A stretch of 64,000 nt of DNA from an uncultured Bacteroidota bacterium (lineage in GTDB: Bacteria > Bacteroidota > Bacteroidia > Bacteroidales > F082): positions 1 to 64,000 of the forward strand of contig CAJXKB010000001.1 of assembly GCA_913055825.1 (NCBI GenBank). The letters run 5' to 3'. The notes under the pieces were generated by a model. It had not been told where the DNA came from, did no database searches, and saw only the letters and a list, made by a program, of their open reading frames with translations. Made by a program: the position numbers and the translations under genes. This document shows, in pieces, positions 1-64,000 of this stretch (the stretch's first letter is position 1; each line of letters begins with the position of its first letter).

Positions 1-411
1 CGGCCTTCTTCCAAGCTTTTCGCGAAATTGATCCACAATGGCATCTTTGGCCTTTTGTGAAACAAAAAGCGTGTGGTTCATGGAAGAATGAAAAACCGAA
101 GCTTTAATTGAAAATGTTTGTTTTAAATCGAATATTTGGGTCCAGTCTATCTGTTTTACTTTTTTATAGAGCTCGTCCTCGTTTCTTACTGTAAAAACAC
201 CGATGGGTTTCAAAATCCTTAGTGCAGTCCGGCAGAGGTAGTTGGCTTTGTAAATCAATGCCTGATCTCCTCGAAATAAGACCACGCGCTTACCTGTAGT
301 CACTTGATTAGCTCCCAGCGATTTAAGTTCTCCGGCGAGTACCTCTTCCAATCCTGCAAGTGTTTTGGCAGTCAGATCCATACCTTTTTCAAAAGGGATT
401 AAATTTTCCAT
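1..411 (-). CDS. THUMP-domain RNA methyltransferase, N-terminal part (truncated by window edge)
   Basis: The reading frame is open from codon 1 to the window edge (137 codons). It shows the THUMP-type N-terminal region of the RlmL/YcbY-like class I SAM-dependent RNA methyltransferases: KTLAGLEEVLAGELKSLGA near residues 16-34, then RTALRILKPIGVF near 65-77. The methyltransferase domain would lie outside the window. By family, the enzyme would N2-methylate a guanine in 23S rRNA; the exact position is not inferable. Two starts are possible: ATG at 411, or ATG at 381 (MDLTAKTLAGLEEV). A TAnnTTTG box at 416-423 ends only five bases before the first ATG, which favours 381 unless the mRNA is leaderless. 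Confidence 0.8.
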   Translation of the reverse strand, partial: MENLIPFEKGMDLTAKTLAGLEEVLAGELKSLGANQVTTGKRVVLFRGDQALIYKANYLCRTALRILKPIGVFTVRNEDELYKKVKQIDWTQIFDLKQTFSIKASVFHSSMNHTLFVSQKAKDAIVDQFREKLGRRP

Positions 412-415
412 TGCA

Positions 416-423
416 CAAAAGTA
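416..423 (-). promoter_or_regulatory. Bacteroidota -7 promoter box (TACTTTTG) for the RNA methyltransferase
   Basis: On the minus strand TACTTTTG matches TAnnTTTG exactly and precedes the methyltransferase start. A transcript would begin at about 405-411, on the first ATG, so either the message is leaderless or translation starts at 381. Confidence 0.55.
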
Positions 424-540
424 GGGAAAATCAGCTGGTCAGTTTGTTTTAAGGGAACTTTTATACTTTACACGGCATGGTTCCAAAGGCAGAAGGGAGG
501 AAGGTTATAGGGTTAAAAAAATCGGAAGGTTTGAGGTTCA

Positions 541-600
541 GGCGTTCAATTTTGTTCAAGATTGTTCAAGGTGGTTCAAAGGTGGTTCAAGATGGTTCAA
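541..600. repeat. Solo short-repeat array, TTCAA type (about 6 units)
   Basis: TTCAA recurs at 545, 555, 565, 575, 586 and 596, that is every 10-11 bp, with gtgg/gatgg/gattg between. It is the same unit and orientation as the two large arrays at 2368-2519 and 2951-3128, but no four-helix-bundle gene adjoins it. The rest of the 312-bp gap 412-723 holds only the methyltransferase promoter and AT-rich sequence without a recognisable gene. Confidence 0.8.
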
Positions 601-723
601 ACAATTTAAACGATTTTGAACGATTTTTTCTTACGCTTTGATTATGAGATTCTTCACTCTACCTGTTTCTGATCTTTAACGACCGGCATCTTTGAGGTGC
701 TATCAAGAGCTGGCTAACTCTGC

Positions 724-918
724 CTATGCAAACTCATAATTTACACTATTGGGATATTCCATTTTTTTTGAAGCATTTAATATTTCAATACTTACAATGC
801 TGTCGTCTTCATCATAGTCAATAATGATGCCTTTTTTATCCTCATCACTCTCCTTTATTTTTTTTTCGGAGAACTGGATATACATAATATCTACTTCTTT
901 ATCATATTTTATTTTCAT
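724..918 (-). CDS. DUF2283 family small protein
   Basis: This 64-residue acidic protein has the DUF2283 signature: an N-terminal MKIKYDKEVDIMYIQFSE strand pair, then GIIIDYDEDDSIVSIEILNA (about residues 30-49). DUF2283 proteins are short, have no assigned biochemical activity, and are often found next to DUF4258 genes. Its start lies inside the end of the upstream DUF4258 gene (17-bp overlap), so the two are translationally linked. A toxin-antitoxin-like role, with this protein as the antitoxin, is inference from that pairing only. Confidence 0.75.
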   Translation of the reverse strand: MKIKYDKEVDIMYIQFSEKKIKESDEDKKGIIIDYDEDDSIVSIEILNASKKMEYPNSVNYEFA

Positions 919-1159
919 ACTTCTTAATTTTTGATGTTTTATAAACCGTTATTATCAGCCCCGGATTTTTGCAGGTGTTGACAAAAACCCTGTAAAGATA
1001 ATTGTTTTTTCCGTCATTTATTATCTTTTGAAAGACACTAACACAATTATCATATTTAATTACACTTTCCGGATTACCGGTAACTTCATCAACAAGAGAC
1101 AGAGAAAGGTCTCTCCTTTCAATTTGCTCAGTAGCGTGTTTTGAAAGTTTATACTTCAT
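902..1159 (-). CDS. DUF4258 family small protein, putative partner of DUF2283
   Basis: This 85-residue basic protein begins YKLSKHATEQIERRDLS, the typical opening of DUF4258 (a conserved His and an R-R pair early on), and ends with strands ending in PGLIITVYKTSKIKKYE. The family resembles RelE/HigB-like folds and is often annotated as a possible toxin. It overlaps the downstream DUF2283 gene by 17 bp, so they form one two-gene unit. No activity can be shown from sequence. Confidence 0.75.
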   Translation of the reverse strand: MKYKLSKHATEQIERRDLSLSLVDEVTGNPESVIKYDNCVSVFQKIINDGKNNYLYRVFVNTCKNPGLIITVYKTSKIKKYENKI

Positions 1160-1203
1160 TTAATAGTTTGCTAATCCGGGAGAGTTCTAAAATCTGTTTT
1201 TTT

Positions 1204-2250
1204 TTATTCACCCTGTTTGGGCTCTTTGCCCGTCATGGGAATTTTAGAGGCACTGTCAAGAGCTTTGATCGCAATATCTTTCACGGTTTTCTCGGAGCTG
1301 TCGGCTTTTTGCGTGAGTTGTTTTATCAGTGTTTCTTGTTCTTTGATTTTACCTTCCAGTGTTTTGATGCTTTGGTCGCGAAGCTTCAGCTCGCCTTCTG
1401 TTTCTTTAGCCAAAAGATCTTTTTCAAATTTATATTTGGTATCCAGTGTTTCGGTAACCTGTTTTTCCGTGTCTTTGATGGCCTTTTCCAGTTCTTTGGG
1501 GAACTGTTCTGCTTTTTGGCGCAAGGTTTTCAACTCTTCCTCGGCAGAAAGTATGGATGCTTCGCGTTCGGCAATTTCTTTTTCAAAAGCGGCTTTCTTT
1601 TCCGTCAATTCACGTTCCTGCGCTGCTTTTTTCAATTCATAGGCATCTTGTTCTTTTTTACGGTTTTGTTCCAGCGAATACTTATACTCTTCTTCTTCAC
1701 GCTTACGTTCTTTGGATTTTTGTTCTTTCTCTTCTTTTAAAGCAAGCCCAACTGCTTTCTTTTCGGCTTCCCACCGGGCTTTTTGCTGTGCCATTTCTTC
1801 TTCAAAAGCGGCTTTCTTTGCCGCAATGTCTTCTTTCAAGTCCTTTTGGGCCTGCTCCATCTCAATATCGAACTGCTGTCTTTTCTCTTTCTGTGCCAGC
1901 AGGATGGCAGCAAGCGTATCGGTACCGGCAGAAATTTCGTAAAGCTCTTCGAGGTTTTTCTTCTCTATCTTTATGGCTTCACGGATTTCGGAAAGGCGTT
2001 TGTATTCGGTCAGGAGGTTTTCTTCAATTTTATCCAGTACATCACCAACATTGGATTTTAATGCAGTAATATTTTTAGAGATAGCCGGTTCGTTGTTGGC
2101 AGCAGCTTTTTCCACGGTTTTTTGTTTTTGCTCCCGTTCCCGTACCTCTTTCGGGTTGTCGGCAGCTTTTTCCTCTAATTGTTTCAGCAGTTTGTTGTAG
2201 GCTTCCAATATCTGGGCTTTAGTGTTGGTCAGGTTTACTTTTTTTTCCAT
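1204..2250 (-). CDS. Long charged coiled-coil protein of unknown function
   Basis: The 348-residue product is almost entirely Glu/Lys/Ala/Gln-rich heptad sequence from about residue 60 to 330, with no signal peptide and no membrane segment, so a cytoplasmic rod is expected. The first 50 residues (KAQILEAYNKLLKQLEEKA) are also helical. I recognise no enzymatic domain. Homology searches with this composition will give spurious hits to tropomyosin- or SMC-like proteins. It is followed by the DUF4258/DUF2283 pair and preceded by the first four-helix-bundle element. Several long antisense frames opposite it are shadows of the biased composition. Confidence 0.7.
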   Translation of the reverse strand: MEKKVNLTNTKAQILEAYNKLLKQLEEKAADNPKEVREREQKQKTVEKAAANNEPAISKNITALKSNVGDVLDKIEENLLTEYKRLSEIREAIKIEKKNLEELYEISAGTDTLAAILLAQKEKRQQFDIEMEQAQKDLKEDIAAKKAAFEEEMAQQKARWEAEKKAVGLALKEEKEQKSKERKREEEEYKYSLEQNRKKEQDAYELKKAAQERELTEKKAAFEKEIAEREASILSAEEELKTLRQKAEQFPKELEKAIKDTEKQVTETLDTKYKFEKDLLAKETEGELKLRDQSIKTLEGKIKEQETLIKQLTQKADSSEKTVKDIAIKALDSASKIPMTGKEPKQGE

Positions 2251-2367
2251 GATTAAGATTTTTGTGGTTGTTGTATTGATGAAGAATGATTTAATGTTTT
2301 CTGTACAACGGGAAATCCTTAAAAAATATCCAATGCTTTTTCGGTTAAGAACTCTTTGATTTCCTTC

Positions 2368-2519
2368 TTCAAAGGTGGTTCAAAGTGGTTCAAGGTGGTT
2401 CAAAGTAGTTCAAAGTAGTTCAAAATAGTTCAAAGTGGTTCAAAGGTGGTTCAAAATGGTTCAAAATGGTTCAAGGTGGTTCAAAATGGTTCAAGGTGGT
2501 TCAAAGGTGGTTTAAGATT
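2368..2519. repeat. Short-repeat array 3' of four-helix-bundle gene 1 (about 14 units of 10-11 bp)
   Basis: TTCAA recurs at 2368, 2379, 2389, 2399, 2409, 2419, 2429, 2439, 2450, 2460, 2470, 2480, 2490 and 2500, then decays (tttaag at 2511). The unit is gTGGTTCAAa with variants gtag, atag, atgg and ggtgg. The array is in direct orientation to the matching array at 2951-3128, on the other side of the four-helix-bundle gene. Unit length and degeneracy exclude a CRISPR. Confidence 0.9.
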
Positions 2520-2537
2520 GTTATGGGAAAAACGTAA

Positions 2538-2924
2538 TTAATGGTATTTTGAGCCTTTTAAATTACTTTGTTTTAAGTATTGTATCAGATTATTCAATTT
2601 GACATTAAGCGTGATGGCTAAATCGTTAATCTGTTTTTGTTTTTCTATAGAAATATACTCATAGTCAAGGGCACGATAACTTTGGGACCTTACTTCTCCA
2701 CAAGAACCTTTTGATATATAAAGAAACTGTATAAATTCTTTGTTCCCTCCTCTTTCATAGCCTTCTGCAATATTATCCATTACAGAACCTGAAGCAGCTC
2801 GTATCTGATCTCGAAAACGAACATCATGCTTAAACAAATCGCCTGAGGTAATTTCCTTTATTAATATTGACAAATCTCTGGCCAACTTCCAAACCTCAAG
2901 TTCCTCAAAACGATTTACTTTCAA
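2538..2924 (-). CDS. Four-helix-bundle protein 1 (S23 / TIGR02436-like)
   Basis: The 128-residue protein opens with FEELEVWKLARDLSILI and carries the family core RAASGSVMDNIAEGYERG (about residues 42-59) followed by NKEFIQFLYISKGSCGEV. This is the four-helix-bundle family first seen encoded in 23S rRNA intervening sequences and related in fold to the Avd accessory proteins of diversity-generating retroelements. Its biochemical role is unknown. It lies between two arrays of the same 10-bp repeat, 18 bp from the 3' array and 26 bp from the 5' array. No reverse transcriptase or variable target gene is near. Confidence 0.85.
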   Translation of the reverse strand: MKVNRFEELEVWKLARDLSILIKEITSGDLFKHDVRFRDQIRAASGSVMDNIAEGYERGGNKEFIQFLYISKGSCGEVRSQSYRALDYEYISIEKQKQINDLAITLNVKLNNLIQYLKQSNLKGSKYH

Positions 2925-2950
2925 AACGATTTTTGTTAAGGGTGTTTAAT

Positions 2951-3128
2951 GTGGTTCAAAGTGGTTCAAAGTGGTTCAAAGGTTGTTCAAGGTTGTTCAA
3001 AGTGGTTCAAAGTAGTTCAAAGTAGTTCAAAGTGGTTCAAAGGTTGTTCAAGATGGTTCAAAGTGGTTCAAGATTGTTCAAGGTTGTTCAAGATGGTTCA
3101 AGATGGTTCAAGATTGTTCAAAGGTGGT
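2951..3128. repeat. Short-repeat array 5' of four-helix-bundle gene 1 (about 17 units of 10-11 bp)
   Basis: TTCAA recurs 17 times between 2955 and 3117 with a spacing of 10 bp and occasional 11. Variants cluster: gtgg units first, then gttg, gtag and gatgg. It has the same unit and orientation as 2368-2519. A plus-strand open frame crosses it (VVQSGSKVVQ-like translation) but is only the repeat read through. The gap from 3129 to the next gene end at 3195 shows nothing else. Confidence 0.9.
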
Positions 3129-3194
3129 AGACTGATAGCGGAACTTCCTCGCCAGTTAACCTGCAAACCTATCCTTCATTCAGAATAAGTTCGC

Positions 3195-4322
3195 TCACTC
3201 TTTCTCGTTCCACTCTTCTTTAAATTTATTGAAGTATTTTTTACCAAACACCAGTCCGATACCTACCACCAATCCCAGGAAGGTCCAGATGATAAGGATT
3301 TGTGTACGTTTGGGTTTGTAGCGTTCGTTTGGGATGGTTATGGGTTGAATTATGGAGAAAACGGGGGTTTCCTGTTTCACCTGAATCTTTGCCTGTTCCA
3401 GTTGCTGAGCGAGGTTGGAGTAAACGCCAAAGGCAAGCTGGTATTCATTTTGAAGCCTCTCCTGTTGGGCTTGGGCAATAGCGGTGCTGACGTTTCTGTT
3501 TTTATCAAGGAAACGGGCTAACCGGTCCTGTGCCGCTTCAAAATCTTTCTTCCGAACAACATAGCGTCCCTGAATAAAATTGAGCTGTGCTTTGGCTTTT
3601 TTTATCCTAAAGCCAATGATGAATTTCTGTAACAGCTCTTGTGCCCGCTGTCCTAGTTGCGCAGCAGCCAAAGGTTGGGGCATAATGGCGGTGAGACTGA
3701 CATTCCCTGTTTTGTCATCCACATTGACATAAACGGTTTCATCGAGGTATTTCGCTAATTGTTCCTGATCTTCGGTCAGCCAGATTAATCTGCTGGTGTC
3801 AGCAAGAGGCTTTACCCTGGCTTTTTTTCTGGTAAACAGCGCTTTCTTTATTGTCCACGGAAGACCGATAGTATATTTCATTATGTTTCCGAGGAAACCG
3901 GTTTCATAATAGTTCATATAATAGTCATAATAGGTTACAGGATGGTCTATGCCTTCAAAAGTCAATTTCGTTTGTAGTAAAGCTTTTTTAAAAGGGATAC
4001 TCTGAACAATTTTAGGATAAACCAGGGGGCTTATTTCAGAACCTCCGCTGGCATTAAGGTTCACACCGGCCATGGCAGCAAGGGAGGACAGCCCTCCGAG
4101 CTTACTTTTTTCCCCACCAACCTGTGGAACCATAACCGTGGTAACCTGATATTCGGGAGGAGTAAAGATAGCCACAAGCAGTCCGAGAACCATAAAGATA
4201 ATGGTAACTTTAAGGACTGTTTTACGGCTTTCCCACAAGGTTTTGGCCAGTTGTATCAGATCAATTTCATCCTCTTCCACCGGTTGTTGAGGGAGAAGGG
4301 GGTTGTTTTGAAGTTCTGTCAT
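3195..4322 (-). CDS. Wzz/GumC-type polysaccharide chain-length determinant
   Basis: The 375-residue inner-membrane protein has a Wzz domain: a cytoplasmic N-terminus (EIDLIQLAKTLWESRKTVLK), TM1 at about 38-57, a periplasmic domain with long helices (about 225-310), a proline-rich PNERYKPKRT segment and TM2 at about 340-360. No C-terminal tyrosine-kinase domain follows, so it is the co-polymerase-only type rather than a Wzc. It would control chain length and couple polymerisation to export. It follows the SLBB export gene at 4494-6908 in the same direction, so the two probably form one operon. The 171-bp gap between them shows no promoter box. Confidence 0.87.
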   Translation of the reverse strand: MTELQNNPLLPQQPVEEDEIDLIQLAKTLWESRKTVLKVTIIFMVLGLLVAIFTPPEYQVTTVMVPQVGGEKSKLGGLSSLAAMAGVNLNASGGSEISPLVYPKIVQSIPFKKALLQTKLTFEGIDHPVTYYDYYMNYYETGFLGNIMKYTIGLPWTIKKALFTRKKARVKPLADTSRLIWLTEDQEQLAKYLDETVYVNVDDKTGNVSLTAIMPQPLAAAQLGQRAQELLQKFIIGFRIKKAKAQLNFIQGRYVVRKKDFEAAQDRLARFLDKNRNVSTAIAQAQQERLQNEYQLAFGVYSNLAQQLEQAKIQVKQETPVFSIIQPITIPNERYKPKRTQILIIWTFLGLVVGIGLVFGKKYFNKFKEEWNEKE

Positions 4323-4493
4323 GATTATTGAATTTGTTCTATTTTAATAGTTTTGAGTTCTGTGTTCTGAGTTTGACCTTTCATGAATATGGTTGACAAC
4401 TTTAAACTTATGCGTTTTATTTCCAGTCCTATCCCGGCTTGTCTCAGACGTGAGAGGTCCACCCCCTACCCCCGCCAGCGGGGGACAAGTTGA

Positions 4494-6908
4494 TTACTTC
4501 CTGAATATGGCTACCATCGAAACAGCGAGGGAGGCGAGGACACTGGCAAAAGCCAAAATTCTGCTGGTGTTATCCACAAATGGCTTTTTAGGTTTTTCAG
4601 GAACCACAATCTGACAACCCGGCTTAATAATAGCGCTTTTTGTAGCGGAGATGCCGTTAGCATAAATTACATAAACCTTTGATTTTTTTGCGGTTTTGGT
4701 ATAGCCTCCCGATCTTTTAATGTAATATTTTATCGTATGGCCGGAAGCATAAGTAAAACTCATGGGATTCATCACAGCGCCGGTTACTTTCACCGTTTGT
4801 TTTAATTCGGGAATGGAAATTACATCACCCTGCTGAAGGATATAATCATTAGGGCCACCGGGATGTTTTAATATTTCAGCAAGATTTAATTCGACAAGTG
4901 AACTGTTTTGCTTCATCTTAGCGAGTTGTAAAGAATCAACATTATACGTTGTATCCGTTATTGCCATAGCCTGCAACTTTTGTGCCTGTACACCGTTTGT
5001 TGCCCCTTGTCTTGTTAGCGTTGCCCCCGGAGCATAGGCAAACTTAGTGAGTCCCCCGGCACGTTTTAACAGATCAGAAATTCGTTCATTTTTTGTCTTT
5101 AAAGTATAGGAGCCCGGGTAGTTAACTTCCCCATTTATAGAAACATTCATTTGCGGAAAATAAGAAGGGGCATGACGGATAAAGACGTAATCGTAAGGTT
5201 TTAATACAAACGAGCCTTTTCCGTTTTCGAGTTTCAAAGATTTATCAATTTTAATGGTATAAACTTTTGCCAGCCGGGCACCGGGTTTGGAAGCTTCCTC
5301 CGGGGAGTTCCGGCGGGCAATTTCAACATACGAATCAGACGCCCCGGCTTTAAATCCCTGGGCAAGGAAAATCAAGTCGTTTATGGTCATGTTATCGTAA
5401 TATGGATAGCGTCCTGATTTTTGTATTTCCCCGGAAATGTTCACATAACGGGCTTCGCGCATAGAGAAAATAGTGTTAATAAAAACCACATCTTCTTTTT
5501 GCAATTTTAGTGTCGTTTTATGCTGCAAAACATTATTTACATCAAAAGGGATCGCTTCTTTGGTAAGGTCTTCTTTTTCACGAATAATGAGGCCCCGGTT
5601 GGAATAGACATCTTCTTTCACCCCGTCTGCTTTGGCAATCAGGCCGGCCAGTGTCATACCGGGTGTCAGCTCATAAGTACCCGGACGAAAAACAGCGCCG
5701 TTGATAATAACACGGTTGGTGTAACGGTTAAGGATAGCTCCTGCCGAGACTACGTCACCATTTTTCATAGGAAAAGTACCATAATTATTTTCGCTCACAT
5801 CAACAACTTTTTTTTGCTTATCGGTCAGCCGGTTAACAGAAACAGATGCTTTGTAAGCAGCATCCGTAAAGCCACCTGCATAACGAATAAGGTCTTTGAT
5901 GGTTTCACCTTTTTTTAGTTCAAAGTACATATTCCTTTTGAAATTGCCTTGGGTTTGAACACGCTCTTTGTAAGTAGGGATAAAGATAACATCCTGGTCG
6001 CGCAGTTGAGCATTTCCTGAAGTGTTTCCGGTAATTAAAAAATCGTAAACATCAATGGTTTTTATCACTCTGTTGTTTCTGATGAGTTTGATACTCCGGA
6101 AAGAGCCGTTTCCGTTGGGGCCGCCGGAAAGGTAAAGTGCATTAAATACGGTGGCTGTGGCCGGCAGGTTATAAGTTCCGGGCGCATTTACAGCGCCTAT
6201 TATATTCACTTTAATAGCACGAAGCATACTCAGGCTTACCATGGCCCAGGTGTCGGGTTTGGCTTTGACAAGACCACTGTAAATCTCTGACAGTCGTTTT
6301 TTGATCTTTCTGCCGGCAGCATCAAAGTTCATCCCGGCAACATATATGGGACCAAGGGAAGGAATATAAATTGCTCCCGATTTATCCACCTGTAGCTGAT
6401 AGGTCTGCTGGCTGGCACCCCACACATTGATAAACAATTGATCTCCTGTACCAAGCACATAATTTTTAGGCGTAGGAAGGTTAACAGAAGGGTCAAAAGA
6501 GAGTTTTTTGTTGTTGAAAAGCTGATATCCAAAAACTCTTTTCGCTGTCGGGCCGGCTTTTACCGGAGCTTTGGCAGAATAGACTACCGGCGTAATGCTT
6601 CCGGTGGTAGGAACTGACGAGACGGTTGTACCTTCCGCTCCCGGATTCATTTGCTGTATGCGGCTCATAAGTTGGTTAATCTGTGTTTGTGTAGCGCCTT
6701 TTGCTTTTGCGAGAGAAATAGCCTGATCCATGCTTAAGCCGCTGCTTTTCACCTTTTGGACAATCGATGCAATTTGGCTGTCGCTCAGATTTTGCACATT
6801 TGTGGTGCTGATGTTCTGTGCTGATACAGTAGGCACACCCACCAATATAAAAAGTGATGTAAGCAATATGGTAATGGTTAAATACCTGAAGTTTAAGCGT
6901 GATTTCAT
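4494..6908 (-). CDS. Wza-like polysaccharide export protein with multiple SLBB domains
   Basis: The 804-residue exported protein has a signal peptide (about 1-30, ending TVSAQ), an N-terminal helical region, a polysaccharide export domain near 150-240 (NYVLGTGDQLFINVWGASQQ), and then repeated SLBB domains recognisable by their INGAV.RPGTYEL-type openings (about residues 405, 490, 595 and 715). A C-terminal hydrophobic helix (about 783-800) is followed by FRK. It would form the outer-membrane or periplasmic conduit for exopolysaccharide. It is much longer than E. coli Wza (about 380 residues), as is usual in Bacteroidota. It is co-oriented with the Wzz-like gene downstream and preceded by a strong promoter at 6953-6983. 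Confidence 0.88.
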   Translation of the reverse strand: MKSRLNFRYLTITILLTSLFILVGVPTVSAQNISTTNVQNLSDSQIASIVQKVKSSGLSMDQAISLAKAKGATQTQINQLMSRIQQMNPGAEGTTVSSVPTTGSITPVVYSAKAPVKAGPTAKRVFGYQLFNNKKLSFDPSVNLPTPKNYVLGTGDQLFINVWGASQQTYQLQVDKSGAIYIPSLGPIYVAGMNFDAAGRKIKKRLSEIYSGLVKAKPDTWAMVSLSMLRAIKVNIIGAVNAPGTYNLPATATVFNALYLSGGPNGNGSFRSIKLIRNNRVIKTIDVYDFLITGNTSGNAQLRDQDVIFIPTYKERVQTQGNFKRNMYFELKKGETIKDLIRYAGGFTDAAYKASVSVNRLTDKQKKVVDVSENNYGTFPMKNGDVVSAGAILNRYTNRVIINGAVFRPGTYELTPGMTLAGLIAKADGVKEDVYSNRGLIIREKEDLTKEAIPFDVNNVLQHKTTLKLQKEDVVFINTIFSMREARYVNISGEIQKSGRYPYYDNMTINDLIFLAQGFKAGASDSYVEIARRNSPEEASKPGARLAKVYTIKIDKSLKLENGKGSFVLKPYDYVFIRHAPSYFPQMNVSINGEVNYPGSYTLKTKNERISDLLKRAGGLTKFAYAPGATLTRQGATNGVQAQKLQAMAITDTTYNVDSLQLAKMKQNSSLVELNLAEILKHPGGPNDYILQQGDVISIPELKQTVKVTGAVMNPMSFTYASGHTIKYYIKRSGGYTKTAKKSKVYVIYANGISATKSAIIKPGCQIVVPEKPKKPFVDNTSRILAFASVLASLAVSMVAIFRK

Positions 6909-6941
6909 CGGTTTTGTTTTTTAAGAAATAATGTTGTTGTT

Positions 6942-7194
6942 TTATTTTGGGTCAAAGATAATATTAAACTGTTTGATTACAAATGCCTTCATATCTTGCC
7001 AGATATTTGAAAGTATTAAAGTTTGATTAGGAAGTTCATTGAGACCTTCAATTAGTTCTGCTACATTAATAGGAAATTTGATTTAATGGAAAAAGCCCTT
7101 TGATTTTTTGATAGGCAAACATCATTCTTTGATGATGGACAGCACACGTAGCAAGTGTATTTTCAAGTTTATCTTTTACCGGCTCTGTTAGCAT
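6942..7194 (-). pseudogene. Decayed HEPN-like small gene (internal deletion or frameshift)
   Basis: ATG at 7194 opens MLTEPVKDKLENTLATCAVHHQ and continues RMMFAYQKIKGLFPLN. The frame stops at 7066-7068, but in another frame the sequence continues at once as VAELIEGLNELPNQTLILSN and NIWQDMKAFVIKQFN to a stop at 6942. Both halves look like the ends of a longer HEPN-type antitoxin-like protein (often paired with a nucleotidyltransferase), with the middle lost. I recall the family only by its general pattern, so the name is tentative. A TATCTTTG box lies upstream at 7263-7270. The remaining 7195-7403 stretch holds no gene. Confidence 0.45.
6953..6983 (-). promoter_or_regulatory. Promoter of the polysaccharide export operon (-33 TTTG, 19 bp, -7 TATCTTTG)
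   Basis: On the minus strand TTTG (6983-6980) is followed after exactly 19 bp by TATCTTTG (6960-6953), matching the Bacteroidota primary sigma consensus at both boxes. The export gene ATG is at 6908, giving a leader of about 35-40 nt. This is the best-formed promoter in the window. Confidence 0.75.
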
Positions 7195-7403
7195 AGTTGT
7201 AATTTGTTCTTATTAATTGTTTTCAGAAACATGTTCTCAGATTTCTCTTTTTTATCATAAATCAAAGATATAAAAATAATTTCATCTGCCTTTTTAAAAT
7301 TATTCCTTGTTTTTGTATTGCTATTCCAGGCATGCTTCCGCCTCTTAAGTCCCATTGAATTATGTTCAAGGAACTGAAAGAAACAATTTTAAATCAAAAA
7401 CCC

Positions 7404-7940
7404 CTACGCTCTTTTCCAGAGCAAAAGGAGTTCATCCCGGGACTTGGTTTTCAGAAATTCCGAAAGCTCTTGTCCTTTTATAATGATGTACCGGATTTTA
7501 CGTTCCAGTACAGTTTCTACTTTTTCAATCAACTCGAGCAGATAGACAGCATCAATATCATCACCCACAAACCAGAGGTCGATTATTTTACTGTCGTTGC
7601 CTTTGGCGAGTTGCCCCACGAGATACACTTCATCCAGTCCGCCAAGCTTATTCACCACTTTATCGATAATCGTATCCAGTCCGACATATTTCATAAGCAG
7701 ACTGTTAATATCAGGGAAAAGCGGATGTGTGGTATTGGCATGATAAACTTTTTTATTCCCCACCAAATCGGTGGCAAGTAAGCCTGCTTTTTCAAAGCGG
7801 TTCAGCTCTTGGCGGATAGCGTTAGTAGATTCACCAAACTCGGGCTCCAACGAACGCAGATAGCCATTTGTATCTGAGTTCAGGAAAAACTTAAGAAGCA
7901 GTTTCAGGCGGGTTTTCGATGTGATTAAAGCTTCGAGCAT
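7404..7940 (-). CDS. HTH transcriptional regulator with C-terminal nucleotidyltransferase-like region
   Basis: The 178-residue protein has an N-terminal winged-helix region (about 1-70): LEPEFGESTNAIRQELNRFE, then a wing GLLATDLVGNKKVYHAN. The C-terminal part (about 85-178, VGLDTIIDKVVNKLGGLDEVYLVG cut short here) resembles the nucleotidyltransferase-like tail of ArsR-type regulators that often precede exopolysaccharide genes in Bacteroidota. It is upstream of and co-oriented with the export operon, so control of that operon is a reasonable inference. Its start codon is directly preceded by the heptad array 7942-8029, which would form its leader. Confidence 0.75.
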   Translation of the reverse strand: MLEALITSKTRLKLLLKFFLNSDTNGYLRSLEPEFGESTNAIRQELNRFEKAGLLATDLVGNKKVYHANTTHPLFPDINSLLMKYVGLDTIIDKVVNKLGGLDEVYLVGQLAKGNDSKIIDLWFVGDDIDAVYLLELIEKVETVLERKIRYIIIKGQELSEFLKTKSRDELLLLWKRA

Positions 7941-7941
7941 G

Positions 7942-8029
7942 ATGGTGAATGGTGAATGGTGAATGGTTAATGGTTAATGGTTAATGGTGAATGGTGAATG
8001 GTGAATGGTTAATGGTTAATGGTTAATGG
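7942..8029. repeat. Heptad array of four-helix-bundle element 2 (12 exact 7-bp units in blocks of three)
   Basis: The order is ATGGTGA x3 (7942), ATGGTTA x3 (7963), ATGGTGA x3 (7984), ATGGTTA x3 (8005), then a degenerate ATGGGG (8026). So a 42-bp higher-order unit is present twice. The array fills the whole space between the HTH regulator start (7940) and the four-helix-bundle gene. It also encodes that gene's last codons and stop (P-I-N-H-stop read on the minus strand). Confidence 0.95.
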
Positions 8030-8381
8030 GGTTGTTTTTTACATATTTGATTAAACCGTATGTTAATTTTGAGCATTGGGTAACCAACGCCAGCAGATTA
8101 TCTTGTTTCTCGTCATTGAAATATCCAACTTTATTTGATAAAATGATGAGAGTTTCCAATTCGGCAAGTGAGCCTAATGAAATATGAAGGAACTGAATTA
8201 ACTCCTTATTTCCTTTCCGGGCGGAGCCTTCGGCAATATTTGCAGATACGGAGACGGCAGCCCTTCGGAGCTGGGAAGTCATTCCAAACTGTTCATGCTT
8301 TGGGAAATCAATGGTTTCCCTGTAAACATTTTCCGCCAGTAGCATTGCTGACTTCCATACATCCAAATCTTTGTGATTCAT
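8016..8381 (-). CDS. Four-helix-bundle protein 2 (S23 / TIGR02436-like)
   Basis: The 121-residue protein has the family opening HKDLDVWKSAMLLAENVY and core RRAAVSVSANIAEGSARKGN (about residues 38-57), then KELIQFLHISLGSLAELETL. It is the closest of the three in the window to the textbook consensus. The C-terminal residues PINH and the stop are written in the heptad repeat, so the array has either grown into the gene or the gene ends by running into it. No array is visible on its 5' side (8382-8480). Function is unknown. Confidence 0.88.
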   Translation of the reverse strand: MNHKDLDVWKSAMLLAENVYRETIDFPKHEQFGMTSQLRRAAVSVSANIAEGSARKGNKELIQFLHISLGSLAELETLIILSNKVGYFNDEKQDNLLALVTQCSKLTYGLIKYVKNNPINH

Positions 8382-8802
8382 GGGTGATTGGTTTCAATAA
8401 TTATTTTGTGGATAATGAAAGTGGCAGGATTTTTAGCGGCTGGTTAAACCGTTTTCCTTTCACTAACAACTATTCACTTATTGAGTAACAAATGTACTCA
8501 ATAATTTGGTTTTGTCAAGGGCAAATGTATAAAAATTTTTAAACCGGGTATGTTTTTTTAAAAAAACTCATACTCGTACGCGTTTATAACACGTACGTAT
8601 TTATTTCAAGCATTAAGGATGCGGATATTGATGGCTTCAGAAAACATTGTAAATGTTCAGCATAAAAGCATCCGCGTTGCAAACGCGGATGAGGTTCGCA
8701 ACTTCGTTTTTCACCGGTTAACAATGCGGATAACGCAGAAGCCGTTATGCAGTACCTGTTAGAAAACAATATTTTCCCAATACCGTAAAGGCTGCAACCT
8801 AA
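8382..8802. other. Non-coding or decayed stretch with palindromes, upstream of the IS remnant
   Basis: No intact gene is present. A perfect hairpin, CATCCGCGTT-GCA-AACGCGGATG, lies at 8669-8691. An imperfect palindrome built on CGTACG lies near 8576-8597, and another cacgtacg copy is at 8819-8826. On the plus strand, frames such as NNADNAEAVMQYLLENNIFP (about 8720-8780) look like decayed coding sequence, but I cannot name the family. One perfect DnaA-box-like TTATCCACA is at 8407-8415 (minus strand), single and probably fortuitous. Confidence 0.4.
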
Positions 8803-9385
8803 TTTACAGATAAACAACACACGTACGAGGTTGTAATAAAAGAAACCAAGAGATTGTCATCGTAAAGCACGTCAGGCATATTTGAACAACAGAAATGGAT
8901 GTACGACAACCATAAGAATAGTATCCACGACCGGATTGATATTTGTTGTACAAACCAAAAGAAGCGGAGAAATGAGTTCGAAAAAAAAATGCGAACCCGA
9001 AAGGTTCAAATATTTATAGAAAAATTAAAGGGTTAAAAATTCGACCCCGACGGGGTCGTACCTGTCTTTTCAACATTTGGGCTATAAATATATCAATCCT
9101 ACGGATTGTGGACGTAAGTGAAGTGAACGGGTTCTGCAGGATTGACCGGTGAAGTTGGGATGCCTTTAATGAAGCAGGAAATGTAGAACTTTGGGGGGAA
9201 ACTATCACAAGCTTTATGGACGCTACCCGGAAACATTTCCTGGAGATAGCATCTATATGAGTTTAAAGGCAAGGGCGTTTTTAAAGGAAAAAGGGATAAA
9301 AATATAGGGCAAACAACCGGGGTGTCCACCAAAAATATCAAAAGAAACAGCCACACAAAAATACCGTAAGCAGAAAAAACCCGGG
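8803..9385 (+). pseudogene. Decayed IS transposase (IS1182-like) with several stops and frameshifts
   Basis: Broken plus-strand pieces line up in order with an IS1182/IS5-type DDE transposase. They are EQQKWMYDNHKNSIHDRI (about 8890-8945; family text MYDNKTHSVPDRIVSI), a WDAFNEAGNV piece (about 9158; family LSWDAFNE), and AFLKEKGIKI-stop-GKQPGCPPKISKETA followed by QKYRKQKKTRG (about 9268-9385; family RFLKERGIRLSGPPLGRP). At least three frame changes and several stops separate them. No terminal inverted repeats were identified. The element is inactive and old. Confidence 0.7.
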
Positions 9386-9580
9386 GTTTTTTTGTGTTCT
9401 TTTTGGAAATCTATCGAAACACGGAAATCTGCTTGAAAAATTATTTTTTGAGAAAATATTTTACCCCGAAAGTACAAATTGAACTATGTGCCGCTTAAAT
9501 AAAATCAGCAGACTCTATATAGTAGGCTAATAACTTATCAGAATCAATTTGGCAGGTATTGCGGAAGGGATGGTAACGGC

Positions 9581-9733
9581 AGCCCGTGCTGATGAATGCG
9601 GATGTGGAGCAGGCCGGCGAGTGCTGAGGGACGAAGCGCCTTGCCGGCCGTAGCGAAACACCGCCTTTGGCAGCACGGCTACAGTGGACAGCCCGGTGGG
9701 TTTTGCGCAGGCCATAAGGTGGAAAACCCGGCC
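9581..9733. other. GC-rich nested-hairpin element (possible structured RNA or palindromic repeat)
   Basis: In an otherwise AT-rich intergenic region, three nested arms pair: AGCCcGTGCTG (9581-9591) with CAGCACGGCT (9671-9680), GCGGaTGT (9598-9605) with ACACCGC (9658-9664), and GGCCGGC (9612-9618) with GCCGGCC (9643-9649). A second hairpin follows with GGGTTTT (9698-9704) and AAAACCC (9723-9729). No protein-coding pattern is visible. It sits between the IS remnant and a heptad array at the 3' end of the YitT gene. It could be a palindromic insertion element or an RNA; I do not recognise it. Confidence 0.5.
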
Positions 9734-9756
9734 GCCCAAAATGTATTATTCAAAAT

Positions 9757-9798
9757 GAAAAGTGAAAAGTGAAAAATGAAAAATGAAAAACTAAAAAT
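9757..9798. repeat. Solo heptad array (6 units, GAAAAGT/GAAAAAT type)
   Basis: Units are GAAAAGT x2 (9757), GAAAAAT x2 (9771), GAAAAAC (9785) and TAAAAAT (9792), an exact 7-bp period. It ends 5 bp from the stop codon of the YitT gene. The blockwise change of variant resembles the array at 7942-8029. Confidence 0.8.
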
Positions 9799-9802
9799 GC
9801 AA

Positions 9803-10696
9803 TTAATCTTTCAGTTTGGCTTCGAGGGATTTAAATCCTTCGCCAAGTATTTCGTTGGCATTGAGTACCGTAACGAAAGCATGGGGGTCGAGGTTGTGGA
9901 TATACTCTTGCAGCATAACAACTTCGCGCCTGTTAACCACAGTGAAAATAACATGTTTTTCGTTGCCGTTGTACATACCTTCTCCCTTAAAGAGTGTTCC
10001 GCCGCGATTGAGGCCATGGATGACACGATCGCCGATTTCTTTGTATTTATCGGAAATTATAAACAGCACTTTGTCGTAATTCATGCCTTCCATAAGGGTA
10101 TCCACCACTTTTCCGGTAATAAAAATCACGATAAGTGAATACAACGGGATTTTCCAATCCTTAAAAACAATTAGCCCCAGCAAAACAATTGTAGAATCGA
10201 CCATAATCATCAGTTGGCCAACGGGAAGTTTGGTGAATTTACTAATCATCATGGCCACGATGTCGGTGCCGCCGGAAGTGGCTTTCGATTTAAAAATCAA
10301 CGCCAGTCCCACGCCGAGGAACAGCCCACCGAATATTGAGGAGAGCAGGGCATCGCCTTTTACCAGTGGTTCGTAGCCATAAAAGTAGGTAATGCCGTCG
10401 TTAAAAAAGGCGGTGAGCGTAAAGCCTATCACGGTTTTCATGCCAAAGCGGGGGCCCAGCACTTTAATGCCTATGATGGTCAAAGGAATATCAAAGGCAA
10501 GGGCCACCAAGCCCACGGGTGTGCCGAGGATATAGTGCAGCACAATGGAGATGCCATACACGCCACCGGGGACTATTTTGTAAGGCGTGATAAACAGCAC
10601 AAAACCCGATGCTAAAATAAATGAACCGATAACAATAAGGCTGTAGTTAATAATCCAGCGTTTGCTGAACCGTTTATCTTTTCTGATAAATTTCAT
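9803..10696 (-). CDS. YitT family integral membrane protein (DUF161 + DUF2179)
   Basis: The 297-residue protein has five to six membrane helices in the first 200 residues (for example SLIVIGSFILASGFVLFITP at 19-38 and VGLVALAFDIPLTIIGIKVL), with the YitT hallmark ITPYKIVPGGVYGISIVLHY and the central GGTDIVAMMI motif. A soluble C-terminal DUF2179 domain follows (about 205-290, DKVLFIISDKYKEIGDRVI). YitT proteins are inner-membrane proteins of unknown transport function. A TACTTTTG box (10757-10764) lies about 60 bp upstream of the ATG. Confidence 0.9.
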   Translation of the reverse strand: MKFIRKDKRFSKRWIINYSLIVIGSFILASGFVLFITPYKIVPGGVYGISIVLHYILGTPVGLVALAFDIPLTIIGIKVLGPRFGMKTVIGFTLTAFFNDGITYFYGYEPLVKGDALLSSIFGGLFLGVGLALIFKSKATSGGTDIVAMMISKFTKLPVGQLMIMVDSTIVLLGLIVFKDWKIPLYSLIVIFITGKVVDTLMEGMNYDKVLFIISDKYKEIGDRVIHGLNRGGTLFKGEGMYNGNEKHVIFTVVNRREVVMLQEYIHNLDPHAFVTVLNANEILGEGFKSLEAKLKD

Positions 10697-10756
10697 AAAG
10701 CTATTGATTTTAAATCCCTGTTAATATTGAACAATTCAACCGCTGTTTTTCGCCGG

Positions 10757-10764
10757 CAAAAGTA
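10757..10764 (-). promoter_or_regulatory. -7 promoter box TACTTTTG of the YitT gene
   Basis: There is an exact TAnnTTTG match on the minus strand, 60 bp before the start codon. No clear -33 TTTG is seen at the expected spacing. Confidence 0.45.
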
Positions 10765-10928
10765 GTTTCTTTCGCAAGGAAAACAAGTTTTTAGCCGGGC
10801 TTTTTTTATACAAAAATGGAAGTTTGATGAAGTACTTCAAGTGAGTAAAAGCAGAAGTGAGTAAAGGCACAAGCGAGATGCTTGAGCCAGTTGAGCGAAA
10901 CGCTTGCGCCAGGGGAGTTATTTTCAAT

Positions 10929-10983
10929 CTTTCAGGTGCAAGGCCACCTGAAAGGTTAATGCCCCACCTGAAAGATTAGTGCC
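10929..10983. repeat. Palindromic repeat (CTTTCAGGTG/CACCTGAAAG) with a 20-bp tandem copy invading the rluB end
   Basis: CTTTCAGGTG (10929-10938) faces CACCTGAAAG (10945-10954). A 20-bp unit CCACCTGAAAGGTTAATGCC (10944-10963) is repeated at 10964-10983 with two changes. The second unit contains the rluB stop codon (10976). A related perfect palindrome on CCTTTCAGGT occurs at 48487-48518. It could serve as terminator of rluB. Nothing else is evident in 10765-10928 apart from degenerate agtgagtaaa-type repeats near 10858-10885. Confidence 0.65.
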
Positions 10984-11869
10984 CCAGACGTTTAAGCATA
11001 TTTATTTCTTTAGGTGTAAGGAAGCGCCACTTGCCCCGGGGAAGGTCTTTTTTGGTAAGACCGGCTACGAAAACACGATCAAGTTTTAGCACTTTATAGC
11101 CGAGGTGTTCAAAAATACGGCGCACAATACGATTACGACCGGAATGGATTTCGAGGCCGATCTGTTTTTTATCATCCGCTCCGGCGACATAAGCAATTTT
11201 ATCGGGGGCAATCATGCCATCTTCGAGTTGCAGTCCTTCGGCTATACGTAGCATATCGTTTTTAGTAAGATTTTTATCCAGTGTAACCTGGTAAATCTTT
11301 TTAATTTCATATTTGGGGTGCATCAGTTTTTTGGCCATTTCGCCATCGTTGGTAAACAAAAGGAGGCCTGTTGTATTGCGGTCGAGACGACCCACGGGGT
11401 AGATACGTTCAGGGCAGGCATTTTCGACGAGGTTCATTACAGTGCGCCTGTTTTGCGGATCGTCGGAAGTGGTGATAAAGCCTTTGGGTTTGTTCAGCAG
11501 CAGATAAACAGGCTTCTCGCGACTGAGTGTTTGTCCGCCAAATTGTACTTTGTCGGCGGGGCTAACGCGTGTTCCGAGTTGTGTAACTACTTTTCCGTTA
11601 ATTGATACCGAACCACTTTCGATCAATTTATCGGCTTCACGTCGTGAACAGACGCCGGCATTGGCAAGGTATTTATTCAGCCGTACGCCTTCCGGTTTAG
11701 GGCCAGCGGTTGTCGTCATCTTCTTCTTTTCAAAATGTGGTTTTGGTTTGTGGGTTGATTTATCAAAATCTTTATGAAAGCTATCCCGTTTCTTTTTAAA
11801 AGAAGGCTTCTGCCGGTCAGCCGGTGAATTTGATTTCCTTTTGGGATTTTGTTTGTGATTACGGTTCAT
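10976..11869 (-). CDS. rluB: 23S rRNA pseudouridine synthase, RsuA/RluB family
   Basis: The 297-residue protein has a highly basic N-terminal extension (about 1-57, rich in K/R/H/P), an S4 RNA-binding domain (RLNKYLANAGVCSRREADKL, about 60-79) and a pseudouridine synthase domain with the catalytic-Asp motif GRLDRNTTGLLLFTNDGE (about 160-177), then GRNRIVRRIFEHLGYKVLKL (about 245-264). These fit the RluB/E/F subgroup, which modifies the large-subunit peptidyl-transferase region; the exact target is inference. The stop codon lies in a palindromic repeat. A TAATTTTG box lies upstream at 11891-11898. Confidence 0.85.
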   Translation of the reverse strand: MNRNHKQNPKRKSNSPADRQKPSFKKKRDSFHKDFDKSTHKPKPHFEKKKMTTTAGPKPEGVRLNKYLANAGVCSRREADKLIESGSVSINGKVVTQLGTRVSPADKVQFGGQTLSREKPVYLLLNKPKGFITTSDDPQNRRTVMNLVENACPERIYPVGRLDRNTTGLLLFTNDGEMAKKLMHPKYEIKKIYQVTLDKNLTKNDMLRIAEGLQLEDGMIAPDKIAYVAGADDKKQIGLEIHSGRNRIVRRIFEHLGYKVLKLDRVFVAGLTKKDLPRGKWRFLTPKEINMLKRLGH

Positions 11870-11890
11870 AATTTCCTAAAAATGAGGCCG

Positions 11891-11898
11891 CAAAATTA
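11891..11898 (-). promoter_or_regulatory. -7 promoter box TAATTTTG of rluB
   Basis: There is an exact TAnnTTTG match on the minus strand, 21 bp before the rluB ATG at 11869. Confidence 0.45.
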
Positions 11899-11976
11899 AC
11901 AAATACATGCATGCCCCTTGCATAAATCAAATATTTTTCATATATTTACCTGATTATTAAACAATATACTGTTACA

Positions 11977-13104
11977 ATGAAAGACAAAATCATCACATTG
12001 GCCACACTTACCTATATGAGGGCACAACTGCTCAGTGCCCGGTTGGAAGAACAGGGTATTGAAAGTTATATAACCCATGTAAACAGGATTAAAGAAAGTG
12101 CAGGCGGCGTGAATGTCATTATTAAAGAGAGTGATCTGGCAACAGCGTTAGATATTCTGGACGACTTTCGACTGGCCTTTGGAAAAGAAAAACAACAGGC
12201 AGTGGAGTACATGCGAAGCGTAAGGCGCATCCTGGTACCTGTTGATTTTTCGGCACATGCTGAAAATGCAGCCTTTTACGCCTTAAATATTGCTGCCAAA
12301 TTAAAGGCTGACATTCAGCTGCTTAATGTATATTTTGATCCTAATTTAAGTCCTTATGCCCATCTGGAGACCTATACTTTTTCGGTAAACCTGGATAAAA
12401 TTACGCGGGAGGTAGAAGAGGAAACGGAGGAAGGCCTGAAGAAACTTGCCAACACCCTGAAAAGCAAGTTGAAATTGCGACATGTTAAAGGGGTGAATAT
12501 TTTTTACGATTTGGTAAAGGGCAATGCAGTGGATACTATTTTGCGATACACCGACGAATACAAACCGGGGCTGGTGGTTATGGGCACTCGGGGAAGTCAG
12601 CTGGAAGGATTTCGTTCTTTTGGCAGCGTTACTGCAAAAATAATTGAGAAAGCCCGTGTTCCGGTGCTGGCCGTCCCAAAAGGCTATGACGCGTCCGGGT
12701 TTAAAAATCCGAAACGGGTGTTGTATGCCACCAGTTTTGACGAAACCGATTATTGGGCCATGAGCAAACTGGCTTCTTTTGTAAAACCATTTAAGTCGTT
12801 GATTTATTGTTTACATGTGTCGGAAGAGATAGAAAAACCTGAAGAGGTTTATATGCATAAAATGCGTAAGTTTTTAATTGACACCCTGGGGATTACGCAA
12901 ATAGAGTGCGGATTACTGGAGTGTCTTGATCCGCAACTGGGATTAGAAGATTTCATCAAAGAGAAACAAATTGAGTTGATGGCCATCACCACACATCACC
13001 GCTCACTTTTTACCAAACTATTCTTAAAAGAGAGCATGACGCGCAAGTTCCTGTTTCAAACCGATATTCCCTTACTGGTCTTTCACGCCCGTCCCAAGGT
13101 CTGA
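11977..13104 (+). CDS. Tandem universal stress protein with N-terminal DUF2007-like domain
   Basis: The 375-residue cytoplasmic protein begins with a DUF2007-like signalling domain (about 1-70: LATLTYMRAQLLSARLEEQG, then ANVNVIIKE-type strand GGVNVIIKESDLATALDIL). Two UspA domains follow. The first starts RRILVPVDFSAHAENAAFYA (about 83-102) and contains VVMGTRGSQLEGFRSFGSVT, the nucleotide-binding G-x2-G-x9-G(S/T) type region. The second starts near 243 (KRVLYATSFDETDYWAMSKL) and is more divergent at its end (MAITTHHRSLFTKLFLKES). The start is the first ATG after a TATATTTA sequence. It is monocistronic, convergent with the small membrane gene at 13072-13260 (33-bp tail overlap). Confidence 0.87.
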   Translation: MKDKIITLATLTYMRAQLLSARLEEQGIESYITHVNRIKESAGGVNVIIKESDLATALDILDDFRLAFGKEKQQAVEYMRSVRRILVPVDFSAHAENAAFYALNIAAKLKADIQLLNVYFDPNLSPYAHLETYTFSVNLDKITREVEEETEEGLKKLANTLKSKLKLRHVKGVNIFYDLVKGNAVDTILRYTDEYKPGLVVMGTRGSQLEGFRSFGSVTAKIIEKARVPVLAVPKGYDASGFKNPKRVLYATSFDETDYWAMSKLASFVKPFKSLIYCLHVSEEIEKPEEVYMHKMRKFLIDTLGITQIECGLLECLDPQLGLEDFIKEKQIELMAITTHHRSLFTKLFLKESMTRKFLFQTDIPLLVFHARPKV

Positions 13105-13260
13105 TAAAATGGCCCAGGCGACAACCGTAATCACAAAAGCCGCACAAAGCAGTAAACTGCACCAGCCCACCACCCATTTTAGCAATATCAGCAGTAGTAA
13201 CAGTGTGAGAACTATTCTGCCCAGCCATTTTTGAAAAACCGGGTTTTGGATCCTTTTCAT
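13072..13260 (-). CDS. Small two-helix membrane protein, hypothetical
   Basis: The 62-residue product has a basic N-terminus (MKRIQNPVFQKWLGR) and two adjacent hydrophobic helices (about 16-32 and 34-52). Its ATG overlaps the stop of the YraN-like gene by 4 bp, a typical translational coupling, which is the main argument that it is real. Its 3' end overlaps the convergent stress-protein gene by 33 bp. A longer frame on the same strand (to 13282) has no such features. Function is unknown. Confidence 0.5.
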   Translation of the reverse strand: MKRIQNPVFQKWLGRIVLTLLLLLILLKWVVGWCSLLLCAAFVITVVAWAILSDLGTGVKDQ

Positions 13261-13619
13261 AAGCCCGGGTAAAAAGCATCACGGATGTGCCGGATAGTTG
13301 ATTGGTGATTGTTCAATATAATGGAAACCACATCGTAACGCACATCAATATCGAGATTATTCAGTTCTACATAAGCCTCGGCTGCGCGAATCAAATTACG
13401 CTCTTTGGCCGCATCAACAGCATCTTCGGGATCACCAAAATAATCGGTACTGCGGGTTTTTACTTCTACAATTACTAACTCGTTTCCTTCGCGGGCAATA
13501 ATATCAACCTCATCCTTATCGTGCCTCCAGTTGGTTTCCAGAATTTGATACTTTTTTTGACGGAGCATTTCCAATGCCAGGTTTTCACCTTTTTTTCCCA
13601 GTTCGTTATGTGCGGCCAT
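13257..13619 (-). CDS. YraN / UPF0102 family nuclease-like protein
   Basis: The 120-residue protein begins HNELGKKGENLALEMLRQKK and has the restriction-endonuclease-like core NWRHDKDEVDIIAREGNELV (about 33-52), followed by IVEVKTRSTDYFGDPEDAV with E-V-K. The E...D-I...E-V-K arrangement is the PD-(D/E)XK-like signature of UPF0102. The family is widespread, often next to rnhB or rsmI in other phyla, and its substrate is unknown. Here it is followed by the small membrane gene. Confidence 0.88.
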   Translation of the reverse strand: MAAHNELGKKGENLALEMLRQKKYQILETNWRHDKDEVDIIAREGNELVIVEVKTRSTDYFGDPEDAVDAAKERNLIRAAEAYVELNNLDIDVRYDVVSIILNNHQSTIRHIRDAFYPGL

Positions 13620-13880
13620 ACACTATTATTGTTTTGATAGATTATATCCGGAGACCGGTTTGCGGCTATACACTGTGGCCGGTTATTAGCTTATACTTTT
13701 TTTGAAATACATCTCTTCAAATTTATTTCAGATTTTTTTAATGGGACTTTGGGGCCTTTTCCTATGCATCCAACGGTTGGCAATATGAAAAATTGGGCAT
13801 TTCAAACACCAAACTTTCAATTTACCACTCTGTTTGTTTAATGTTATATTGCTCATATACATCACTTTATGTCCAATTTT

Positions 13881-14192
13881 TTATATTGCGTGTTGGTGTG
13901 CGTTTTTTCTTCGATTTCTAATCTTTTTGAATATTTCAATCTTTTTTATTCTTTCATTTTCAATGTCATAATCGTTCTGTAGTCCAAGCCAAAATTTTGC
14001 AGAATTTCCAAAATAAGAACTAAGTCTTAATGCGGTGTCAGCAGTAATTCTTCTTTTTCCTTTGACAATCTGCGATATTCTCGTCTGGGGAATATCAATG
14101 TCTTTTGAAAGTTTATAGGCAGATATTTTCATTGGCCTTAAAAATTCTTCCATTAATATTTCTCCAGGATGTATGTTTTCCAATCTTTCCAT
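13881..14192 (-). CDS. higA: HigA-family antitoxin (HTH)
   Basis: The 103-residue protein has the HigA opening NIHPGEILMEEFLRPMKISA, an HTH of the XRE type (YKLSKDIDIPQTRISQIVKG, about residues 26-45), and the family ending TALRLSSYFGNSAKFWLGLQ. It should neutralise HigB and repress its own operon through the HTH. It is 6 bp downstream of higB, the toxin-first order typical of higBA. An inverted repeat near its 3' end (13892-13906) matches one at 14549-14563 beyond higB. Confidence 0.92.
   Translation of the reverse strand: MERLENIHPGEILMEEFLRPMKISAYKLSKDIDIPQTRISQIVKGKRRITADTALRLSSYFGNSAKFWLGLQNDYDIENERIKKIEIFKKIRNRRKNAHQHAI
13892..13906. repeat. Inverted repeat, left copy, flanking higBA
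   Basis: GTTGGTGTGCGTTTT is matched in inverted orientation by AAAATGCACACCAAC at 14549-14563 (14 of 15). The left copy is inside the last codons of higA. Confidence 0.6.
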
Positions 14193-14198
14193 TTTTAA

Positions 14199-14483
14199 TT
14201 ATTTATGATAGTCCATTACTTTTACTTGATGTGAATTGTTGTTTCTCCACTTAAATACAATTCTCCATTGATCATTTATTCTTATACTGTGATATTCTTT
14301 TAGTTTTCCTGTTAATTTTTCAAGTCTGTTTGAAGGAGGTATTTTTAAATCCATTAAGTTCTGTGAGTTATTTAACATTCTTAATTTTCTCCTTCCAATT
14401 TTTTGAATCTCGATTGGAATTTTCTTCACTCGTTCTCCATTCCAGATTTTTTCTGTTTCTTTCGTTCCAAATGAAATTATCAT
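14199..14483 (-). CDS. higB: HigB-family toxin (RelE-like mRNA interferase)
   Basis: The 94-residue protein reads IISFGTKETEKIWNGERVKK at the start, then LDLKIPPSNRLEKL-type text (LMDLKIPPSNRLEKLTGKLK, about 54-73) and YSIRINDQWRIVFKW-type text (HSIRINDQWRIVFKW). These are the HigB/RelE plasmid-maintenance signatures, including the R...W-R-I-V-F core. By family it cleaves ribosome-bound mRNA. I chose the ATG at 14483; a longer frame to 14510 adds nine residues unlike the family. HigA follows after 6 bp. Confidence 0.92.
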   Translation of the reverse strand: MIISFGTKETEKIWNGERVKKIPIEIQKIGRRKLRMLNNSQNLMDLKIPPSNRLEKLTGKLKEYHSIRINDQWRIVFKWRNNNSHQVKVMDYHK

Positions 14484-14548
14484 AATAACCCAATACGTTA
14501 CTAACGGCAAAGTTAAGTATTTGTTTTGATTTGGAAAATATTTTTTCG

Positions 14549-14563
14549 AAAATGCACACCAAC
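14549..14563. repeat. Inverted repeat, right copy, flanking higBA
   Basis: AAAATGCACACCAAC is the reverse complement of 13892-13906 with one mismatch. It lies between the higB promoter region and the tilS stop. Confidence 0.6.
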
Positions 14564-14568
14564 TACTT

Positions 14569-15903
14569 CTATAAACCAGATTTAAGGTGAACCATAAATA
14601 CTGTTCTTGTTTGAGGGGTAATACTAAAATGCCGCGTTGCCCGGTGTCCTACAACCCACAGAATTGTATTTCCCGATACCAGCAACCAGGTGTTTTCTTT
14701 TTCAAAACGACTGAATTTCTCATCAATAAAGAAGTCGCTGAGCAATTTGCTGCCCCGCATCCCGAAGGGTTCAAAACGGTCACCTTTTTTCCATTTTCGT
14801 AAAACGAGCGGTTCGGTGAGTTTATCTGCATCAAAGTAGGCGATGTTTTTGGCTTTTTTCAAGACAAAATTCATATCATTCGGAAGAAGCCGGATTTGAA
14901 GATTAACAGGGGTTTTTATTTCGGCTGATTTCAATTCAACGGGCCAGGTTTTACTTTGGTTTGTGGAAACCGGTTCTATAAAAAGACAATCACGGTCGGA
15001 CAGCAGCCGGTATGTACCCGAGTTAAAGATTTGACCGTTTTGGTTATTGTTTATGGAGGTATTTATTTGGTCGGTTTGACTGCGGTTAAAGCCGAAATCG
15101 CGAAGCAGATAATAGAGGAGGATGTTGGTTTTGGGAAAGCCCCGGAGCATTTTCTTAGGGATGCGGTATCCGTTTCCTGACGACTCAAAAATTTGTTCTT
15201 TTTTTTCTTTCAGGAGGAGTTCAAACAGCGCATCGTTTTCTTTTAATTTTTCAAGGCTTCCGGCCAAACCGTCACGGCTTCCCGGAAAATGATCTTCCAT
15301 AAAGGGAATCAGATGATGCCGGATGCGGTTGCGCAGATAATCATCGGTGGCATTGGTAGAATCTTCACGGAAGTTTAGTTTTTGATTATTAGCGTATTGC
15401 AGAATTTCATCGCGTGAAGCAAAAAGGATCGGCCTGATGATATGGTTTCGTTCCACAGGAATTCCTTTAAGTCCGTGAAGCCCGGAACTGCGGAACAGAT
15501 TAATAAAGAAAGTCTCTGCATCATCATCACGGTTATGGCCAATGGCAAGCTTTTGAAAATGGTGTTCGTTCATCAGTTTTTCAAACCAGGCATAACGCAG
15601 GTCACGGGCAGCCATTTCGATGCTGATGTGATGTTCTTTGGCAAAACCTGCGGCATGACATTGGTGTACAAAAACCGGAAGGCCATATTTTTTGGCAAGC
15701 TGCCTTACAAAAGCCTCGTCTCCGTCCGACTCATCGCCACGCAAATGAAAGTTGCAATGGGCAACGGCCGGTTTAAAACCACTTTGTACCAACAGATCGA
15801 GCATCACCACCGAATCGACTCCGCCGCTGACTGCCGCCAAAATTTTATCGTTTTTGCTACAAAGGTGGTGGCGTGTAATATGTTGCCGGAATTTTTGAAT
15901 CAC
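14569..15903 (-). CDS. tilS: tRNA(Ile)-lysidine synthetase
   Basis: The 444-residue enzyme converts C34 of tRNA-Ile(CAU) to lysidine with ATP and lysine. The PP-loop SGGVDSVVMLDLL is at about 29-41, followed by the family's CNFHLRGDESDGDEAFV and GHNRDDDAETFFINLFR (about 121-137). TilS N-terminal and C-terminal substrate-binding domains follow. The start codon is GTG at 15903, since the family N-terminus (IQKFRQHI) requires it. A TACCTTTG box ends just four bases upstream, so the message may be leaderless. It is essential in most bacteria. Confidence 0.93.
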   Translation of the reverse strand: MIQKFRQHITRHHLCSKNDKILAAVSGGVDSVVMLDLLVQSGFKPAVAHCNFHLRGDESDGDEAFVRQLAKKYGLPVFVHQCHAAGFAKEHHISIEMAARDLRYAWFEKLMNEHHFQKLAIGHNRDDDAETFFINLFRSSGLHGLKGIPVERNHIIRPILFASRDEILQYANNQKLNFREDSTNATDDYLRNRIRHHLIPFMEDHFPGSRDGLAGSLEKLKENDALFELLLKEKKEQIFESSGNGYRIPKKMLRGFPKTNILLYYLLRDFGFNRSQTDQINTSINNNQNGQIFNSGTYRLLSDRDCLFIEPVSTNQSKTWPVELKSAEIKTPVNLQIRLLPNDMNFVLKKAKNIAYFDADKLTEPLVLRKWKKGDRFEPFGMRGSKLLSDFFIDEKFSRFEKENTWLLVSGNTILWVVGHRATRHFSITPQTRTVFMVHLKSGL

Positions 15904-15907
15904 GGTA

Positions 15908-15915
15908 CAAAGGTA
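15908..15915 (-). promoter_or_regulatory. -7 promoter box TACCTTTG almost touching the tilS start
   Basis: There is an exact TAnnTTTG match, ending four bases before the GTG start at 15903. With the usual distance from box to transcription start, tilS mRNA would begin at or next to its start codon. Confidence 0.5.
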
Positions 15916-15957
15916 TGAAAAGGTACATTGACAATGGAAATTCCGGGTTTAAATTGA

Positions 15958-16075
15958 GGATGATTCAAGTTATGGTACGAGCGGATGCTCGCACCAGTGG
16001 GTATGATTCAAGTTAGGGTACGAGCGGACGCTCGCACCAGCAGTGGTAGTGTGCGGACGCTCGCACCAGCGGTGG
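15958..16075. repeat. Tandem palindromic (REP-like) repeats after pyk
   Basis: Two near-identical units of about 43 bp (from about 15958 and 16001) each contain gATGATTCAAGTTA and a palindrome CGAGCG-ga-CGCTCG within gtACGAGCGGACGCTCGCACC. A third partial unit (about 16045-16075) keeps only GCGGACGCTCGCACCAGC. The block lies between the pyk stop and the tilS promoter and could terminate pyk transcription. Confidence 0.75.
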
Positions 16076-16080
16076 GGGTT

Positions 16081-17484
16081 CTATTCCCCGAAACGCCGAT
16101 AGATTTTGTCAATTTCAGTTTTGTCCACAAGCCGAACCCGGTTAGTAGTTCCTTTGATACCAGACCTGGAACCTCCGGTAACAATGTATTCATTATCACG
16201 GCCTACCTGTTGTAGAAACTGGTAAATCAAATTGCTGCCACTTTCACTGTTTTGAATAACATAAGTTTTCTCTACACCCCAAACGAGTGCCAGTTTTTGT
16301 TTGTAACGTTCATCAAAAACAATGGCATAAATAGGTTTTTTAGGCCTGAATTTTGATATCTGACGGACGGTAGTCCCGGTAGTTGTAATACTGGCTATGG
16401 CTTTACATTTAACATATTGCGATAGCCAGGCAGCTGAATGGGCAAAAGCTTCTTCTTTAACTCCTTTATATTCTCGTTGATACGAATAAATTTTTTCAGT
16501 GCTGCGCAGAGTCTGTACCATCACCTTTACCGCTTCGACCGGAAATTCACCAACAGCGGTTTCGTCGGAAAGCATCACGGCGTCGGTACCATCATAAACG
16601 GCGTTGGCAATATCGGAAACTTCGGCACGGGTAGGCGAAGCCGAGTGCATCATGGAGGTCAACATTTGGGTAGCGGTTATTACCGGAATGGCCTTTTCGT
16701 TGGCTTTACGGATAATTTCCTTTTGGAGTCCGGGCAAGGCATACAGTCCTGCTTCCACACCGAGATCGCCACGGGCAACCATCAATCCGTCCACTTCGGT
16801 AAGGATGTCATCGAGATTTTTCATGGCAGCTTTCCGCTCAATTTTGGCAACCACCCAGGCATCGGATTGTCCTTCCTGTAGTATTTGTTTAGCTTCGAGT
16901 ATATCCTCACGACTTTCTACAAATGAAACAGCTACTATGTCAATACCAATTTGAGCAGCAAAGCGCAGGTCGTCTTTATCTTTTTCGGTAAGTGCTGACA
17001 TTTTTATGCCCGATTTGGGAATATTGACGCCCTTTCCTTCGCGCAAAACGCCCCGGGTAAGTGCTTTCATCACCAAGCGGTCGTTCTTTTTTTCGGTTAT
17101 TTTGGCTTTTACCGTACCATCAGCAAAGAACACCTCATCACCGACGTCAAGTTGTCCGATAAGTTCAGGATAAGTAATGCTAAACACGTCGCCATCGACT
17201 TGTGTGGCCATAATCAGGGTGTCGCCTTTTTTTACTTCACGCGTGCCAATCATCCCTTTGATACGTATTTTTGGGCCGCAGATGTCCTGCATGACAGCCA
17301 CATCTTTATTCAGTTTTGCAGCACAACTTCTGATACGTTTAAATGTTTCGTAATGGCTTTCGTGTGTGCCGTATGAAAAATTTAAACGAAATACATTGAC
17401 GCCGGCTTTAATCAATTGTGTAATTTTACCCGTATTATCAGTAGCAGGGCCTAATGTAGCTACTATTTTAACTTTTCGTGACAT
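16081..17484 (-). CDS. pyk: Pyruvate kinase
   Basis: The 467-residue enzyme catalyses PEP + ADP to pyruvate + ATP. It opens RKVKIVATLGPATDNTGKI and shows FRLNFSYGTHESH, the active-site region TEVDGLMVARGDLGVEAGL (about 245-263) and ATQMLTSMMHSASPTRAEVSD (about 288, cut short here as TRAEVSDIANAVYDGTDAVM). It lacks the extra C-terminal PEP-utiliser domain. I chose ATG at 17484 rather than the upstream ATG at 17526, whose extra 14 residues (MCNKNVLFCKK) are not family-like. It is transcribed alone, divergent from the metal-receptor gene at 17557. Confidence 0.94.
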   Translation of the reverse strand: MSRKVKIVATLGPATDNTGKITQLIKAGVNVFRLNFSYGTHESHYETFKRIRSCAAKLNKDVAVMQDICGPKIRIKGMIGTREVKKGDTLIMATQVDGDVFSITYPELIGQLDVGDEVFFADGTVKAKITEKKNDRLVMKALTRGVLREGKGVNIPKSGIKMSALTEKDKDDLRFAAQIGIDIVAVSFVESREDILEAKQILQEGQSDAWVVAKIERKAAMKNLDDILTEVDGLMVARGDLGVEAGLYALPGLQKEIIRKANEKAIPVITATQMLTSMMHSASPTRAEVSDIANAVYDGTDAVMLSDETAVGEFPVEAVKVMVQTLRSTEKIYSYQREYKGVKEEAFAHSAAWLSQYVKCKAIASITTTGTTVRQISKFRPKKPIYAIVFDERYKQKLALVWGVEKTYVIQNSESGSNLIYQFLQQVGRDNEYIVTGGSRSGIKGTTNRVRLVDKTEIDKIYRRFGE

Positions 17485-17556
17485 GTTTTTTATTTTTTTG
17501 CAAAATAAGACATTTTTGTTGCACAAACTTTATTCCTTTTATATCAACGTTGCCAT

Positions 17557-18327
17557 ATGATTATTTCTGGAGATAATATTCATCAAATCAAACAGATAAA
17601 GTCTGTTCACAGGGTGGTTAGTTTGGTGCCTTCGCTTACGGAAACGATTGCATCATTGGGTGGAAAAAATAAATTGGTTGGAATTACCCGTTTTTGTAAA
17701 TATCCTTTGGGGATTGAAAAGGACGTCCAACGAATAGGTGGTACTAAATCGATTCATATTCAAGATGTTGAATCATTATCGCCCGATTTGATTGTGGCTG
17801 TAAAAGAAGAAAATGAACAGAAGCAGGTTATTTCGTTGGCCGAAAAGTTTCCGGTGGTGGTTTTTGATATTTCCGATTTGAACGACGCCCTGAAGATGAT
17901 TGAGGTGATGGGGATGGTTCTTGGGAATAGCGATGCGGCAACCGCTCTTAACCAAAAAATCAGTAAATCGTTCGAACAAATTCCCCTGCGCCAGTTTCCG
18001 GATACGCTTTATTTAATTTGGAGAAAACCCTGGATGGCTGCCGGAAAAAATACTTTCATTAATGATATGATGAGCCGCGTTGGCTTTGAAAACCTGGTTG
18101 ACGGACGGTATCCTGAACTTGGGGATGATGAATTGGCAAAGGCCAAGACGATTTTACTCTCTTCCGAACCCTATCCTTTTGCAGAAAAACACAGGCAGCT
18201 TTTACAAGATCAATATCCTGAAAAGAAAATTGTATGTGTTGATGGTGAGATGTTCAGCTGGTATGGCAGTCGATTGCTGAAATCAGTCCGGTATTTCAAG
18301 GATTTACAAAAAGTTATCGCAAGGTAA
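17557..18327 (+). CDS. Helical-backbone metal receptor / BtuF-like protein
   Basis: The 256-residue protein has the cobalamin/iron-siderophore-binding fold: RVVSLVPSLTETIASLGGKN (about 20-39) LVGITRFCKYP, then QRIGGTKSIHIQDVESLSPD (about 55-74) LIVAVKEEN. It has no signal peptide or lipobox, so unlike BtuF it is predicted to be cytoplasmic, which is common for this subfamily in Bacteroidota. No ABC permease or ATPase lies beside it. Its ligand cannot be read from the sequence. It starts 73 bp from pyk, divergent. Confidence 0.8.
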   Translation: MIISGDNIHQIKQIKSVHRVVSLVPSLTETIASLGGKNKLVGITRFCKYPLGIEKDVQRIGGTKSIHIQDVESLSPDLIVAVKEENEQKQVISLAEKFPVVVFDISDLNDALKMIEVMGMVLGNSDAATALNQKISKSFEQIPLRQFPDTLYLIWRKPWMAAGKNTFINDMMSRVGFENLVDGRYPELGDDELAKAKTILLSSEPYPFAEKHRQLLQDQYPEKKIVCVDGEMFSWYGSRLLKSVRYFKDLQKVIAR

Positions 18328-18331
18328 CCTC

Positions 18332-18388
18332 TCAAAAATTACGTTAAAATTGGTAGTGCGACTACAAAAATTCACGTTAAAATTTGTA
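18332..18388 (+). repeat. Direct repeat in the promoter region of the DUF4143 ATPase
   Basis: CAAAAATTACGTTAAAATTGGTA (written here only as two blocks, CAAAAATTACG and TTAAAATTGGTA, 18333-18355) recurs as CAAAAATTCACG + TTAAAATTTGTA (18365-18388). The two copies lie side by side just before a TACTTTTG box, so they may be an operator pair or overlapping promoter copies. Confidence 0.6.
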
Positions 18389-18405
18389 TTAATGATACAA
18401 TTTTA

Positions 18406-18413
18406 TACTTTTG
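18406..18413 (+). promoter_or_regulatory. -7 promoter box TACTTTTG of the DUF4143 ATPase
   Basis: There is an exact TAnnTTTG match, with a TTG 17 bp upstream (18386-18388). The box overlaps the TTG codon that a naive start call would choose, so translation must begin at the ATG at 18429. Confidence 0.6.
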
Positions 18414-18428
18414 ACAAAAAAACAGGTA

Positions 18429-19553
18429 ATGATAAAGCGATTTTGGTCAAATCCGGATACTTTGTTACAAGCAGGGAAAGTCCTCATTATATATGGCGCA
18501 CGGCGTGTCGGAAAAACAACATTGGTAAAAGAGTGGCTTAAAAGTACTACGCTGAAATTCCGCTATGAATCGGGAGATAATATCCGCATAAAAAATTTAC
18601 TGAGTTCCGGGGATTTTGAAATCATTAAAGAATTTGCTTCCGGGTATGATCTTATAGTTATTGATGAAGCTCAGCAAATACCTGATATTGGTAAAGGATT
18701 GAAAATTCTTGTGGATGAAATACCTGATATAAAAATTATTGCTACAGGTTCTTCATCATTTGATTTGTCGCAGCAGGTTGGTGAACCGTTAACAGGCAGG
18801 AAGCGAACCGTAAAACTGTTTCCTATAGCTCAAAAGGAGCTTATTGAAGAGATGAACAGGTATGAGTTAAAAGAGGGTCTTGAAAACTACCTTGTCTTCG
18901 GTTCTTATCCCGAGGTATTAATTAGTAAAAGCAAAAAAGAAAAAACAAGAGTTCTGAACGAATTGGTTGAATCCTATCTTTTGAAAGATGTGTTAGCCTT
19001 TGAGCGAATTAAAAATTCTGAGCTATTGTTCAAGTTACTAAAACTCCTTGCCTTTCAGGTGGGAAATATCGTTTCATTAAATGAAATTGCACGGCAGCTG
19101 GGCATTAATGTTAAAACCGTCGGACGATACATTGATTTATTGGAAAAATCTTTCGTCATTTATCACGTGGGAGCTTTCAGTGGTAATTTACGGAAGGAAA
19201 TTGTCAAAAAAAACAAATACTATTTTTATGATAATGGGATTAGAAACGCAGTTATTTTACAAATGAACGGATTGGAAGACAGAAATGATATTGGTGCCCT
19301 GTGGGAAAACTTTATAATGACGGAACGCATAAAGAAGTTCAATTACGAAGAAGTATATTACAACTGTTATTTCTGGCGAAATTATCATGGAAACGAAATA
19401 GATTTATTGGAAGAACATAATGGAATACTGAATACCTGCGAGTTTAAATGGAAAAAAACAAAAGCAGTCCTTCCAAACGATTTTATTAAGAAATATGGGA
19501 ATCCCGATTTTGAGGTCATTCACTCCGGTAACTATCTTGATTTCGTTTTATAA
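18429..19553 (+). CDS. AAA-family ATPase with DUF4143 C-terminal domain
   Basis: The 374-residue protein has Walker A GARRVGKTTLVKEWLKS (about residues 23-39), Walker B DLIVIDEAQQIPDIGK (about 76-91), and a sensor region IKIIATGSSSFDLSQQVGEP. Its C-terminal DUF4143 part includes FQVGNIVSLNEIARQLGINV (a winged-helix-like segment) and the nuclease-like end NYHGNEIDLLEEHNGILN...EFKW. Such ATPases are common in Bacteroidota and archaea; function is unknown. I use the ATG at 18429, not TTG at 18411, because the promoter box covers the TTG. A bidirectional terminator follows. Confidence 0.88.
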   Translation: MIKRFWSNPDTLLQAGKVLIIYGARRVGKTTLVKEWLKSTTLKFRYESGDNIRIKNLLSSGDFEIIKEFASGYDLIVIDEAQQIPDIGKGLKILVDEIPDIKIIATGSSSFDLSQQVGEPLTGRKRTVKLFPIAQKELIEEMNRYELKEGLENYLVFGSYPEVLISKSKKEKTRVLNELVESYLLKDVLAFERIKNSELLFKLLKLLAFQVGNIVSLNEIARQLGINVKTVGRYIDLLEKSFVIYHVGAFSGNLRKEIVKKNKYYFYDNGIRNAVILQMNGLEDRNDIGALWENFIMTERIKKFNYEEVYYNCYFWRNYHGNEIDLLEEHNGILNTCEFKWKKTKAVLPNDFIKKYGNPDFEVIHSGNYLDFVL

Positions 19554-19554
19554 C

Positions 19555-19592
19555 AGAAAAAAAGGCCGTCTTTTACAGGCAGCCTTTTTTAT
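19555..19592. terminator. Bidirectional rho-independent terminator between the DUF4143 gene and korB
   Basis: AAAAAAAGGC and GCCTTTTTT arms surround CGTCTTTTACAGGCA, with A-tract and T-tract on either side, between two convergent genes. Confidence 0.7.
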
Positions 19593-19618
19593 CAAACAAT
19601 TTGGTGTAATTTTACACG

Positions 19619-20662
19619 TTAGTCAATTTCCCAGGTATTTCCGCTATTTAGCAAATCGTCAACATTTTTATAAGGAGAAACCTGTTTTTCGTGTTCCACC
19701 GAATTCCAGATTGCATCTTCAAGGGTTTCTGATTTAACGGAACGGATAACACCCAAAGCGGCTGGGAATTCCGGTGGTGCCATACTGGCAAGCATCATGT
19801 GGATACCGGCATCTTCGGTGGTGGGATCGTGAACCAGGATGTCTTTTTCGGTAATTCCGTTTTCTCCCAGTTTTACTACTTTCAACCGTGTGCCTTCCAG
19901 CACAAGTCCTTTTTCATGTTCCTTACCAAACAGCATAGGTTTGCCGGCTTCCAAAATAATTTGATTGTCAAATTTGGTTTCCCTACCAGTAATCAGAGCA
20001 TGGATTTTATTATTGAAAATCACACAATTCTGAAGAATTTCAACAATGGAAGCACCATGATGCAGTGCCGCTTCGAGGAAAACCTTTTGCATTAATTTGG
20101 GATTGGTATCCACCACGCGGGCGAAAAATTTACCCCTTGCACCAATCGCCAACTCACCGGGATTAAATGGTGTTTCAAAAGTACCCTGAGGAGAAGTTTT
20201 TGTCTTCTGGCCTTTTGGGGTAGTTGGTGAATACTGACCTTTGGTAAGACCGTAAATTTTATTGTTAAACATCAAATAGTTGATGTCGGGATTACGGCGG
20301 GCAATATGAATAAAATGGTTTCCACCAATGGCCATTGAATCACCATCACCACTAATCATCCACACACTCAGTTTAGGGTTCGTCAATTTAATACCCATAG
20401 CCAGCGCAGCAGCACGGCCGTGAATACCATGAATCCCGTATGTGTTCATGTAATAAGGAAAGCGTGAGGAGCATCCAATTCCGGAAACCACCACGAATTC
20501 TTCCTTTTTATAACCCATTTGTTGCCCCACCAGCGGGAATACATTTTCTACTGATTTTAAAATAGCATGGTCGCCACAACCCGGGCACCATTTTACCATT
20601 TGATCGCTTTCAAAATCTTTTTTTGTCAGCGCTAATTCTTGCGGTTCTATTTTTTGTTCCAT
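19619..20662 (-). CDS. korB: 2-oxoacid:ferredoxin oxidoreductase beta subunit (TPP-binding)
   Basis: The 347-residue subunit has the cluster or TPP motif WCPGCGDHAILKSVENVFP (about 26-44), the thiamine-diphosphate motif SGDGDSMAIGGNHFIHIARR (about 104-123) and NNKIYGLTKGQYSPTTPKG with the Asn that completes it. With KorA it decarboxylates 2-oxoglutarate (or a related 2-oxoacid) oxidatively and reduces ferredoxin, or fixes CO2 in reverse. Substrate choice is inference from the family. It starts 4 bp after the korA stop. A 56-residue two-cluster ferredoxin lies just beyond korA, divergent. Confidence 0.9.
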   Translation of the reverse strand: MEQKIEPQELALTKKDFESDQMVKWCPGCGDHAILKSVENVFPLVGQQMGYKKEEFVVVSGIGCSSRFPYYMNTYGIHGIHGRAAALAMGIKLTNPKLSVWMISGDGDSMAIGGNHFIHIARRNPDINYLMFNNKIYGLTKGQYSPTTPKGQKTKTSPQGTFETPFNPGELAIGARGKFFARVVDTNPKLMQKVFLEAALHHGASIVEILQNCVIFNNKIHALITGRETKFDNQIILEAGKPMLFGKEHEKGLVLEGTRLKVVKLGENGITEKDILVHDPTTEDAGIHMMLASMAPPEFPAALGVIRSVKSETLEDAIWNSVEHEKQVSPYKNVDDLLNSGNTWEID

Positions 20663-20666
20663 GATC

Positions 20667-22514
20667 TTAAGCGTTTAAAAGGGTGTCAAATTTTGTTTTC
20701 AATTCCGACACCATGAAGGGGAGTCCTTGAACTTTGTTGTATTGTTCGTATTTGAACTCGGGATGGGTCATGCGTAAATAATTGACAAATTGTCCCATGT
20801 TAATTTCACAAACAATAATTTTTTTGAATTTAGAAAAGACTTCATGTACATTTTTTGGCAACGGCATGATGTGTTTAAATTGTGCCAGGCTGATAGATTT
20901 ACCTTCGGCACGCATTTCTTCAACGGCGGTAATTAAAACACCGTGTGTACTTCCCCAGCCAACAACTAATACATCTCCTTCTTCGTCACCTTCAACTTTC
21001 AGTTCGGGAATATAATTGGCTACACGCATAACTTTTTCCTGACGCAGGTCAGTCATTTTTTGGTGATTCAGGGGGTCTTGTGATACGTTACCCGTGATAT
21101 CTTCTTTTTCGAGTCCTCCTAACCGGTGACGTAATCCGGGAGTACCTGGAATAGCCCACAAACGGCTTAATTTATCAGCATCCCTTTTGTAAGGTTTATA
21201 ATCGGGGTCGTTGGCTTTGGCCAACGGAGGGTTAATGGAGGGCAGATCAGCTACATGTGGAATTTTAAAGACTTCCGAACCGTTTCCAATGGAGCCATCA
21301 GTCAGTAAAATTACAGGGGTCATGTGTTCCATAGCCAGTTTGGCAGCCTCATAAGCTGTGTAAAAGGCGTCTGTTGCGCTGGTAGCAGCCATCACAATGG
21401 CAGGAGCCTCGCCATTACGGCCATACAAAGCCTGCATCAAATCCGATTGCTCCGATTTAGTAGGAAGTCCGGTTGACGGGCCACCACGTTGCACATCAAC
21501 AATCACCATGGGTAATTCAGTCATCACAGCCAGTCCGATAGCTTCGCTTTTCAGCGACAATCCCGGACCCGATGTGCTGGTAATGGCCAAGGCTCCGGCA
21601 AAACTACCGCCAATGGTAGAAACAACGCCGGCAATTTCGTCTTCGGCCTGTTGCGTAACACAATTAAATTGTTTGTGCTTGGCCAGTTCCTGCAGGATGT
21701 CGGTGGCAGGTGTAATAGGGTAAGAACCCAGATAAATGTGCCGTCCCGAACGTTCCGATGCAGCCAGTAGTCCCCAGGCTGTAGCGAGGTTACCGGTAAC
21801 GTTCCGGTAACGGCCTTTTGTTAAGCTTGCTTTTTCGATGCGGTACGTGTTGGTAAAAGCCTCAAGTGTTTCGGCATAATTGTAACCGGCTTCGAGCACT
21901 TTTTTATTCGCCTCAACTACAATGGGATTTTTCTTAAACTTTGTTTCAAAAAAACTGAATGTCTTTTTGTAATCACGGTTAAACAGATAAAAAATGATGC
22001 CCAAGGCAAACATGTTTTTCGATTTCAACGCCGATTTGTTATCCAAATCAAGGTCTTTTACGGACTCACGCGTCATATTACTCAAAGGAGCCTGAATGAC
22101 TAAGTGGCCGGTAAGGGTATTGTCTTCCAAAGGGTTTGATTCCCAACCGGCTTTGGTAAGATTTTTCTCGGTAAAGGCATCAATATCCACAATAATAATC
22201 GCATCTTTTTTTATCCACTTTAAATTTGCCTTTAAAGAGGCAGGATTCATGGCTACCAGCACGTCTGCCAAATCACCTGTGGTATGGATGTTTTTATGTC
22301 CAAAATGAATCTGAAACCCGGAAACACCAGAAACGGTGCCCTGTGGTGCCCTGATTTCGGATGGAAAATCCGGAAAAGTGGCAAAATCATTACCCGCGAA
22401 GGCGGTTGAATCTGAAAACAGGTTACCGGTTAACTGCATACCATCGCCCGAGTCACCGGCAAACCGAACAACGGCTTCTTCCAGTTCAACTACTTTATCT
22501 TTTTTAGTTGTCAT
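20667..22514 (-). CDS. korA: 2-oxoacid:ferredoxin oxidoreductase, fused gamma-alpha subunit
   Basis: The 615-residue protein is the gamma-alpha fusion. The gamma domain is about 12-190 (VRFAGDSGDGMQLTGNLFSD ... PSEIRAPQGTVSGVSGFQI). The alpha or pyrimidine-binding domain starts near 240 (GNLATAWGLLAASERSGRHI) and contains YPITPATDILQELAKHKQFN and TSTSGPGLSLKSEAIGLAVM. A C-terminal transketolase-like domain (about 520-615) starts VLVVGWGSTHGVL. It is first in the korAB operon. A TACTTTTG box at 22539-22546 fits its promoter. Confidence 0.92.
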   Translation of the reverse strand: MTTKKDKVVELEEAVVRFAGDSGDGMQLTGNLFSDSTAFAGNDFATFPDFPSEIRAPQGTVSGVSGFQIHFGHKNIHTTGDLADVLVAMNPASLKANLKWIKKDAIIIVDIDAFTEKNLTKAGWESNPLEDNTLTGHLVIQAPLSNMTRESVKDLDLDNKSALKSKNMFALGIIFYLFNRDYKKTFSFFETKFKKNPIVVEANKKVLEAGYNYAETLEAFTNTYRIEKASLTKGRYRNVTGNLATAWGLLAASERSGRHIYLGSYPITPATDILQELAKHKQFNCVTQQAEDEIAGVVSTIGGSFAGALAITSTSGPGLSLKSEAIGLAVMTELPMVIVDVQRGGPSTGLPTKSEQSDLMQALYGRNGEAPAIVMAATSATDAFYTAYEAAKLAMEHMTPVILLTDGSIGNGSEVFKIPHVADLPSINPPLAKANDPDYKPYKRDADKLSRLWAIPGTPGLRHRLGGLEKEDITGNVSQDPLNHQKMTDLRQEKVMRVANYIPELKVEGDEEGDVLVVGWGSTHGVLITAVEEMRAEGKSISLAQFKHIMPLPKNVHEVFSKFKKIIVCEINMGQFVNYLRMTHPEFKYEQYNKVQGLPFMVSELKTKFDTLLNA

Positions 22515-22538
22515 AAAATTACTTTTAAATGGTCAGGG

Positions 22539-22546
22539 CAAAAGTA
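22539..22546 (-). promoter_or_regulatory. -7 promoter box TACTTTTG of korAB
   Basis: There is an exact TAnnTTTG match 25 bp before the korA ATG, with a TTG about 18 bp further upstream (22567-22565). The rest of the 306-bp gap 22515-22820 is AT-rich and holds the ferredoxin promoter but no gene. Confidence 0.6.
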
Positions 22547-22787
22547 AATTAATTATTATTCTAACAATGAATCAGGTAGGTTTTTTTCAATCGTTTGTGT
22601 TGGAAAACAAAAAATTGCTACTATTTCATATAAATTTGACTTACAGGTTATTATGGCAAATTATTGTGATGATTTCACAAGAATAACGACTTAATTATAA
22701 CGCGTCTAAATTTAAAATTCAATAATTTAGATTTACTAAAAATTGAAGTTTCTTTTAAAATGGGTGTTATGGTATTATCATTCATTA

Positions 22788-22795
22788 TATATTTG
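22788..22795 (+). promoter_or_regulatory. -7 promoter box TATATTTG of the ferredoxin gene
   Basis: There is an exact TAnnTTTG match, 25 bp before the ferredoxin ATG. Confidence 0.5.
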
Positions 22796-22820
22796 CCCAA
22801 AATTTTAAAAATTTATTGCT

Positions 22821-22991
22821 ATGGCTTATAAAATTGATCCTGATATGTGTACCGCATGTGGTACCTGTATCGATGAATGTCCGGTTGAAGCTATTTCGGA
22901 AGGTGATGTTTACGTAATTGATCCCGATCTTTGTACAGATTGTGGTGCATGCGCAGATGTTTGCCCGGTAGAAGCTATTCATCCGGAGTAA
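22821..22991 (+). CDS. Small 2[4Fe-4S] ferredoxin
   Basis: The 56-residue protein has two complete C-x2-C-x2-C-x3-C-P motifs: MCTACGTCIDECPVEAI (Cys 10, 13, 16, 20) and LCTDCGACADVCPVEAI (Cys 38, 41, 44, 48). This is the clostridial-type bacterial ferredoxin. It sits next to korAB, whose electron acceptor is a ferredoxin, so partnership is likely though transcription is divergent. It is preceded by a promoter box and followed by a clear terminator. The antisense frame here is a shadow. Confidence 0.95.
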   Translation: MAYKIDPDMCTACGTCIDECPVEAISEGDVYVIDPDLCTDCGACADVCPVEAIHPE

Positions 22992-23009
22992 AAAACATTT
23001 AATCCAAAA

Positions 23010-23039
23010 GCCCTGCTTAGTTTTAAGCGGGGTTTTTTT
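23010..23039 (+). terminator. Rho-independent terminator of the ferredoxin gene
   Basis: CCCTGCTTA and TAAGCGGGG form a stem with one G-T pair around GTTT, followed by seven T residues. Confidence 0.85.
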
Positions 23040-23043
23040 GTTT

Positions 23044-23625
23044 TTACACCTTATCGAGGGCTTTCCGGTTATAGATGTGCATTTTTTTATAGGCAGAAGG
23101 GCTCATCCCGATAATTTTTTTAAACTGGTTTGATAAATGCTGTACGCTGCTGTAACCGGTTTTCCATGCAATTTCACTGAGCGTAAGTTCGTCATACACC
23201 AACAATTCTTTTACCTTTTCCACACGCTGAAGGATCATGTATTTCTCAATGGTGGTTCCTGCTACCGATGAAAATAAATTACTGAGATAGGAATACTCAA
23301 GTCCGAGGGTTTTTGACAAATGAGCAGAATAATTAATAGGGCCGTCCATTTCCTGTTGATAATGGATCAGCTTGATAATTTCGGTTTTGATTCTTTCAAT
23401 TAACTGGCTTTTTTTGTCGTCAATAAGTTCAAAACCAATTTCTTTCAGGTTTTTATTTAATGTGGAAAGAACCTCTTTGTTAATTTCCCCTTCCACAACA
23501 GCTTCACCGAGGACCACCGAAACAGGTTTTAAATTGAGTTTAACCAACTCGGCTTCCACAGCCATAACGCAACGCTGGCAAACCATGTTTCTAATTAATA
23601 ATTTATTAGTGTCTGTTTGTTTCAT
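23044..23625 (-). CDS. AraC-family regulator with N-terminal HMA-like domain
   Basis: The 193-residue protein has a heavy-metal-associated-like region at the N-terminus: LLIRNMVCQRCVMAVEAEL (Cys16-x2-Cys19), with beta-alpha-beta text LKPVSVVLGEAVVEGEINKE. An AraC HTH domain follows (about 90-190): LSNLFSSVAGTTIEKYMILQ and LSEIAWKTGYSSVQHLSNQF KKIIGMSPSAYKK. I chose the ATG at 23625; the longer frame to 23721 runs into the neighbouring peptidase gene and adds a non-family leader. A cytoplasmic metal- or thiol-responsive activator is inference. Copper or other metal genes are not adjacent. Confidence 0.85.
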   Translation of the reverse strand: MKQTDTNKLLIRNMVCQRCVMAVEAELVKLNLKPVSVVLGEAVVEGEINKEVLSTLNKNLKEIGFELIDDKKSQLIERIKTEIIKLIHYQQEMDGPINYSAHLSKTLGLEYSYLSNLFSSVAGTTIEKYMILQRVEKVKELLVYDELTLSEIAWKTGYSSVQHLSNQFKKIIGMSPSAYKKMHIYNRKALDKV

Positions 23626-23669
23626 GCCAATATAGTTTCTTTTAAGGCTTAAAAATACATATTTTTGAC

Positions 23670-24881
23670 TTATCGTCTGGCCAGCCACCAGCTTGGGTTT
23701 TGCAACAGTTTTCCTTTCCATACCTCAAAATGCAGTTCGGTTTTTCCCTGCATATTAGTGTGTATTTCGCCTATATTCTGCAACATATGTACCTCGCTGT
23801 TTAAACCCACAAACACCTTGTCGAGGCCGGAATACACCGTGAAATATTCGCCATGCTTCACGATAACCGCAATATTTGTCGTGGTAATCTTAACAATACT
23901 GACTACCTTTCCGGCAAACACGGCCCTGGCAGGTGTCCCTGCGGATGTCGCTATATTGACCCCGTTGTTTTTTATTTGCACGTGTCTGAGTACCGGATGA
24001 TTGTGAATGCCATAAGTTTGGGCAACAATTCCTTTTTTTACAGGCCAGGGTAATTTTCCTTTATTAGCTACAAACGACTGCGACAATTTTTTCTCCATCG
24101 GCGTCAGCGCATACGAATGCTTGGTTTTCCCCACTTTTTTAGCTGCCGTAGCTTTGGCGATAGCAAGGGCTATTTGCTGCTCAAGTTTTAGCGATTCTTT
24201 ACGTTTTTGTCGTAAGTCAGCCCTGAGCCTGGCTTCCTGCCCCGACAGTTTTCGCCGTACACGCTTTTTCCTTTGTTGCTCCAGCTGAAGGTTTGAAAGC
24301 TGTGTGGTTTCCTGATCAAGCAATTGACTTTTTTCAGCTTTTTTCTTTTTTATCAGGCTGATTTGTGCTTTTTTTTGTACTTCCATCTTTTTAATCCGGG
24401 AAGCTTGTTTGCGGATGTAGGCAGCCATTTCATCCATATAACGCAGTCGCTGATAGGCCTGATTAAAATCTTTTGCCGAAAACAGAAAAATCAAACGCGT
24501 GTAAGGGTTATTGTTTTTGTAGAGGTAATAAGCAATGCGGGCATACTCATTTTTCATCTGCGTAAGCTGATCAGAAAGCAATTCCACCGCCTCGTTATTT
24601 ACTGCCAAACTATCGTTCAGGTTATAAATTTCACGTTTCAATGCAGCAATAAGCTCCATGCGCCGATTAATTTTATTGTTGATCAATTGTAATGCATACA
24701 GCGTATTTTGTTTGTTTTTGGAGATATTGTTAATCAACCGGTTAGTATAGGCAATTTGCTTTTCGAGTTGCTGCTTTTTGGTTTTCAGCTGAGCGGTCTG
24801 GCTTTTTTGTGCCCATGTCGATTTGGCACCCAACAGTAGCAGGGGAATCAACAGCAACCGGTAAAACCATGACTGAGCCAT
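23670..24881 (-). CDS. EnvC-like murein hydrolase activator with degenerate LytM domain
   Basis: The 403-residue exported protein has a signal peptide (about 1-24), a long coiled coil (about 26-250) and a C-terminal LytM/M23 domain (about 275-400). The usual zinc ligands are missing: the H-x3-D position reads NNGVNIATSAG (Asn where His and Asp are expected), and the H-x-H motif reads TELHFEVWKG with Glu for the first His. That matches EnvC-type activators, which bind amidases rather than cut peptidoglycan. It is 9 bp downstream of the DUF4292 lipoprotein gene in the dut-TPR-DUF4292 cluster. Confidence 0.85.
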   Translation of the reverse strand: MAQSWFYRLLLIPLLLLGAKSTWAQKSQTAQLKTKKQQLEKQIAYTNRLINNISKNKQNTLYALQLINNKINRRMELIAALKREIYNLNDSLAVNNEAVELLSDQLTQMKNEYARIAYYLYKNNNPYTRLIFLFSAKDFNQAYQRLRYMDEMAAYIRKQASRIKKMEVQKKAQISLIKKKKAEKSQLLDQETTQLSNLQLEQQRKKRVRRKLSGQEARLRADLRQKRKESLKLEQQIALAIAKATAAKKVGKTKHSYALTPMEKKLSQSFVANKGKLPWPVKKGIVAQTYGIHNHPVLRHVQIKNNGVNIATSAGTPARAVFAGKVVSIVKITTTNIAVIVKHGEYFTVYSGLDKVFVGLNSEVHMLQNIGEIHTNMQGKTELHFEVWKGKLLQNPSWWLARR

Positions 24882-24890
24882 AAAAACTTT

Positions 24891-25715
24891 TTACAATTTT
24901 ACATAATTATGCGGTATGAAAAAAGGAAATTGCACTTTTTGATCCAGTTCGGGTTTTTTAATTAACAAATCGATCTGTACTTTTTTCTTTGATTGAATCA
25001 GGATTTGCATACGCAACGGGAAAAGCTGGCTATCTATATTTTGATATTCCGGATAAAGCACTTTAATCCCGTGTTTTTTATCATTAGTATTATTTACAGC
25101 TATTTGCCTGATACGATAAGTTACGGGGTCGATCCATATACGCTGGGTAAAAATCACTGCCGCTGATTTCGGGCCAATGCTATTGAGTTGCCGGTTTACT
25201 TTAAGCAGATACATCCCCTTGTCAGTACTGCTGCTCACCGCTTTTGTTTGAACACCTTTCAGATCGTTTCCCAAAAGTATGGCCTGGAACATCTGATAAT
25301 TGATGGAGACATGCAACAAACTGTCCAGCAAATGATAAGTTCCTGTAACATAATTTTTTTTAGCCCGGTTCATAAGTTTCACAGAATCACTTGTAATTTC
25401 CATACGGGCAATTTCGATACCCATGGCCGGCACAATGCTAAACCAGATAATACTGTCGTTTTTAATCCTAAGACGGGTTTTAAAATGTAACGCTTTTTTC
25501 CCTGATTTATAACCGACCGCAATTTTTGCATTGAAAAAGGTAAAATCAGGCTGATGCTTAATCATTTGATTGTGCAGCTCATCAAAAGGTTTTTCACTGA
25601 GCCGTACATGTGCAACCGGCCGTATTGACTTACAGCCGGGTAAAATAATCACTGTAAAGGCAAAAGTTAGTATCAAAAAAGACAGCAGGTGTGCTTTATT
25701 CAAAAATCTTCCCAT
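24891..25715 (-). CDS. DUF4292 family lipoprotein
   Basis: The 274-residue protein has a lipoprotein signal peptide with lipobox LPGC (Cys28). The DUF4292 body (about 40-260) has FHELHNQM-type opening (FDELHNQMIKHQPDFTFFNA) and LRIKNDSIIWFSIVPAMGIE. The fold resembles LolA/LolB-like lipoprotein carriers, and the context fits envelope biogenesis, but the function is unproven. It overlaps the upstream TPR gene by 20 bp and is followed after 9 bp by the EnvC-like gene. Confidence 0.87.
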   Translation of the reverse strand: MGRFLNKAHLLSFLILTFAFTVIILPGCKSIRPVAHVRLSEKPFDELHNQMIKHQPDFTFFNAKIAVGYKSGKKALHFKTRLRIKNDSIIWFSIVPAMGIEIARMEITSDSVKLMNRAKKNYVTGTYHLLDSLLHVSINYQMFQAILLGNDLKGVQTKAVSSSTDKGMYLLKVNRQLNSIGPKSAAVIFTQRIWIDPVTYRIRQIAVNNTNDKKHGIKVLYPEYQNIDSQLFPLRMQILIQSKKKVQIDLLIKKPELDQKVQFPFFIPHNYVKL

Positions 25716-27438
25716 ATTTCAGCTTTTTATTCAGTAAGTCAGAATGGTCTTTTAGTTTTTTTGCTTTCTGCCATTGCTGAATGGCTTCTTTTTTCTTACC
25801 CATCCGGTACAAAATGTCGCCGTAATGTTCAACCACCACCCCACTGCTCTTTCCACCGTTGTTAATGGCTTTTTCTTCCCACGACAACGCTTGTTCATAT
25901 TTCTTTTGATTATAAAGCACCCAGGCATAGGTATCTAAGTTGTTTTGATTATACGGGTCAGCCGCCACCGCCTTTTTTGCCATTTGAGCTGCTTTATCCA
26001 ATTGCTGTTTGTCCAGGGCCAGATAGTAGGCGTAATTGTTCAGCACAACCGTATTTTCGGGATTCAGTTTCAACACTTCGTCATAGGCTTTGTAAGCGGC
26101 CTTTTTCATTTTTAATTCGTGATAAGTATCACCGAGGGTGGAATAAAACTGTTCTAACAAAGCCTGGTTCCCTGTCACAAGATTTTTTCCTTTTTCGAGT
26201 TGGGTTTTGGCGGCTGCATAGTTTTTCAGTTGAAAGTTGCCTATGCCACCCAACAAATAAGGAATGGGCCGCGAAGGAAACACATCAATACTTGTGTCAG
26301 CATCTTTTATAATATTTTGGTAATCTTCGAGGTACAGATCGCAAAAGAGAAGTTGTTCCCACGACGGGTAATTATTTGGGGCTTCAACAACCAGTTTACG
26401 AAGAAGTTTTCGTGCCTCGGCATATTTTTTATTTTCGTACAACATGCTGGCATAAAACGATTTGGAAAGCTGTTCGTTGGGATGCGTTTTGATGATAATT
26501 TTGGCCAGTTCAAGGGCCTGGCCTCTTTGTTCGTCGGTTAATTTTCCTGAATAATAATTAATTAGCAGATTAATTTTTGTCTGTACATCAAGTTGCGCAT
26601 TGGCAAAACCCTGTTTTAATTCTTCAAACGAAAGTTCCAATTTCCCGGCCTTACGGTAAAAATCGGCCAGTGAAATATGTACATAGGGATCTTTTGGGTT
26701 GAGTTCGATAATTTTGTGATAGGCTTCTTCGGCTTTTTTTGGAAATCCGTTTTTAGCTGCAAAAGCCGCCAGCAATGCATACGGACGTGTTTCGTCAGGT
26801 TGCGACTTAATCAGTTTTTCATATTCAGCCAGTGCTTTGTCTTTTTCATCAAGGCGCAGATATAGTGCTGCTATTTTTTGCGATAAAAACGGCTGGACAC
26901 CCACGAGATTCTCTAAATCGACATAAGCCTTAACAGCATTGGCATAATCGCCTGTAAAGGTATAAGCCATGGCCATTTCCTGAACGAAATCCTCATTCTC
27001 AGGTTGTAACTTTACCAGTTTTTCATAGGTTTTCACGTAATCAGTATAATTCCCGTTGGCTTTTGAAAGACGGGCAAACAGCACCTTGTACCAAACATTG
27101 GTAGTATCGGTATCCATGGCTTTTTTGGACAGCAGTAGTGCTTGTTTTTTATTACCGGTTGCTGCCATCAGCCTGGCTTTCTCATAATTAGCAGCCGCAT
27201 CCAAAGGATTGATTTGCAATGCTAACTGTAACAATGAATCGGCAGCACGTAATTTCCCTGTTTCTTTCAGGCTAATGGCACGTGAAAACAAATCAGACTC
27301 TTCCAGCTTTTGTTTCTCGCTGAGGCCTTGTTCTTTTTTGTGTTTTTTATGGTGCTTTCGCGATGTGTTTTGGGCGCCGACATTACCCCACGGCAATGTG
27401 AAAGTCAAAACCATCAAAATAGTTGCTATTAATTTCAT
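25696..27438 (-). CDS. Exported tetratricopeptide-repeat protein
   Basis: The 580-residue protein has a signal peptide (MKLIATILMVLTFTLPWGNV, cleavage near AQ), a short basic linker, then TPR units from about residue 50 to the end. Examples are NPLDAAANYEKARLMAATGN, KAAYKAYDEVLKLNPENTVV and YAWVLYNQKKYEQALSWEEK. I chose the ATG at 27438; the upstream in-frame ATG at 27504 would place 22 polar residues before the signal. The TPR-DUF4292-EnvC run next to dut is a recurrent Bacteroidota order. It is probably a periplasmic scaffold. Confidence 0.88.
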   Translation of the reverse strand: MKLIATILMVLTFTLPWGNVGAQNTSRKHHKKHKKEQGLSEKQKLEESDLFSRAISLKETGKLRAADSLLQLALQINPLDAAANYEKARLMAATGNKKQALLLSKKAMDTDTTNVWYKVLFARLSKANGNYTDYVKTYEKLVKLQPENEDFVQEMAMAYTFTGDYANAVKAYVDLENLVGVQPFLSQKIAALYLRLDEKDKALAEYEKLIKSQPDETRPYALLAAFAAKNGFPKKAEEAYHKIIELNPKDPYVHISLADFYRKAGKLELSFEELKQGFANAQLDVQTKINLLINYYSGKLTDEQRGQALELAKIIIKTHPNEQLSKSFYASMLYENKKYAEARKLLRKLVVEAPNNYPSWEQLLFCDLYLEDYQNIIKDADTSIDVFPSRPIPYLLGGIGNFQLKNYAAAKTQLEKGKNLVTGNQALLEQFYSTLGDTYHELKMKKAAYKAYDEVLKLNPENTVVLNNYAYYLALDKQQLDKAAQMAKKAVAADPYNQNNLDTYAWVLYNQKKYEQALSWEEKAINNGGKSSGVVVEHYGDILYRMGKKKEAIQQWQKAKKLKDHSDLLNKKLKYGKIFE

Positions 27439-27454
27439 TTTCGTCAATTTAAAA

Positions 27455-27889
27455 TTATTTTGCACCGGTATGACCAAAACCGCCAGCTCCCCTTTGGGTT
27501 TCATTCAACACCTCTGCCTGAACCCATTGCACTTGCTCGTGCGATGATATTATCATTTGGGCAATGCGGTCGCCATCATGAATATCAAAATTTTCCTGTG
27601 AGAGGTTAATAAGAATTACCCTTATTTCACCACGATAGTCAGCGTCGATAGTACCGGGACTGTTGAGCACGGTAATTCCTTTTTTTATAGCCAATCCGCT
27701 GCGCGGACGTATCTGGGCCTCATAGCCAACAGGCAATTCGATAAACAAACCTGTGGGTACCAGCACACGCTCCATCGGCTTCATTTGAATGGGTTCGTCC
27801 AGGTTTGCACGTAAATCCATCCCTGCCGAAGCACCGGTTTCATAATTGGGCAAATTGTGTTTTGAGTGGTTGACAATCTTCACATTCAT
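27455..27889 (-). CDS. dut: dUTP diphosphatase
   Basis: The 144-residue enzyme hydrolyses dUTP to dUMP and PPi. All five trimeric dUTPase motifs are visible: AGMDLRA (about 22), PRSGLA (about 69), the catalytic [16 protein letters not shown] (about 83-98), GDRIAQMII (about 113) and the C-terminal [11 protein letters not shown] (about 133-143). The promoter box TACTTTTG at 27920-27927 lies 31 bp upstream. The TPR gene follows 16 bp after the stop, in the same direction. Confidence 0.96.
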
Positions 27890-27919
27890 AGCTTACTGCA
27901 TCTAAATAAATTCTGATGC

Positions 27920-27927
27920 CAAAAGTA
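27920..27927 (-). promoter_or_regulatory. -7 promoter box TACTTTTG of the dut cluster
   Basis: There is an exact TAnnTTTG match before dut, the first gene of the co-oriented dut-TPR-DUF4292-EnvC run. Confidence 0.55.
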
Positions 27928-28041
27928 AAGAAAAAAGGGGCTTGGGGAAAGCCTTCTTTAACAGGGTTTTGTTAAATAATGTTTATTGAAAAAACTCCGT
28001 ATTTAATAGCATTAAATTATTTACCGAATCAAAAGCTTTAT

Positions 28042-28049
28042 TACTTTTG
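28042..28049 (+). promoter_or_regulatory. -7 promoter box TACTTTTG of the PEGA-like lipoprotein gene
   Basis: There is an exact match, 32 bp before the ATG at 28082. The open frame extends upstream to a TTG that lies on this box, which rules that start out. Confidence 0.6.
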
Positions 28050-28081
28050 TGGAAAACAAATCCTTAAAACACCATCTTATT

Positions 28082-28444
28082 ATGAAAAGAAAATCATTCC
28101 TGAAAGTTTCCGCACTGTTTTTATCTTTTGTCATGTTGTTAAGCAGTTGTGTTAGTACAACATTAATACAATCGAACCCAAGCGGCGCCCAGATTTACTT
28201 AAACGGCGAGTCGTCAGGAGTAACGCCTTACACAATGCGTGACACAAAAATAGTAGGGACTACAACGACCATTAGGCTATCAAAAGCCGGATATCAGGAT
28301 TTTAACACTTTAATAACACGAAATGAAAAAGCTGATGTAGGAGCTATTATCGGAGGGGTATTTTTACTGTTTCCTTTTTTGTGGACGATGAAGTATAAAC
28401 CGATGCATAACTATGTACTGTTACCCGAGACAGACGCAAAGTAA
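28082..28444 (+). CDS. Small PEGA-domain lipoprotein
   Basis: The 120-residue protein has a lipoprotein signal with lipobox LLSSC (Cys23), then a PEGA domain (about 27-75): TLIQSNPSGAQIYLNGESSG VTPYT, with the typical SNPxGAxIYLNG and G-x-TP pattern. A C-terminal hydrophobic stretch follows (GAIIGGVFLLFPFLWTMKY, about 87-105). It is probably an envelope lipoprotein that may re-enter the membrane. It is monocistronic, with its own promoter and a strong bidirectional terminator. Confidence 0.85.
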   Translation: MKRKSFLKVSALFLSFVMLLSSCVSTTLIQSNPSGAQIYLNGESSGVTPYTMRDTKIVGTTTTIRLSKAGYQDFNTLITRNEKADVGAIIGGVFLLFPFLWTMKYKPMHNYVLLPETDAK

Positions 28445-28477
28445 AAAAAAGCCGGCTTTGAAACCGGCTTTTTTTCA
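28443..28477. terminator. Bidirectional terminator between the PEGA lipoprotein and rng
   Basis: AAAGCCGG and CCGGCTTT arms around CTTTGAAA, with A-run and T-run flanks, lie between convergent genes. Confidence 0.85.
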
Positions 28478-30025
28478 ATGTTTTATCTCATCTTTATTTT
28501 TATCAAAGAAATGATATTCCAGTAAATGATAATGTTTCATCATTTTAATTTTTATCCATTTTTTGTACTCCCAATACCACTTCCATTGTTTTGAAAAGAG
28601 GCCTTTGGTAAGGTACGCATAAATAAAAGGATGAACAGCAAGGGTAAGTTTACTTTCATTTTGATCATGAAGCAGATATTCCAGATTATTTTCAATATCG
28701 TCAATCACGGTAACGCTCGATTTTATCTTACCTGTTCCGTTACACACCGGACATTGTTCCATCACTTCCACCGAGGTCTCGGTACGTACCCGCTGACGGG
28801 TAATCTGGATAAGTCCGAATTTTGTAGGGGGCAAAACAGTGTGTTTAGCCCGGTCGCGAACCATTTGCTCTCTCATATGCTCGAAGAGCTTTTTGCGGTT
28901 GCGTGCATCGTGCATATCAATAAAATCGATCACGATAATACCGCCCATATCGCGTAAACGCAACTGGCGGGCTATTTCGGTGGCGGCCTCTATATTGGTA
29001 GCCAACGCATTTTGTTCCTGCGAATTATCCTTATTTACCCTGTGGCCGCTGTTCACATCAATCACATGCAGGGCTTCTGTATGCTCAATGATGAGGTAAA
29101 CGCCGCTTTTTATGGTAACTGTTTTACCAAATGAATTTCTTATTTGTTTTTCGACATTAAAATGTTCGAAAACAGGCTGTTTGCCTTTGTAAAGTTTGAC
29201 GATATCCTGTTTATCGGGAGCTATTTGCCCGATGTAGGTTTTTATTTCGTCGTATAATACCGGATCATTAATGTAGATGTTGTTGAACGATTCGTTAAGG
29301 AGATCCCTTAAAATAGCGGAGGTTCGATCCAGTTCTCTTAAAACTTTTTGCGGTGCTTTGAGGTGTGGTAATTTAGCGGATATTTTCTTCCATTTCTCCA
29401 CCAGGTTGCGAAGGTCGGTATCCAGTTCGGCTACCTTTTTATTTTCAGCTACCGTGCGTACAATCACACCGTAGTTGGCAGGTTTTATACTCATAATGAG
29501 TCGTTTAAGCCTTCCTCGTTCTTCCTTGCTCCTAATTTTTTGTGAAATGGATATTTTGTTTGAAAACGGAAGCAAAACCAAAAATCGTCCCGGAAAGGAT
29601 ATCTCTGTAGAGATACGCGGTCCTTTGGTGGAAATTGGTTCTTTGGCTATCTGAACCAAAATTTCCTGACCGGGATTGAGTACTTTGGTAATTTTTCCGG
29701 ATTTCTCAATATCCGGTTCCGGTTTAAACTTTTCAAAAGAAATTTTATCACCTCTTCCTTGTTGCAGCAATCGGGTATAATTATTCATACTGCGGACCTG
29801 CGGCCCCAAATCGAGGTAATGCAAAAATGCATCTTTTTTATAACCCACATCCACGAAAGCAGCATTTAGTCCGGGCATAATTTTATGCACCTTTCCCAAA
29901 AACACATCCCCTACCGTGAAATTGTTGTTATTTTGTTCTTTATGAAGTTCAACCAGACTTTTGTCCTCAAGTAGCGCAATATTAACCTCAGAAACATTCG
30001 AATCGATTATTAATTCTTTGTTCAC
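28475..30025 (-). CDS. rng: Ribonuclease G/E family endoribonuclease
   Basis: The 516-residue enzyme has an S1-like RNA-binding domain (about 38-130; VGDVFLGKVHKIMPGLNAAF VDVGYKKDAFLHY) and the catalytic DNase-I-like region with the two metal Asp sites LHVIDVNSGHRVNKD (about 315) and GGIIVIDFIDMHDARNRKK (about 357). A zinc-link CPVCNGTGKI (about 437) follows. It lacks the long scaffold tail of RNase E, so the RNase G/CafA length fits. Start codon is GTG at 30025. It would act in 16S rRNA 5' maturation and mRNA decay. Confidence 0.93.
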   Translation of the reverse strand: MNKELIIDSNVSEVNIALLEDKSLVELHKEQNNNNFTVGDVFLGKVHKIMPGLNAAFVDVGYKKDAFLHYLDLGPQVRSMNNYTRLLQQGRGDKISFEKFKPEPDIEKSGKITKVLNPGQEILVQIAKEPISTKGPRISTEISFPGRFLVLLPFSNKISISQKIRSKEERGRLKRLIMSIKPANYGVIVRTVAENKKVAELDTDLRNLVEKWKKISAKLPHLKAPQKVLRELDRTSAILRDLLNESFNNIYINDPVLYDEIKTYIGQIAPDKQDIVKLYKGKQPVFEHFNVEKQIRNSFGKTVTIKSGVYLIIEHTEALHVIDVNSGHRVNKDNSQEQNALATNIEAATEIARQLRLRDMGGIIVIDFIDMHDARNRKKLFEHMREQMVRDRAKHTVLPPTKFGLIQITRQRVRTETSVEVMEQCPVCNGTGKIKSSVTVIDDIENNLEYLLHDQNESKLTLAVHPFIYAYLTKGLFSKQWKWYWEYKKWIKIKMMKHYHLLEYHFFDKNKDEIKH

Positions 30026-30126
30026 TCTAATATTGATTTACTTTATACTATAATCATTGCACGCTATCGGTTTAAATTGCCGGGGTGGTAATAATAAATA
30101 TAAACCGTATGTGCCGGGGTAAAAAA

Positions 30127-30164
30127 TAAAGCCGGCGCTATGCCTTGCATAAGACCGGCTTTAT
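30127..30164 (-). terminator. Terminator downstream of the COX24-like small gene
   Basis: TAAAGCCGG and CCGGCTTTA arms around CGCTATGCCTTGCATAAGA lie between the small basic gene and rng. Confidence 0.65.
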
Positions 30165-30180
30165 AAAAATAGAAATAAAA

Positions 30181-30270
30181 TTATTTCTTCTTATGCCTGT
30201 TCTTCCTCAAACGTTTTTTGCGTTTGTGGGTCGCCATCTTATGTCTCTTTCTCTTCTTTCCGTTTGGCAT
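30181..30270 (-). CDS. 29-residue basic protein, AURKAIP1/COX24-like (mS38-type)
   Basis: ATG at 30270 encodes MPNGKKRKRHKMATHKRKKR then LRKNRHKKK and a stop. The KRKRHKM-x-THKRKKR-x-RKN-R pattern is that of the AURKAIP1/COX24 C-terminal domain, whose mitochondrial member is ribosomal protein mS38. Short bacterial versions are common in Bacteroidota. A small-subunit ribosomal association is inferred from that homology. It lies between HU and rng, with a terminator of its own. It is easily missed because of its length. Confidence 0.75.
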   Translation of the reverse strand: MPNGKKRKRHKMATHKRKKRLRKNRHKKK

Positions 30271-30293
30271 TGTACTAAGTATTTAAAATTAAA

Positions 30294-30578
30294 TTATTTA
30301 ACGTTGCTTTTCACTTCGTTAACAAAAGTTTTTGCAGGTTTAAATGCTGGAATTTTGTGAGCGGGAATAACAATGGTAGTATTTTTTGAAATGTTACGGC
30401 CGGTTTTTTCAGCCCTTTCTTTGATGATAAAACTACCAAAACCCCTTAAATAAACATTCTCACCGTTTACCATGGTTTCTTTAACGCTTTCCATGAATGA
30501 TTCGACTACTGCCTGAACAGCTACTTTTTCAATTCCTGTTTTGTTGGCAATGTCAGCTACAATCTCTGCTTTTGTCAT
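30294..30578 (-). CDS. HU-family DNA-binding protein
   Basis: The 94-residue histone-like protein reads TKAEIVADIANKTGIEKVAV at the start and has the HU core VNGENVYLRGFGSFIIKERA (about 38-57) and NISKNTTIVIPAHKIPAFKP (about 64-83), including the DNA-intercalating Pro region. It forms dimers that bend DNA. A TATTTTTG box at 30627-30634 is well placed. The COX24-like gene follows after 23 bp. Confidence 0.93.
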   Translation of the reverse strand: MTKAEIVADIANKTGIEKVAVQAVVESFMESVKETMVNGENVYLRGFGSFIIKERAEKTGRNISKNTTIVIPAHKIPAFKPAKTFVNEVKSNVK

Positions 30579-30626
30579 GTCTTTATTTTTTTAATGTGTT
30601 TGAAATTAGTTTACTAATTTGGGCGA

Positions 30627-30634
30627 CAAAAATA
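30627..30634 (-). promoter_or_regulatory. -7 promoter box TATTTTTG of the HU gene
   Basis: There is an exact TAnnTTTG match on the minus strand, about 49 bp before the HU start. The divergent mutY starts at 30712. Confidence 0.5.
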
Positions 30635-30711
30635 AAAAGATTTTTTCTAAAAATGATAAAAATACAAAAATATTTTTTTCTAATTAATTCTTTTTTAAGC
30701 ATTTTCAGCAT

Positions 30712-31791
30712 ATGAACTCCGAGATAAGCCCCATATTACTCCAATGGTACAACCAAAACAAGCGTCCGTTACCCTGGCGACTCAGCCGCGATCCTTACAA
30801 AATCTGGTTGTCCGAAATTATCCTACAGCAAACCCGTGTTCAGCAGGGTCTGGCATACTACCAGCGCTTTATCAGTCGATATCCTGACGTCTTTCAACTG
30901 GCGGCAGCTAGCGAAAATGAGGTGTATAAACTTTGGCAGGGTTTAGGTTATTATAACCGTGCCAACAACCTAATGAAATGTGCACAAATTGTGGCTAACG
31001 ATTTACACGGGATTTTCCCGGATGAATTTTCCACCTTAAAAAAACTACCGGGAATCGGGGATTATACCGCGGCCGCCATCGTATCATTGGCATTTAAAAA
31101 ACCCCATCCGGTGGTCGATGGTAATGTTTTTCGTGTGCTTTCGCGACTTTTTTGTGTCGATACCCCCATCAACACTAGCCGGGGAAAAAAAATCTTTACT
31201 GAAATTGCCAGGCAGCTTTTGGCCAATCATCCACCCGATCTATTTAACCAGGCACTTATGGAGTTTGGCGCCTTGGTCTGTACACCAAGGCCTTTGTGTG
31301 AAACATGTCCCCTGCAACAGGCATGCTATGCATACCAAAACCATCAGCAAAATCAATTTCCTGTAAAACGCCCAAAAAGTATCCGGGGCAAACGCTACAT
31401 TTTTTATTTCGTTTTTCAAATACATGACCAGGGAATTCCGGCATTCTACCTTAAAAAAAGAACCCGGCAAGACATTTGGAAAAACCTGTATGACTTCCCG
31501 GCAGTAGAACAAAGCACACCATTCAGCGACCCGATGGATGTTTTGGGACACTTCCCACACCAAGAATGGATTGCCATGCACAACGCCTCCATTGGCAAAG
31601 TGTCAAAAACCTATGTTCACCAGCTCACCCACCTAAAAATTGAAGCCCTTTTTATTCCTGTTTTTTTAAATAGCAAACTGCCGCCTGATACCAAAAATTC
31701 ATTACTTTTGATACATCAAAATATTTTAAACAAATATCCCGTATCGCGCCTGGTGGCGAAATACTTAACAGATCAAAAAATCATTCATTAA
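30712..31791 (+). CDS. mutY: A/G-specific adenine DNA glycosylase
   Basis: The 359-residue enzyme removes A opposite 8-oxoG. The catalytic Glu lies in LSEIILQQTRVQQGLAYY (about 34-51). The helix-hairpin-helix is LPGIGDYTAAAIVSLAF (about 111-127), with the catalytic Asp in PHPVVDGNVFRVLSRLF. The [4Fe-4S] motif C-x6-C-x2-C-x5-C is in VCTPRPLCETCPLQQACYAY (about 190-208). A NUDIX-like C-terminal domain follows (about 225-355), so the full MutY length is present. ssb follows after 12 bp, co-oriented. Confidence 0.95.
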   Translation: MNSEISPILLQWYNQNKRPLPWRLSRDPYKIWLSEIILQQTRVQQGLAYYQRFISRYPDVFQLAAASENEVYKLWQGLGYYNRANNLMKCAQIVANDLHGIFPDEFSTLKKLPGIGDYTAAAIVSLAFKKPHPVVDGNVFRVLSRLFCVDTPINTSRGKKIFTEIARQLLANHPPDLFNQALMEFGALVCTPRPLCETCPLQQACYAYQNHQQNQFPVKRPKSIRGKRYIFYFVFQIHDQGIPAFYLKKRTRQDIWKNLYDFPAVEQSTPFSDPMDVLGHFPHQEWIAMHNASIGKVSKTYVHQLTHLKIEALFIPVFLNSKLPPDTKNSLLLIHQNILNKYPVSRLVAKYLTDQKIIH

Positions 31792-31803
31792 TAATTTACT
31801 ATC

Positions 31804-32259
31804 ATGGCAGGATTAAATAAAGTAATGCTCATCGGACGTATCGGAAAAGATCCGGATACTTTCACTTTTGAGAACGGAAACAAAAAAATCAGTTTTTCAC
31901 TCGCTACCACCGAAAGCTATCGCAACAAAGAGGGTAATTGGGTGGACCAAACCGAATGGCACAACATAGCAGGCTACCGATACCTTGCGGATAAAAATTT
32001 TGCAAAAGGCGATTTAGTGTATGTAGAAGGCAAAATAAAAACCCGCAAATACCAGGATAAAGAAGGCAACGACCGCTATATTACCGAAATTATTGCTGAT
32101 AAAATTAATATCATCATGCGACGAAATGCCGATGGAGGCGGTTATAACCAAAATGATCCGGGTAATACCGCTTTACCTGAAGAACACGGCTCAACAGCCT
32201 CTTCAGCACCGGCATCACCAGCCCCCGAAGCTGCCCCGGAAGACGATTTACCTTTTTAA
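31804..32259 (+). CDS. ssb: Single-stranded DNA-binding protein
   Basis: The 151-residue protein has the SSB OB-fold (GLNKVMLIGRIGKDPDTF; then WVDQTEWHNIAGYRYLADKN, about 41-60; YVEGKIKTRKYQDKEGNDRY), a flexible Pro/Ala/Ser-rich tail and the acidic interaction tip DDLPF at the C-terminus. It is probably co-transcribed with mutY. A DNA-repair pairing is plausible but not specific. Confidence 0.95.
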   Translation: MAGLNKVMLIGRIGKDPDTFTFENGNKKISFSLATTESYRNKEGNWVDQTEWHNIAGYRYLADKNFAKGDLVYVEGKIKTRKYQDKEGNDRYITEIIADKINIIMRRNADGGGYNQNDPGNTALPEEHGSTASSAPASPAPEAAPEDDLPF

Positions 32260-32318
32260 CCTGAATTCGATATAAGTAAGTGAAAACGGTCAACGCTATC
32301 ATAGGCATTGACACCCAT

Positions 32319-32339
32319 TCACCATTCACCATTCACCAT
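32319..32339. repeat. Solo heptad array, exactly three ATGGTGA units (minus strand)
   Basis: TCACCAT occurs three times in tandem (32319, 32326, 32333), that is ATGGTGA x3 on the minus strand. It is the same unit and the same block size of three as in the array at 7942-8029. No four-helix-bundle gene adjoins it. It lies between ssb and the MFS gene promoter. Confidence 0.85.
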
Positions 32340-32376
32340 GACTTTTCACCCTATTTGGCATATAGGTTAGATGTTT

Positions 32377-32384
32377 TACTTTTG
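32377..32384 (+). promoter_or_regulatory. -7 promoter box TACTTTTG of the MFS transporter gene
   Basis: There is an exact TAnnTTTG match, 19 bp before the ATG at 32404. Confidence 0.55.
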
Positions 32385-32403
32385 CATGCACTAAACCAAA
32401 AGC

Positions 32404-33642
32404 ATGGATCGACTCATCAATCTTAATTCGAACAAAAAACGTGTAATTGTACAGGGTGTTTTACTTGCAGGGGCTATGGCGCTTGCTGATCAATCGGTTG
32501 TTTTGCCTGTGATTGTAAAATATTTCAGTAAAAGCAATGTCATGGTCGGGTTTTTTACTTCACTGTTGCGCGGCGGAGCCATCGTAATGCAACTCTACGC
32601 TGCTTTTCATGCGCGTAATGATGTGCTGGTTTTACCCAAACTAAAAAAAGTTTTTGCAGTCCGTTTTCTGTCCTGGTTCTCCATCGGGCTTTTTATTCTG
32701 TTGCTGGGAAACACATCACCTGCACTGACATTGCTATTTTTTGGTATCAGTTTGTTTACTTTTTCGTTTAGTGCAGGCTTCGGTACCATTTATTACCAGG
32801 AGATTATGGGGAAAATGTTTACCAAACAATTTCGCGGCAAGCTCATCTCTCAGCGCCAGATTCTAGCCGGATTAATATCTATAATTGGTGTTATTGGTAT
32901 TTCGGGCAGCATCCTCGAATGGGTCAAAGCCCCTTACAGTTTTGCTTTTCTGTTTCTCATCAGCGGGGTTATAATGGGTCTTGGGTATTTTTACTTTTTG
33001 CCATTTAAAGAAAGAGCTTCCCGAAAAGGAAGTTCGCCTTTCAACACATTCGGTAGTTTTATCCGGTCGGCGGCCTTGTTTATCCGGTCCGACCGGCAAT
33101 TGCGCATTCAAATTATCACCCGCCTGTTTTCGTTTGGTTTTATGCTGATGATGCCTTTTATCATTTTGCAAGCAAAAAGCATTTATCACATTAGCGGAAA
33201 GGAAATTGCCTGGATGGCAGGTGTTCAGATGGCCGGAGCCATGCTGGCCAACTTGTTGTGGGGAAAATTATCTTCACATGGAAACGACAAACTCATTATC
33301 ATCCTGGCTTTGTTGTTAAACCTGGCGGCGTATTTAAGTTTATTAATTTTTCAGAATTATTATCTCTATTTTGTTGTTTTCTTTTTAGTAGGTGCTTCCA
33401 TCGATGGATACCGCCTTGCTTTTAGTAACATGCTGTTATCGCGGGCACCAGAGAACCACCGGCCGGCTTATGTGGCTATTTACAACAATGTTGTTGCCAT
33501 AGGTTTGTTTTTTGCCATACCCGGCGGGATAATCCTCGATACTTTTGGATTTACGATATTAAATCTGGTAGCAATTACCTTTCTTGTTTTAAGCCTCCTT
33601 TTTGCCACACTCTTACACCGGGATTGTAAACCAATGGAATAA
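32404..33642 (+). CDS. Major facilitator superfamily transporter
   Basis: The 412-residue polytopic protein has about 12 hydrophobic helices (first near 17-35, VQGVLLAGAMALADQSVVLP; then LLRGGAIVMQLYAAFHARND; last near 380-400). The middle loop is basic (KERASRKGSSPFNTFGSF, about 201-218), as in MFS proteins. I cannot assign a substrate. It is transcribed alone from a TACTTTTG promoter. Confidence 0.8.
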   Translation: MDRLINLNSNKKRVIVQGVLLAGAMALADQSVVLPVIVKYFSKSNVMVGFFTSLLRGGAIVMQLYAAFHARNDVLVLPKLKKVFAVRFLSWFSIGLFILLLGNTSPALTLLFFGISLFTFSFSAGFGTIYYQEIMGKMFTKQFRGKLISQRQILAGLISIIGVIGISGSILEWVKAPYSFAFLFLISGVIMGLGYFYFLPFKERASRKGSSPFNTFGSFIRSAALFIRSDRQLRIQIITRLFSFGFMLMMPFIILQAKSIYHISGKEIAWMAGVQMAGAMLANLLWGKLSSHGNDKLIIILALLLNLAAYLSLLIFQNYYLYFVVFFLVGASIDGYRLAFSNMLLSRAPENHRPAYVAIYNNVVAIGLFFAIPGGIILDTFGFTILNLVAITFLVLSLLFATLLHRDCKPME

Positions 33643-33739
33643 TCTGATTTTCTGTATAGCATAAAGCCGGGAAATATTTGGGAAAACAGTCAACCAATTG
33701 TTAATTATTCATTTTTATTTCACTCTTCATTTTTCTTTA

Positions 33740-33747
33740 TACATTTG
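33740..33747 (+). promoter_or_regulatory. -7 promoter box TACATTTG of gldE-gldD
   Basis: There is an exact TAnnTTTG match, 29 bp before the TTG start of gldE. The preceding 33697-33735 is a degenerate heptad run (reverse complement GAAAAAT/GAAGAGT-like). Confidence 0.5.
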
Positions 33748-33776
33748 CAAAGCTATGTTAAACGAAAATCGCTGTT

Positions 33777-35147
33777 TTGGAAGTAATTGAATTAGATCCC
33801 GACCCTCATCTTTTACAAATTTTGATGAATGGATTCTTCAAAGGATTTCCACCGGAAGCTATCCTTACTTCAGTTATCCTGCTTTTATTGCTGGTGTTTT
33901 CCGGTTTAATTTCCGGCTCGGAAACAGCCTTTTTTTCACTACAGCCTGCTGATTTAAAACGACTGCGGTCCGATTTAGGGAAAAAAGGCCGGAAAGTATT
34001 GTCGTTGCGCGATAAACCCAAAATATTACTGGCTACCATTTTGATTTCCAACAATTTTGTAAATGTGGCTATTGTAGTACTTTCTACTTACCTAACAGGG
34101 ATTTTGTTCGACCTAACCATCAATCCGGTATTTACTTTTTTAGTGCAAATAGTAATTGTTACTTCCTTCCTTTTGATTTTCGGCGAAATCATGCCAAAGA
34201 TTTACGCCAACAATGAACCGGTTTCTTTTTCTGTTCTCATGGCCGGGCCACTTGAGGTATTCATTGTTTTGTTTAAGCCTCTCAGTTTGTTGCTTGTTGG
34301 TTCAACTTCATTTATCGACAAACGCATGAGGAATAAGAAACTCGACTTTAATATGAGCGAACTTTCCGACGCCATCGACTTAACTGTGGACGAAAGTACG
34401 CATGAGGAAGAAAAAATGATATTAAAAGGCATTGCCACATTTGGCGAAAAAGAGGCCAGCGAAGTAATGCGGTCGCGGGTAAATGTTACGGCCATCGACG
34501 TGGAAATGAACTTTGATGAGGTGATGCACACGGTAATTGACTCTGGCTATTCACGAATTCCAGTATTTAAAGAAACTTTCGACCATGTAAAAGGAATCTT
34601 GTACATCAAAGACCTGTTGCCTCTCATCGATTCACCGCATACTTTTAAGTGGGAAAAACTAATAAGACCGGCATTTTTTATCCCTGAAAACAAAAAAATC
34701 AACGACCTGCTTCAGGAATTTCGTCAGAAAAAAATTCATCTCGCTATTGTGGTTGATGAATACGGCGGCACTTCAGGAATTATTACTCTGGAGGATATTC
34801 TGGAAGAAATTGTGGGTGAAATCAGCGATGAATTCGACATTGAAAACGAGGCTTTTCATTATAAAAAACTTAATGAAACCACTTACGTTTTTGATGCTAA
34901 AACCCTGCTGAACGACTTGTGTAAGATTTTGGGAATTGATGATGATTATTTTGATGAATCCCGGGGAGAATCCGATTCGCTTGGTGGGTTAATCCTTGAG
35001 CTTGAAGGAAGAATTCCGGCCCAAGGCGAAAAGATAGAACATGGTATATTCCTGTTCGAGATTGTGGATGCCGATAAAAGAAAAATTAACGAAATAAAAG
35101 TGAGCATAAAAAAATCCGATTCACATGCAAACACTGAAAAAAATTAG
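33777..35147 (+). CDS. gldE: Gliding-motility-associated CNNM/CBS membrane protein GldE
   Basis: The 456-residue protein has a short N-terminal amphipathic part, a DUF21/CNNM membrane domain (about 28-190; LLLVFSGLISGSETAFFSLQ), a CBS pair (about 215-335; VMRSRVNVTAIDVEMNFDEV, LAIVVDEYGGTSGIITLEDI) and a CorC/HlyC domain (about 350-440). GldE is paired with GldD throughout Bacteroidota, including non-gliders; CNNM relatives transport Mg2+. The likely start is TTG at 33777 because the frame is closed at 33759. A nearby ATG at 33756 is out of frame (11 codons). gldD overlaps its end by 23 bp. Confidence 0.9.
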   Translation: MEVIELDPDPHLLQILMNGFFKGFPPEAILTSVILLLLLVFSGLISGSETAFFSLQPADLKRLRSDLGKKGRKVLSLRDKPKILLATILISNNFVNVAIVVLSTYLTGILFDLTINPVFTFLVQIVIVTSFLLIFGEIMPKIYANNEPVSFSVLMAGPLEVFIVLFKPLSLLLVGSTSFIDKRMRNKKLDFNMSELSDAIDLTVDESTHEEEKMILKGIATFGEKEASEVMRSRVNVTAIDVEMNFDEVMHTVIDSGYSRIPVFKETFDHVKGILYIKDLLPLIDSPHTFKWEKLIRPAFFIPENKKINDLLQEFRQKKIHLAIVVDEYGGTSGIITLEDILEEIVGEISDEFDIENEAFHYKKLNETTYVFDAKTLLNDLCKILGIDDDYFDESRGESDSLGGLILELEGRIPAQGEKIEHGIFLFEIVDADKRKINEIKVSIKKSDSHANTEKN

Positions 35148-35715
35148 CCTTTATATTTTCCTTTCCGGATTTCTTTTTAGTTCCTGCAATCAGCATTATA
35201 CACCCAAACCACGCGGTTATTTTCGTATTGATTTACCCCGCAAGAGCTATCAAATGTTCGACAGCACTTTTCCCTATACTTTTGCCTACTCAACTTATGC
35301 CCACATAACTAATGACCCTTATTCGCCAGGGCAAAAATACTGGATAAATATCCGGTACCCGAAATATAAAGCCACCATACATATCAGTTATAAAAAAGTA
35401 AAAAATAATTTGATTAAGTATCTTGAAGACTCAAGAAAGATGGTGATAAAACATATCCCCAAAGCCAATGCTATTAACGACAGTTTGATTATTGATCCGC
35501 AACGGCATTTGTACGGAATGGCCTACGACATTGAGGGAAATTCAGTAGCTTCACCTTATCAGTTTATCCTGACCGACAGTTCAAGTCATTTTCTCAGGGG
35601 AGCATTATATTTTCATGTAGTACCCAATAACGATTCGCTGGAACCGGTTATTAAGTTCATTAAAAGCGATATACGTCACCTTCTAAATACTTTCCAATGG
35701 AAAGATAATAACTGA
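35125..35715 (+). CDS. gldD: Gliding-motility lipoprotein GldD
   Basis: The 196-residue lipoprotein has signal peptide and lipobox LFSSC (Cys21). The mature part opens PKPRGYFRIDLPRKSYQMFD, the GldD hallmark, and continues with PFTFAYSTYA-like text (FPYTFAYSTYAHITNDPYSP) and WINIRYPKYKATIHISYKKV. It is required for gliding and type IX-linked processes in Flavobacterium. It overlaps gldE by 23 bp, so translation is coupled. Presence of gld genes alone does not prove motility here. Confidence 0.93.
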   Translation: MQTLKKISLYIFLSGFLFSSCNQHYTPKPRGYFRIDLPRKSYQMFDSTFPYTFAYSTYAHITNDPYSPGQKYWINIRYPKYKATIHISYKKVKNNLIKYLEDSRKMVIKHIPKANAINDSLIIDPQRHLYGMAYDIEGNSVASPYQFILTDSSSHFLRGALYFHVVPNNDSLEPVIKFIKSDIRHLLNTFQWKDNN

Positions 35716-35770
35716 GTTCGATATAAGCTTTGTTCACAGATTCAGGTTATTATGAATTAGACGATTCAAA

Positions 35771-37234
35771 TTATTTTATTTCTTTACGGATACCCAGCCA
35801 GGTAGAAGCGGCATAAAAGAGCAATAAAATGCCACCCAAAAGCAACCTCCAATGTAAAGTGAATCCGTACAGTTGACGACTAACAAAATAAATTACCAAT
35901 GCCAGCAGGGAAATCAGGCCTATTTTTTTCAGGTTATAAGGAACTGGAAATACCTTTCTTCCCCACAAATAAGAAATAATCAGCATGCTAAGGTATGCTG
36001 CAAAATTAGCCCAGGCCGAACCCGTGTAACCATAATGCGGGATGAGTAACACATTCAACACGATAGTAATGGTAGCACCCGCCATGGCAATAACCCCGCC
36101 ATAAAGTGTTTTATTGGTAAGTTTATACCAAACTGACAGATTATAAAATAATCCCAGAAACAGCTTGGCCATCAGCACAATGGGGACAATTTGCAAGCCC
36201 GCCCAGAATGCAGGGCCAATGAAATATTTAAACCCGTCCAAGAACAAAGTTACCAACAAAAAAATAAACCAGGCAAAAGCGGTAAAAGCAGTCATTACCC
36301 GGCTGTACGTTTTTTTTGCATCCTGTTTTTCGTGTTCGGCAAAAAAGAAAGGTTCGGCAGCATAACGAAACATTTGTATAAACAACATCATCAGGATAGC
36401 CAGTTTATAATTGGCACCATAAACACCAATTACCGCCCGGGCATCTACGTTAGAAGGGAGTAAATAGCGCAGTAAAATTTTGTCGGAAACTTCATTAATC
36501 ATGCCAGCAAACCCAATGATTAAAATTGGGAGGCCGTAAGCCAGTAATTTTTTTAATAAGGCTTTGTCAATTCCAATTTTAAAACTTCTCAACTCAGGCC
36601 ACAGCAATAAAAGGGTTGTAAAAGAAGCAACCAAATTGGAAATAAAAACCCATCCCACCAAAGGTGTTGAGCGATACAGCCAATGTGCCTGGAAATTATT
36701 TCCCAACCAACGCGGAATCAGGATTAAAAAAATAATGTTCAGGCTAATATTAACAACCACATTGATAATGCGGATTAGTGAAAAGCGCCTGGCTTTATTT
36801 TGGAAACGTAAATAAGCAAACGGCAAAGAAGTAAAAGCATCCAGCGCCACAATAAGCGAAATTAAAACAATGTACTCGCTATGGCCGGAATAACGGATGA
36901 GCGCAGCAACCGAATCCTTATAAAAAAGCATAACCAAAACAAACAATGTTGAAGTAATCATCAGGCTTGTTGTTGCCGTGCCAAATACCTTTTTAAGATC
37001 ATTTTTATATAGGTTGGCATAGCGGAAAAACGCTGTTTCCATTCCATACGTCAACAAAACCATCAGCAGGGCAACATAAGCATATAGCTCCGTTATTTCA
37101 CCATATTGGCCCTTATTAAAAACCAAAATAGTATAAAAGGGAACCAGGAGGTAATTCAACAACCGGGGGACGATGGTTCCTAAGCCGTATATTAGTGTTT
37201 CTCCGGCTAATTTTTTAAGTGGATTTCCAGGCAT
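35771..37234 (-). CDS. Oligosaccharide flippase / MATE-like polysaccharide biosynthesis protein
   Basis: The 487-residue polytopic protein has about 13-14 hydrophobic helices and the Wzx-like start NPLKKLAGETLIYGLGTIVP then RLLNYLLVPFYTILVF. This is the MOP/MATE exporter superfamily member that flips lipid-linked sugars. It is not next to glycosyltransferases, so its substrate is unknown. It is preceded by the long histidine kinase gene on the same strand (44-bp gap). Confidence 0.85.
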   Translation of the reverse strand: MPGNPLKKLAGETLIYGLGTIVPRLLNYLLVPFYTILVFNKGQYGEITELYAYVALLMVLLTYGMETAFFRYANLYKNDLKKVFGTATTSLMITSTLFVLVMLFYKDSVAALIRYSGHSEYIVLISLIVALDAFTSLPFAYLRFQNKARRFSLIRIINVVVNISLNIIFLILIPRWLGNNFQAHWLYRSTPLVGWVFISNLVASFTTLLLLWPELRSFKIGIDKALLKKLLAYGLPILIIGFAGMINEVSDKILLRYLLPSNVDARAVIGVYGANYKLAILMMLFIQMFRYAAEPFFFAEHEKQDAKKTYSRVMTAFTAFAWFIFLLVTLFLDGFKYFIGPAFWAGLQIVPIVLMAKLFLGLFYNLSVWYKLTNKTLYGGVIAMAGATITIVLNVLLIPHYGYTGSAWANFAAYLSMLIISYLWGRKVFPVPYNLKKIGLISLLALVIYFVSRQLYGFTLHWRLLLGGILLLFYAASTWLGIRKEIK

Positions 37235-37278
37235 AAACAGCGGCCAAAGGTAAAAAATTTAAAACTACGTAAGCACAC

Positions 37279-40200
37279 TTATTCACTCGTTTTCGCTGTA
37301 CAAAACTTCAAGATAAACCGGGTGCCTTTGCCCTGCTCCGTTTCAAAATCGACTTCGCCACCGAGTTCTTTCATCATATTTTTCACAATAGCAAGGCCCA
37401 ATCCGGTGCCTGTGGATTTAGTAGTAAAATAGGGCTGAAAAATACGGGTCCTGTACTGCGGATCAATTCCTTTACCGAAGTCGATAACTTCCATCCACCA
37501 GGCGTCTGCTTTGGGATAAATTTTTATACTGACACGTTTATTTTTCTGGTCTTCCATGGCTTGGATGGCATTTTTTATCAGATTGGTAAAAATACGAAGC
37601 AAATCCTGTTCCGATGCTTTCACCCAAATCTGCTTTTTGTCAGGAATATCCAGCAAAAATTCCACTTTATACGATTTTTTGAAAAGGGCGATAGAAGAGT
37701 GGAGCGCACTAATTAAATCGGTATTTTGATTATGTTGTAAGCCGGTTTTGGAAAAATCGGAAAACATTCCGGCTACATCATTCAGTGTATCTATTTGACT
37801 AATAAGAGACTGGCTTATTGTTTTAATCTTGTCCCCAAAATTTTCATCGCCCTGCCGAAACGCTTTCTCAAGATACTGCACATTTAGTTTCATGGGGGTC
37901 AGAGGATTCCTGATTTCGTGGGCAATTTGACGGGCCATTTCGCGCCAGGCTTTTTCTCGTTCCGACATTTTAAGGAGCTCGGCGCTATGCTCCAGTTTTT
38001 TAACCATCTGGTTGTAGGCATCAATGAGCTGACCTATTTCATCATTATCCTCCCACGCAATAATTTCATTTTTACGGTCAATACGCACGGTATTAATTTT
38101 TGACTGTAAAATTCGAAGTGGTTTGGTAAGGATTTTAGACAAAAGTACCATAAACACAAATCCAAGAATCCCAGTGATAACAAATAAATTTATCAGATTG
38201 GCCAACATTTGATAATATGAATGTTGTATTTCGCCCTGACGGGCGAAAAAAGGCAGGTTCAACATGCCTGCTTCGCGGCCATTATCCAACGTTAAAGGCA
38301 TGTAAGACGAATAGAATTTGAGTTTACCAATTTGCTCGCGCGAAAGGTAAAACAGCTGATGTTTTAATTGAATTCGATAATACGCTTTCGGATTGATCCA
38401 TTTTGACTGCAACGATTTTTCAAATATCTCGGGACGTGAAGAAGCAATAAGCCTCCCGGAAGTGTCGTATAAATTAATATCAGAAAAAAACACCATAGAA
38501 AAGTTCTGTAGATAACTTTCTAAAAGTTTATGACTATAATCGGTAATGCTTTCTCTATTTCGCAATTTATTTTGCAGTTCTATTAATACGGAATGAGCCT
38601 TTTCTTTCAATTCAGATTCAATTCGACGGTGATTGGCCTCATTGAAATAATAAAGGGTAACTACCGATAACAGAACAAAAATACTAAGCACCGAACCAAA
38701 AAAGACAAGCTGCAGGCGGGCGCGCAAACTAAACCGAAACAGTTTTCTTAAGGCACGGCCATAAAAAAGCGAAATAAAAAGAATTACCAATAATCCGGAA
38801 AGCAAAAACAGTAAAGAAAAAGGAAGTAACCATTGCGAAATAGTTGATTTAGGGCGACTTATAATCAACAAATCATCATTTGACCTCATATAAATCAAAT
38901 GCCGGTATGCATCTTTGAAAAAAAAGTGATCAGGCTTATGACCCTCAAAGTATGAAAAGTCAACCGGATAAAGATAATCGCCAAATTTGTACTGCAGCAT
39001 TCCCTTGATATAGCGCGCAAATGAATATCCGGAAAGGTGTAAATTGTTTTGACGTGCATCCACGAGAAGTTCGGGATAACCTAATCCTTTTGGTAGAAAA
39101 TCTGCAAAAAATTCAATATATAAATTTACGGTTTTATTTAGATCAGACTGTTGTGGAAATATGAACTTTGCCACATAATACAAACTTTCCTGAGTATTGT
39201 TCACGAGAGAAAGGCTAAATTTCGGCGAGGCAATGACACGTTGCGCACCAAGCTGTGAAAAATAATAATCACACCCTATTATTTGTTTATTTGGTTGAAT
39301 TTCAAGTTGTTGCCCCGGTTCACACAAGGTGATTTGCTTGGAATACCTTCCAAAATAGTTTTTAAAATAATGACGGTTAAGATAAATATACAATTTCTGC
39401 TCCCTCAAAGGTGACTGTTCCATTACAATATGCCGCAAAAGAGTATCGTTTTCTATATCGTTAGCAAAACGGTTAAACCTAAATTCGAAATACGGATCGC
39501 TTTTCTGTGATAAAAGTGCTGCCGTCAGTCGTTGATGCGCATTTCGGGTTTCCAGCCTGGTATGATTAAACAAAAAGGCTCCGGCCATAGATAGCAGAAA
39601 TAAAATAACCACAGCATAAAAATATGGGCTGGTCCGATATGACAAGAACCAAACTACCACAGAAAGGGAAAGTAAAAGAGAAGCAACTAAGATCACAAAT
39701 TCCAATTTCGGATGAAATACCAAACAGAGTACCAGCACCTCAATGACAAAAGCAAAAGCGAAATAAGCAAAACTCAGGCCGGATCTTTTCATCCAATCAA
39801 CAAGTGAGCGCACCAATACATATACAAAAGCGTTTACCATAAATATCACGAATAAATCGATGGTAAAGTTTGTATTAAATATGCTGTTTTGTATCATCTC
39901 CTTCACATCGTTATTAATCAAAATACTATCGCCCAAAGCATAGAGCAAAAACGATCCGATGATTAAAACAATAATTGTAAGGCCTGATCCTACAAACCTG
40001 TACTTCTTTGAAAATGAATGCTCTTTTATCAAATTTATGAAAACAGCCAAAATTACAATTAAGAGGAGGGCATTCAGTACCAAATCGCCCCAACTATTAA
40101 AAACCTGAATACCAAAGCTCTCTTCATTAAAAAAAGGAAGTTGTTTCACAAAAACAGGCAAAGCCAGGGAATAATCTATAACTCTCAAAAAAATAATACC

Positions 40201-40950
40201 AACTAAAAACAGAAATCGGAGCAAAATCCGGTATTTTTCATCCGTTTTTGAATCAAACCAAACACAGGCCGACCACAAAAAAAGCAAAAGCAATAAATAT
40301 CCAAAGAAAAAAAGTAAAAGCAACACGATTGTACCCAATTCTCCAATACCCGGTTTAGCTATTTTTATGGCTAAATTATAAGTCGGAATCCTATAAATAT
40401 TATTTCCTGTTTTATGAGTTGTGAACCTGACACCAACCGGTAAAGAAAACAGATCGGTATTTCCATCAGCCAGGAAATCATTATGAATTGTATATTTATT
40501 CTGTAATCTGGTAAAAATTGTTATCCTATAATTTGCATACTCATGCCTATATACCATAAACCAACCCGCCGGAAAAAGTTTCACAACAGGTTGTTCATTA
40601 TTAACTTCTGCTGCTGAAACGGCAGGAATATCAGAATGATTCCAATATAAGACAGTTCCGGCGTGGCGAACCACAACAGTTTGAGCAACATTTTTAAATG
40701 CAGAATCAAACTGATCCCATGATATTTTTTTCTTATTCCGACTTACTATTTCTCCGGCCGTCGTGCTCACGTTTAAAGTGCTTTTTCTTATTTTATTAAG
40801 TTGTTTTTCAACTGTTTGAACAAGATTTACAGCATTTATGTCCGTAACAATAAAACGGGCAACAAATATGTATACCAACACAACCACCAGAATACCAAAT
40901 AGATATACAATTGGATTTCTATTTAAGAATACGTGTTTATTAACAGGCAT
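37279..40950 (-). CDS. Very large orphan sensor histidine kinase (NtrY-like)
   Basis: The 1223-residue protein has a TM near 14-32, a first periplasmic domain (about 35-205), a block of about ten hydrophobic helices (about 207-470), a second extracytoplasmic domain (about 475-720), two more TMs (about 735-790), another sensor segment and a TM near 928-950. Then come HAMP (KPLRILQSKINTVRIDRKNE), HisKA with MARQIAHEIRNPLTPMKLNV (His about 1020) and HATPase with FTNLIKNAIQAM, DFGKGIDPQYR and GTGLGLAIVKNM. No response regulator is adjacent. H-E-x-R-N-P-L-T-P-M resembles NtrY-type kinases. Confidence 0.88.
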   Translation of the reverse strand: MPVNKHVFLNRNPIVYLFGILVVVLVYIFVARFIVTDINAVNLVQTVEKQLNKIRKSTLNVSTTAGEIVSRNKKKISWDQFDSAFKNVAQTVVVRHAGTVLYWNHSDIPAVSAAEVNNEQPVVKLFPAGWFMVYRHEYANYRITIFTRLQNKYTIHNDFLADGNTDLFSLPVGVRFTTHKTGNNIYRIPTYNLAIKIAKPGIGELGTIVLLLLFFFGYLLLLLFLWSACVWFDSKTDEKYRILLRFLFLVGIIFLRVIDYSLALPVFVKQLPFFNEESFGIQVFNSWGDLVLNALLLIVILAVFINLIKEHSFSKKYRFVGSGLTIIVLIIGSFLLYALGDSILINNDVKEMIQNSIFNTNFTIDLFVIFMVNAFVYVLVRSLVDWMKRSGLSFAYFAFAFVIEVLVLCLVFHPKLEFVILVASLLLSLSVVVWFLSYRTSPYFYAVVILFLLSMAGAFLFNHTRLETRNAHQRLTAALLSQKSDPYFEFRFNRFANDIENDTLLRHIVMEQSPLREQKLYIYLNRHYFKNYFGRYSKQITLCEPGQQLEIQPNKQIIGCDYYFSQLGAQRVIASPKFSLSLVNNTQESLYYVAKFIFPQQSDLNKTVNLYIEFFADFLPKGLGYPELLVDARQNNLHLSGYSFARYIKGMLQYKFGDYLYPVDFSYFEGHKPDHFFFKDAYRHLIYMRSNDDLLIISRPKSTISQWLLPFSLLFLLSGLLVILFISLFYGRALRKLFRFSLRARLQLVFFGSVLSIFVLLSVVTLYYFNEANHRRIESELKEKAHSVLIELQNKLRNRESITDYSHKLLESYLQNFSMVFFSDINLYDTSGRLIASSRPEIFEKSLQSKWINPKAYYRIQLKHQLFYLSREQIGKLKFYSSYMPLTLDNGREAGMLNLPFFARQGEIQHSYYQMLANLINLFVITGILGFVFMVLLSKILTKPLRILQSKINTVRIDRKNEIIAWEDNDEIGQLIDAYNQMVKKLEHSAELLKMSEREKAWREMARQIAHEIRNPLTPMKLNVQYLEKAFRQGDENFGDKIKTISQSLISQIDTLNDVAGMFSDFSKTGLQHNQNTDLISALHSSIALFKKSYKVEFLLDIPDKKQIWVKASEQDLLRIFTNLIKNAIQAMEDQKNKRVSIKIYPKADAWWMEVIDFGKGIDPQYRTRIFQPYFTTKSTGTGLGLAIVKNMMKELGGEVDFETEQGKGTRFILKFCTAKTSE

Positions 40951-41100
40951 GAGTTGAATGTATTTAAAAATTCATCAATTAATTCCAACATGCATCGTGC
41001 CAAAATTTGATGTCCATTGTCTTCCAAACAATAGTGCCACCACAAATTAAAAGGGTAAAGTTAGTTAAAAACAAAACAGAGGCCCAACTATTTTCATATC

Positions 41101-41979
41101 CTATTTTTTTAAGATATAAATCATGCTGGAATATTGTAAATCCCGTCTGGCATTTCGATTCGAATGATACCCCACAATAAACGCCCGTAAATAAGTGCAG
41201 CACCTTCTGCGATACCTCTCACTTAACAAACTTATGTAATATGCATCCAGTTTCATCGGTATTTTATTCATAAGTTTATAGCCGTGACGAATGGCAAGTT
41301 CAAGGAATGAATCGGGGGAAAAATGATAAAGATGCCGGGGAACATCAAGGGCTGCCCAATATTTACCATAATATTTTGCGTCCATGGAAGCAAGATTAGG
41401 CAAGGCAATCAACAACAAACCATTCGGTTTCAATAATTTTTTAAGGTCTGTCATTCTCCGGTTCAGGTCAGGAACATGCTCAAGAACGTGCCAAAGGCTT
41501 ATTACATCAAAACTTTCAGCAGGCAAATTAAGTAGCCCGGGTTCGTCGGCCACAGGAATATCATAGACTTCTGTTGCAAATAACCTGGCCTTTTCATTAG
41601 GCTCAATTCCCCGGACTTCCCATCCCTTATGTTTAAAAAAATTTAATACCTCACCGGTTCCACATCCAACATCTAAGATTTTTCCTTTAGGAATAAACGA
41701 ATGCAACAGACGATACTTCCATCTAATATTTCGTTTCCGCAAGAATTGGTATATCCAACGCAACACACTAAATCCAGCAGCATGGTGTGACAGATAGTTT
41801 GGTGAATTATAATAGGAAGCCAAATCCACATCTTCGGGTCGGGGATTGGTAAAGACAAGACCGCAATGCTCGCATTGCGACAATGTAAAAGGCTCCTTAG
41901 AAAGGAAATAATCCTGTGTGGAAAGATAATTTGTGAACTTCACAGAATGACAAACGGGGCACTCCTTAATTTTTTTCAT
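41101..41979 (-). CDS. SAM-dependent methyltransferase with N-terminal zinc ribbon
   Basis: The 292-residue protein has a four-Cys zinc ribbon (CPVCHSVKF at 8-16 and CEHCGLVFTNPRPE at 36-49) followed by a class I methyltransferase: KGKILDVGCGTGEVLNFFKH (about 93-112), WEVRGIEPNEKARLFA and FDVISLWHVLEHVPDLNRRM. This architecture is typical of cell-surface sugar or lipid methyltransferases of unknown substrate. It lies between mnmG (after the exact parS) and the histidine kinase. The 150-bp stretch 40951-41100 holds no gene. Confidence 0.85.
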   Translation of the reverse strand: MKKIKECPVCHSVKFTNYLSTQDYFLSKEPFTLSQCEHCGLVFTNPRPEDVDLASYYNSPNYLSHHAAGFSVLRWIYQFLRKRNIRWKYRLLHSFIPKGKILDVGCGTGEVLNFFKHKGWEVRGIEPNEKARLFATEVYDIPVADEPGLLNLPAESFDVISLWHVLEHVPDLNRRMTDLKKLLKPNGLLLIALPNLASMDAKYYGKYWAALDVPRHLYHFSPDSFLELAIRHGYKLMNKIPMKLDAYYISLLSERYRRRCCTYLRAFIVGYHSNRNARRDLQYSSMIYILKK

Positions 41980-41984
41980 GTCTT

Positions 41985-42000
41985 TGTTTCACGTGGAACA
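41985..42000. promoter_or_regulatory. parS site, exact match (TGTTTCACGTGGAACA)
   Basis: The 16 bases are identical to the ParB-binding parS consensus (reverse complement TGTTCCACGTGAAACA). The site lies between the methyltransferase start and the mnmG stop. A second parS lies at 43884-43899, on the other side of mnmG. parS sites normally cluster near the origin. Confidence 0.9.
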
Positions 42001-42007
42001 AATCAGT

Positions 42008-43876
42008 TTACCTGCCCAAAAAAACCAATAAAACATTAATATCGGAAGGGGACACGCCACTTATACGAGAAGCCTGCCCGATAGTTTTTGGTCGAATTTT
42101 ACTTAACTTTTCTCTTGCCTCAAACGAAATTGATTTTAATCGATCATAATCAAAATCAGGGTTTAATTTAATGTCATCGAATTTGGAAAGTTTTATAGCA
42201 ATTTCTTGTTCCTTTTGAATATAGCCTTCATATTTAACCTGAATCTCTGCAGATTCAATTTCTTCTTTCGAAATTCCCTGCTTCTTTATAAGTTCGCGTA
42301 ACCCATTGTGGGCCTTTTCCAGTAATTGCAGGGTCACCTGAGGCCGTAAAAGCACCGAAGCCATTTTTACCTGTTGATTTAACCCCGGTGTATTTTCCTG
42401 CTCAAGGAACTTATTAATCTCTGTCGGCTTTATACTGGTTTCAAAAAGAAACTTTTTCAAAGATTCTACTTTTATCAGCTTGGCCTGTACTTTTTGATAC
42501 CTTTCTTCAGAAGCCAGGCCCAAACGGTAGGCGCGCCCGGTTAAACGGGTATCAGCATTATCCTGCCTCAATAAAATACGGTGTTCGGCACGCGAGGTAA
42601 ACATACGATAAGGCTCATCAACACCCTTGGTAATCAGGTCATCAATAAGAACACCAATATAAGCATCTGAACGGCTTAACACAAAAGGACTCTTCCCGCT
42701 AACTTTCAAATGTGCATTTATTCCGGCCATTAATCCTTGTCCGGCGGCTTCTTCATAACCCGTAGTACCATTAATCTGCCCGGCAAAAAAGAGGTTTTTA
42801 ATCCTTTTTGTTTCTAAAGAATAATTCAATTGGGTAGGGGAGAAGTAGTCATATTCAATGGCATATCCCGGTCGAAAAATTTTAGCATTTTCAAAACCAG
42901 GAATCTCTCGTAATGCTTTAAATTGAATATAATCAGGCAGAGAGGAAGAGAAGCCATTCACGTAATATTCAACAGTATTCCATCCTTCGGGTTCAATAAA
43001 CAGCTGATGCCGGTTTTTATCAGAGAAACGTTCAATTTTATCTTCAATAGAAGGGCAATATCGAGGGCCAACTCCTTCGATACGCCCATTAAACATTGGC
43101 GAATCTTTAAACCCCAGTTTTAAAGTATCATGAACAACAGGCGACGTATAAGTAATCCAACAACTACGCTGCCGTTTAAGTGTAGTATCTTCAAGAAAAG
43201 AAAATTGTCCAGGCACTTCATCACCTTTCTGTTCCTCCATTTTAGAAAAGTCGATGGTGCGACCATCAACTCTCACGGGAGTGCCTGTTTTTAAGCGCAA
43301 CGTCTCAAAACCCAACGCCTTAATTTGATCGCTCAAACCATAGCTTGCCCTATCACCCATGCGGCCGCCAGGAAACTGTTTTGTACCAATATAAATTTTA
43401 CCATTTAGAAAAGTGCCATTGGTAAGTATTACGGTCTTCGATTGTATCTCAATTCCCATATCAGTTTTCACACCAACAACAACATCACCTTTAACAAGCA
43501 GTTCTACAACAGTATCCTGCCAGAAATCCAGATTACGGGTTTGTTCAAGCATTTTACGCCATTCGATGGAAAACAGCATTCGATCACTTTGAGCACGCGG
43601 GCTCCACATTGCGGGCCCCTTAGATTTATTCAACATCCTGAATTGAATCATGGAACGATCGGTCACCAAACCCGAATATCCGCCCATTGCATCTATTTCG
43701 CGCACAATTTGTCCTTTTGCAATTCCGCCCATTGCAGGATTACACGACATTTGTGCCATGGCATTCATGTTCATCGTGATAAGCAAAACCTTTGAGCCAA
43801 GATTTGCAGCAGCAGCAGCTGCCTCTGACCCGGCATGACCGGCACCCACGACAATTACATCATATTTTTCAAACAT
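42008..43876 (-). CDS. mnmG: tRNA uridine-5-carboxymethylaminomethyl modification enzyme MnmG (GidA)
   Basis: The 622-residue flavoprotein, with MnmE, modifies U34 of tRNAs. It has the FAD-binding start [40 protein letters not shown] (about 44-63), the second motif [17 protein letters not shown] and [20 protein letters not shown] (about 365-384), then the C-terminal domain ending with [21 protein letters not shown] chose ATG at 43876: the upstream in-frame GTG at 43891 lies inside a parS site. It is flanked by two parS sites and preceded by ybeY, a conserved Bacteroidota order. Confidence 0.95.
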
Positions 43877-43883
43877 TGAATTA

Positions 43884-43899
43884 TGTTCCACGTGAAACC
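43884..43899. promoter_or_regulatory. parS site, 15 of 16 (TGTTCCACGTGAAACC)
   Basis: There is one mismatch, at the last base, to the parS consensus TGTTCCACGTGAAACA. The site sits 8 bp upstream of the mnmG ATG, within what would be its leader, so ParB binding could affect mnmG expression (inference). Confidence 0.85.
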
Positions 43900-43907
43900 A
43901 AAATTTA

Positions 43908-44321
43908 TTAAGCCCGCAAAGATAAGGATTTATCCTCTTTAAGTCTCATAGCCCGCTTTTCCTCTTCCGAGTGATCATTATAACCCATCAAATGAAGTAC
44001 ACCATGAATTAAGACCCTCGCGAATTCATCTTCAAAATCTGTACCGAGAGATTCAGAATTTTCACGAACGCGTTGAATGCTTATGAAAATCTGACCAGAT
44101 AAAATTTTAGGATCGGTGGAAGTTGGGAAGGTAATTATATCGGTAAAAGTATTATGACCCAAAAATTTTTTATTGACTTCTAACAGGTAGGTATCGTCAC
44201 AAAAAACATACATTAAATCTCCGGGCACAAAATTATCCCGAATTATAACTTTTTTAATCCATTTTGCCAGACCATGGAAATAGGGTTTGAAATTGATATT
44301 AACACTCTGATATTTAATCAT
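43908..44321 (-). CDS. ybeY: Endoribonuclease YbeY (16S rRNA maturation, 70S quality control)
   Basis: The 137-residue metalloprotein has the zinc motif H-x3-H-x5-H in [20 protein letters not shown] (about 108-127) and the family's [20 protein letters not shown] (about 53-72). It is upstream of mnmG on the same strand (31 bp between its stop and the mnmG ATG) and overlaps by 8 bp with the RsbW-like gene. Confidence 0.93.
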
Positions 44322-44787
44322 TTACATTAGTTTTAATTACAGTTTTAGCCTTTCTAAAGTAATTATTCAGCGCATATTCTCGTTTATCAAACACCTCGGG
44401 CGAAAGTGCTTGAATATTAAAGGCATATTCGAAGCAATGATCCGCAAAGGAAAATCCATCAGCCAAAGAATGAATCAAAAAAACTTCCTCTTTAAACAAA
44501 TTGAAGTCTTCGCCGTTCGTCATACGATGTTGCAACTCCCGCAAAAGTTTCGATTTTAAGCCGCAAACACTAAAGTTTACAACCTGATAATCGGAATTCA
44601 CTGCAAGACTAACCCGTCCACCCAGTTGATGGCTTCGCACAAAACCAAACACATGATGGGTAACATTAAGAATATTAGCATAAAAAGCCTCGCTTATGTG
44701 AAGTTCAGTAAAAACACTTTCAATAACGAAGTCGATTTGACCCGGCATTGAATCGTCCAACCTAATCTCAAATTTAAACTTTTTCAT
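44314..44787 (-). CDS. Divergent RsbW-like (GHKL fold) protein, probably without ATP site
   Basis: The 157-residue protein stands in the slot usually held by an RsbW-like ATP-binding protein before ybeY-mnmG in Bacteroidota. Its length and the start KFKFEIRLDDSMPGQIDFVI ESVFTELHISEAFYANILNV resemble that family. But the Asn-containing N-box helix (family E-A-V-N-N-A) reads NVTHHVFGFVRSH, and the G-boxes are not visible. So it may be a degenerate, non-nucleotide-binding relative. It overlaps ybeY by 8 bp. The family call rests mainly on position, so it is tentative. Confidence 0.5.
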   Translation of the reverse strand: MKKFKFEIRLDDSMPGQIDFVIESVFTELHISEAFYANILNVTHHVFGFVRSHQLGGRVSLAVNSDYQVVNFSVCGLKSKLLRELQHRMTNGEDFNLFKEEVFLIHSLADGFSFADHCFEYAFNIQALSPEVFDKREYALNNYFRKAKTVIKTNVND

Positions 44788-44912
44788 TCAAAAAGGGATA
44801 AAATTATTAAAACAACAACACAATAAAGTAATTTCAAGATTTATACTTCTTATTGCAACGAAAGTTTCTAAAACCAAAAATATTTTTCATGCAAACATAA
44901 AAATAGTCTGAT

Positions 44913-44920
44913 TATCTTTG
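44913..44920 (+). promoter_or_regulatory. -7 promoter box TATCTTTG of the M1 peptidase gene
   Basis: There is an exact TAnnTTTG match, 28 bp before the ATG at 44948. The upstream TTG at 44918 lies on the box and cannot be the start. Confidence 0.6.
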
Positions 44921-44947
44921 ACTAAATTTATTAAAACCAAAAACACC

Positions 44948-46921
44948 ATGAAACGTAGTTTTCTCCTGTTTGTCATTACCATGTTCTACATTCACGCTAA
45001 CGGACAGCAGGCAGAAATAAACAACTGGTATAAATTCCAAACAAAAGACCCGAGAAAATCAATCGAATTCCAAAACACCCAATCATCGCAAAGCGAGTTG
45101 GAAAATGCTTATGACGTGAATTTTTACCGTATTAATTTAAATGTATCATCAGACACAACTTTTATAAAAGGCAATGTGAGAATAACCGCACATGTACTTG
45201 CAACCCGACTGGACACGATGGCATTAGAGCTCATTCAGGAAATGAAAATTGATTCGGCTTTTATTAACAATAACAAATTATCATCGTGGACACACATAGA
45301 TAATAATCTATTAATCGCTTTAAGCAAGACACAGGAAAAGGGATCCGAATTCACCATTAAAATTTTCTACCACGGGCAACCTCCTACAGGTGGATTTTTT
45401 GCCGGAGTTACACACGCCCACAACAAAATATGGAATAAAGATGTAACATGGACACTCTCGGAACCCTTTGCAGCCAAGGAATGGTTTCCCGTTAAGCAAT
45501 CCCTGAAAGACAAAGCAGATTCTGCCTGGATATTCCTCACCACCCCACCCAACGAAATGGCAGGTTCGGAAGGTATACTAACCAAAATAGTTAACCTTCC
45601 TGACGGACAAAAACGATATGAATGGAAAACCCATTACCCCATAGATTATTACCTGCTTTCGTTTGCAGTATCAGATTATCAGGATTATCAAATTTATGCA
45701 CATCCACAGCAACTGAAAGGAGACTCAGTTTTAATTCAGAATTTTGTGTACAACAACCCCAACTTTCTAACCTACAACAAGGCAGATATTGACAAAACTG
45801 CGAACCTCATCGAGCTCTATTCTAACCTGTTTAGCCTGTATCCTTTTTCCAAAGAAAAATACGGCCATTGCCTCACAGAATTAGGAGGGGGTATGGAGCA
45901 TCAAACAATGACTACCATCGGTGGGTTCGGATTCGATTTGGTTGCCCACGAACTTGGCCACATGTGGTTTGGTGATAATGTTACGTGTGCCACATGGAAC
46001 GATATTTGGGTAAACGAGGGCTTTGCCACTTATGCAGATTACCTGGCCAATGAATACCTAAAAGGGGCAAAAGCGGCCACTGATTTTATCGTAAAAGCCC
46101 AAAATAGCGCCATGTCACAACCGGGAGGAAGCATTTACGTTCCCGAAAACGAAATTTATCCGGGTAACGAATGGAGAATCTTTAACGGACGGCTTTCGTA
46201 CGACAAAGGCGCTGCTATTTTGCATATGCTCAGGCATGAAATTAACGATGACAGTCTGTTTTTTAATGTTATGAAAGCGTATCAAAACCGGTACCGGGGA
46301 GGTGTAGCAACCGGAAAAGATTTTGAATTAGTGGCAGATTCAGTCACAGGAAAAGATTTTTCCTATTTCTTTAAGCAATGGTATTATGGCGAAGGTTATC
46401 CGATTTATGACATTAAATGGGTACAAAAAAAAGACACGCTTTATATTGAAAGCACACAAAACACCTCCACACAAACCATCAGCTTCTTCAAAATGTACCT
46501 CGATGTGAAGCTAACATTTGAAAACGGAATCGATACACTCATCCGTTTCTTACAATCGACTCCTTTTACACAGCTCACAATACCCATAAAAAAACCCATT
46601 CGGGATGTAGTGATTGACCCTTTTCACCGGACACTGCAAAAGATAAACACCTTAGTTATTGACAAGGTACCGGCCATTAAAAACCAGGCACGATTTACAG
46701 TTTTCCCAAATCCGGTAACAAACAACCTGAAAATAACATTTGACAATACGGAACATCTTAAAAAGCGAATTGAAATTTTTACCGAAACCGGACGTAGCAT
46801 TTTTAAAGCATCAACACAAAATACTTCAATCACAATCAATATGCAAAGCTATCCAAAAGGAATATATCTGCTTACAGCTGTGGCAAACGGTAAACATTAT
46901 ATACAAAAAATAGTACATTAG
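44948..46921 (+). CDS. Secreted M1-family aminopeptidase with type IX secretion sorting domain
   Basis: The 657-residue protein has a signal peptide (MKRSFLLFVITMFYIHANGQ), an M1 N-terminal domain and the zinc catalytic motif VAHELGHMWFGDNVTCATWN with the third ligand in DIWVNEGFATYADYLANEYL (about 332-368). The substrate-binding GGGMEHQTMT is just before. The last 80 residues form a T9SS type A sorting domain (FTVFPNPVTNNLKITFDN ... YPKGIYLLTAVANGKHYIQK). It is therefore probably exported through the Por/type IX system and surface-anchored or released. Peptide scavenging is inferred from the family. Confidence 0.93.
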   Translation: MKRSFLLFVITMFYIHANGQQAEINNWYKFQTKDPRKSIEFQNTQSSQSELENAYDVNFYRINLNVSSDTTFIKGNVRITAHVLATRLDTMALELIQEMKIDSAFINNNKLSSWTHIDNNLLIALSKTQEKGSEFTIKIFYHGQPPTGGFFAGVTHAHNKIWNKDVTWTLSEPFAAKEWFPVKQSLKDKADSAWIFLTTPPNEMAGSEGILTKIVNLPDGQKRYEWKTHYPIDYYLLSFAVSDYQDYQIYAHPQQLKGDSVLIQNFVYNNPNFLTYNKADIDKTANLIELYSNLFSLYPFSKEKYGHCLTELGGGMEHQTMTTIGGFGFDLVAHELGHMWFGDNVTCATWNDIWVNEGFATYADYLANEYLKGAKAATDFIVKAQNSAMSQPGGSIYVPENEIYPGNEWRIFNGRLSYDKGAAILHMLRHEINDDSLFFNVMKAYQNRYRGGVATGKDFELVADSVTGKDFSYFFKQWYYGEGYPIYDIKWVQKKDTLYIESTQNTSTQTISFFKMYLDVKLTFENGIDTLIRFLQSTPFTQLTIPIKKPIRDVVIDPFHRTLQKINTLVIDKVPAIKNQARFTVFPNPVTNNLKITFDNTEHLKKRIEIFTETGRSIFKASTQNTSITINMQSYPKGIYLLTAVANGKHYIQKIVH

Positions 46922-46956
46922 CAACGCTGTTTAGCAGGACTTTTAAAACACAAATT

Positions 46957-47967
46957 ATGATTTTAGTAACAGGAGGAACAGGCTTAGTCGGTTCACACTT
47001 AATTTATCATCTTATCAGCAAAGGGGAGGATGTACGTGCAATTAAACGTTCATCATCATCAACAGGGTTAGTCGAAAAAGTATTTTCGTGGTATGACAAA
47101 AACGGGAAGAATACATATAAAAAAATAAAATGGGTAGATGGGGATTTGCTCAATTACAATTCATTGGAAATGGCCATGAGAGGGATTGATATTGTATATC
47201 ACACGGCAGCAGTAGTATCCTTTAACACTTCGGACCGGGAAAAACTTTTAAAGACTAACGTGGAAGGAACGGCAAACATAATAAATGCTGCGCTGGAAAC
47301 GGGTATAAAAAAATTGTGTTACGTAAGTTCGGTGGCAGCACTTGGCAGGGCGAGCATCACAGAAGCCACCACCGAGGAAACGGAATGGAAGGACATACCC
47401 GGGCTTTCGTCTTATTCGCACAGCAAACATTACGCAGAAATGGAGGTCTGGCGGGGAATAGCTGAAGGACTAAATGCTGTGATTGTAAATCCGACTATCA
47501 TCCTCGGCCCGGGAAAATGGGAAGAGGGCAGTGTTAAAATGTTTCAAACCGTTTACAACGGACTTAAATTCTATACCGGTGGCCGCAATGGTTATGTGGA
47601 TGTTGACGATTTGGCCAAAGCTATGATTTTACTCACGGAAGGTGATTTCTCTAACGAGCAATTTATTATCAATTCCGAAAATGTCTGGTATCAAGATTTA
47701 TTTACATGGATGGCAGAAGCGCTAAAAGTAAAACCGCCAGCTATAAAAGCAGGACCGGTTTTGAGCGCTTTAAGTTGGCGGGCTCTAAAAATTCTTTCAT
47801 TTTTCACTGGAAAACCGCCTTTAATTACAAAAGAAACAGCTTCTACAGCAAACCGGGATTTCAGATACAGCAACAAAAAATTTACTACGGCTACCGGCAT
47901 GCGATTTAAACCGGTGAAACAAACAATTAAAGAAACAGCAAGAATTTTTTTAAAGGAACAAGAATAA
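46957..47967 (+). CDS. NAD(P)-dependent epimerase/dehydratase (extended SDR)
   Basis: The 336-residue protein has the N-terminal Rossmann motif VTGGTGLVGSHLIYHLISKG (about 4-23), GIDIVYHTAAVVSFNTSDRE (about 75-94) and the catalytic YSHSKHYAEMEVW (Tyr-x3-Lys, about 149-161). It belongs to the extended short-chain dehydrogenase group, near dihydroflavonol-reductase-like epimerases. The substrate is unknown. It starts 35 bp after the M1 peptidase, co-oriented. Confidence 0.87.
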   Translation: MILVTGGTGLVGSHLIYHLISKGEDVRAIKRSSSSTGLVEKVFSWYDKNGKNTYKKIKWVDGDLLNYNSLEMAMRGIDIVYHTAAVVSFNTSDREKLLKTNVEGTANIINAALETGIKKLCYVSSVAALGRASITEATTEETEWKDIPGLSSYSHSKHYAEMEVWRGIAEGLNAVIVNPTIILGPGKWEEGSVKMFQTVYNGLKFYTGGRNGYVDVDDLAKAMILLTEGDFSNEQFIINSENVWYQDLFTWMAEALKVKPPAIKAGPVLSALSWRALKILSFFTGKPPLITKETASTANRDFRYSNKKFTTATGMRFKPVKQTIKETARIFLKEQE

Positions 47968-48092
47968 TACCGGCTAAACCATCAAACACTATTTTGATGT
48001 ACGGACGAAAATCCCCGGAATCTGTTTTAAGCCAATATAAAATAAAATCAAAACGATAATACAACTTATCAGTGTTATACTATTACGTAAAA

Positions 48093-48470
48093 TTAGCTTT
48101 CAATCACCACAAAAGCAACTGCCATTTCTTTGAGGTGCGAAAGGGAAAGGTGGGTGTCCCGGACAGCATTTTCTTCTAAAAAAGCTTTTACTTTACCATA
48201 CGGTTTTACAAAAGGTTTGCCCAGCTCATCATTCAGTATTTCAATTTCGTTAAAAGCCATGCCATAACGGTAACCCGTACCCAACGCTTTAAAAAATGCT
48301 TCTTTGGCAGCAAACCGGGCAGCATAGGATTGAAAACGTGTGGCTTTCCCCTTATCGCAATAGGCCTGCTCAGCTTTCGTAAAAAGCTTTTGCCGCAAAG
48401 CGTCATTTTGCATTAACATCTTTTTGATGCGTTCAACTTCAATAATATCAGTTCCTATACCAAAAATCAA
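48093..48470 (-). CDS. acpS: Holo-[acyl-carrier-protein] synthase
   Basis: The 125-residue enzyme attaches phosphopantetheine to ACP. The motifs are FGIGTDIIEVERIKKML (Asp8 metal ligand) and ARFAAKEAFFKALGTGYRYG (Glu of the second ligand, about 51-70), ending LSLSHLKEMAVAFVVIES. The start codon is TTG at 48470; no ATG or GTG is in frame upstream before a stop. A perfect palindrome follows upstream at 48487-48518. Confidence 0.93.
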   Translation of the reverse strand: MIFGIGTDIIEVERIKKMLMQNDALRQKLFTKAEQAYCDKGKATRFQSYAARFAAKEAFFKALGTGYRYGMAFNEIEILNDELGKPFVKPYGKVKAFLEENAVRDTHLSLSHLKEMAVAFVVIES

Positions 48471-48486
48471 AATATCAAAATATGAT

Positions 48487-48518
48487 AACCTTTCAGGTCG
48501 AACACGACCTGAAAGGTT
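48487..48518. terminator. Perfect 14-bp palindrome (AACCTTTCAGGTCG / CGACCTGAAAGGTT)
   Basis: The arms at 48487-48500 and 48505-48518 are exact inverses around AACA. It sits after kbl (stop at 48531) and before acpS, so it may terminate kbl. It shares CCTTTCAGGT with the palindromic repeats at 10929-10983, so it is a dispersed repeat family rather than a unique terminator. Confidence 0.7.
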
Positions 48519-48530
48519 GAAGCAAATAAA

Positions 48531-49721
48531 TTATTTTATCACACCCAACTCTTTGCCAACTTTCGTAAAAGCAATAATAGCTTTATCAAGATGTTCCTGT
48601 TTATGTGCTGCGGAAAGCTGAACACGAATACGTGCAAGACCTTTGGGAACAACAGGATAATAAAAGCCAATCACGTAAATTCCCTCGTCAAGCAAACGGG
48701 CAGCCATTTCCTGAGCTACTTTTGCATCATACAACATCACCGCGCAAATAGCAGATTGAGTAGGTTTGATATCAAACCCGGCCGTCTGCATCTTTTCCAT
48801 GAAATAATCTGTATTTGCATGCAGTTTATCCTGCAATTCGTTGGTTTCACTCATCATATCGATCATCCGGATACCGGCATTTACAACCATGGGAGGGAGG
48901 GAGTTTGAAAATAAATAGGGGCGTGAACGCTGACGCAACATTTCAATAATTTCTTTTCGTCCGGTAGTAAATCCGCCAATGGCACCGCCGAACGATTTTC
49001 CCAAAGTCCCGGTTATCAAATCGATGCGGCCAAAAATATCAAAATGTTCACTCACGCCGCGACCACTGTGACCAACAACACCGGCAGAATGACTTTCGTC
49101 CACCATCACCATGGCATCATATTTTTCGGCCAGTTCGACCATTTTATCCACAGGTGCAACATTTCCATCCATCGAGAAAACACCATCAGTAACAATGAGC
49201 CTGAAACGGTTTTTCTGTGCTTTTTTTAATTCTTCTTCCAAACCTGCCATATCAGCATTAGGGTAACGATAGCGCTGTGCTTTACACAAACGTACCCCGT
49301 CAATGATAGAAGCATGGTTCAGGCTATCTGAAATAATAGCGTCCTCTTCGGTGAGCAACGGCTCAAAAACACCACCATTGGCATCAAAAGCAGCGGCATA
49401 CAAAATGGTATCTTCTGTACCAAAGAATTTGGCAATTTTACGCTCAAGCGTCTTATGTAAATCGGTGGTCCCGCATATAAAACGTACCGACGACATACCA
49501 TAACCGTGTGTATCAAGACCCTCTTTGGCCGCTTTTACCAATTCGGGATGATTAGATAAACCCAGGTAATTATTAGCACAGAAATTCAAAACTCGTTGTC
49601 CTGATTCCAATTCAATTTCGGCCCCCTGAGGGCTTACAATAATCCGTTCATCTTTATACAACCCCGCCTCGCGGATATCGTTTAACTCTTTAATTAAATG
49701 ATCTTTAAATTGTCCATACAT
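48531..49721 (-). CDS. kbl: Glycine C-acetyltransferase (2-amino-3-ketobutyrate CoA ligase)
   Basis: The 396-residue PLP enzyme reads MYGQFKDHLIKELNDIREAG at the start, the KBL form, with FCANNYLGLSNHPELVKAAK (about 45-64), the PLP-Asp region VDESHSAGVVGHSGRGVSEH (about 206-225) and the Schiff-base Lys in GTLGKSFGGAIGGFTTG (about 239-255). It cleaves 2-amino-3-oxobutyrate with CoA to glycine and acetyl-CoA in threonine degradation. The related AONS (BioF) is the alternative, but the N-terminus favours Kbl. I chose ATG at 49721. No tdh is adjacent. Confidence 0.9.
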   Translation of the reverse strand: MYGQFKDHLIKELNDIREAGLYKDERIIVSPQGAEIELESGQRVLNFCANNYLGLSNHPELVKAAKEGLDTHGYGMSSVRFICGTTDLHKTLERKIAKFFGTEDTILYAAAFDANGGVFEPLLTEEDAIISDSLNHASIIDGVRLCKAQRYRYPNADMAGLEEELKKAQKNRFRLIVTDGVFSMDGNVAPVDKMVELAEKYDAMVMVDESHSAGVVGHSGRGVSEHFDIFGRIDLITGTLGKSFGGAIGGFTTGRKEIIEMLRQRSRPYLFSNSLPPMVVNAGIRMIDMMSETNELQDKLHANTDYFMEKMQTAGFDIKPTQSAICAVMLYDAKVAQEMAARLLDEGIYVIGFYYPVVPKGLARIRVQLSAAHKQEHLDKAIIAFTKVGKELGVIK

Positions 49722-49828
49722 AATCGTAATTTTTAAGCTGATTAATTTTTTCAAAATTACATATTTCCATTGAATATTTTATTTTTCCGGGAGCAATCAT
49801 TTTTCCGACCTTTGCAAAAAATTTAAAA

Positions 49829-50887
49829 ATGAAAATTGCAGCCCTGGTTTCGGGAGGAGTGGATAGCTCGGTAAGTGTGCCATTGTTAAAAGAAATGGGC
49901 TACGACCCACACATCTTCTACATAAAAATAGGCATGGAAGATGAGCCGTCGTTTATGGATTGTCCGGCAGAAGAAGATATTGAAATCACCAGCTGGATTG
50001 CTAAAAAATACGGTTGTAAATTCGATATTGTCGATTTGCAGCATGAATACTGGTCAACAGTAGTAAAATACACCATCGAAAGTGTAAAACAAGGGCTGAC
50101 CCCCAACCCGGATGTAATGTGTAACCTGCTAATCAAATTCGGCGCATTTAACGACCGTTACGGCAAAGATTTCGACCGCATCGCCACAGGACATTACGCC
50201 TCACGTTACGATACCGCAGAAGGCGCCTTTTTGGGTACAGCAACAGACCGCATAAAAGACCAGACCTACTTCCTCGGACAAATCACCCCGGAACAGCTTG
50301 CCAAGGCCATTTTTCCCATAGGGCATCTACCGAAAAAGGAAGTCCGTAGAATAGCAGAAGAGATGAAGCTTCCCAGCGCACACCGCCCTGACAGTCAGGG
50401 GATTTGTTTTTTAGGGAAAATTAATTACAGCGATTTTATCCGTAAATACGTGGGTGAAAAACCGGGAGAAATTATCGAACTGGAAACTGGCAAAGTGTTG
50501 GGCGAACACAAGGGATTTTGGTTTCACACCATCGGCCAGCGCCGTGGTTTGCGCTTGGGCGGGGGACCTTGGTTTGTGGTGAAAAAGGATACGGTGAACA
50601 ACATTATTTACGTGTCGAACGGTTACGATCCTATTGCCCAGTACAGCGACCAAATTCCTTTGGAAAATCTGCATTTCCTAAATGTCAAACACGATTACAG
50701 CCAGCTCGATCGTATAAAATTCAAAATCAGACACCAGCCGGAATTTACGGCGGGAAGGCTCATGCGCAAAAAAGGGGATATCAGAATTGTCTCAGACACA
50801 AAAATATCCGGTATTGCACCCGGCCAGTTTGCAGTAATTTACGATGAAGAAGAAAAAACCTGTATCGGTAGCGGAGTAATCAGGTAA
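49829..50887 (+). CDS. mnmA: tRNA-specific 2-thiouridylase MnmA
   Basis: The 352-residue enzyme thiolates U34 of tRNAs. The PP-loop is AALVSGGVDSSVSVPLLKEM (about 4-23). The two catalytic cysteines are in LTPNPDVMCNLLIKFGAFND (about 90-109) and DSQGICFLGKINYSDFI (about 192-208). It has the C-terminal beta-barrel (GQRRGLRLGGGPWFVVKKDT onwards). It is transcribed alone, convergent with mreD (10-bp gap). Confidence 0.94.
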   Translation: MKIAALVSGGVDSSVSVPLLKEMGYDPHIFYIKIGMEDEPSFMDCPAEEDIEITSWIAKKYGCKFDIVDLQHEYWSTVVKYTIESVKQGLTPNPDVMCNLLIKFGAFNDRYGKDFDRIATGHYASRYDTAEGAFLGTATDRIKDQTYFLGQITPEQLAKAIFPIGHLPKKEVRRIAEEMKLPSAHRPDSQGICFLGKINYSDFIRKYVGEKPGEIIELETGKVLGEHKGFWFHTIGQRRGLRLGGGPWFVVKKDTVNNIIYVSNGYDPIAQYSDQIPLENLHFLNVKHDYSQLDRIKFKIRHQPEFTAGRLMRKKGDIRIVSDTKISGIAPGQFAVIYDEEEKTCIGSGVIR

Positions 50888-50897
50888 AAGCCACAAG

Positions 50898-51419
50898 TTA
50901 ACGCTTTCTTTTATTAGGTTTGGTAAAAAGCATCACCAATATCATCACGCCCGTCAAACTGGCCAAAGAATTGATAAGAGCATGTTCAAAGGTGGTAAAA
51001 AAATACCTGAGACTAAAAAATTCCAGATAAAATAAGGCCAGGTGATGGATCAATATCAGTGAAAAACTATATTTTACAAACCCCATGAAGCCCAATTTCC
51101 GGATACCGGGTTCTTCGCCGGACAAAAATTCCGTTTTTTTGAAATACAATCGTAACACTCCCGGACGTGAAAAAGCCAACATAACCAATGCCGCAGTGTG
51201 TAAGCCCAGCGTATTACCAAAGAAATCTATAGTCAAACCTGTACCAAACGCAAGAAATAGCAATAAACTTTTCGGAATATCAAAAGGTAATAATAAAATA
51301 AAAAGAATGTAAACGTAAGGAATCACATAGCCCCCAAAATGAACCTGATCAAGTACTAAAACCTGAAAAAGAATGAGTAAAACAAAGCGGATACTGTTTT
51401 TTACATATAAATTACTCAT
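50898..51419 (-). CDS. mreD: Rod-shape-determining protein MreD
   Basis: The 173-residue protein has about five to six membrane helices (for example FVLLILFQVLVLDQVHFGGY at 13-32, then VYILFILLLPFDIPKSLLLF) and the MreD order after mreB and mreC. It overlaps mreC by 8 bp. It helps localise the elongasome. In many Bacteroidota mrdA and rodA follow; here mnmA comes next in the opposite direction instead. Confidence 0.88.
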   Translation of the reverse strand: MSNLYVKNSIRFVLLILFQVLVLDQVHFGGYVIPYVYILFILLLPFDIPKSLLLFLAFGTGLTIDFFGNTLGLHTAALVMLAFSRPGVLRLYFKKTEFLSGEEPGIRKLGFMGFVKYSFSLILIHHLALFYLEFFSLRYFFTTFEHALINSLASLTGVMILVMLFTKPNKRKR

Positions 51420-52227
51420 GATCGGCCCCTTCCAGTAATTTCAACTCTTCCTGCTTACGCAGATTTTGAATCAGATACACATGGTGCAGTCCGTTAAAAT
51501 CGGTAGCATACGTTAACCGGGCTGTATTTAAGCCCTGGTTTTTGCTCGGGTGATAGCTTAAAACGGTACCCACAACCAGGCCTGCGGGAAAAATAAATGA
51601 ATTTCCGCTTGTAACAATGGTATCTCCGGCATTCAACTGTATATGTGCCGGTATATCGACCACCTGACCATATCCAGGATCAATTTCATTCCAAACCACA
51701 TTTACCAATTGATTATTTTTTTTTATACGGGCACTAATTTTGGCATTATCGTTCAAAAGCGACATCACCAGCGAATAATGGGCAGACACACCAATCACGA
51801 TTCCGGCAATCCCCTTTGATGAAATAACCCCCATTTCTTTCTCAATCCCCTGTAATCTACCTTTGTCTAATACCATAAAATTATTGGCTGCATGCATTGT
51901 ATTCCGGATGACTCGAGCGGGGATGTACCTAAACAAACTATCACCATACGTTTGCCTGGTATTAATTTTCAGCGAATAGTATTGAAGCTGATTGTGTAAA
52001 AAGGTATTTTCATCCTGCAATTCCTCGTTTTGCTTTCGCAGTGTAAAATAATCGGTAATATTGGCGAAAGCATTAAGAACGCCACCAGTCAGGTCATTAG
52101 CCGCATTAAAACTAACGGTCCGCTGGTAGGAGTACGAGTTTACAAGCATGGAAAAAGCAATGGCTTCCAGTAACAAAAACAGGGCAAAAAAATGATGTTT
52201 CCGTAAAAAAGCAACTAAAGTACGCAT
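51412..52227 (-). CDS. mreC: Rod-shape-determining protein MreC
   Basis: The 271-residue protein has one N-terminal TM (about 12-30), a coiled coil (about 58-85; YFTLRKQNEELQDENTFLHN) and the periplasmic MreC beta domain with VISSKGIAGIVIGVSAHYSL (about 133-152) and AGDTIVTSGNSFIFPAGLVV (about 200-219). It links MreB to the periplasmic peptidoglycan synthases. It lies 20 bp after mreB and overlaps mreD by 8 bp. Confidence 0.93.
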   Translation of the reverse strand: MRTLVAFLRKHHFFALFLLLEAIAFSMLVNSYSYQRTVSFNAANDLTGGVLNAFANITDYFTLRKQNEELQDENTFLHNQLQYYSLKINTRQTYGDSLFRYIPARVIRNTMHAANNFMVLDKGRLQGIEKEMGVISSKGIAGIVIGVSAHYSLVMSLLNDNAKISARIKKNNQLVNVVWNEIDPGYGQVVDIPAHIQLNAGDTIVTSGNSFIFPAGLVVGTVLSYHPSKNQGLNTARLTYATDFNGLHHVYLIQNLRKQEELKLLEGADHE

Positions 52228-52247
52228 TGAAAACCTCCTGCCATCGG

Positions 52248-53270
52248 CTATTTAATGAGGAAGGTGAATTTTTCAAAATTTTTCAACGCAATGCCCGTTC
52301 CCCTTGCCACTGCACGCAAAGGGTCTTCGGCAACATGCACCGGCAGCTTGGTTTTTTGGTGAATTCGTTTATCGAGACCGCGAAGCAACGAACCACCACC
52401 TGCAAGATAAATTCCGGTACGATAAATATCGGCTGAAAGTTCGGGTGGTGTTTTTTCAAGTGCATTTAATACCGCTGCCTCTACCTTCGAGATCGATTTA
52501 TCGAGACAAGCTGCAATTTCCTGATAATTCACTTTTATTTCTTTAGGAATACCGGTCAACATATCACGACCATGAACAGCATAATCATCAGGAGGATTGT
52601 CAAGCTCGGTAAGTGCTGAACCCACCTCAATTTTGATACGCTCAGCAGTCCGTTCACCAATGGTGATGTTGTGCTGTTTACGCATATATTCCTCAATATC
52701 AGCATTAAAATCGTCACCGGCAATACGGATGGAAGTATTGTTTACAATGCCGCCCAGAGCAATTACGGCAATTTCGCTGGTACCACCACCAATATCGATA
52801 ATCATATTTCCGGTGGGCTCCAGCACATCAATGCCAATTCCAATAGCAGCAGCCATAGGTTCATGGATTAGTTTAATTTCCTTGGCACCGGCCTGCTCAG
52901 CCGAATCTTTAACAGCACGTTCTTCAACCTCGGTAATTCCCGAGGGAATACAAATTACCATTTTTAAAGCCGGTGGAAAAAGCGTGTTTTTAATCCCAAT
53001 CATTTTGATCATCTCACGAATCATATATTCTGCCGATTGGAAATCAGCAATAACCCCGTCGCGTAACGGGCGGATAGTTTTAATATTATCGTGCGTTTTA
53101 CCATGCATCAGCATGGCCTTTTTGCCGACAGCAATAATTTTACCCGTATCCCTCTCCAATGCCACAATGGAAGGCTCGTCAACCACAACTTTGTCGTTGT
53201 GAATAATGATGGTATTGGCCGTTCCCAGGTCAATGGCAATCTCTTTGGTAAGAAATGAAAATAAACCCAT
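52248..53270 (-). CDS. mreB: Rod-shape-determining actin homologue MreB
   Basis: The 340-residue cytoskeletal ATPase has an amphipathic N-terminus (MGLFSFLTKEIAIDLGTANT), phosphate-1 motif IDLGTANTIIIHNDKVVVDE, phosphate-2 MIIDIGGGTSEIAVIALGGI (about 157-176) and the adenosine motif GIYLAGGGSLLRGLDKRI (about 286-303). It is first in mreBCD. The region upstream, where a promoter or the purH operon would normally lie, is taken by the repeat-flanked four-helix-bundle gene 3. Confidence 0.96.
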   Translation of the reverse strand: MGLFSFLTKEIAIDLGTANTIIIHNDKVVVDEPSIVALERDTGKIIAVGKKAMLMHGKTHDNIKTIRPLRDGVIADFQSAEYMIREMIKMIGIKNTLFPPALKMVICIPSGITEVEERAVKDSAEQAGAKEIKLIHEPMAAAIGIGIDVLEPTGNMIIDIGGGTSEIAVIALGGIVNNTSIRIAGDDFNADIEEYMRKQHNITIGERTAERIKIEVGSALTELDNPPDDYAVHGRDMLTGIPKEIKVNYQEIAACLDKSISKVEAAVLNALEKTPPELSADIYRTGIYLAGGGSLLRGLDKRIHQKTKLPVHVAEDPLRAVARGTGIALKNFEKFTFLIK

Positions 53271-53296
53271 ATTTTATTTTTTTATATTTTTCTAAC

Positions 53297-53589
53297 TAAT
53301 GCCAGAAGTTTGGAGTGCCTAAAGTGCGCTAAAGTGCCTAAAGTTGTTTTACATTATTCAATTTTACTTTCTTTTAACTCTAAACTCCAAATTCCAAACT
53401 CCAAACTAACTAATAACAGAAGTTTGGAGTGCCTAGAGTGCGCTAAAGTGCCTAGAGTTGTTTTATATTTTTCAATTTTACTTTCTTATTAACTCCCAAC
53501 TCTACACTCCAAACTTTAGGCACTCCCAACTTCCAACTTCCAACTTCCAACTCCGAACTCCAAACTTTAGGCACTCCAAACTTCAAACT
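53297..53589. repeat. Modular repeat array 3' of four-helix-bundle gene 3
   Basis: It has two tandem modules about 114 bp apart (CAGAAGTTTGGAGTGCCT at 53303 and 53417). Each contains GTGCGCTAAAGTGCCT, then a middle block gttgtttta...TTCAATTTTACTTTCTT, then heptads of the AACTCCA type. The array ends are a perfect 21-bp inverted repeat (53305-53325 versus 53564-53584; core TTTGGAGTGCCTAAAGT), so the whole array could fold back. It fills most of the 319-bp gap between mreB and the four-helix-bundle gene; the remainder (53271-53296) is an AT-rich mreB leader. Confidence 0.9.
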
Positions 53590-53955
53590 CTACCTCCCTT
53601 GTTTCATCTTTTTCCCTATGGATGTGAAGATGGCAAGAAGTTCATTTGCTTCCGACAAAATTAATTGAATTTCTTCAGAATCCATCCAACTTAATTCAGC
53701 AATTATATCAAGCCAATAAACTGTTTCACTGGCTTCACTTTCACAAATTTTAATTTTATTCGCAAAATCAGCTTTACTCCTTCCCCTATTAGCTTCTCGA
53801 TAATTTGCTCCAATACTTGTTCCCGATTTAGTAATTTGATTTCTTATCACCCTGCCTTCCGTTGAATGAGGCAATGAACCAGATAATTTAATAATACGAA
53901 TTGCAAATAATTTTGTTCTGTATTCCAGTTGTTTACTAAAATCCTTATTATTCAT
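53590..53955 (-). CDS. Four-helix-bundle protein 3 (S23 / TIGR02436-like, divergent branch)
   Basis: The 121-residue protein has the family pattern in a more divergent form: NQITKSGTSIGANYREANRG (about 40-59) where the others have RAAxSVxxNIAEG, then RSKADFANKIKICESEASET VYWLDIIAEL. Its N-terminus (LEYRTKLFAIRIIKLSGSLP) fits helix 1. The stop codon adjoins the last AACTC heptad of the 3' array. It lies between purH and mreB, neighbours in many Bacteroidota, so it looks inserted there. Function is unknown. Confidence 0.85.
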   Translation of the reverse strand: MNNKDFSKQLEYRTKLFAIRIIKLSGSLPHSTEGRVIRNQITKSGTSIGANYREANRGRSKADFANKIKICESEASETVYWLDIIAELSWMDSEEIQLILSEANELLAIFTSIGKKMKQGR

Positions 53956-53977
53956 TTTATTAATTAATGCCTCGAAT

Positions 53978-54082
53978 TTTTAGTGCCTAAAGTTGTTTTA
54001 TATATTTCAATTCTACTTTCTTCTAACTCCAAACTCCAAACTCCGAACTTTAGGCACTCCAAACTTAAAACCCCCAACTTTC
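53978..54082. repeat. Modular repeat array 5' of four-helix-bundle gene 3
   Basis: It is a single copy of the module seen at 53297-53589: AGTGCCTAAAGTT (53982-53994), the middle block ttcaattctactttctt, heptads AACTCCA/AACTCCG, and the inverse AACTTTAGGCACT (54046-54058). So it is also bounded by an inverted repeat (13 bp). Same module, same orientation, on the other side of the gene. Confidence 0.88.
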
Positions 54083-54096
54083 TCCCGCAAATATAC

Positions 54097-55611
54097 TCAA
54101 TGTTTGAAATGTCGGATACCTGTGAAAACCATAGGAACATCATGTTCATTGCAATAGTCGATGGAGTCCTTATCACGAATAGAACCACCAGGCTGAATTA
54201 CTGCTTTAATACCTGCTTTGTGTGCCAGTTCCACCGAATCGGCAAAAGGGAAAAAAGCATCAGAGGCCATCACAGCGCCCTCCAAGGGTAATTCAAAACG
54301 TCGGGCTTTTTCGATGGCGTGCTTTAATGCATCAACCCGCGAAGTTTGTCCGGTACCGGAACCAATAAGCTGCTTATTGTTTACCAAAACAATGGCATTC
54401 GATTTAGTATGCTTTACCAGTTTATTGGCAAAAAGTAAATCTTCAACCTGTTCAGCCGAAGGGGCGGTTTTTGTTTTCACTTCCAATTGCTCCGCAGTTT
54501 CTGTCACCGTATCAAATTCCTGCCACAACACGCCATTTAATGCGGAACGGAATTGTTCATTGGAGAATTTATACTTTTTTTTCTTTAAAATGATACGGTT
54601 CTTTTTGGATTTTAATATTTCCAAAGCCTCTGTGTCATAATCAGGGGCAATGATAATTTCAAAAAAGAGTTTATTCATCACATTGGCCACATCAGGGGTG
54701 ATACTCCGGTTACTTGCCAACACACCGCCAAAAGCTGAAACAGGATCACCGGCCAGGGCATCTTTCCATGCATCCATCAAATTTTCGCGCGAAGCGAGGC
54801 CACAGGCATTATTATGCTTCAGCACGGCAAAAGTACATTCGTCAAAATCATCAATCAGATGGACGGCCGCATCCAAATCCTGCAAATTATTATAGGAAAT
54901 GGCTTTCCCGTGTAGTTGCTCAAAAATATCATTAAGATTGCCGAAAAATACACCCTGCTGATGAGGGTTCTCACCATAACGCAGCACAGTAGCATCTGAT
55001 TTACTTTGTTTAAAAGCCCTGATATTTCCGGGATTTATCCAATTGAAAATGGCCGTGTCATAATGCGAGCTCACTTCAAAAGCCCTGGCAGCAAAATACC
55101 GCCTTTCATCCCCGGTGGTATGCCCGTTATTTTTGTCCAATACTTCCAGCAATTCAGTATATTGATCCACCGATGGCACCACCAATACATCTTTATAATT
55201 TTTGGCAGCCGCACGAATCAACGAAATACCGCCAATATCTATCTTTTCAACTATTTTTGACGAATCATCTGTCGTGGAGAGTGTTTCTTCAAAAGGATAT
55301 AAATCCACCACCACCAAATCAAATGCAGGAATTTCATATTCCGAAAGTTGACGCATATCTTCGGCCAACTCACGCCTCGCTAATATGCCGCCAAATACTT
55401 TGGGGTGCAAAGTTTTAACCCTGCCACCCAAAAGAGCAGGATAGGAAGTAAGCTTTTCAATGGGGGTAGCATCATATCCGCTGCTTTTTATAAAATCGTA
55501 AGTTCCCCCGGTAGAATACATTTCTACGTTAAGCTCCCTGAGTTTTTTCAGAAGAGGTTCTAATCCTTCTTTATGAAACACTGAAAGGAGTGCAGTTTTA
55601 ATTTTTTTCAC
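54097..55611 (-). CDS. purH: Bifunctional AICAR transformylase / IMP cyclohydrolase
   Basis: The 504-residue enzyme performs the last two steps of IMP synthesis. The IMPCHase domain (about 1-190) has VEMYSTGGTYDFIKSSGYDA and LHPKVFGGILARRE. The AICARFTase domain has ISYNNLQDLDAAVHLIDDF (about 238-256) and the active-site AVLKHNNACGLASRENLMDA (about 261-280). The C-terminus ends VFTGIRHFKH as in the family. The start is GTG at 55611. Confidence 0.95.
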   Translation of the reverse strand: MKKIKTALLSVFHKEGLEPLLKKLRELNVEMYSTGGTYDFIKSSGYDATPIEKLTSYPALLGGRVKTLHPKVFGGILARRELAEDMRQLSEYEIPAFDLVVVDLYPFEETLSTTDDSSKIVEKIDIGGISLIRAAAKNYKDVLVVPSVDQYTELLEVLDKNNGHTTGDERRYFAARAFEVSSHYDTAIFNWINPGNIRAFKQSKSDATVLRYGENPHQQGVFFGNLNDIFEQLHGKAISYNNLQDLDAAVHLIDDFDECTFAVLKHNNACGLASRENLMDAWKDALAGDPVSAFGGVLASNRSITPDVANVMNKLFFEIIIAPDYDTEALEILKSKKNRIILKKKKYKFSNEQFRSALNGVLWQEFDTVTETAEQLEVKTKTAPSAEQVEDLLFANKLVKHTKSNAIVLVNNKQLIGSGTGQTSRVDALKHAIEKARRFELPLEGAVMASDAFFPFADSVELAHKAGIKAVIQPGGSIRDKDSIDYCNEHDVPMVFTGIRHFKH

Positions 55612-55760
55612 AACTACCTGTTTTATTGATTATTAAACTCTAACTAATTACCTTCTTTTTCTTTTTGCAAAATACGGGCTTTTGAGCAATTTTTCGTTTA
55701 ATTTTGGAAATATATTTTATTTGGAAATATTATTTTCAAAACCTGTAAATTTTAACGAGG

Positions 55761-57002
55761 ATGATTCTTTTAAAACTTATCTACGAAAGTTTTGTGATGG
55801 CCTACAACTCGCTGGTCACTAACAAAGTCAGGACCACCCTTTCCCTGTTGGGAATCACTATTGGCATTTTTTCTATTATTTCTGTTTTTACCGTGTTTGA
55901 CAGTCTTCAAAACACCATTAAAAGTGAGATTAATTCCCTCGGAAACAATGTATTATTTATCCAAAAATGGCCATGGGCCATGGGGGGCAATTATCCCTGG
56001 TGGAAATATTACCAGCGGCCCGAGCCCAAGCTTCAGGAAGTAAAAGAAATCCTGAAAAGGAGCAATACCGTGGAAGATGCTGCTTTCTTCTTCTCGGTAA
56101 GCCGGAATGTTTATTTTAATGATAATTCTGTGGAAAACGTTCCGGTGATGGCTGTTTCTTATCACTACAACAATGTAATGCCTTTGGACTTGCAGGAAGG
56201 CCGGTACTTTACTGAAATAGAAAGCAACGGGGGACGAAATATTGCCCTCATCGGTGCCGATATAGCCAGTAATCTTTTTCCACATCAGAATGCCATTGGT
56301 CAAAAAATCAAAGTTTTTGGCCGCAAACTTCGGGTTATTGGTGTCATTAAAAAGAAAGGAGAAGATGTATTCGGCAGCTCCTCCGATAATGCAATTATTG
56401 TCCCGGTGAATTATGCCCGCGGCGTAGTCGATATTAAAAATATCAACTCAACGATTGTGGTTCGTGCAAAACCTTTTGTTTCCAATGCTCAAATGAAAGA
56501 TGAGTTAACAGGAATAATGCGGTCGATCAGAAAACTAAAACCACGGGCCGACGATAGTTTTGCCATTAACGAAACAGACATCATCAGCAAAGGTTTCGAC
56601 CAGCTTTTTGCCGTAATTGCCATGGTGGGCTGGATTATCGGTGGGTTTTCCCTGTTGGTAGGCGGATTTGGTATTGCCAATATAATGTTTGTTTCGGTAA
56701 AAGAACGAACCAACCAAATTGGTATTCAAAAGTCGCTTGGCGCGAAGAATTATTTTATCCTCCTCCAGTTTTTATTTGAGGCCATTTTTCTTGCGCTAAT
56801 GGGTGGAATTGTCGGTTTGTTGATTGTTTTCGGGTTAACTTTCATGGTTACTTCAGTGATAGGATTTACACTTACCCTCACCATGAAAAATATTATACTA
56901 GGCATAACGGTTTCGGGTATTATTGGTTTGATTTCCGGCTTTTTACCTGCCTGGAGTGCCTCACGGCTCGATCCCGTAGAAGCCATGCGCTCTACTTTTT
57001 AA
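55761..57002 (+). CDS. MacB/FtsX-type ABC transporter permease
   Basis: The 413-residue protein has a short basic N-terminus, TM1 about 24-45 (TTLSLLGITIGIFSIISVFT), a large periplasmic MacB_PCD domain (about 50-280) and an FtsX domain with three TMs (about 285-405) containing GIANIMFVSVKERTNQIGIQ and KSLGAKNYFILLQFLFEAIF. This is the non-canonical MacB-like export permease type. No ATPase gene is beside it. Its RBS-like GAGG lies 1 bp before the ATG, too close to be typical. Confidence 0.9.
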   Translation: MILLKLIYESFVMAYNSLVTNKVRTTLSLLGITIGIFSIISVFTVFDSLQNTIKSEINSLGNNVLFIQKWPWAMGGNYPWWKYYQRPEPKLQEVKEILKRSNTVEDAAFFFSVSRNVYFNDNSVENVPVMAVSYHYNNVMPLDLQEGRYFTEIESNGGRNIALIGADIASNLFPHQNAIGQKIKVFGRKLRVIGVIKKKGEDVFGSSSDNAIIVPVNYARGVVDIKNINSTIVVRAKPFVSNAQMKDELTGIMRSIRKLKPRADDSFAINETDIISKGFDQLFAVIAMVGWIIGGFSLLVGGFGIANIMFVSVKERTNQIGIQKSLGAKNYFILLQFLFEAIFLALMGGIVGLLIVFGLTFMVTSVIGFTLTLTMKNIILGITVSGIIGLISGFLPAWSASRLDPVEAMRSTF

Positions 57003-57016
57003 AGCTTTAAAACCGA

Positions 57017-58351
57017 TCAAAAATGCCAGGATATGATAAACCTTGTGATAAAATATTCGTATTTTATTTTTTCGGCCCCTGTTTTTTCCAGCGGAATTTC
57101 AATATGTGGTAATAAACTGAATGATAATTTATCGCGCCAAATATAAGAAGCACCAAGACCAAAGTTTACACTACCAAAGCCGGAATAGCTGTTTTTTAGA
57201 TGAACCAAAAGATGGGTCTCATCCGGGTTTTTAATTTCAAAACTAAAGGTCTGCTTGCCGAAATACAAATAATTTACGGCACTGTATCCGCTAATTTCAA
57301 AATGGCTGCCTACAGGAAAGTAAACCCGGACACCCAATGGGATTCGATAAATTGTGCCTGTGACATTCACTTCGTGAACTGCTGATGTATCGGTAATTAC
57401 ATCGGAAAAGGAAGAAAAGTCAAGAAGCCCGTTAGCAAAATTAAAATGGGGTTTAATAATCCAAAATCCGGAATAAACAGCAAATCGCTTAGTCAACCTG
57501 AGTTCAGGTGCAATCCCATAACTTACCATTGTCCCGGTGATTCTTTTTGATGTTATAAAAGCTGTTTCCAGGCCTGCACCCAATTTAAACCTAACCACAA
57601 ACGGTTTTTTTTGTTTGTTTATTTTTTTGTTTTGCAGCAGGGTGGCTGGTAATTTTGCTGTAGTATCGGAGCGCCGCAGCCTGCCAGTATTCCGTTTTTT
57701 ATAGCTTACCCCCGATTTCTTATTGTTCAACGCAGTGACACCAACCTTTTGCTGTGCAGGAACATTAAATTTTAAGGAATCTCCCGGCTGCTTACCCGGT
57801 TTGTACATCCTCCGGTCTTTATATATCAGACCGGATTTTGCCCGTTGCGTCACGGCCAAATTTTCAGTTGTTTTCTTGTTGGCGTAAGGCTTATTATTTT
57901 CAGAGTAATGCTTTACAGATTCAGGCATATGCATCCGTTTGCCCCCAACCCGTTGAGATGTGTTTTGCATTGCCATTACCCGTTTAGCAGATAAAGCTGC
58001 ATATTGCTTTTGATAAATCACTTTGTGCTCATAAACGGTATCCGCTATCACCAATGTATCATGCTTAACAAATGTATTCATCCGCACTGAATTACCGGGA
58101 ATTTTTTTAGCCATTAAATGACTGGCAACAGGTTGTGGCTTATAAAAAATTAAAACAACATTCAACGCCAATGACAGCCCCAAAATCCCAAATAAAAAAT
58201 AATCCCATGTAGAAAATAATTTAAAACCATTGGCCCTTAAAAGCTGCTTCATTTTAGTCCAGCGGGGAGTTACCCCTTCCTGCTGAACAGTACGCAGCTT
58301 ATCACCAATAATCTGGTCAAAAATCTTATTTTCCATTTTTTCGTCAGGCAT
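57017..58351 (-). CDS. Putative anti-sigma-like protein with membrane anchor and C-terminal beta-barrel
   Basis: The 444-residue protein has a short cytoplasmic N-terminal part (about 1-46, KIFDQIIGDKLRTVQQEGVT, then PRWTKMKQLL), one TM (about 47-68) and a long basic, low-complexity periplasmic region (about 75-250). The C-terminal part (about 255-444) is made of alternating strands like small outer-membrane barrels (RFKLGAGLETAFITSKRITG ... final FITRFIISWHF). Thus one chain seems to span from cytoplasm to outer membrane. It overlaps the ECF sigma gene by 8 bp, which suggests a sigma-regulating role (inference). Confidence 0.7.
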   Translation of the reverse strand: MPDEKMENKIFDQIIGDKLRTVQQEGVTPRWTKMKQLLRANGFKLFSTWDYFLFGILGLSLALNVVLIFYKPQPVASHLMAKKIPGNSVRMNTFVKHDTLVIADTVYEHKVIYQKQYAALSAKRVMAMQNTSQRVGGKRMHMPESVKHYSENNKPYANKKTTENLAVTQRAKSGLIYKDRRMYKPGKQPGDSLKFNVPAQQKVGVTALNNKKSGVSYKKRNTGRLRRSDTTAKLPATLLQNKKINKQKKPFVVRFKLGAGLETAFITSKRITGTMVSYGIAPELRLTKRFAVYSGFWIIKPHFNFANGLLDFSSFSDVITDTSAVHEVNVTGTIYRIPLGVRVYFPVGSHFEISGYSAVNYLYFGKQTFSFEIKNPDETHLLVHLKNSYSGFGSVNFGLGASYIWRDKLSFSLLPHIEIPLEKTGAEKIKYEYFITRFIISWHF

Positions 58352-58901
58352 ATAGTTCTGCTAAAATGGTTTTTAATTTCGCTCTTGCTTTTGATAAATT
58401 CGATTTGGAACTACCCACGCTAATTTGTAATATTTCAGCAATTTCAGGGTGGGAATAGCCTTCCACAACAGACAAATTAAAAGCTATGCGGTACGATGGG
58501 GGCAACTGTGCCACACATTTTAAGATAACACCGTTACTAAGTTTTTCAAGAATTTCCGGTTTTACCACGGGAAGCATTACGGTGGTATTGTCTAAATCCA
58601 GATGATCACCCGTAAAGTCGTTGGCGTATTTTCGATAATAATCAATGGCTACGTTAATAAATACTCTTCTGGCCCAGCTTTCAAATTTTAAGTTGGGGTC
58701 ATATTTATCAATGTTTAAAAAAAGCTTTAAAAAACCATTGTTTACCATCTCTTCGGCTTCTTCTGTATTTCTTGCATATCTGCGGCATGTGGCAAATCCA
58801 AACCGGTAATACAGTTCATAAAGCTGCTTTTGACTTTTCCGTTTTTTGCGGAGGCAGCCCTGTATTATTTTTTCAAGACGGTCAGATTCAACAAAACTCA
58901 T
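58344..58901 (-). CDS. ECF-type RNA polymerase sigma factor
   Basis: The 185-residue protein has sigma region 2 (about 20-90; YYRFGFATCRRYARNTEEAE, LKLFLNIDKYDPNLKFESWA) and region 4 (about 125-180; LPPSYRIAFNLSVVEGYSHP EIAEILQISVGSSKSNLSKARAKLK cut between blocks here) with a clear HTH. It precedes, and overlaps by 8 bp, the anchored-barrel partner. The redox-gene cluster starts 185 bp away in the opposite direction, so that cluster may be a target (inference). Confidence 0.9.
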   Translation of the reverse strand: MSFVESDRLEKIIQGCLRKKRKSQKQLYELYYRFGFATCRRYARNTEEAEEMVNNGFLKLFLNIDKYDPNLKFESWARRVFINVAIDYYRKYANDFTGDHLDLDNTTVMLPVVKPEILEKLSNGVILKCVAQLPPSYRIAFNLSVVEGYSHPEIAEILQISVGSSKSNLSKARAKLKTILAELYA

Positions 58902-58913
58902 TACATGCTATAT

Positions 58914-58991
58914 AAAACTACGTAAGGATTGGATAAACAGTTGTCAAAAATAATAATTTACCCAGACAACCGTTTATAAAAAAACTACGTA
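58914..58991. promoter_or_regulatory. Direct and inverted repeats in the sigma factor / cytochrome intergenic region
   Basis: AAAACTACGTA occurs twice (58914-58924, 58981-58991). Between them lies an inverted repeat, ATAAACAGTTGTC (58933-58945) and GACAACCGTTTAT (58965-58977), matching 12 of 13. The arrangement looks like binding sites for a regulator of the divergent genes, perhaps the ECF sigma itself. No TAnnTTTG box is clear here. Confidence 0.45.
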
Positions 58992-59085
58992 TATGAAAAT
59001 ACAAATAAATAGATGTGTTTATTTCCTTTTATCAAGGCGCATTTTTGACTTATTTATAAATTCTAATCATTAATTTATTTACAAT

Positions 59086-60414
59086 ATGAATGTACGAACC
59101 AAAAGTAGCAATATGGGTTTGATTCTTGTTTTAATCATGGTAAGTCTGCTCATCGGAAGTTGTACCCATGCGCCCATTCAATATTTTGATAATACCCCTG
59201 TGGTAAGTAATTCTTGTAGTGCTGATACGGTATATTTTCAAAATGAGATATTGCCTTTATTGAATTCGACTTGTGCCACAACCGGTTGTCATAATGCCGT
59301 TAGCGCCAAACATGATGTTGTATTAACCGATTATAACTCGGTGATGCATACCGGAGGAATTAACCTGGCATTGCCTTCGGAAAGTAAAATTTATAAGGTA
59401 TTGTTAAAATCGAATGACGAACGAATGCCGCCAAGTCCGGCACAAGCCTGGACAAGCAGCCAGGCCAACAGGCTTTTAACATGGATTAGTCAGGGAGCCA
59501 TCAACAATGCCTGCCTCGAAGCGGCTTGTGATACCACGCATGTGACTTTTAAAGCCAGTGTAGATCCCATTTTTCAAACCAATTGTTATGGATGTCATTC
59601 GGCAACCAATGCCTCGGGTAACATTGACCTGACCAATTTTGACCAGCTTGCCATCCTCATCAATAACGGTTCTTTGCTTGGTTCCATCCGTCACGATGCC
59701 GGATACAGTCCTATGCCTAAAGGTTCGTCAAAATTAAGTGATTGCGAAATAAATACAATTGCCATTTGGGTAAGGGATACCACGCTTACCAGCAGCGGCG
59801 GTGGTGGTTCTACAGGAAGTACCTGCGATCCTGATACAGTTTATTTCCAAAATACAGTGCTTCCTCTTTTAACTTCGGGGTGTGCCGTTTCGGGTTGCCA
59901 CGATGCCACCACTCGCAAACATGGCGTGCAGCTTACCGATTATAGTTCCATTATGCAAACAGGAGGGGTGAGTGCCGGCAATCCAAACGGAAGTAAATTA
60001 TACACCATTCTTTCCTCTGGCGGAGGTGACAAAGATGATGACATTATGCCCCCCTATCCCCGGGCACCCTTTACCACCGACCAAAAAAACATCGTGAAAA
60101 ACTGGATCCTTCAAGGTGCAAAAAATAATTTTTGTGACTCCGGATGTGATACCACTAACGTTACCTTTTCGGGAAGTGTTTTTCCCATCGTGGAAACCTA
60201 TTGCCTTAGTTGTCACAACGGAAACAGCCCCGGCGGCGGAATTTACCTTCGTAACTATAGCGATTTGGTAGCCGTTGCCAACAATGGTAAATTAATGGGT
60301 AGCATCAGGCACGACCAAGGCTACTCTCCCATGCCCAAAAACGGAAATAAATTATCCGATTGTCAAATAGCAACCTTTAATATCTGGATTAAAAATGGAA
60401 CACCGAACAATTAA
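59086..60414 (+). CDS. Lipoprotein with four cytochrome-c-like heme domains
   Basis: The 442-residue lipoprotein (lipobox IGSC, Cys26) has four c-type-like units in two tandem pairs. Units 1 and 3 carry the rarer C-x4-C-H motif (CATTGCH at 63-69, CAVSGCH at 266-272). Units 2 and 4 carry standard C-x2-C-H (CYGCH at 167-171, CLSCH at 373-377) and end with GSIRHDAGYSPMPKG-type text supplying the likely Met ligand. Units 1 and 3 share FQN..LPLL and LTDY.S.M.TGG. It is an internal duplication of a two-domain module. It starts the redox cluster and overlaps the next gene by 20 bp. It is probably outer-membrane or periplasm anchored. Confidence 0.85.
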   Translation: MNVRTKSSNMGLILVLIMVSLLIGSCTHAPIQYFDNTPVVSNSCSADTVYFQNEILPLLNSTCATTGCHNAVSAKHDVVLTDYNSVMHTGGINLALPSESKIYKVLLKSNDERMPPSPAQAWTSSQANRLLTWISQGAINNACLEAACDTTHVTFKASVDPIFQTNCYGCHSATNASGNIDLTNFDQLAILINNGSLLGSIRHDAGYSPMPKGSSKLSDCEINTIAIWVRDTTLTSSGGGGSTGSTCDPDTVYFQNTVLPLLTSGCAVSGCHDATTRKHGVQLTDYSSIMQTGGVSAGNPNGSKLYTILSSGGGDKDDDIMPPYPRAPFTTDQKNIVKNWILQGAKNNFCDSGCDTTNVTFSGSVFPIVETYCLSCHNGNSPGGGIYLRNYSDLVAVANNGKLMGSIRHDQGYSPMPKNGNKLSDCQIATFNIWIKNGTPNN

Positions 60415-60775
60415 AAACCTCTTGTTATTGGCGGGATTTATAGGAATGATTGTATTTTCATCCTGCTACAATGATAACTACGCAACGCTCTATCCTACAG
60501 GCGCTTGTGATACGACCAATGTAACGTTTACGGCCAGTGTGATGCCTGTTATCAGTGCAAACTGTACCGGATGCCACAGTGGAAGTGCTCCCGCAGGAAA
60601 CCTCTCTTTAACCAATTATAATGATGTGGTGGCTTCGCTAAACAGCGGCCGGTTAATGGGAAGCATTCGCCACGATCCGGGCTATTCAGCTATGCCGAAG
60701 GGGGGAAACAAACTCAGTAACTGCGACATCGCCAAAATCACCAACTGGATAAACCAGGGATTTCCGGACAATTAA
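60395..60775 (+). CDS. Small single-heme cytochrome-c-like lipoprotein
   Basis: The 126-residue lipoprotein has lipobox FSSC (Cys24) and one heme motif CTGCH (about 57-61) followed by NLSLTNYNDVVASLNSGRLM and SIRHDPGYSAMPKGGNKLSN. It is a third copy of the type-2 domain seen at residues 150-230 and 355-440 of the preceding protein. Its first 20 bp overlap that gene, so translation is coupled. It is probably an electron shuttle or partner of the larger cytochrome. Confidence 0.85.
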   Translation: MEHRTIKNLLLLAGFIGMIVFSSCYNDNYATLYPTGACDTTNVTFTASVMPVISANCTGCHSGSAPAGNLSLTNYNDVVASLNSGRLMGSIRHDPGYSAMPKGGNKLSNCDIAKITNWINQGFPDN

Positions 60776-60824
60776 CAAAGCAAAAAATAAAAATAATTAA
60801 TTCACATTTAAAACGTAAAATATT

Positions 60825-61241
60825 ATGAATAGAAAAAAGTTTATCAAAACATCATTCGCCATGGCGGCGCTTGGATTAACAAGCTCTTCTTTATTTTTGG
60901 AAAGTTGTACAAAATCAAATCCCCAGCCGGGAAATGGTACAGTAAATTTTACCTTGGACCTCTCTAAGCCTGCTAATTCGGCATTAAATAAATCCGGGGG
61001 GTCTGTTATTACACACAACATTATTGTAATTAATACAAATGGCTCGTTCAAAGCACTTTCAGACATTTGTACACATCAGGGGTGCAGTGTTAATTATAAC
61101 AAGAACAGCAACAATATAATTTGCCCTTGTCATGGAGGGGCTTTTGATTTGAATGGAAGTGTTTTAGGAGGGCCGCCGCCTTCATCTCTCAAAAAATATT
61201 CTGTAACAAAAAGTGGAAACATCCTAACGATTACGGGTTAA
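60825..61241 (+). CDS. Rieske [2Fe-2S] protein
   Basis: The 138-residue protein has a Tat-like or lipoprotein start (MNRKKFIKTSFAMAALGLTS, Cys27 in FLESC) and a Rieske centre: SDICTHQGCSVNYNKN and NIICPCHGGAFDLNGSVLGG (Cys-x-His ... Cys-x2-His), then GPPPSSLKKYSV. This is the arsenite-oxidase/photosynthetic type of small Rieske fold. It lies in the redox cluster, 49 bp after the small cytochrome. Its electron partner is not shown. Confidence 0.9.
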   Translation: MNRKKFIKTSFAMAALGLTSSSLFLESCTKSNPQPGNGTVNFTLDLSKPANSALNKSGGSVITHNIIVINTNGSFKALSDICTHQGCSVNYNKNSNNIICPCHGGAFDLNGSVLGGPPPSSLKKYSVTKSGNILTITG

Positions 61242-61256
61242 TTAAAGGTTTCAACA

Positions 61257-61688
61257 ATGAAAAAAGCAATTCGAATAGGTACCATTGGGGCCATTACAGC
61301 CCTGCTTGCTGCAATGTATGTTTGGTTTTTTGTTTATAACAAACCCCATCAAAATTTTGAAATGGCAAAACCCGAAAAAGTACTCAGTGCAAGTCAATGT
61401 TTTGAGAACTTTTCTAAAAACAACACCCCCGACGACGGAAAAGTCCTTGAAATTTATGGCATTCCGTCCTCTATTGAGACTGCCGATTCAATGGTGGTGG
61501 TCTGTTTTTATTTTAAAAAAGGAATGTTTGGCGATGAAGGCATCCGATGTACCTTGCTTCCCAAATTTCAAAAAGCAGCCTCCAAATTATCTACTACCGA
61601 CACGGTTTATATTAAGGGTTTTTGTGCCGGATACAATGGAACCGATGTGATTTTTGAAAAGAGCTCAATTATTAATAAAGACAAATAA
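61257..61688 (+). CDS. Membrane-anchored OB-fold (tRNA_anti-like) protein
   Basis: The 143-residue protein has one N-terminal TM (about 7-27) and a soluble region with an OB-fold-like strand pattern: GKVLEIYGIPSSIETADSMV, EGIRCTLLPKFQKAASKL, TDTVYIKGFCAGYNGTDVIF. It matches the general look of the tRNA_anti-like family found in many Bacteroidota envelope proteins. The ligand is unknown. It lies between the Rieske and YceI genes (15- and 25-bp gaps). Confidence 0.7.
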   Translation: MKKAIRIGTIGAITALLAAMYVWFFVYNKPHQNFEMAKPEKVLSASQCFENFSKNNTPDDGKVLEIYGIPSSIETADSMVVVCFYFKKGMFGDEGIRCTLLPKFQKAASKLSTTDTVYIKGFCAGYNGTDVIFEKSSIINKDK

Positions 61689-61713
61689 ATCAGTTAATTA
61701 AAAATTTATAAAC

Positions 61714-62265
61714 ATGAAAAACGTACTCATCACTATTTTTATTATACTTTTTGCCATGCCTTCTTTCGGGCAACGTTTTATTACCAAAACCGGTAAAGTT
61801 AGTTTTTATTCGGATGCTCCACTCGAAAAAATTGAAGCTGTTAATAATACGGTAAACTGCGCAATGGATACGCAATCAGGATTTTTTGTGGTGAAAATAT
61901 TAATGCGATCGTTTGTCTTTGAAAAAGAACTGATGCAGGAACATTTTAATGAAGAATATGTGGAAAGCGAAAAATTCCCCAATGCCTTTTTTAAAGGACA
62001 AGTACAAAATTTGAAACAGATCAACTTCAAGAAGGAGGGCATCTATCCGGTTACCATTGCCGGGCAAATGACAATCCACGGCAAAACACAGCCGGTAAAA
62101 GCTACCGGAACCTTTGCCATTTCGAAAGGTGCCATCATTGCCTCCGGTAAATTTCCTATAAAAATCTCCGACTATGGTATTTCCATTCCGGGTGCAGTAG
62201 TGGGAAAAATTTCTGAAAATGTTGAAATTCATGTTCATTTTAACTTAAAACCACTCAAACAGTAA
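61714..62265 (+). CDS. YceI family periplasmic protein
   Basis: The 183-residue protein has a signal peptide (MKNVLITIFIILFAMPSFGQ) and a YceI lipocalin-like domain: TKTGKVSFYSDAPLEKIEAV, MQEHFNEEYVESEKFPNAFF, PVTIAGQMTIHGKTQPVKAT, ISDYGISIPGAVVGKISENV. YceI proteins bind isoprenoid lipids, probably quinone-like, which would fit a cluster with cytochromes and Rieske (inference). Confidence 0.9.
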   Translation: MKNVLITIFIILFAMPSFGQRFITKTGKVSFYSDAPLEKIEAVNNTVNCAMDTQSGFFVVKILMRSFVFEKELMQEHFNEEYVESEKFPNAFFKGQVQNLKQINFKKEGIYPVTIAGQMTIHGKTQPVKATGTFAISKGAIIASGKFPIKISDYGISIPGAVVGKISENVEIHVHFNLKPLKQ

Positions 62266-62269
62266 ACCC

Positions 62270-63157
62270 ATGAAAAAAATAACCGTAATTTTCATCTTGG
62301 TATTGGGCTTTTCAGGTAAAGGATTTTCACAAGAAAATTTAATGAATTTATTTGATACTGAGCCACAAACAATTTATACACAAGCAACCTTTAAAACTAC
62401 ACGAATTGTGTTGGGACAATCGATAGAAAATCCCGGCAAAGGCAACCTTATTTTCGTAATACAGCATCATTTTGGGAATATAAACCAAGGGCTGTATCAA
62501 TTTTTTGGCCTTGACCAGGCAACTATAAGGTTAGGATTTGAGTACGGCCTTACTGATTGGCTGCAATTGGGTGTCGGGCGCAGTTCGTTTGGTAAAACCT
62601 ATGATGCAAATGTAAAAGTTAAAATCCTTCGACAAAGCACCGGAAAAAGAAATATGCCAATATCCCTGAGCTATTTTGGTAGTATTGGGGTTAACACACT
62701 TCACCAAACTACAATCGGAAAATATTATTTTACAAATCGTATCTCCTTTCTAAACCAGTTGCTCATTGCACGAAAATTTAGCTCTGCAATATCCTTGCAA
62801 ATCACCCCGTCCCTCGTGCATAGAAACCTGGTACAAACACCTTCCGAAGACAACAATGTATTTGCCCTTGGAGCCGGCGGAAGGTTTAAACTCAGCCATC
62901 ACACCAGCTTGAACCTCGAATATTTTTACCTGCTCTCAAAACAAACCGCTGCCACTTACCACAATAGTTTTTCAATTGGCTTTGATGTGGAAACGGGAGG
63001 ACATGTGTTTCAAATGTATGTGTCTAACTCACAAGGAATCATAGGGCAGAATTTTATCCCCGGAACTACCGGAAACTGGCTTAATGGAGATGTTGTTATC
63101 GGATTTAACATTACCCGGGCATTTGTAATTAAAAAACCAAAACAGTTCAAGAAATAG
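62270..63157 (+). CDS. DUF5777-like outer-membrane beta-barrel protein
   Basis: The 295-residue protein has a signal peptide (about 1-20) and a body of alternating beta strands with porin-like text: NLIFVIQHHFGNINQGLYQF FGLDQATIRLGFEYGLTDWL QLGVGRSSFGKTYDANVKVK (in blocks), ending ITRAFVIKKPKQFKK. It resembles the DUF5777 barrel family that often accompanies YceI and cytochrome genes in Bacteroidota. It is 4 bp after yceI and ends the cluster. The substrate is unknown. Confidence 0.8.
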   Translation: MKKITVIFILVLGFSGKGFSQENLMNLFDTEPQTIYTQATFKTTRIVLGQSIENPGKGNLIFVIQHHFGNINQGLYQFFGLDQATIRLGFEYGLTDWLQLGVGRSSFGKTYDANVKVKILRQSTGKRNMPISLSYFGSIGVNTLHQTTIGKYYFTNRISFLNQLLIARKFSSAISLQITPSLVHRNLVQTPSEDNNVFALGAGGRFKLSHHTSLNLEYFYLLSKQTAATYHNSFSIGFDVETGGHVFQMYVSNSQGIIGQNFIPGTTGNWLNGDVVIGFNITRAFVIKKPKQFKK

Positions 63158-63233
63158 TAATTCTGTTTCTCTATTGGTCAACGATGAGACAAAAAATCTT
63201 CCGTACTTTTACCCCGTCTAAAACACGAAAGTC

Positions 63234-64000
63234 ATGTATCATCCACCCGATTATTTTCAAATTGATGAATTACTCACCGATGAACACAAGCTCATCCGAC
63301 AATCGGTTCGCCAATGGGTTGAACGTGAAGTAAAACCGGTGATTGACCGTTATGCGCAAAAACATGAAGCCCTCCCAAAAGACCTGATGCGGCAAATGGG
63401 CCAATTGGGTGCTTTAGGCCCGTTTATTCCTGAAAAATATGGTGGTGCAGGCCTTGATCATATTTCATATGGCATCATTATGGCCGAATTAGAAAGGGGC
63501 GACTCGGCAATACGGTCCAGTGCCTCGGTCCAGTCTTCGCTGGTGATGTATCCTATTTATGCTTTTGGCAGCGAAGCACAGCGTAAAAAATACCTTCCCA
63601 AATTAGCTTCCGGAGAATGGATTGGAGCATACGGCCTTACCGAACCCAACCACGGCTCCGACCCGGGAAGCATGCTCAGCCGGTTTGAAGACAAAGGTGA
63701 TTATTTTTTACTGAATGGCGCCAAAATGTGGATTACCAATTCGCCCATCTGCGATGTGGCCGTGGTGTGGGCAAAAGATGAAAACGGCAAAGTGAAGGGA
63801 TTGATTTTGGAAAGGGGCATGGAGGGTTTTTCCACTCCGGAAATCGTTGATAAATGGTCGCTGAGGGCCTCGGCTACCGGCGAAATGGTTTTCGATAATG
63901 TGAAAGTCCCAAAAGAAAACTTATTACCCGGCATCAAAGGGCTCAAAGGACCGCTCATGTGCCTCAATTCGGCTCGTTACGGTATTGCCTGGGGTGTGCT
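63234..64000 (+). CDS. Glutaryl-CoA dehydrogenase-like acyl-CoA dehydrogenase (truncated by window edge)
   Basis: The frame opens at ATG 63234 and runs to the window end (255 complete codons). It reads MYHPPDYFQIDELLTDEHKL, then SASVQSSLVMYPIYAFGSEA, YGLTEPNHGSDPGSMLSRFE and NGAKMWITNSPICDVAVVWA. The FAD-binding YGLTEPNHGSDP and the SVQSSLVM-x-PIYA text are specific to glutaryl-CoA-dehydrogenase-type enzymes (lysine/tryptophan catabolism) among acyl-CoA dehydrogenases. The catalytic Glu lies beyond the window. A TACTTTTA box (63204-63211, seven of eight) precedes it. Confidence 0.9.
   Translation, partial: MYHPPDYFQIDELLTDEHKLIRQSVRQWVEREVKPVIDRYAQKHEALPKDLMRQMGQLGALGPFIPEKYGGAGLDHISYGIIMAELERGDSAIRSSASVQSSLVMYPIYAFGSEAQRKKYLPKLASGEWIGAYGLTEPNHGSDPGSMLSRFEDKGDYFLLNGAKMWITNSPICDVAVVWAKDENGKVKGLILERGMEGFSTPEIVDKWSLRASATGEMVFDNVKVPKENLLPGIKGLKGPLMCLNSARYGIAWGV

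Follow-up and report, generated by a model that had tools for sequence, protein, structure and literature searches.

An insert with a 23S rRNA intervening-sequence protein gene and inverted repeat arms between purH and mreB of an uncultured Bacteroidota bacterium

What separates purH from mreB in an uncultured bacterium of the Bacteroidota, and how did it come to lie there? In the 64,000-nt stretch of DNA analysed here (the window; contig CAJXKB010000001.1, positions 1 to 64,000), a small gene flanked by palindromic modules and short tandem repeats stands between these two essential genes. Here, we examine the parts of this insert, its absence from related genomes, the folding of its repeats and the occurrence of the same arrangement elsewhere. 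We observe an insertion, arms capable of folding, the same anatomy in many phyla, the position of these genes relative to their hosts, a link between repeat motif and protein clade, and modules without a gene. The insert is probably one copy of a mobile foldback element that resembles the intervening sequences (IVSs) of 23S rRNA but resides in mRNA, although movement itself was not observed.

The initial annotation, made without database searches, placed a four-helix-bundle gene between purH and mreB, and family searches bear this out: the product matches PF05635, the '23S rRNA intervening-sequence protein' (IVP), at E = 4.6e-20 and the TIGR02436 four helix bundle at E = 2.5e-26. The names purH and mreB are presumed from recognition of the proteins, by us and in that annotation, and not from a family search; the names tsf, cysS, nqrD-like, kdsC, ubiA, RND efflux and PII-like used below are presumed likewise, and those of cas and nrd genes were taken from record annotation. 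No transposase was found in the insert, in which the IVP gene is the sole open reading frame (ORF) of at least 60 amino acids that does not run mainly through the arrays (ORFs through the arrays were outside the family search). Within this element, the repeats are accompanied by the PF05635 gene and not by a Y1 transposase. Around the IVP gene lie three copies of a module in which AACTCCA heptads are combined with AGTTTGGA/AGTGCCTA units and a stretch of TTCAATTTTACTTTC. They are arranged as first described, about twice on one side as a 114-bp tandem and once on the other: the mreB-side copies (53292–53373 and 53406–53487) are 93% identical over 82 nt, and the purH-side copy (53982–54049) is 88% identical to the first of these over 68 nt. 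The inverted repeats that had been said to close each side were also located, as a perfect 21-nt pair (53305–53325/53564–53584) and several perfect 13-nt pairs, and terminal inverted repeats (the outer arms in Table 1) provide a closing stem round the ORF. The reading of the repeats as heptads was right only in part: AACTCCA heptads are present, and ACTTCCA heptads occupy 53522–53567, but the arrays are not pure heptads, as the tandem-repeat search (TRF) gives 7-mers mixed with the 9-mer AGTGCCTAA.

Table 1. Features of the purH–mreB insert and of the other IVP elements in the window.
Feature	Position	Strand	Basis and remarks
mreB, downstream neighbour, co-directional	52248..53270	-	ORF; next to purH in 28 relative loci
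Whole inserted element	53294..54078	-	~785 bp; edges set by eye, +/- few bases, against empty purH–mreB junctions
IVP-less hairpin module copy 1, 114-bp unit	53292..53405	-	Repeat families; first 2 bases perhaps junction; dispersed genome copies
Outer arm, mreB side	53306..53328		23 nt, 96% complementary to 54044–54066; paired in RNA minimum free energy (MFE) fold
AACTCCA heptads	53376..53407		Tandem-repeat search
IVP-less hairpin module copy 2, 114-bp unit	53406..53519	-	Repeat family; 53406–53540 fold z = −5.6
Heptad array with ACTTTAGGCACT blocks, 3′ of IVP gene	53491..53589		51-bp period
IVP (four-helix-bundle) gene, 121 aa	53590..53955	-	PF05635, TIGR02436; solved relative 2rld
Single hairpin module with heptads, 5′ of IVP gene	53977..54066	-	Repeats; 53975–54075 fold z = −3.1
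Outer arm, purH side	54044..54066		Partner of 53306–53328
purH, upstream neighbour, co-directional	54097..55611	-	ORF
10-mer GTTCAAAGGT-type arrays, both sides of element 1	2368..3128		Direct orientation, not inverted
Second IVP gene of the window (element 1)	2538..2924	-	PF05635 search
ATGGTGA heptad array, 12 copies, adjoining element 2	7942..8029		Seen on one side only
Third IVP gene of the window (element 2)	8016..8381	-	PF05635 search

The insert was compared with the same junction in related genomes. purH is present in 57 of 60 genomes, the one studied here included, and the best 30 loci of the 57 were inspected: our own, 28 that were evaluable and one on a contig ending before mreB. purH is followed directly by mreB in all 28 evaluable relative loci, at a gap of 19–274 bp (stop codon counted); the corresponding gap in our genome measures 829 bp. 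No match to the window IVP was found in the gap at any of these 28 loci (tblastn, E 1e-4), and the arrays are missing from them too. It is therefore an insertion, as the initial annotation had suspected. The remnants of the junction, TGAGTATATTTGCGGGAGAAA and AGAAAAATATAAAAAAATAAAAT, are similar to the junctions that are empty within the genus. Both edges of the insert bear AGAAA, which may represent a 5-bp target duplication; this was judged by eye at a single site with A-rich flanks and is no proof. As for the ends of the element, for which the foldback arms had offered candidates, the outer 23-nt pair falls about 12 bp inside the edges inferred from empty junctions. Chance and ordinary vertical descent, considered as alternatives, were ruled out by the junction comparison together with a genome-wide motif count.

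Folding predictions support the suggestion of foldback arms with an RNA structure, at the level of computation only. Folded as RNA of the strand that encodes purH and mreB, the whole insert reaches z = −6.8 (20 shuffles) with its outer arms paired; two sub-regions fold as well (Table 1), and the module at 53290–53405 alone folds no better than shuffles (z = −0.6). The repeat is not a product of chance, given the degree of this folding and the genome-wide counts of GTGCCTAAAG, which are 56 for the motif itself and 5 for its pattern in reverse. Among IVP loci of the same bacterial family, described below, 42 of 59 form at least 15 pairs between the two flanks in the MFE fold, compared with 16 of 58 when the 3′ flank is foreign. 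Covariation was analysed at a different junction, between RND-efflux and PII-like genes (RND|PII), where a sister element is available in seven copies; a 35-pair stem drawn from one row and 500 shuffles were used. The cells of this stem are paired in 84.4% of cases (shuffled mean, 78.7; 0 of 500 as high), the covariation score is 0.146 (shuffled, 0.075; 0 of 500 as high) and 14 cells carry double changes (shuffled, 8.8; 2 of 500 as high), while slid versions of the stem score 0.004–0.121 with 16–40% of cells paired. The number of pairs with a double change, six, is not above shuffles (mean, 6.4). In four successive heptads, A-U changes to C-G on both sides in the same three of the seven sequences, two of these three C-G rows being nearly identical. 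The arms thus covary at one junction, RND|PII. The covariation by which the initial annotation was to be checked is present in these sister copies but not in the purH–mreB element itself; what would have refuted that annotation, namely the same gene and arrays in all relatives with no covariation in the arms, failed on both counts.

The arrangement recurs throughout the bacterial family, in which 118 of 119 genomes contain PF05635 matches (1–15 each). We sampled 60 IVP genes from 59 genomes, hand-picked among the listed best-scoring matches, with up to 9 kb on either side; with one exception they are 9 kb or more from the contig start, and 59 entered the arm scoring and 58 the position counts. 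Counts over related loci or genomes, here and below, are not independent samples. An array (TRF, period 5–25) lies within 400 bp of 57 of the 60 IVP genes, compared with 156 of 541 control ORFs situated more than 2.5 kb from an IVP gene (34 of 121 for short control ORFs); the three IVP genes without an array at the set threshold are L150 (partly N), L151 and L165. Arrays cover 41% of intergenic DNA at 0–300 bp from the gene, 12% at 300–1000 bp, 5% at 1–3 kb and 4% beyond. The unit, mostly 7 bp long, varies between elements and is often inverted across the two sides (AGACCTT/TCTAAGG, TTAGCCA/CTAATGG and GGGTTTAC/AAACCCGT). When the 5′ flank is locally aligned to the 3′ flank in reverse complement, 27 of 59 IVP genes have an inverted-arm score of at least 40, versus 18 of 885 swapped flanks (some from homologous loci) and 5 of 562 neighbour ORFs; the other 32 score below 40. 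With flanks compared in direct orientation, 13 of 59 IVP genes reach at least 40, so that a minority have direct arrays, like element 1 of the window.

These arrays could instead have arisen in place by replication slippage at gene ends, with IVP genes merely landing or surviving there. Such an origin has been proposed for heptamers, as cited in PMC4679880, and it would accommodate the arrays beside control ORFs, the direct flank similarity of some IVP genes and the presence, at otherwise tight junctions, of IVP-less stop-codon arrays of unrelated heptads (L213, L214, L218; L372, L373). Slippage does not, however, yield the same repeat in inverted orientation on both sides of a gene, a motif shared by clade members at different junctions, or a dispersed module of about 100 bp with a non-repeat middle, and we consider it unlikely as the origin of the arrays. 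A mobile foldback element remains our preferred reading.

The same anatomy extends far beyond this family. Named genome contigs, many from metagenome-assembled genomes, were scanned with a seven-sequence IVP alignment and the best 80 loci were taken; 79 entered the analysis (L304 omitted), 77 had enough flank, and phyla were read from record titles. Of these 77 diverse loci, 47 have inverted arms that score 30 or more, compared with 20 of 1,540 swapped pairs and 2 of 161 other ORFs taken from these loci; the remaining 30 score lower. The 25 diverse loci that reach at least 40 include Planctomycetota, Verrucomicrobia, Kiritimatiellae, Alpha-, Beta- and Gammaproteobacteria, Clostridia, Selenomonadales, Acidobacteria, Chloroflexia, Poribacteria and Bacteroidota. 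Plasmids carry such loci too: 13 of 30 plasmid records were used, and of these 13 loci 10 score at least 29, in this case without a swap control (cyanobacterial, 9 of 12; Gemmatirosa of the Gemmatimonadota, 1 of 1), an example being the TAGGGAG/CTCCCTA arms of a Nostoc plasmid. The purH–mreB element is not inside a 23S rRNA gene, and a search with six 23S rRNA motifs, a weak test, gave no exact match in any locus analysed. Separately, cas6|cas4 and cas10|cmr3 junctions on cyanobacterial plasmids (loci L250, L251 and L259) are occupied by IVP genes that have repeat arms.

Relatives of the window IVP at 64–73% identity, one of which (G005) shares the genus while the others come from different genera, lie at junctions other than purH–mreB and carry the vocabulary of the window (AGTGCCTA, AGTACTTA and AGTGAGCTA). 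In the wider subfamily of the window IVP, 28 of 31 loci had enough flank, and 23 of these 28 have inverted arms scoring 30 or more, compared with 74 of 756 swapped pairs, a high background that stems from the motif being common to the subfamily. Similarity of the 5′ arms at different junctions falls with protein identity: across 99 distinct IVP loci, from which 88 same-junction pairs were excluded by DNA similarity, the pairs that score 30 or higher number 23 of 64 where the IVPs are at least 60% identical, 6 of 103 at 50–60%, 14 of 705 at 40–50% and 34 of 3,882 below 40%. At the level of genomes, AGTGCCTARAGT is present in at least four copies in 9 of the 11 genomes that encode a window-type IVP (at least 60% identity; the match in G076 is partial) versus 7 of 108 without (Fisher 6e-8, kinship ignored). 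The IVP and motif searches covered 119 family genomes each, which we took to be the same set, the 24 without an IVP match being unlisted. Exceptions occur in both directions: the motif is abundant in G068, G070 and G079, in which no window-type IVP was detected, and G032 and G076 have such an IVP with a single motif site each; in G080 all four motif sites are inside its own element. By these alignments and counts, which consider nucleotide and protein sequences alone, the repeat motif tracks the IVP clade across junctions.

Modules also occur without the gene. A module query gives 45 genomic matches, of which many are simply runs of heptads. Beyond the window, eight copies span 80% or more of the query at 74–88% identity (contigs C27, C98, C112 and C62, with two each on C16 and C77), and no PF05635 match was found on the contigs of those eight copies. 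The copy on C27 sits at kdsC–ubiA, where the gap is 391 bp in our genome and 11–26 bp in 10 of the 17 relatives with both genes (24 loci taken); L372, L373 and L376 have unrelated repeats there, with gaps of 123–346 bp. The repeats of L372 and L373 are short-period arrays (TGACAAC-like; GAAGAGAC and TTTGACAACCG) without an IVP gene. The window itself contains two further IVP genes with adjoining arrays (Table 1). It also contains IVP-less arrays, one at 544–600 with a unit similar to the GTTCAAAGGT of element 1 and one of AAAATGA heptads at 9752–9799. At the IVP gene on contig C94 of the same genome, no arrays were seen by eye.

IVP genes hold a consistent position relative to host genes. They are co-directional with the upstream gene in 57 of 58 family loci, compared with 446 of 639 control ORFs, in 46 of 53 diverse loci (7 of 53 are not; no control) and in 9 of 12 annotated plasmid loci (exceptions, L249, L252 and L257). 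Relative to the upstream stop codon, the array of the family set begins at a median of −2 nt and within 12 nt in 35 of 41 cases, and the arm begins within 12 nt in 18 of 26 diverse loci. Co-direction and a start at the stop codon fit a gene that rides on host transcripts, an inference made without a promoter scan. Co-direction with the gene in front would also suit a retroelement, in which IVP would be the partner of a reverse transcriptase acting in trans on hairpin RNA, similar to Avd of diversity-generating retroelements; PF05635 resembles Avd, and sequence and structure alignments suggest homology, according to PMC10053308. The genomes speak against this: PF00078 has no match in our genome, a 96.9% complete draft, or in 62 others of the 119, some of which are rich in IVP genes (G015, 11; G021, 10; G022, 9). 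Dependence on a reverse transcriptase is thus disfavoured and in our estimate highly improbable, although fragmented drafts and reverse transcriptases outside PF00078 leave it possible.

Particular junctions are occupied repeatedly. We surveyed RND-efflux|PII-like and tsf|cysS, taking the best 30 loci at each, from 55 and 54 genomes with a match, respectively. Of the 30 RND-efflux|PII-like loci, 20 are empty (2–3 bp from stop to start), 5 contain an IVP element (489–516 bp), 1 retains a right-arm remnant and 4 have short arrays but no IVP gene, three of these arrays being clear heptads of other units. Among the 30 tsf|cysS loci, the 12 closest (L219–L230) have cysS within 900 bp, and 8 of these 12 contain an IVP gene, co-directional with tsf in 1 and with cysS in 7, with differing heptads. 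At this convergent junction, the bidirectional terminator of L220 and L227 is missing in 7 of the 8 IVP loci (by eye; the cysS side of L230 was not included), L223 has heptads and the terminator without an IVP gene, and L226 has another insert. Here the element apparently takes the place of the terminator between the genes instead of inserting cleanly. Before the same nqrD-like gene, two different repeats flank the IVP genes of L134 and L135. Such repeated occupancy indicates that the same places are used repeatedly and that the event can be a replacement. Apart from this, in L135 (8372–8974) an nqrC-like gene runs into the heptad array, which encodes a C-terminal tail before the stop codon. 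The idea that the heptad is copied from the target site was also considered and not adopted: it is suggestive for TAAGC heptads, where the empty form of the junction in L195, L198, L200 and L207 is TAAGCCATG, but does not hold at purH–mreB.

The location after stop codons, the co-direction and the apparent replacement of a terminator at tsf–cysS could alternatively mark a domesticated regulatory cassette, whose hairpin controls polarity or processing between gene pairs and whose IVP is an RNA-binding regulator. A cassette of this kind would hardly be so sporadic, being absent from purH–mreB in 28 of 28 evaluable loci and from RND|PII in 20 of 30, nor would it come with different repeats and in both orientations at tsf–cysS, or with two different repeats before the nqrD-like gene; of the explanations weighed here, this one receives the least credence from us.

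For the mobile foldback element that we favour, we propose the following mechanism, most of which is inferred. The element carries IVP as its only family-assigned gene and is bounded by inverted short-repeat arms, built mainly of 7-mers across the family and of a mixture of 7-mers and 9-mers here. The element would be transcribed from the host gene in front; its arms would form a long RNA duplex that RNase III cuts, so that the element drops out of the host mRNA, an exit inferred from the likeness to the 23S rRNA IVS. IVP may bind its own repeat duplex and may help to copy or insert the element and, in trans, its gene-less relatives. The route would require no transposase or reverse transcriptase of its own, and would probably consist of host replication or repair at work on the hairpin. 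The S23 protein of Coxiella is reported to be apparently not made in vivo (PMC4990558), so that IVP may not drive movement. Xcc0516, a solved IVP relative, is assembled from five four-helix bundles, according to a title cited in PMC3936711 and PMC10053308. More tentatively, and beyond what we would call probable, IVP elements may form a phylum-spanning mobile class without transposase, recombinase or reverse transcriptase, in which IVP, pentameric in the solved relative, recognises a clade-specific repeat duplex, inserts at gene ends, leaves at the RNA level and mobilises gene-less hairpins in trans; both the 23S rRNA IVS and the heptamer repeats known from cyanobacteria, Xanthomonas, Beggiatoa relatives and Bacteroidota would then be its products.

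Several pieces of this picture are known: IVSs with an S23 ORF in rRNA, heptamer repeats as separate curiosities, and IVP genes in cas loci. Within the scope of our open-access search (preprints and most subscription journals lay outside it), no literature joining IVP genes to repeat arrays was found, and non-rRNA IVP genes enclosed by clade-specific inverted repeat arms across phyla had not been seen. Their association would merge the function of the S23/IVP protein and the origin of bacterial heptamer repeats into one testable question, and IVP genes beside cas, nqrD-like or tsf–cysS genes would be re-read as inserts rather than functional partners. If mobilisation in trans without a transposase were demonstrated, the IVP element would be a new kind of mobile element.

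Among known systems, REP/BIME sequences with RAYT and MITEs consist of dispersed palindromic intergenic modules together with a rarer copy that bears a protein gene. IVP elements likewise combine dispersed modules with a rarer gene-bearing copy; they differ in having no transposase, their protein being a four-helix bundle without a known catalytic role. The STRRs of cyanobacteria are heptamer repeats. Such repeats, described for TAACTGA in PMC4679880 and for GGGAATC and GGGGA(C/T)T of Xanthomonas and Nostoc in PMC4692102, where X. campestris has 186 repeats and 70 cases of two convergent (inverted) sites, resemble our arrays as tandem 7-bp units, mostly intergenic and near stop or start codons (STRR/LSSR type). 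In contrast to these, the arrays described here are arms of IVP elements; no link between repeat and IVP appears in the accessible portions of the two papers, in both of which the term S23 occurs 0 times. Diversity-generating retroelements share with our element a protein apparently homologous to IVP, Avd (PMC10053308), and differ in that our draft genome has no PF00078 reverse transcriptase match. The 18 IVP genes in cas loci, often with cas4 or cas6, were presented in PMC3936711 as an interesting function of CRISPR loci, whereas the repeat arms at the cas junctions of L250, L251 and L259 suggest inserts; the reported link between IVP and CRISPR may be one of insertion only. A further close system is the 23S rRNA IVS of Coxiella, described in PMC4990558 as a selfish element with an S23 ORF and terminal inverted repeats; the same source cites a theory that the IVS ORF served mobility and reports cleavage of the IVS by RNase III in vitro. 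Our insert shares with it the protein family, a single ORF, stem-closing terminal inverted repeats and a length of a few hundred bases. Unlike the rRNA IVS, it lies in a protein-coding junction, its arms consist of short tandem repeats with a motif that varies from clade to clade, and it is accompanied by several IVP copies per genome and by dispersed modules without the gene.
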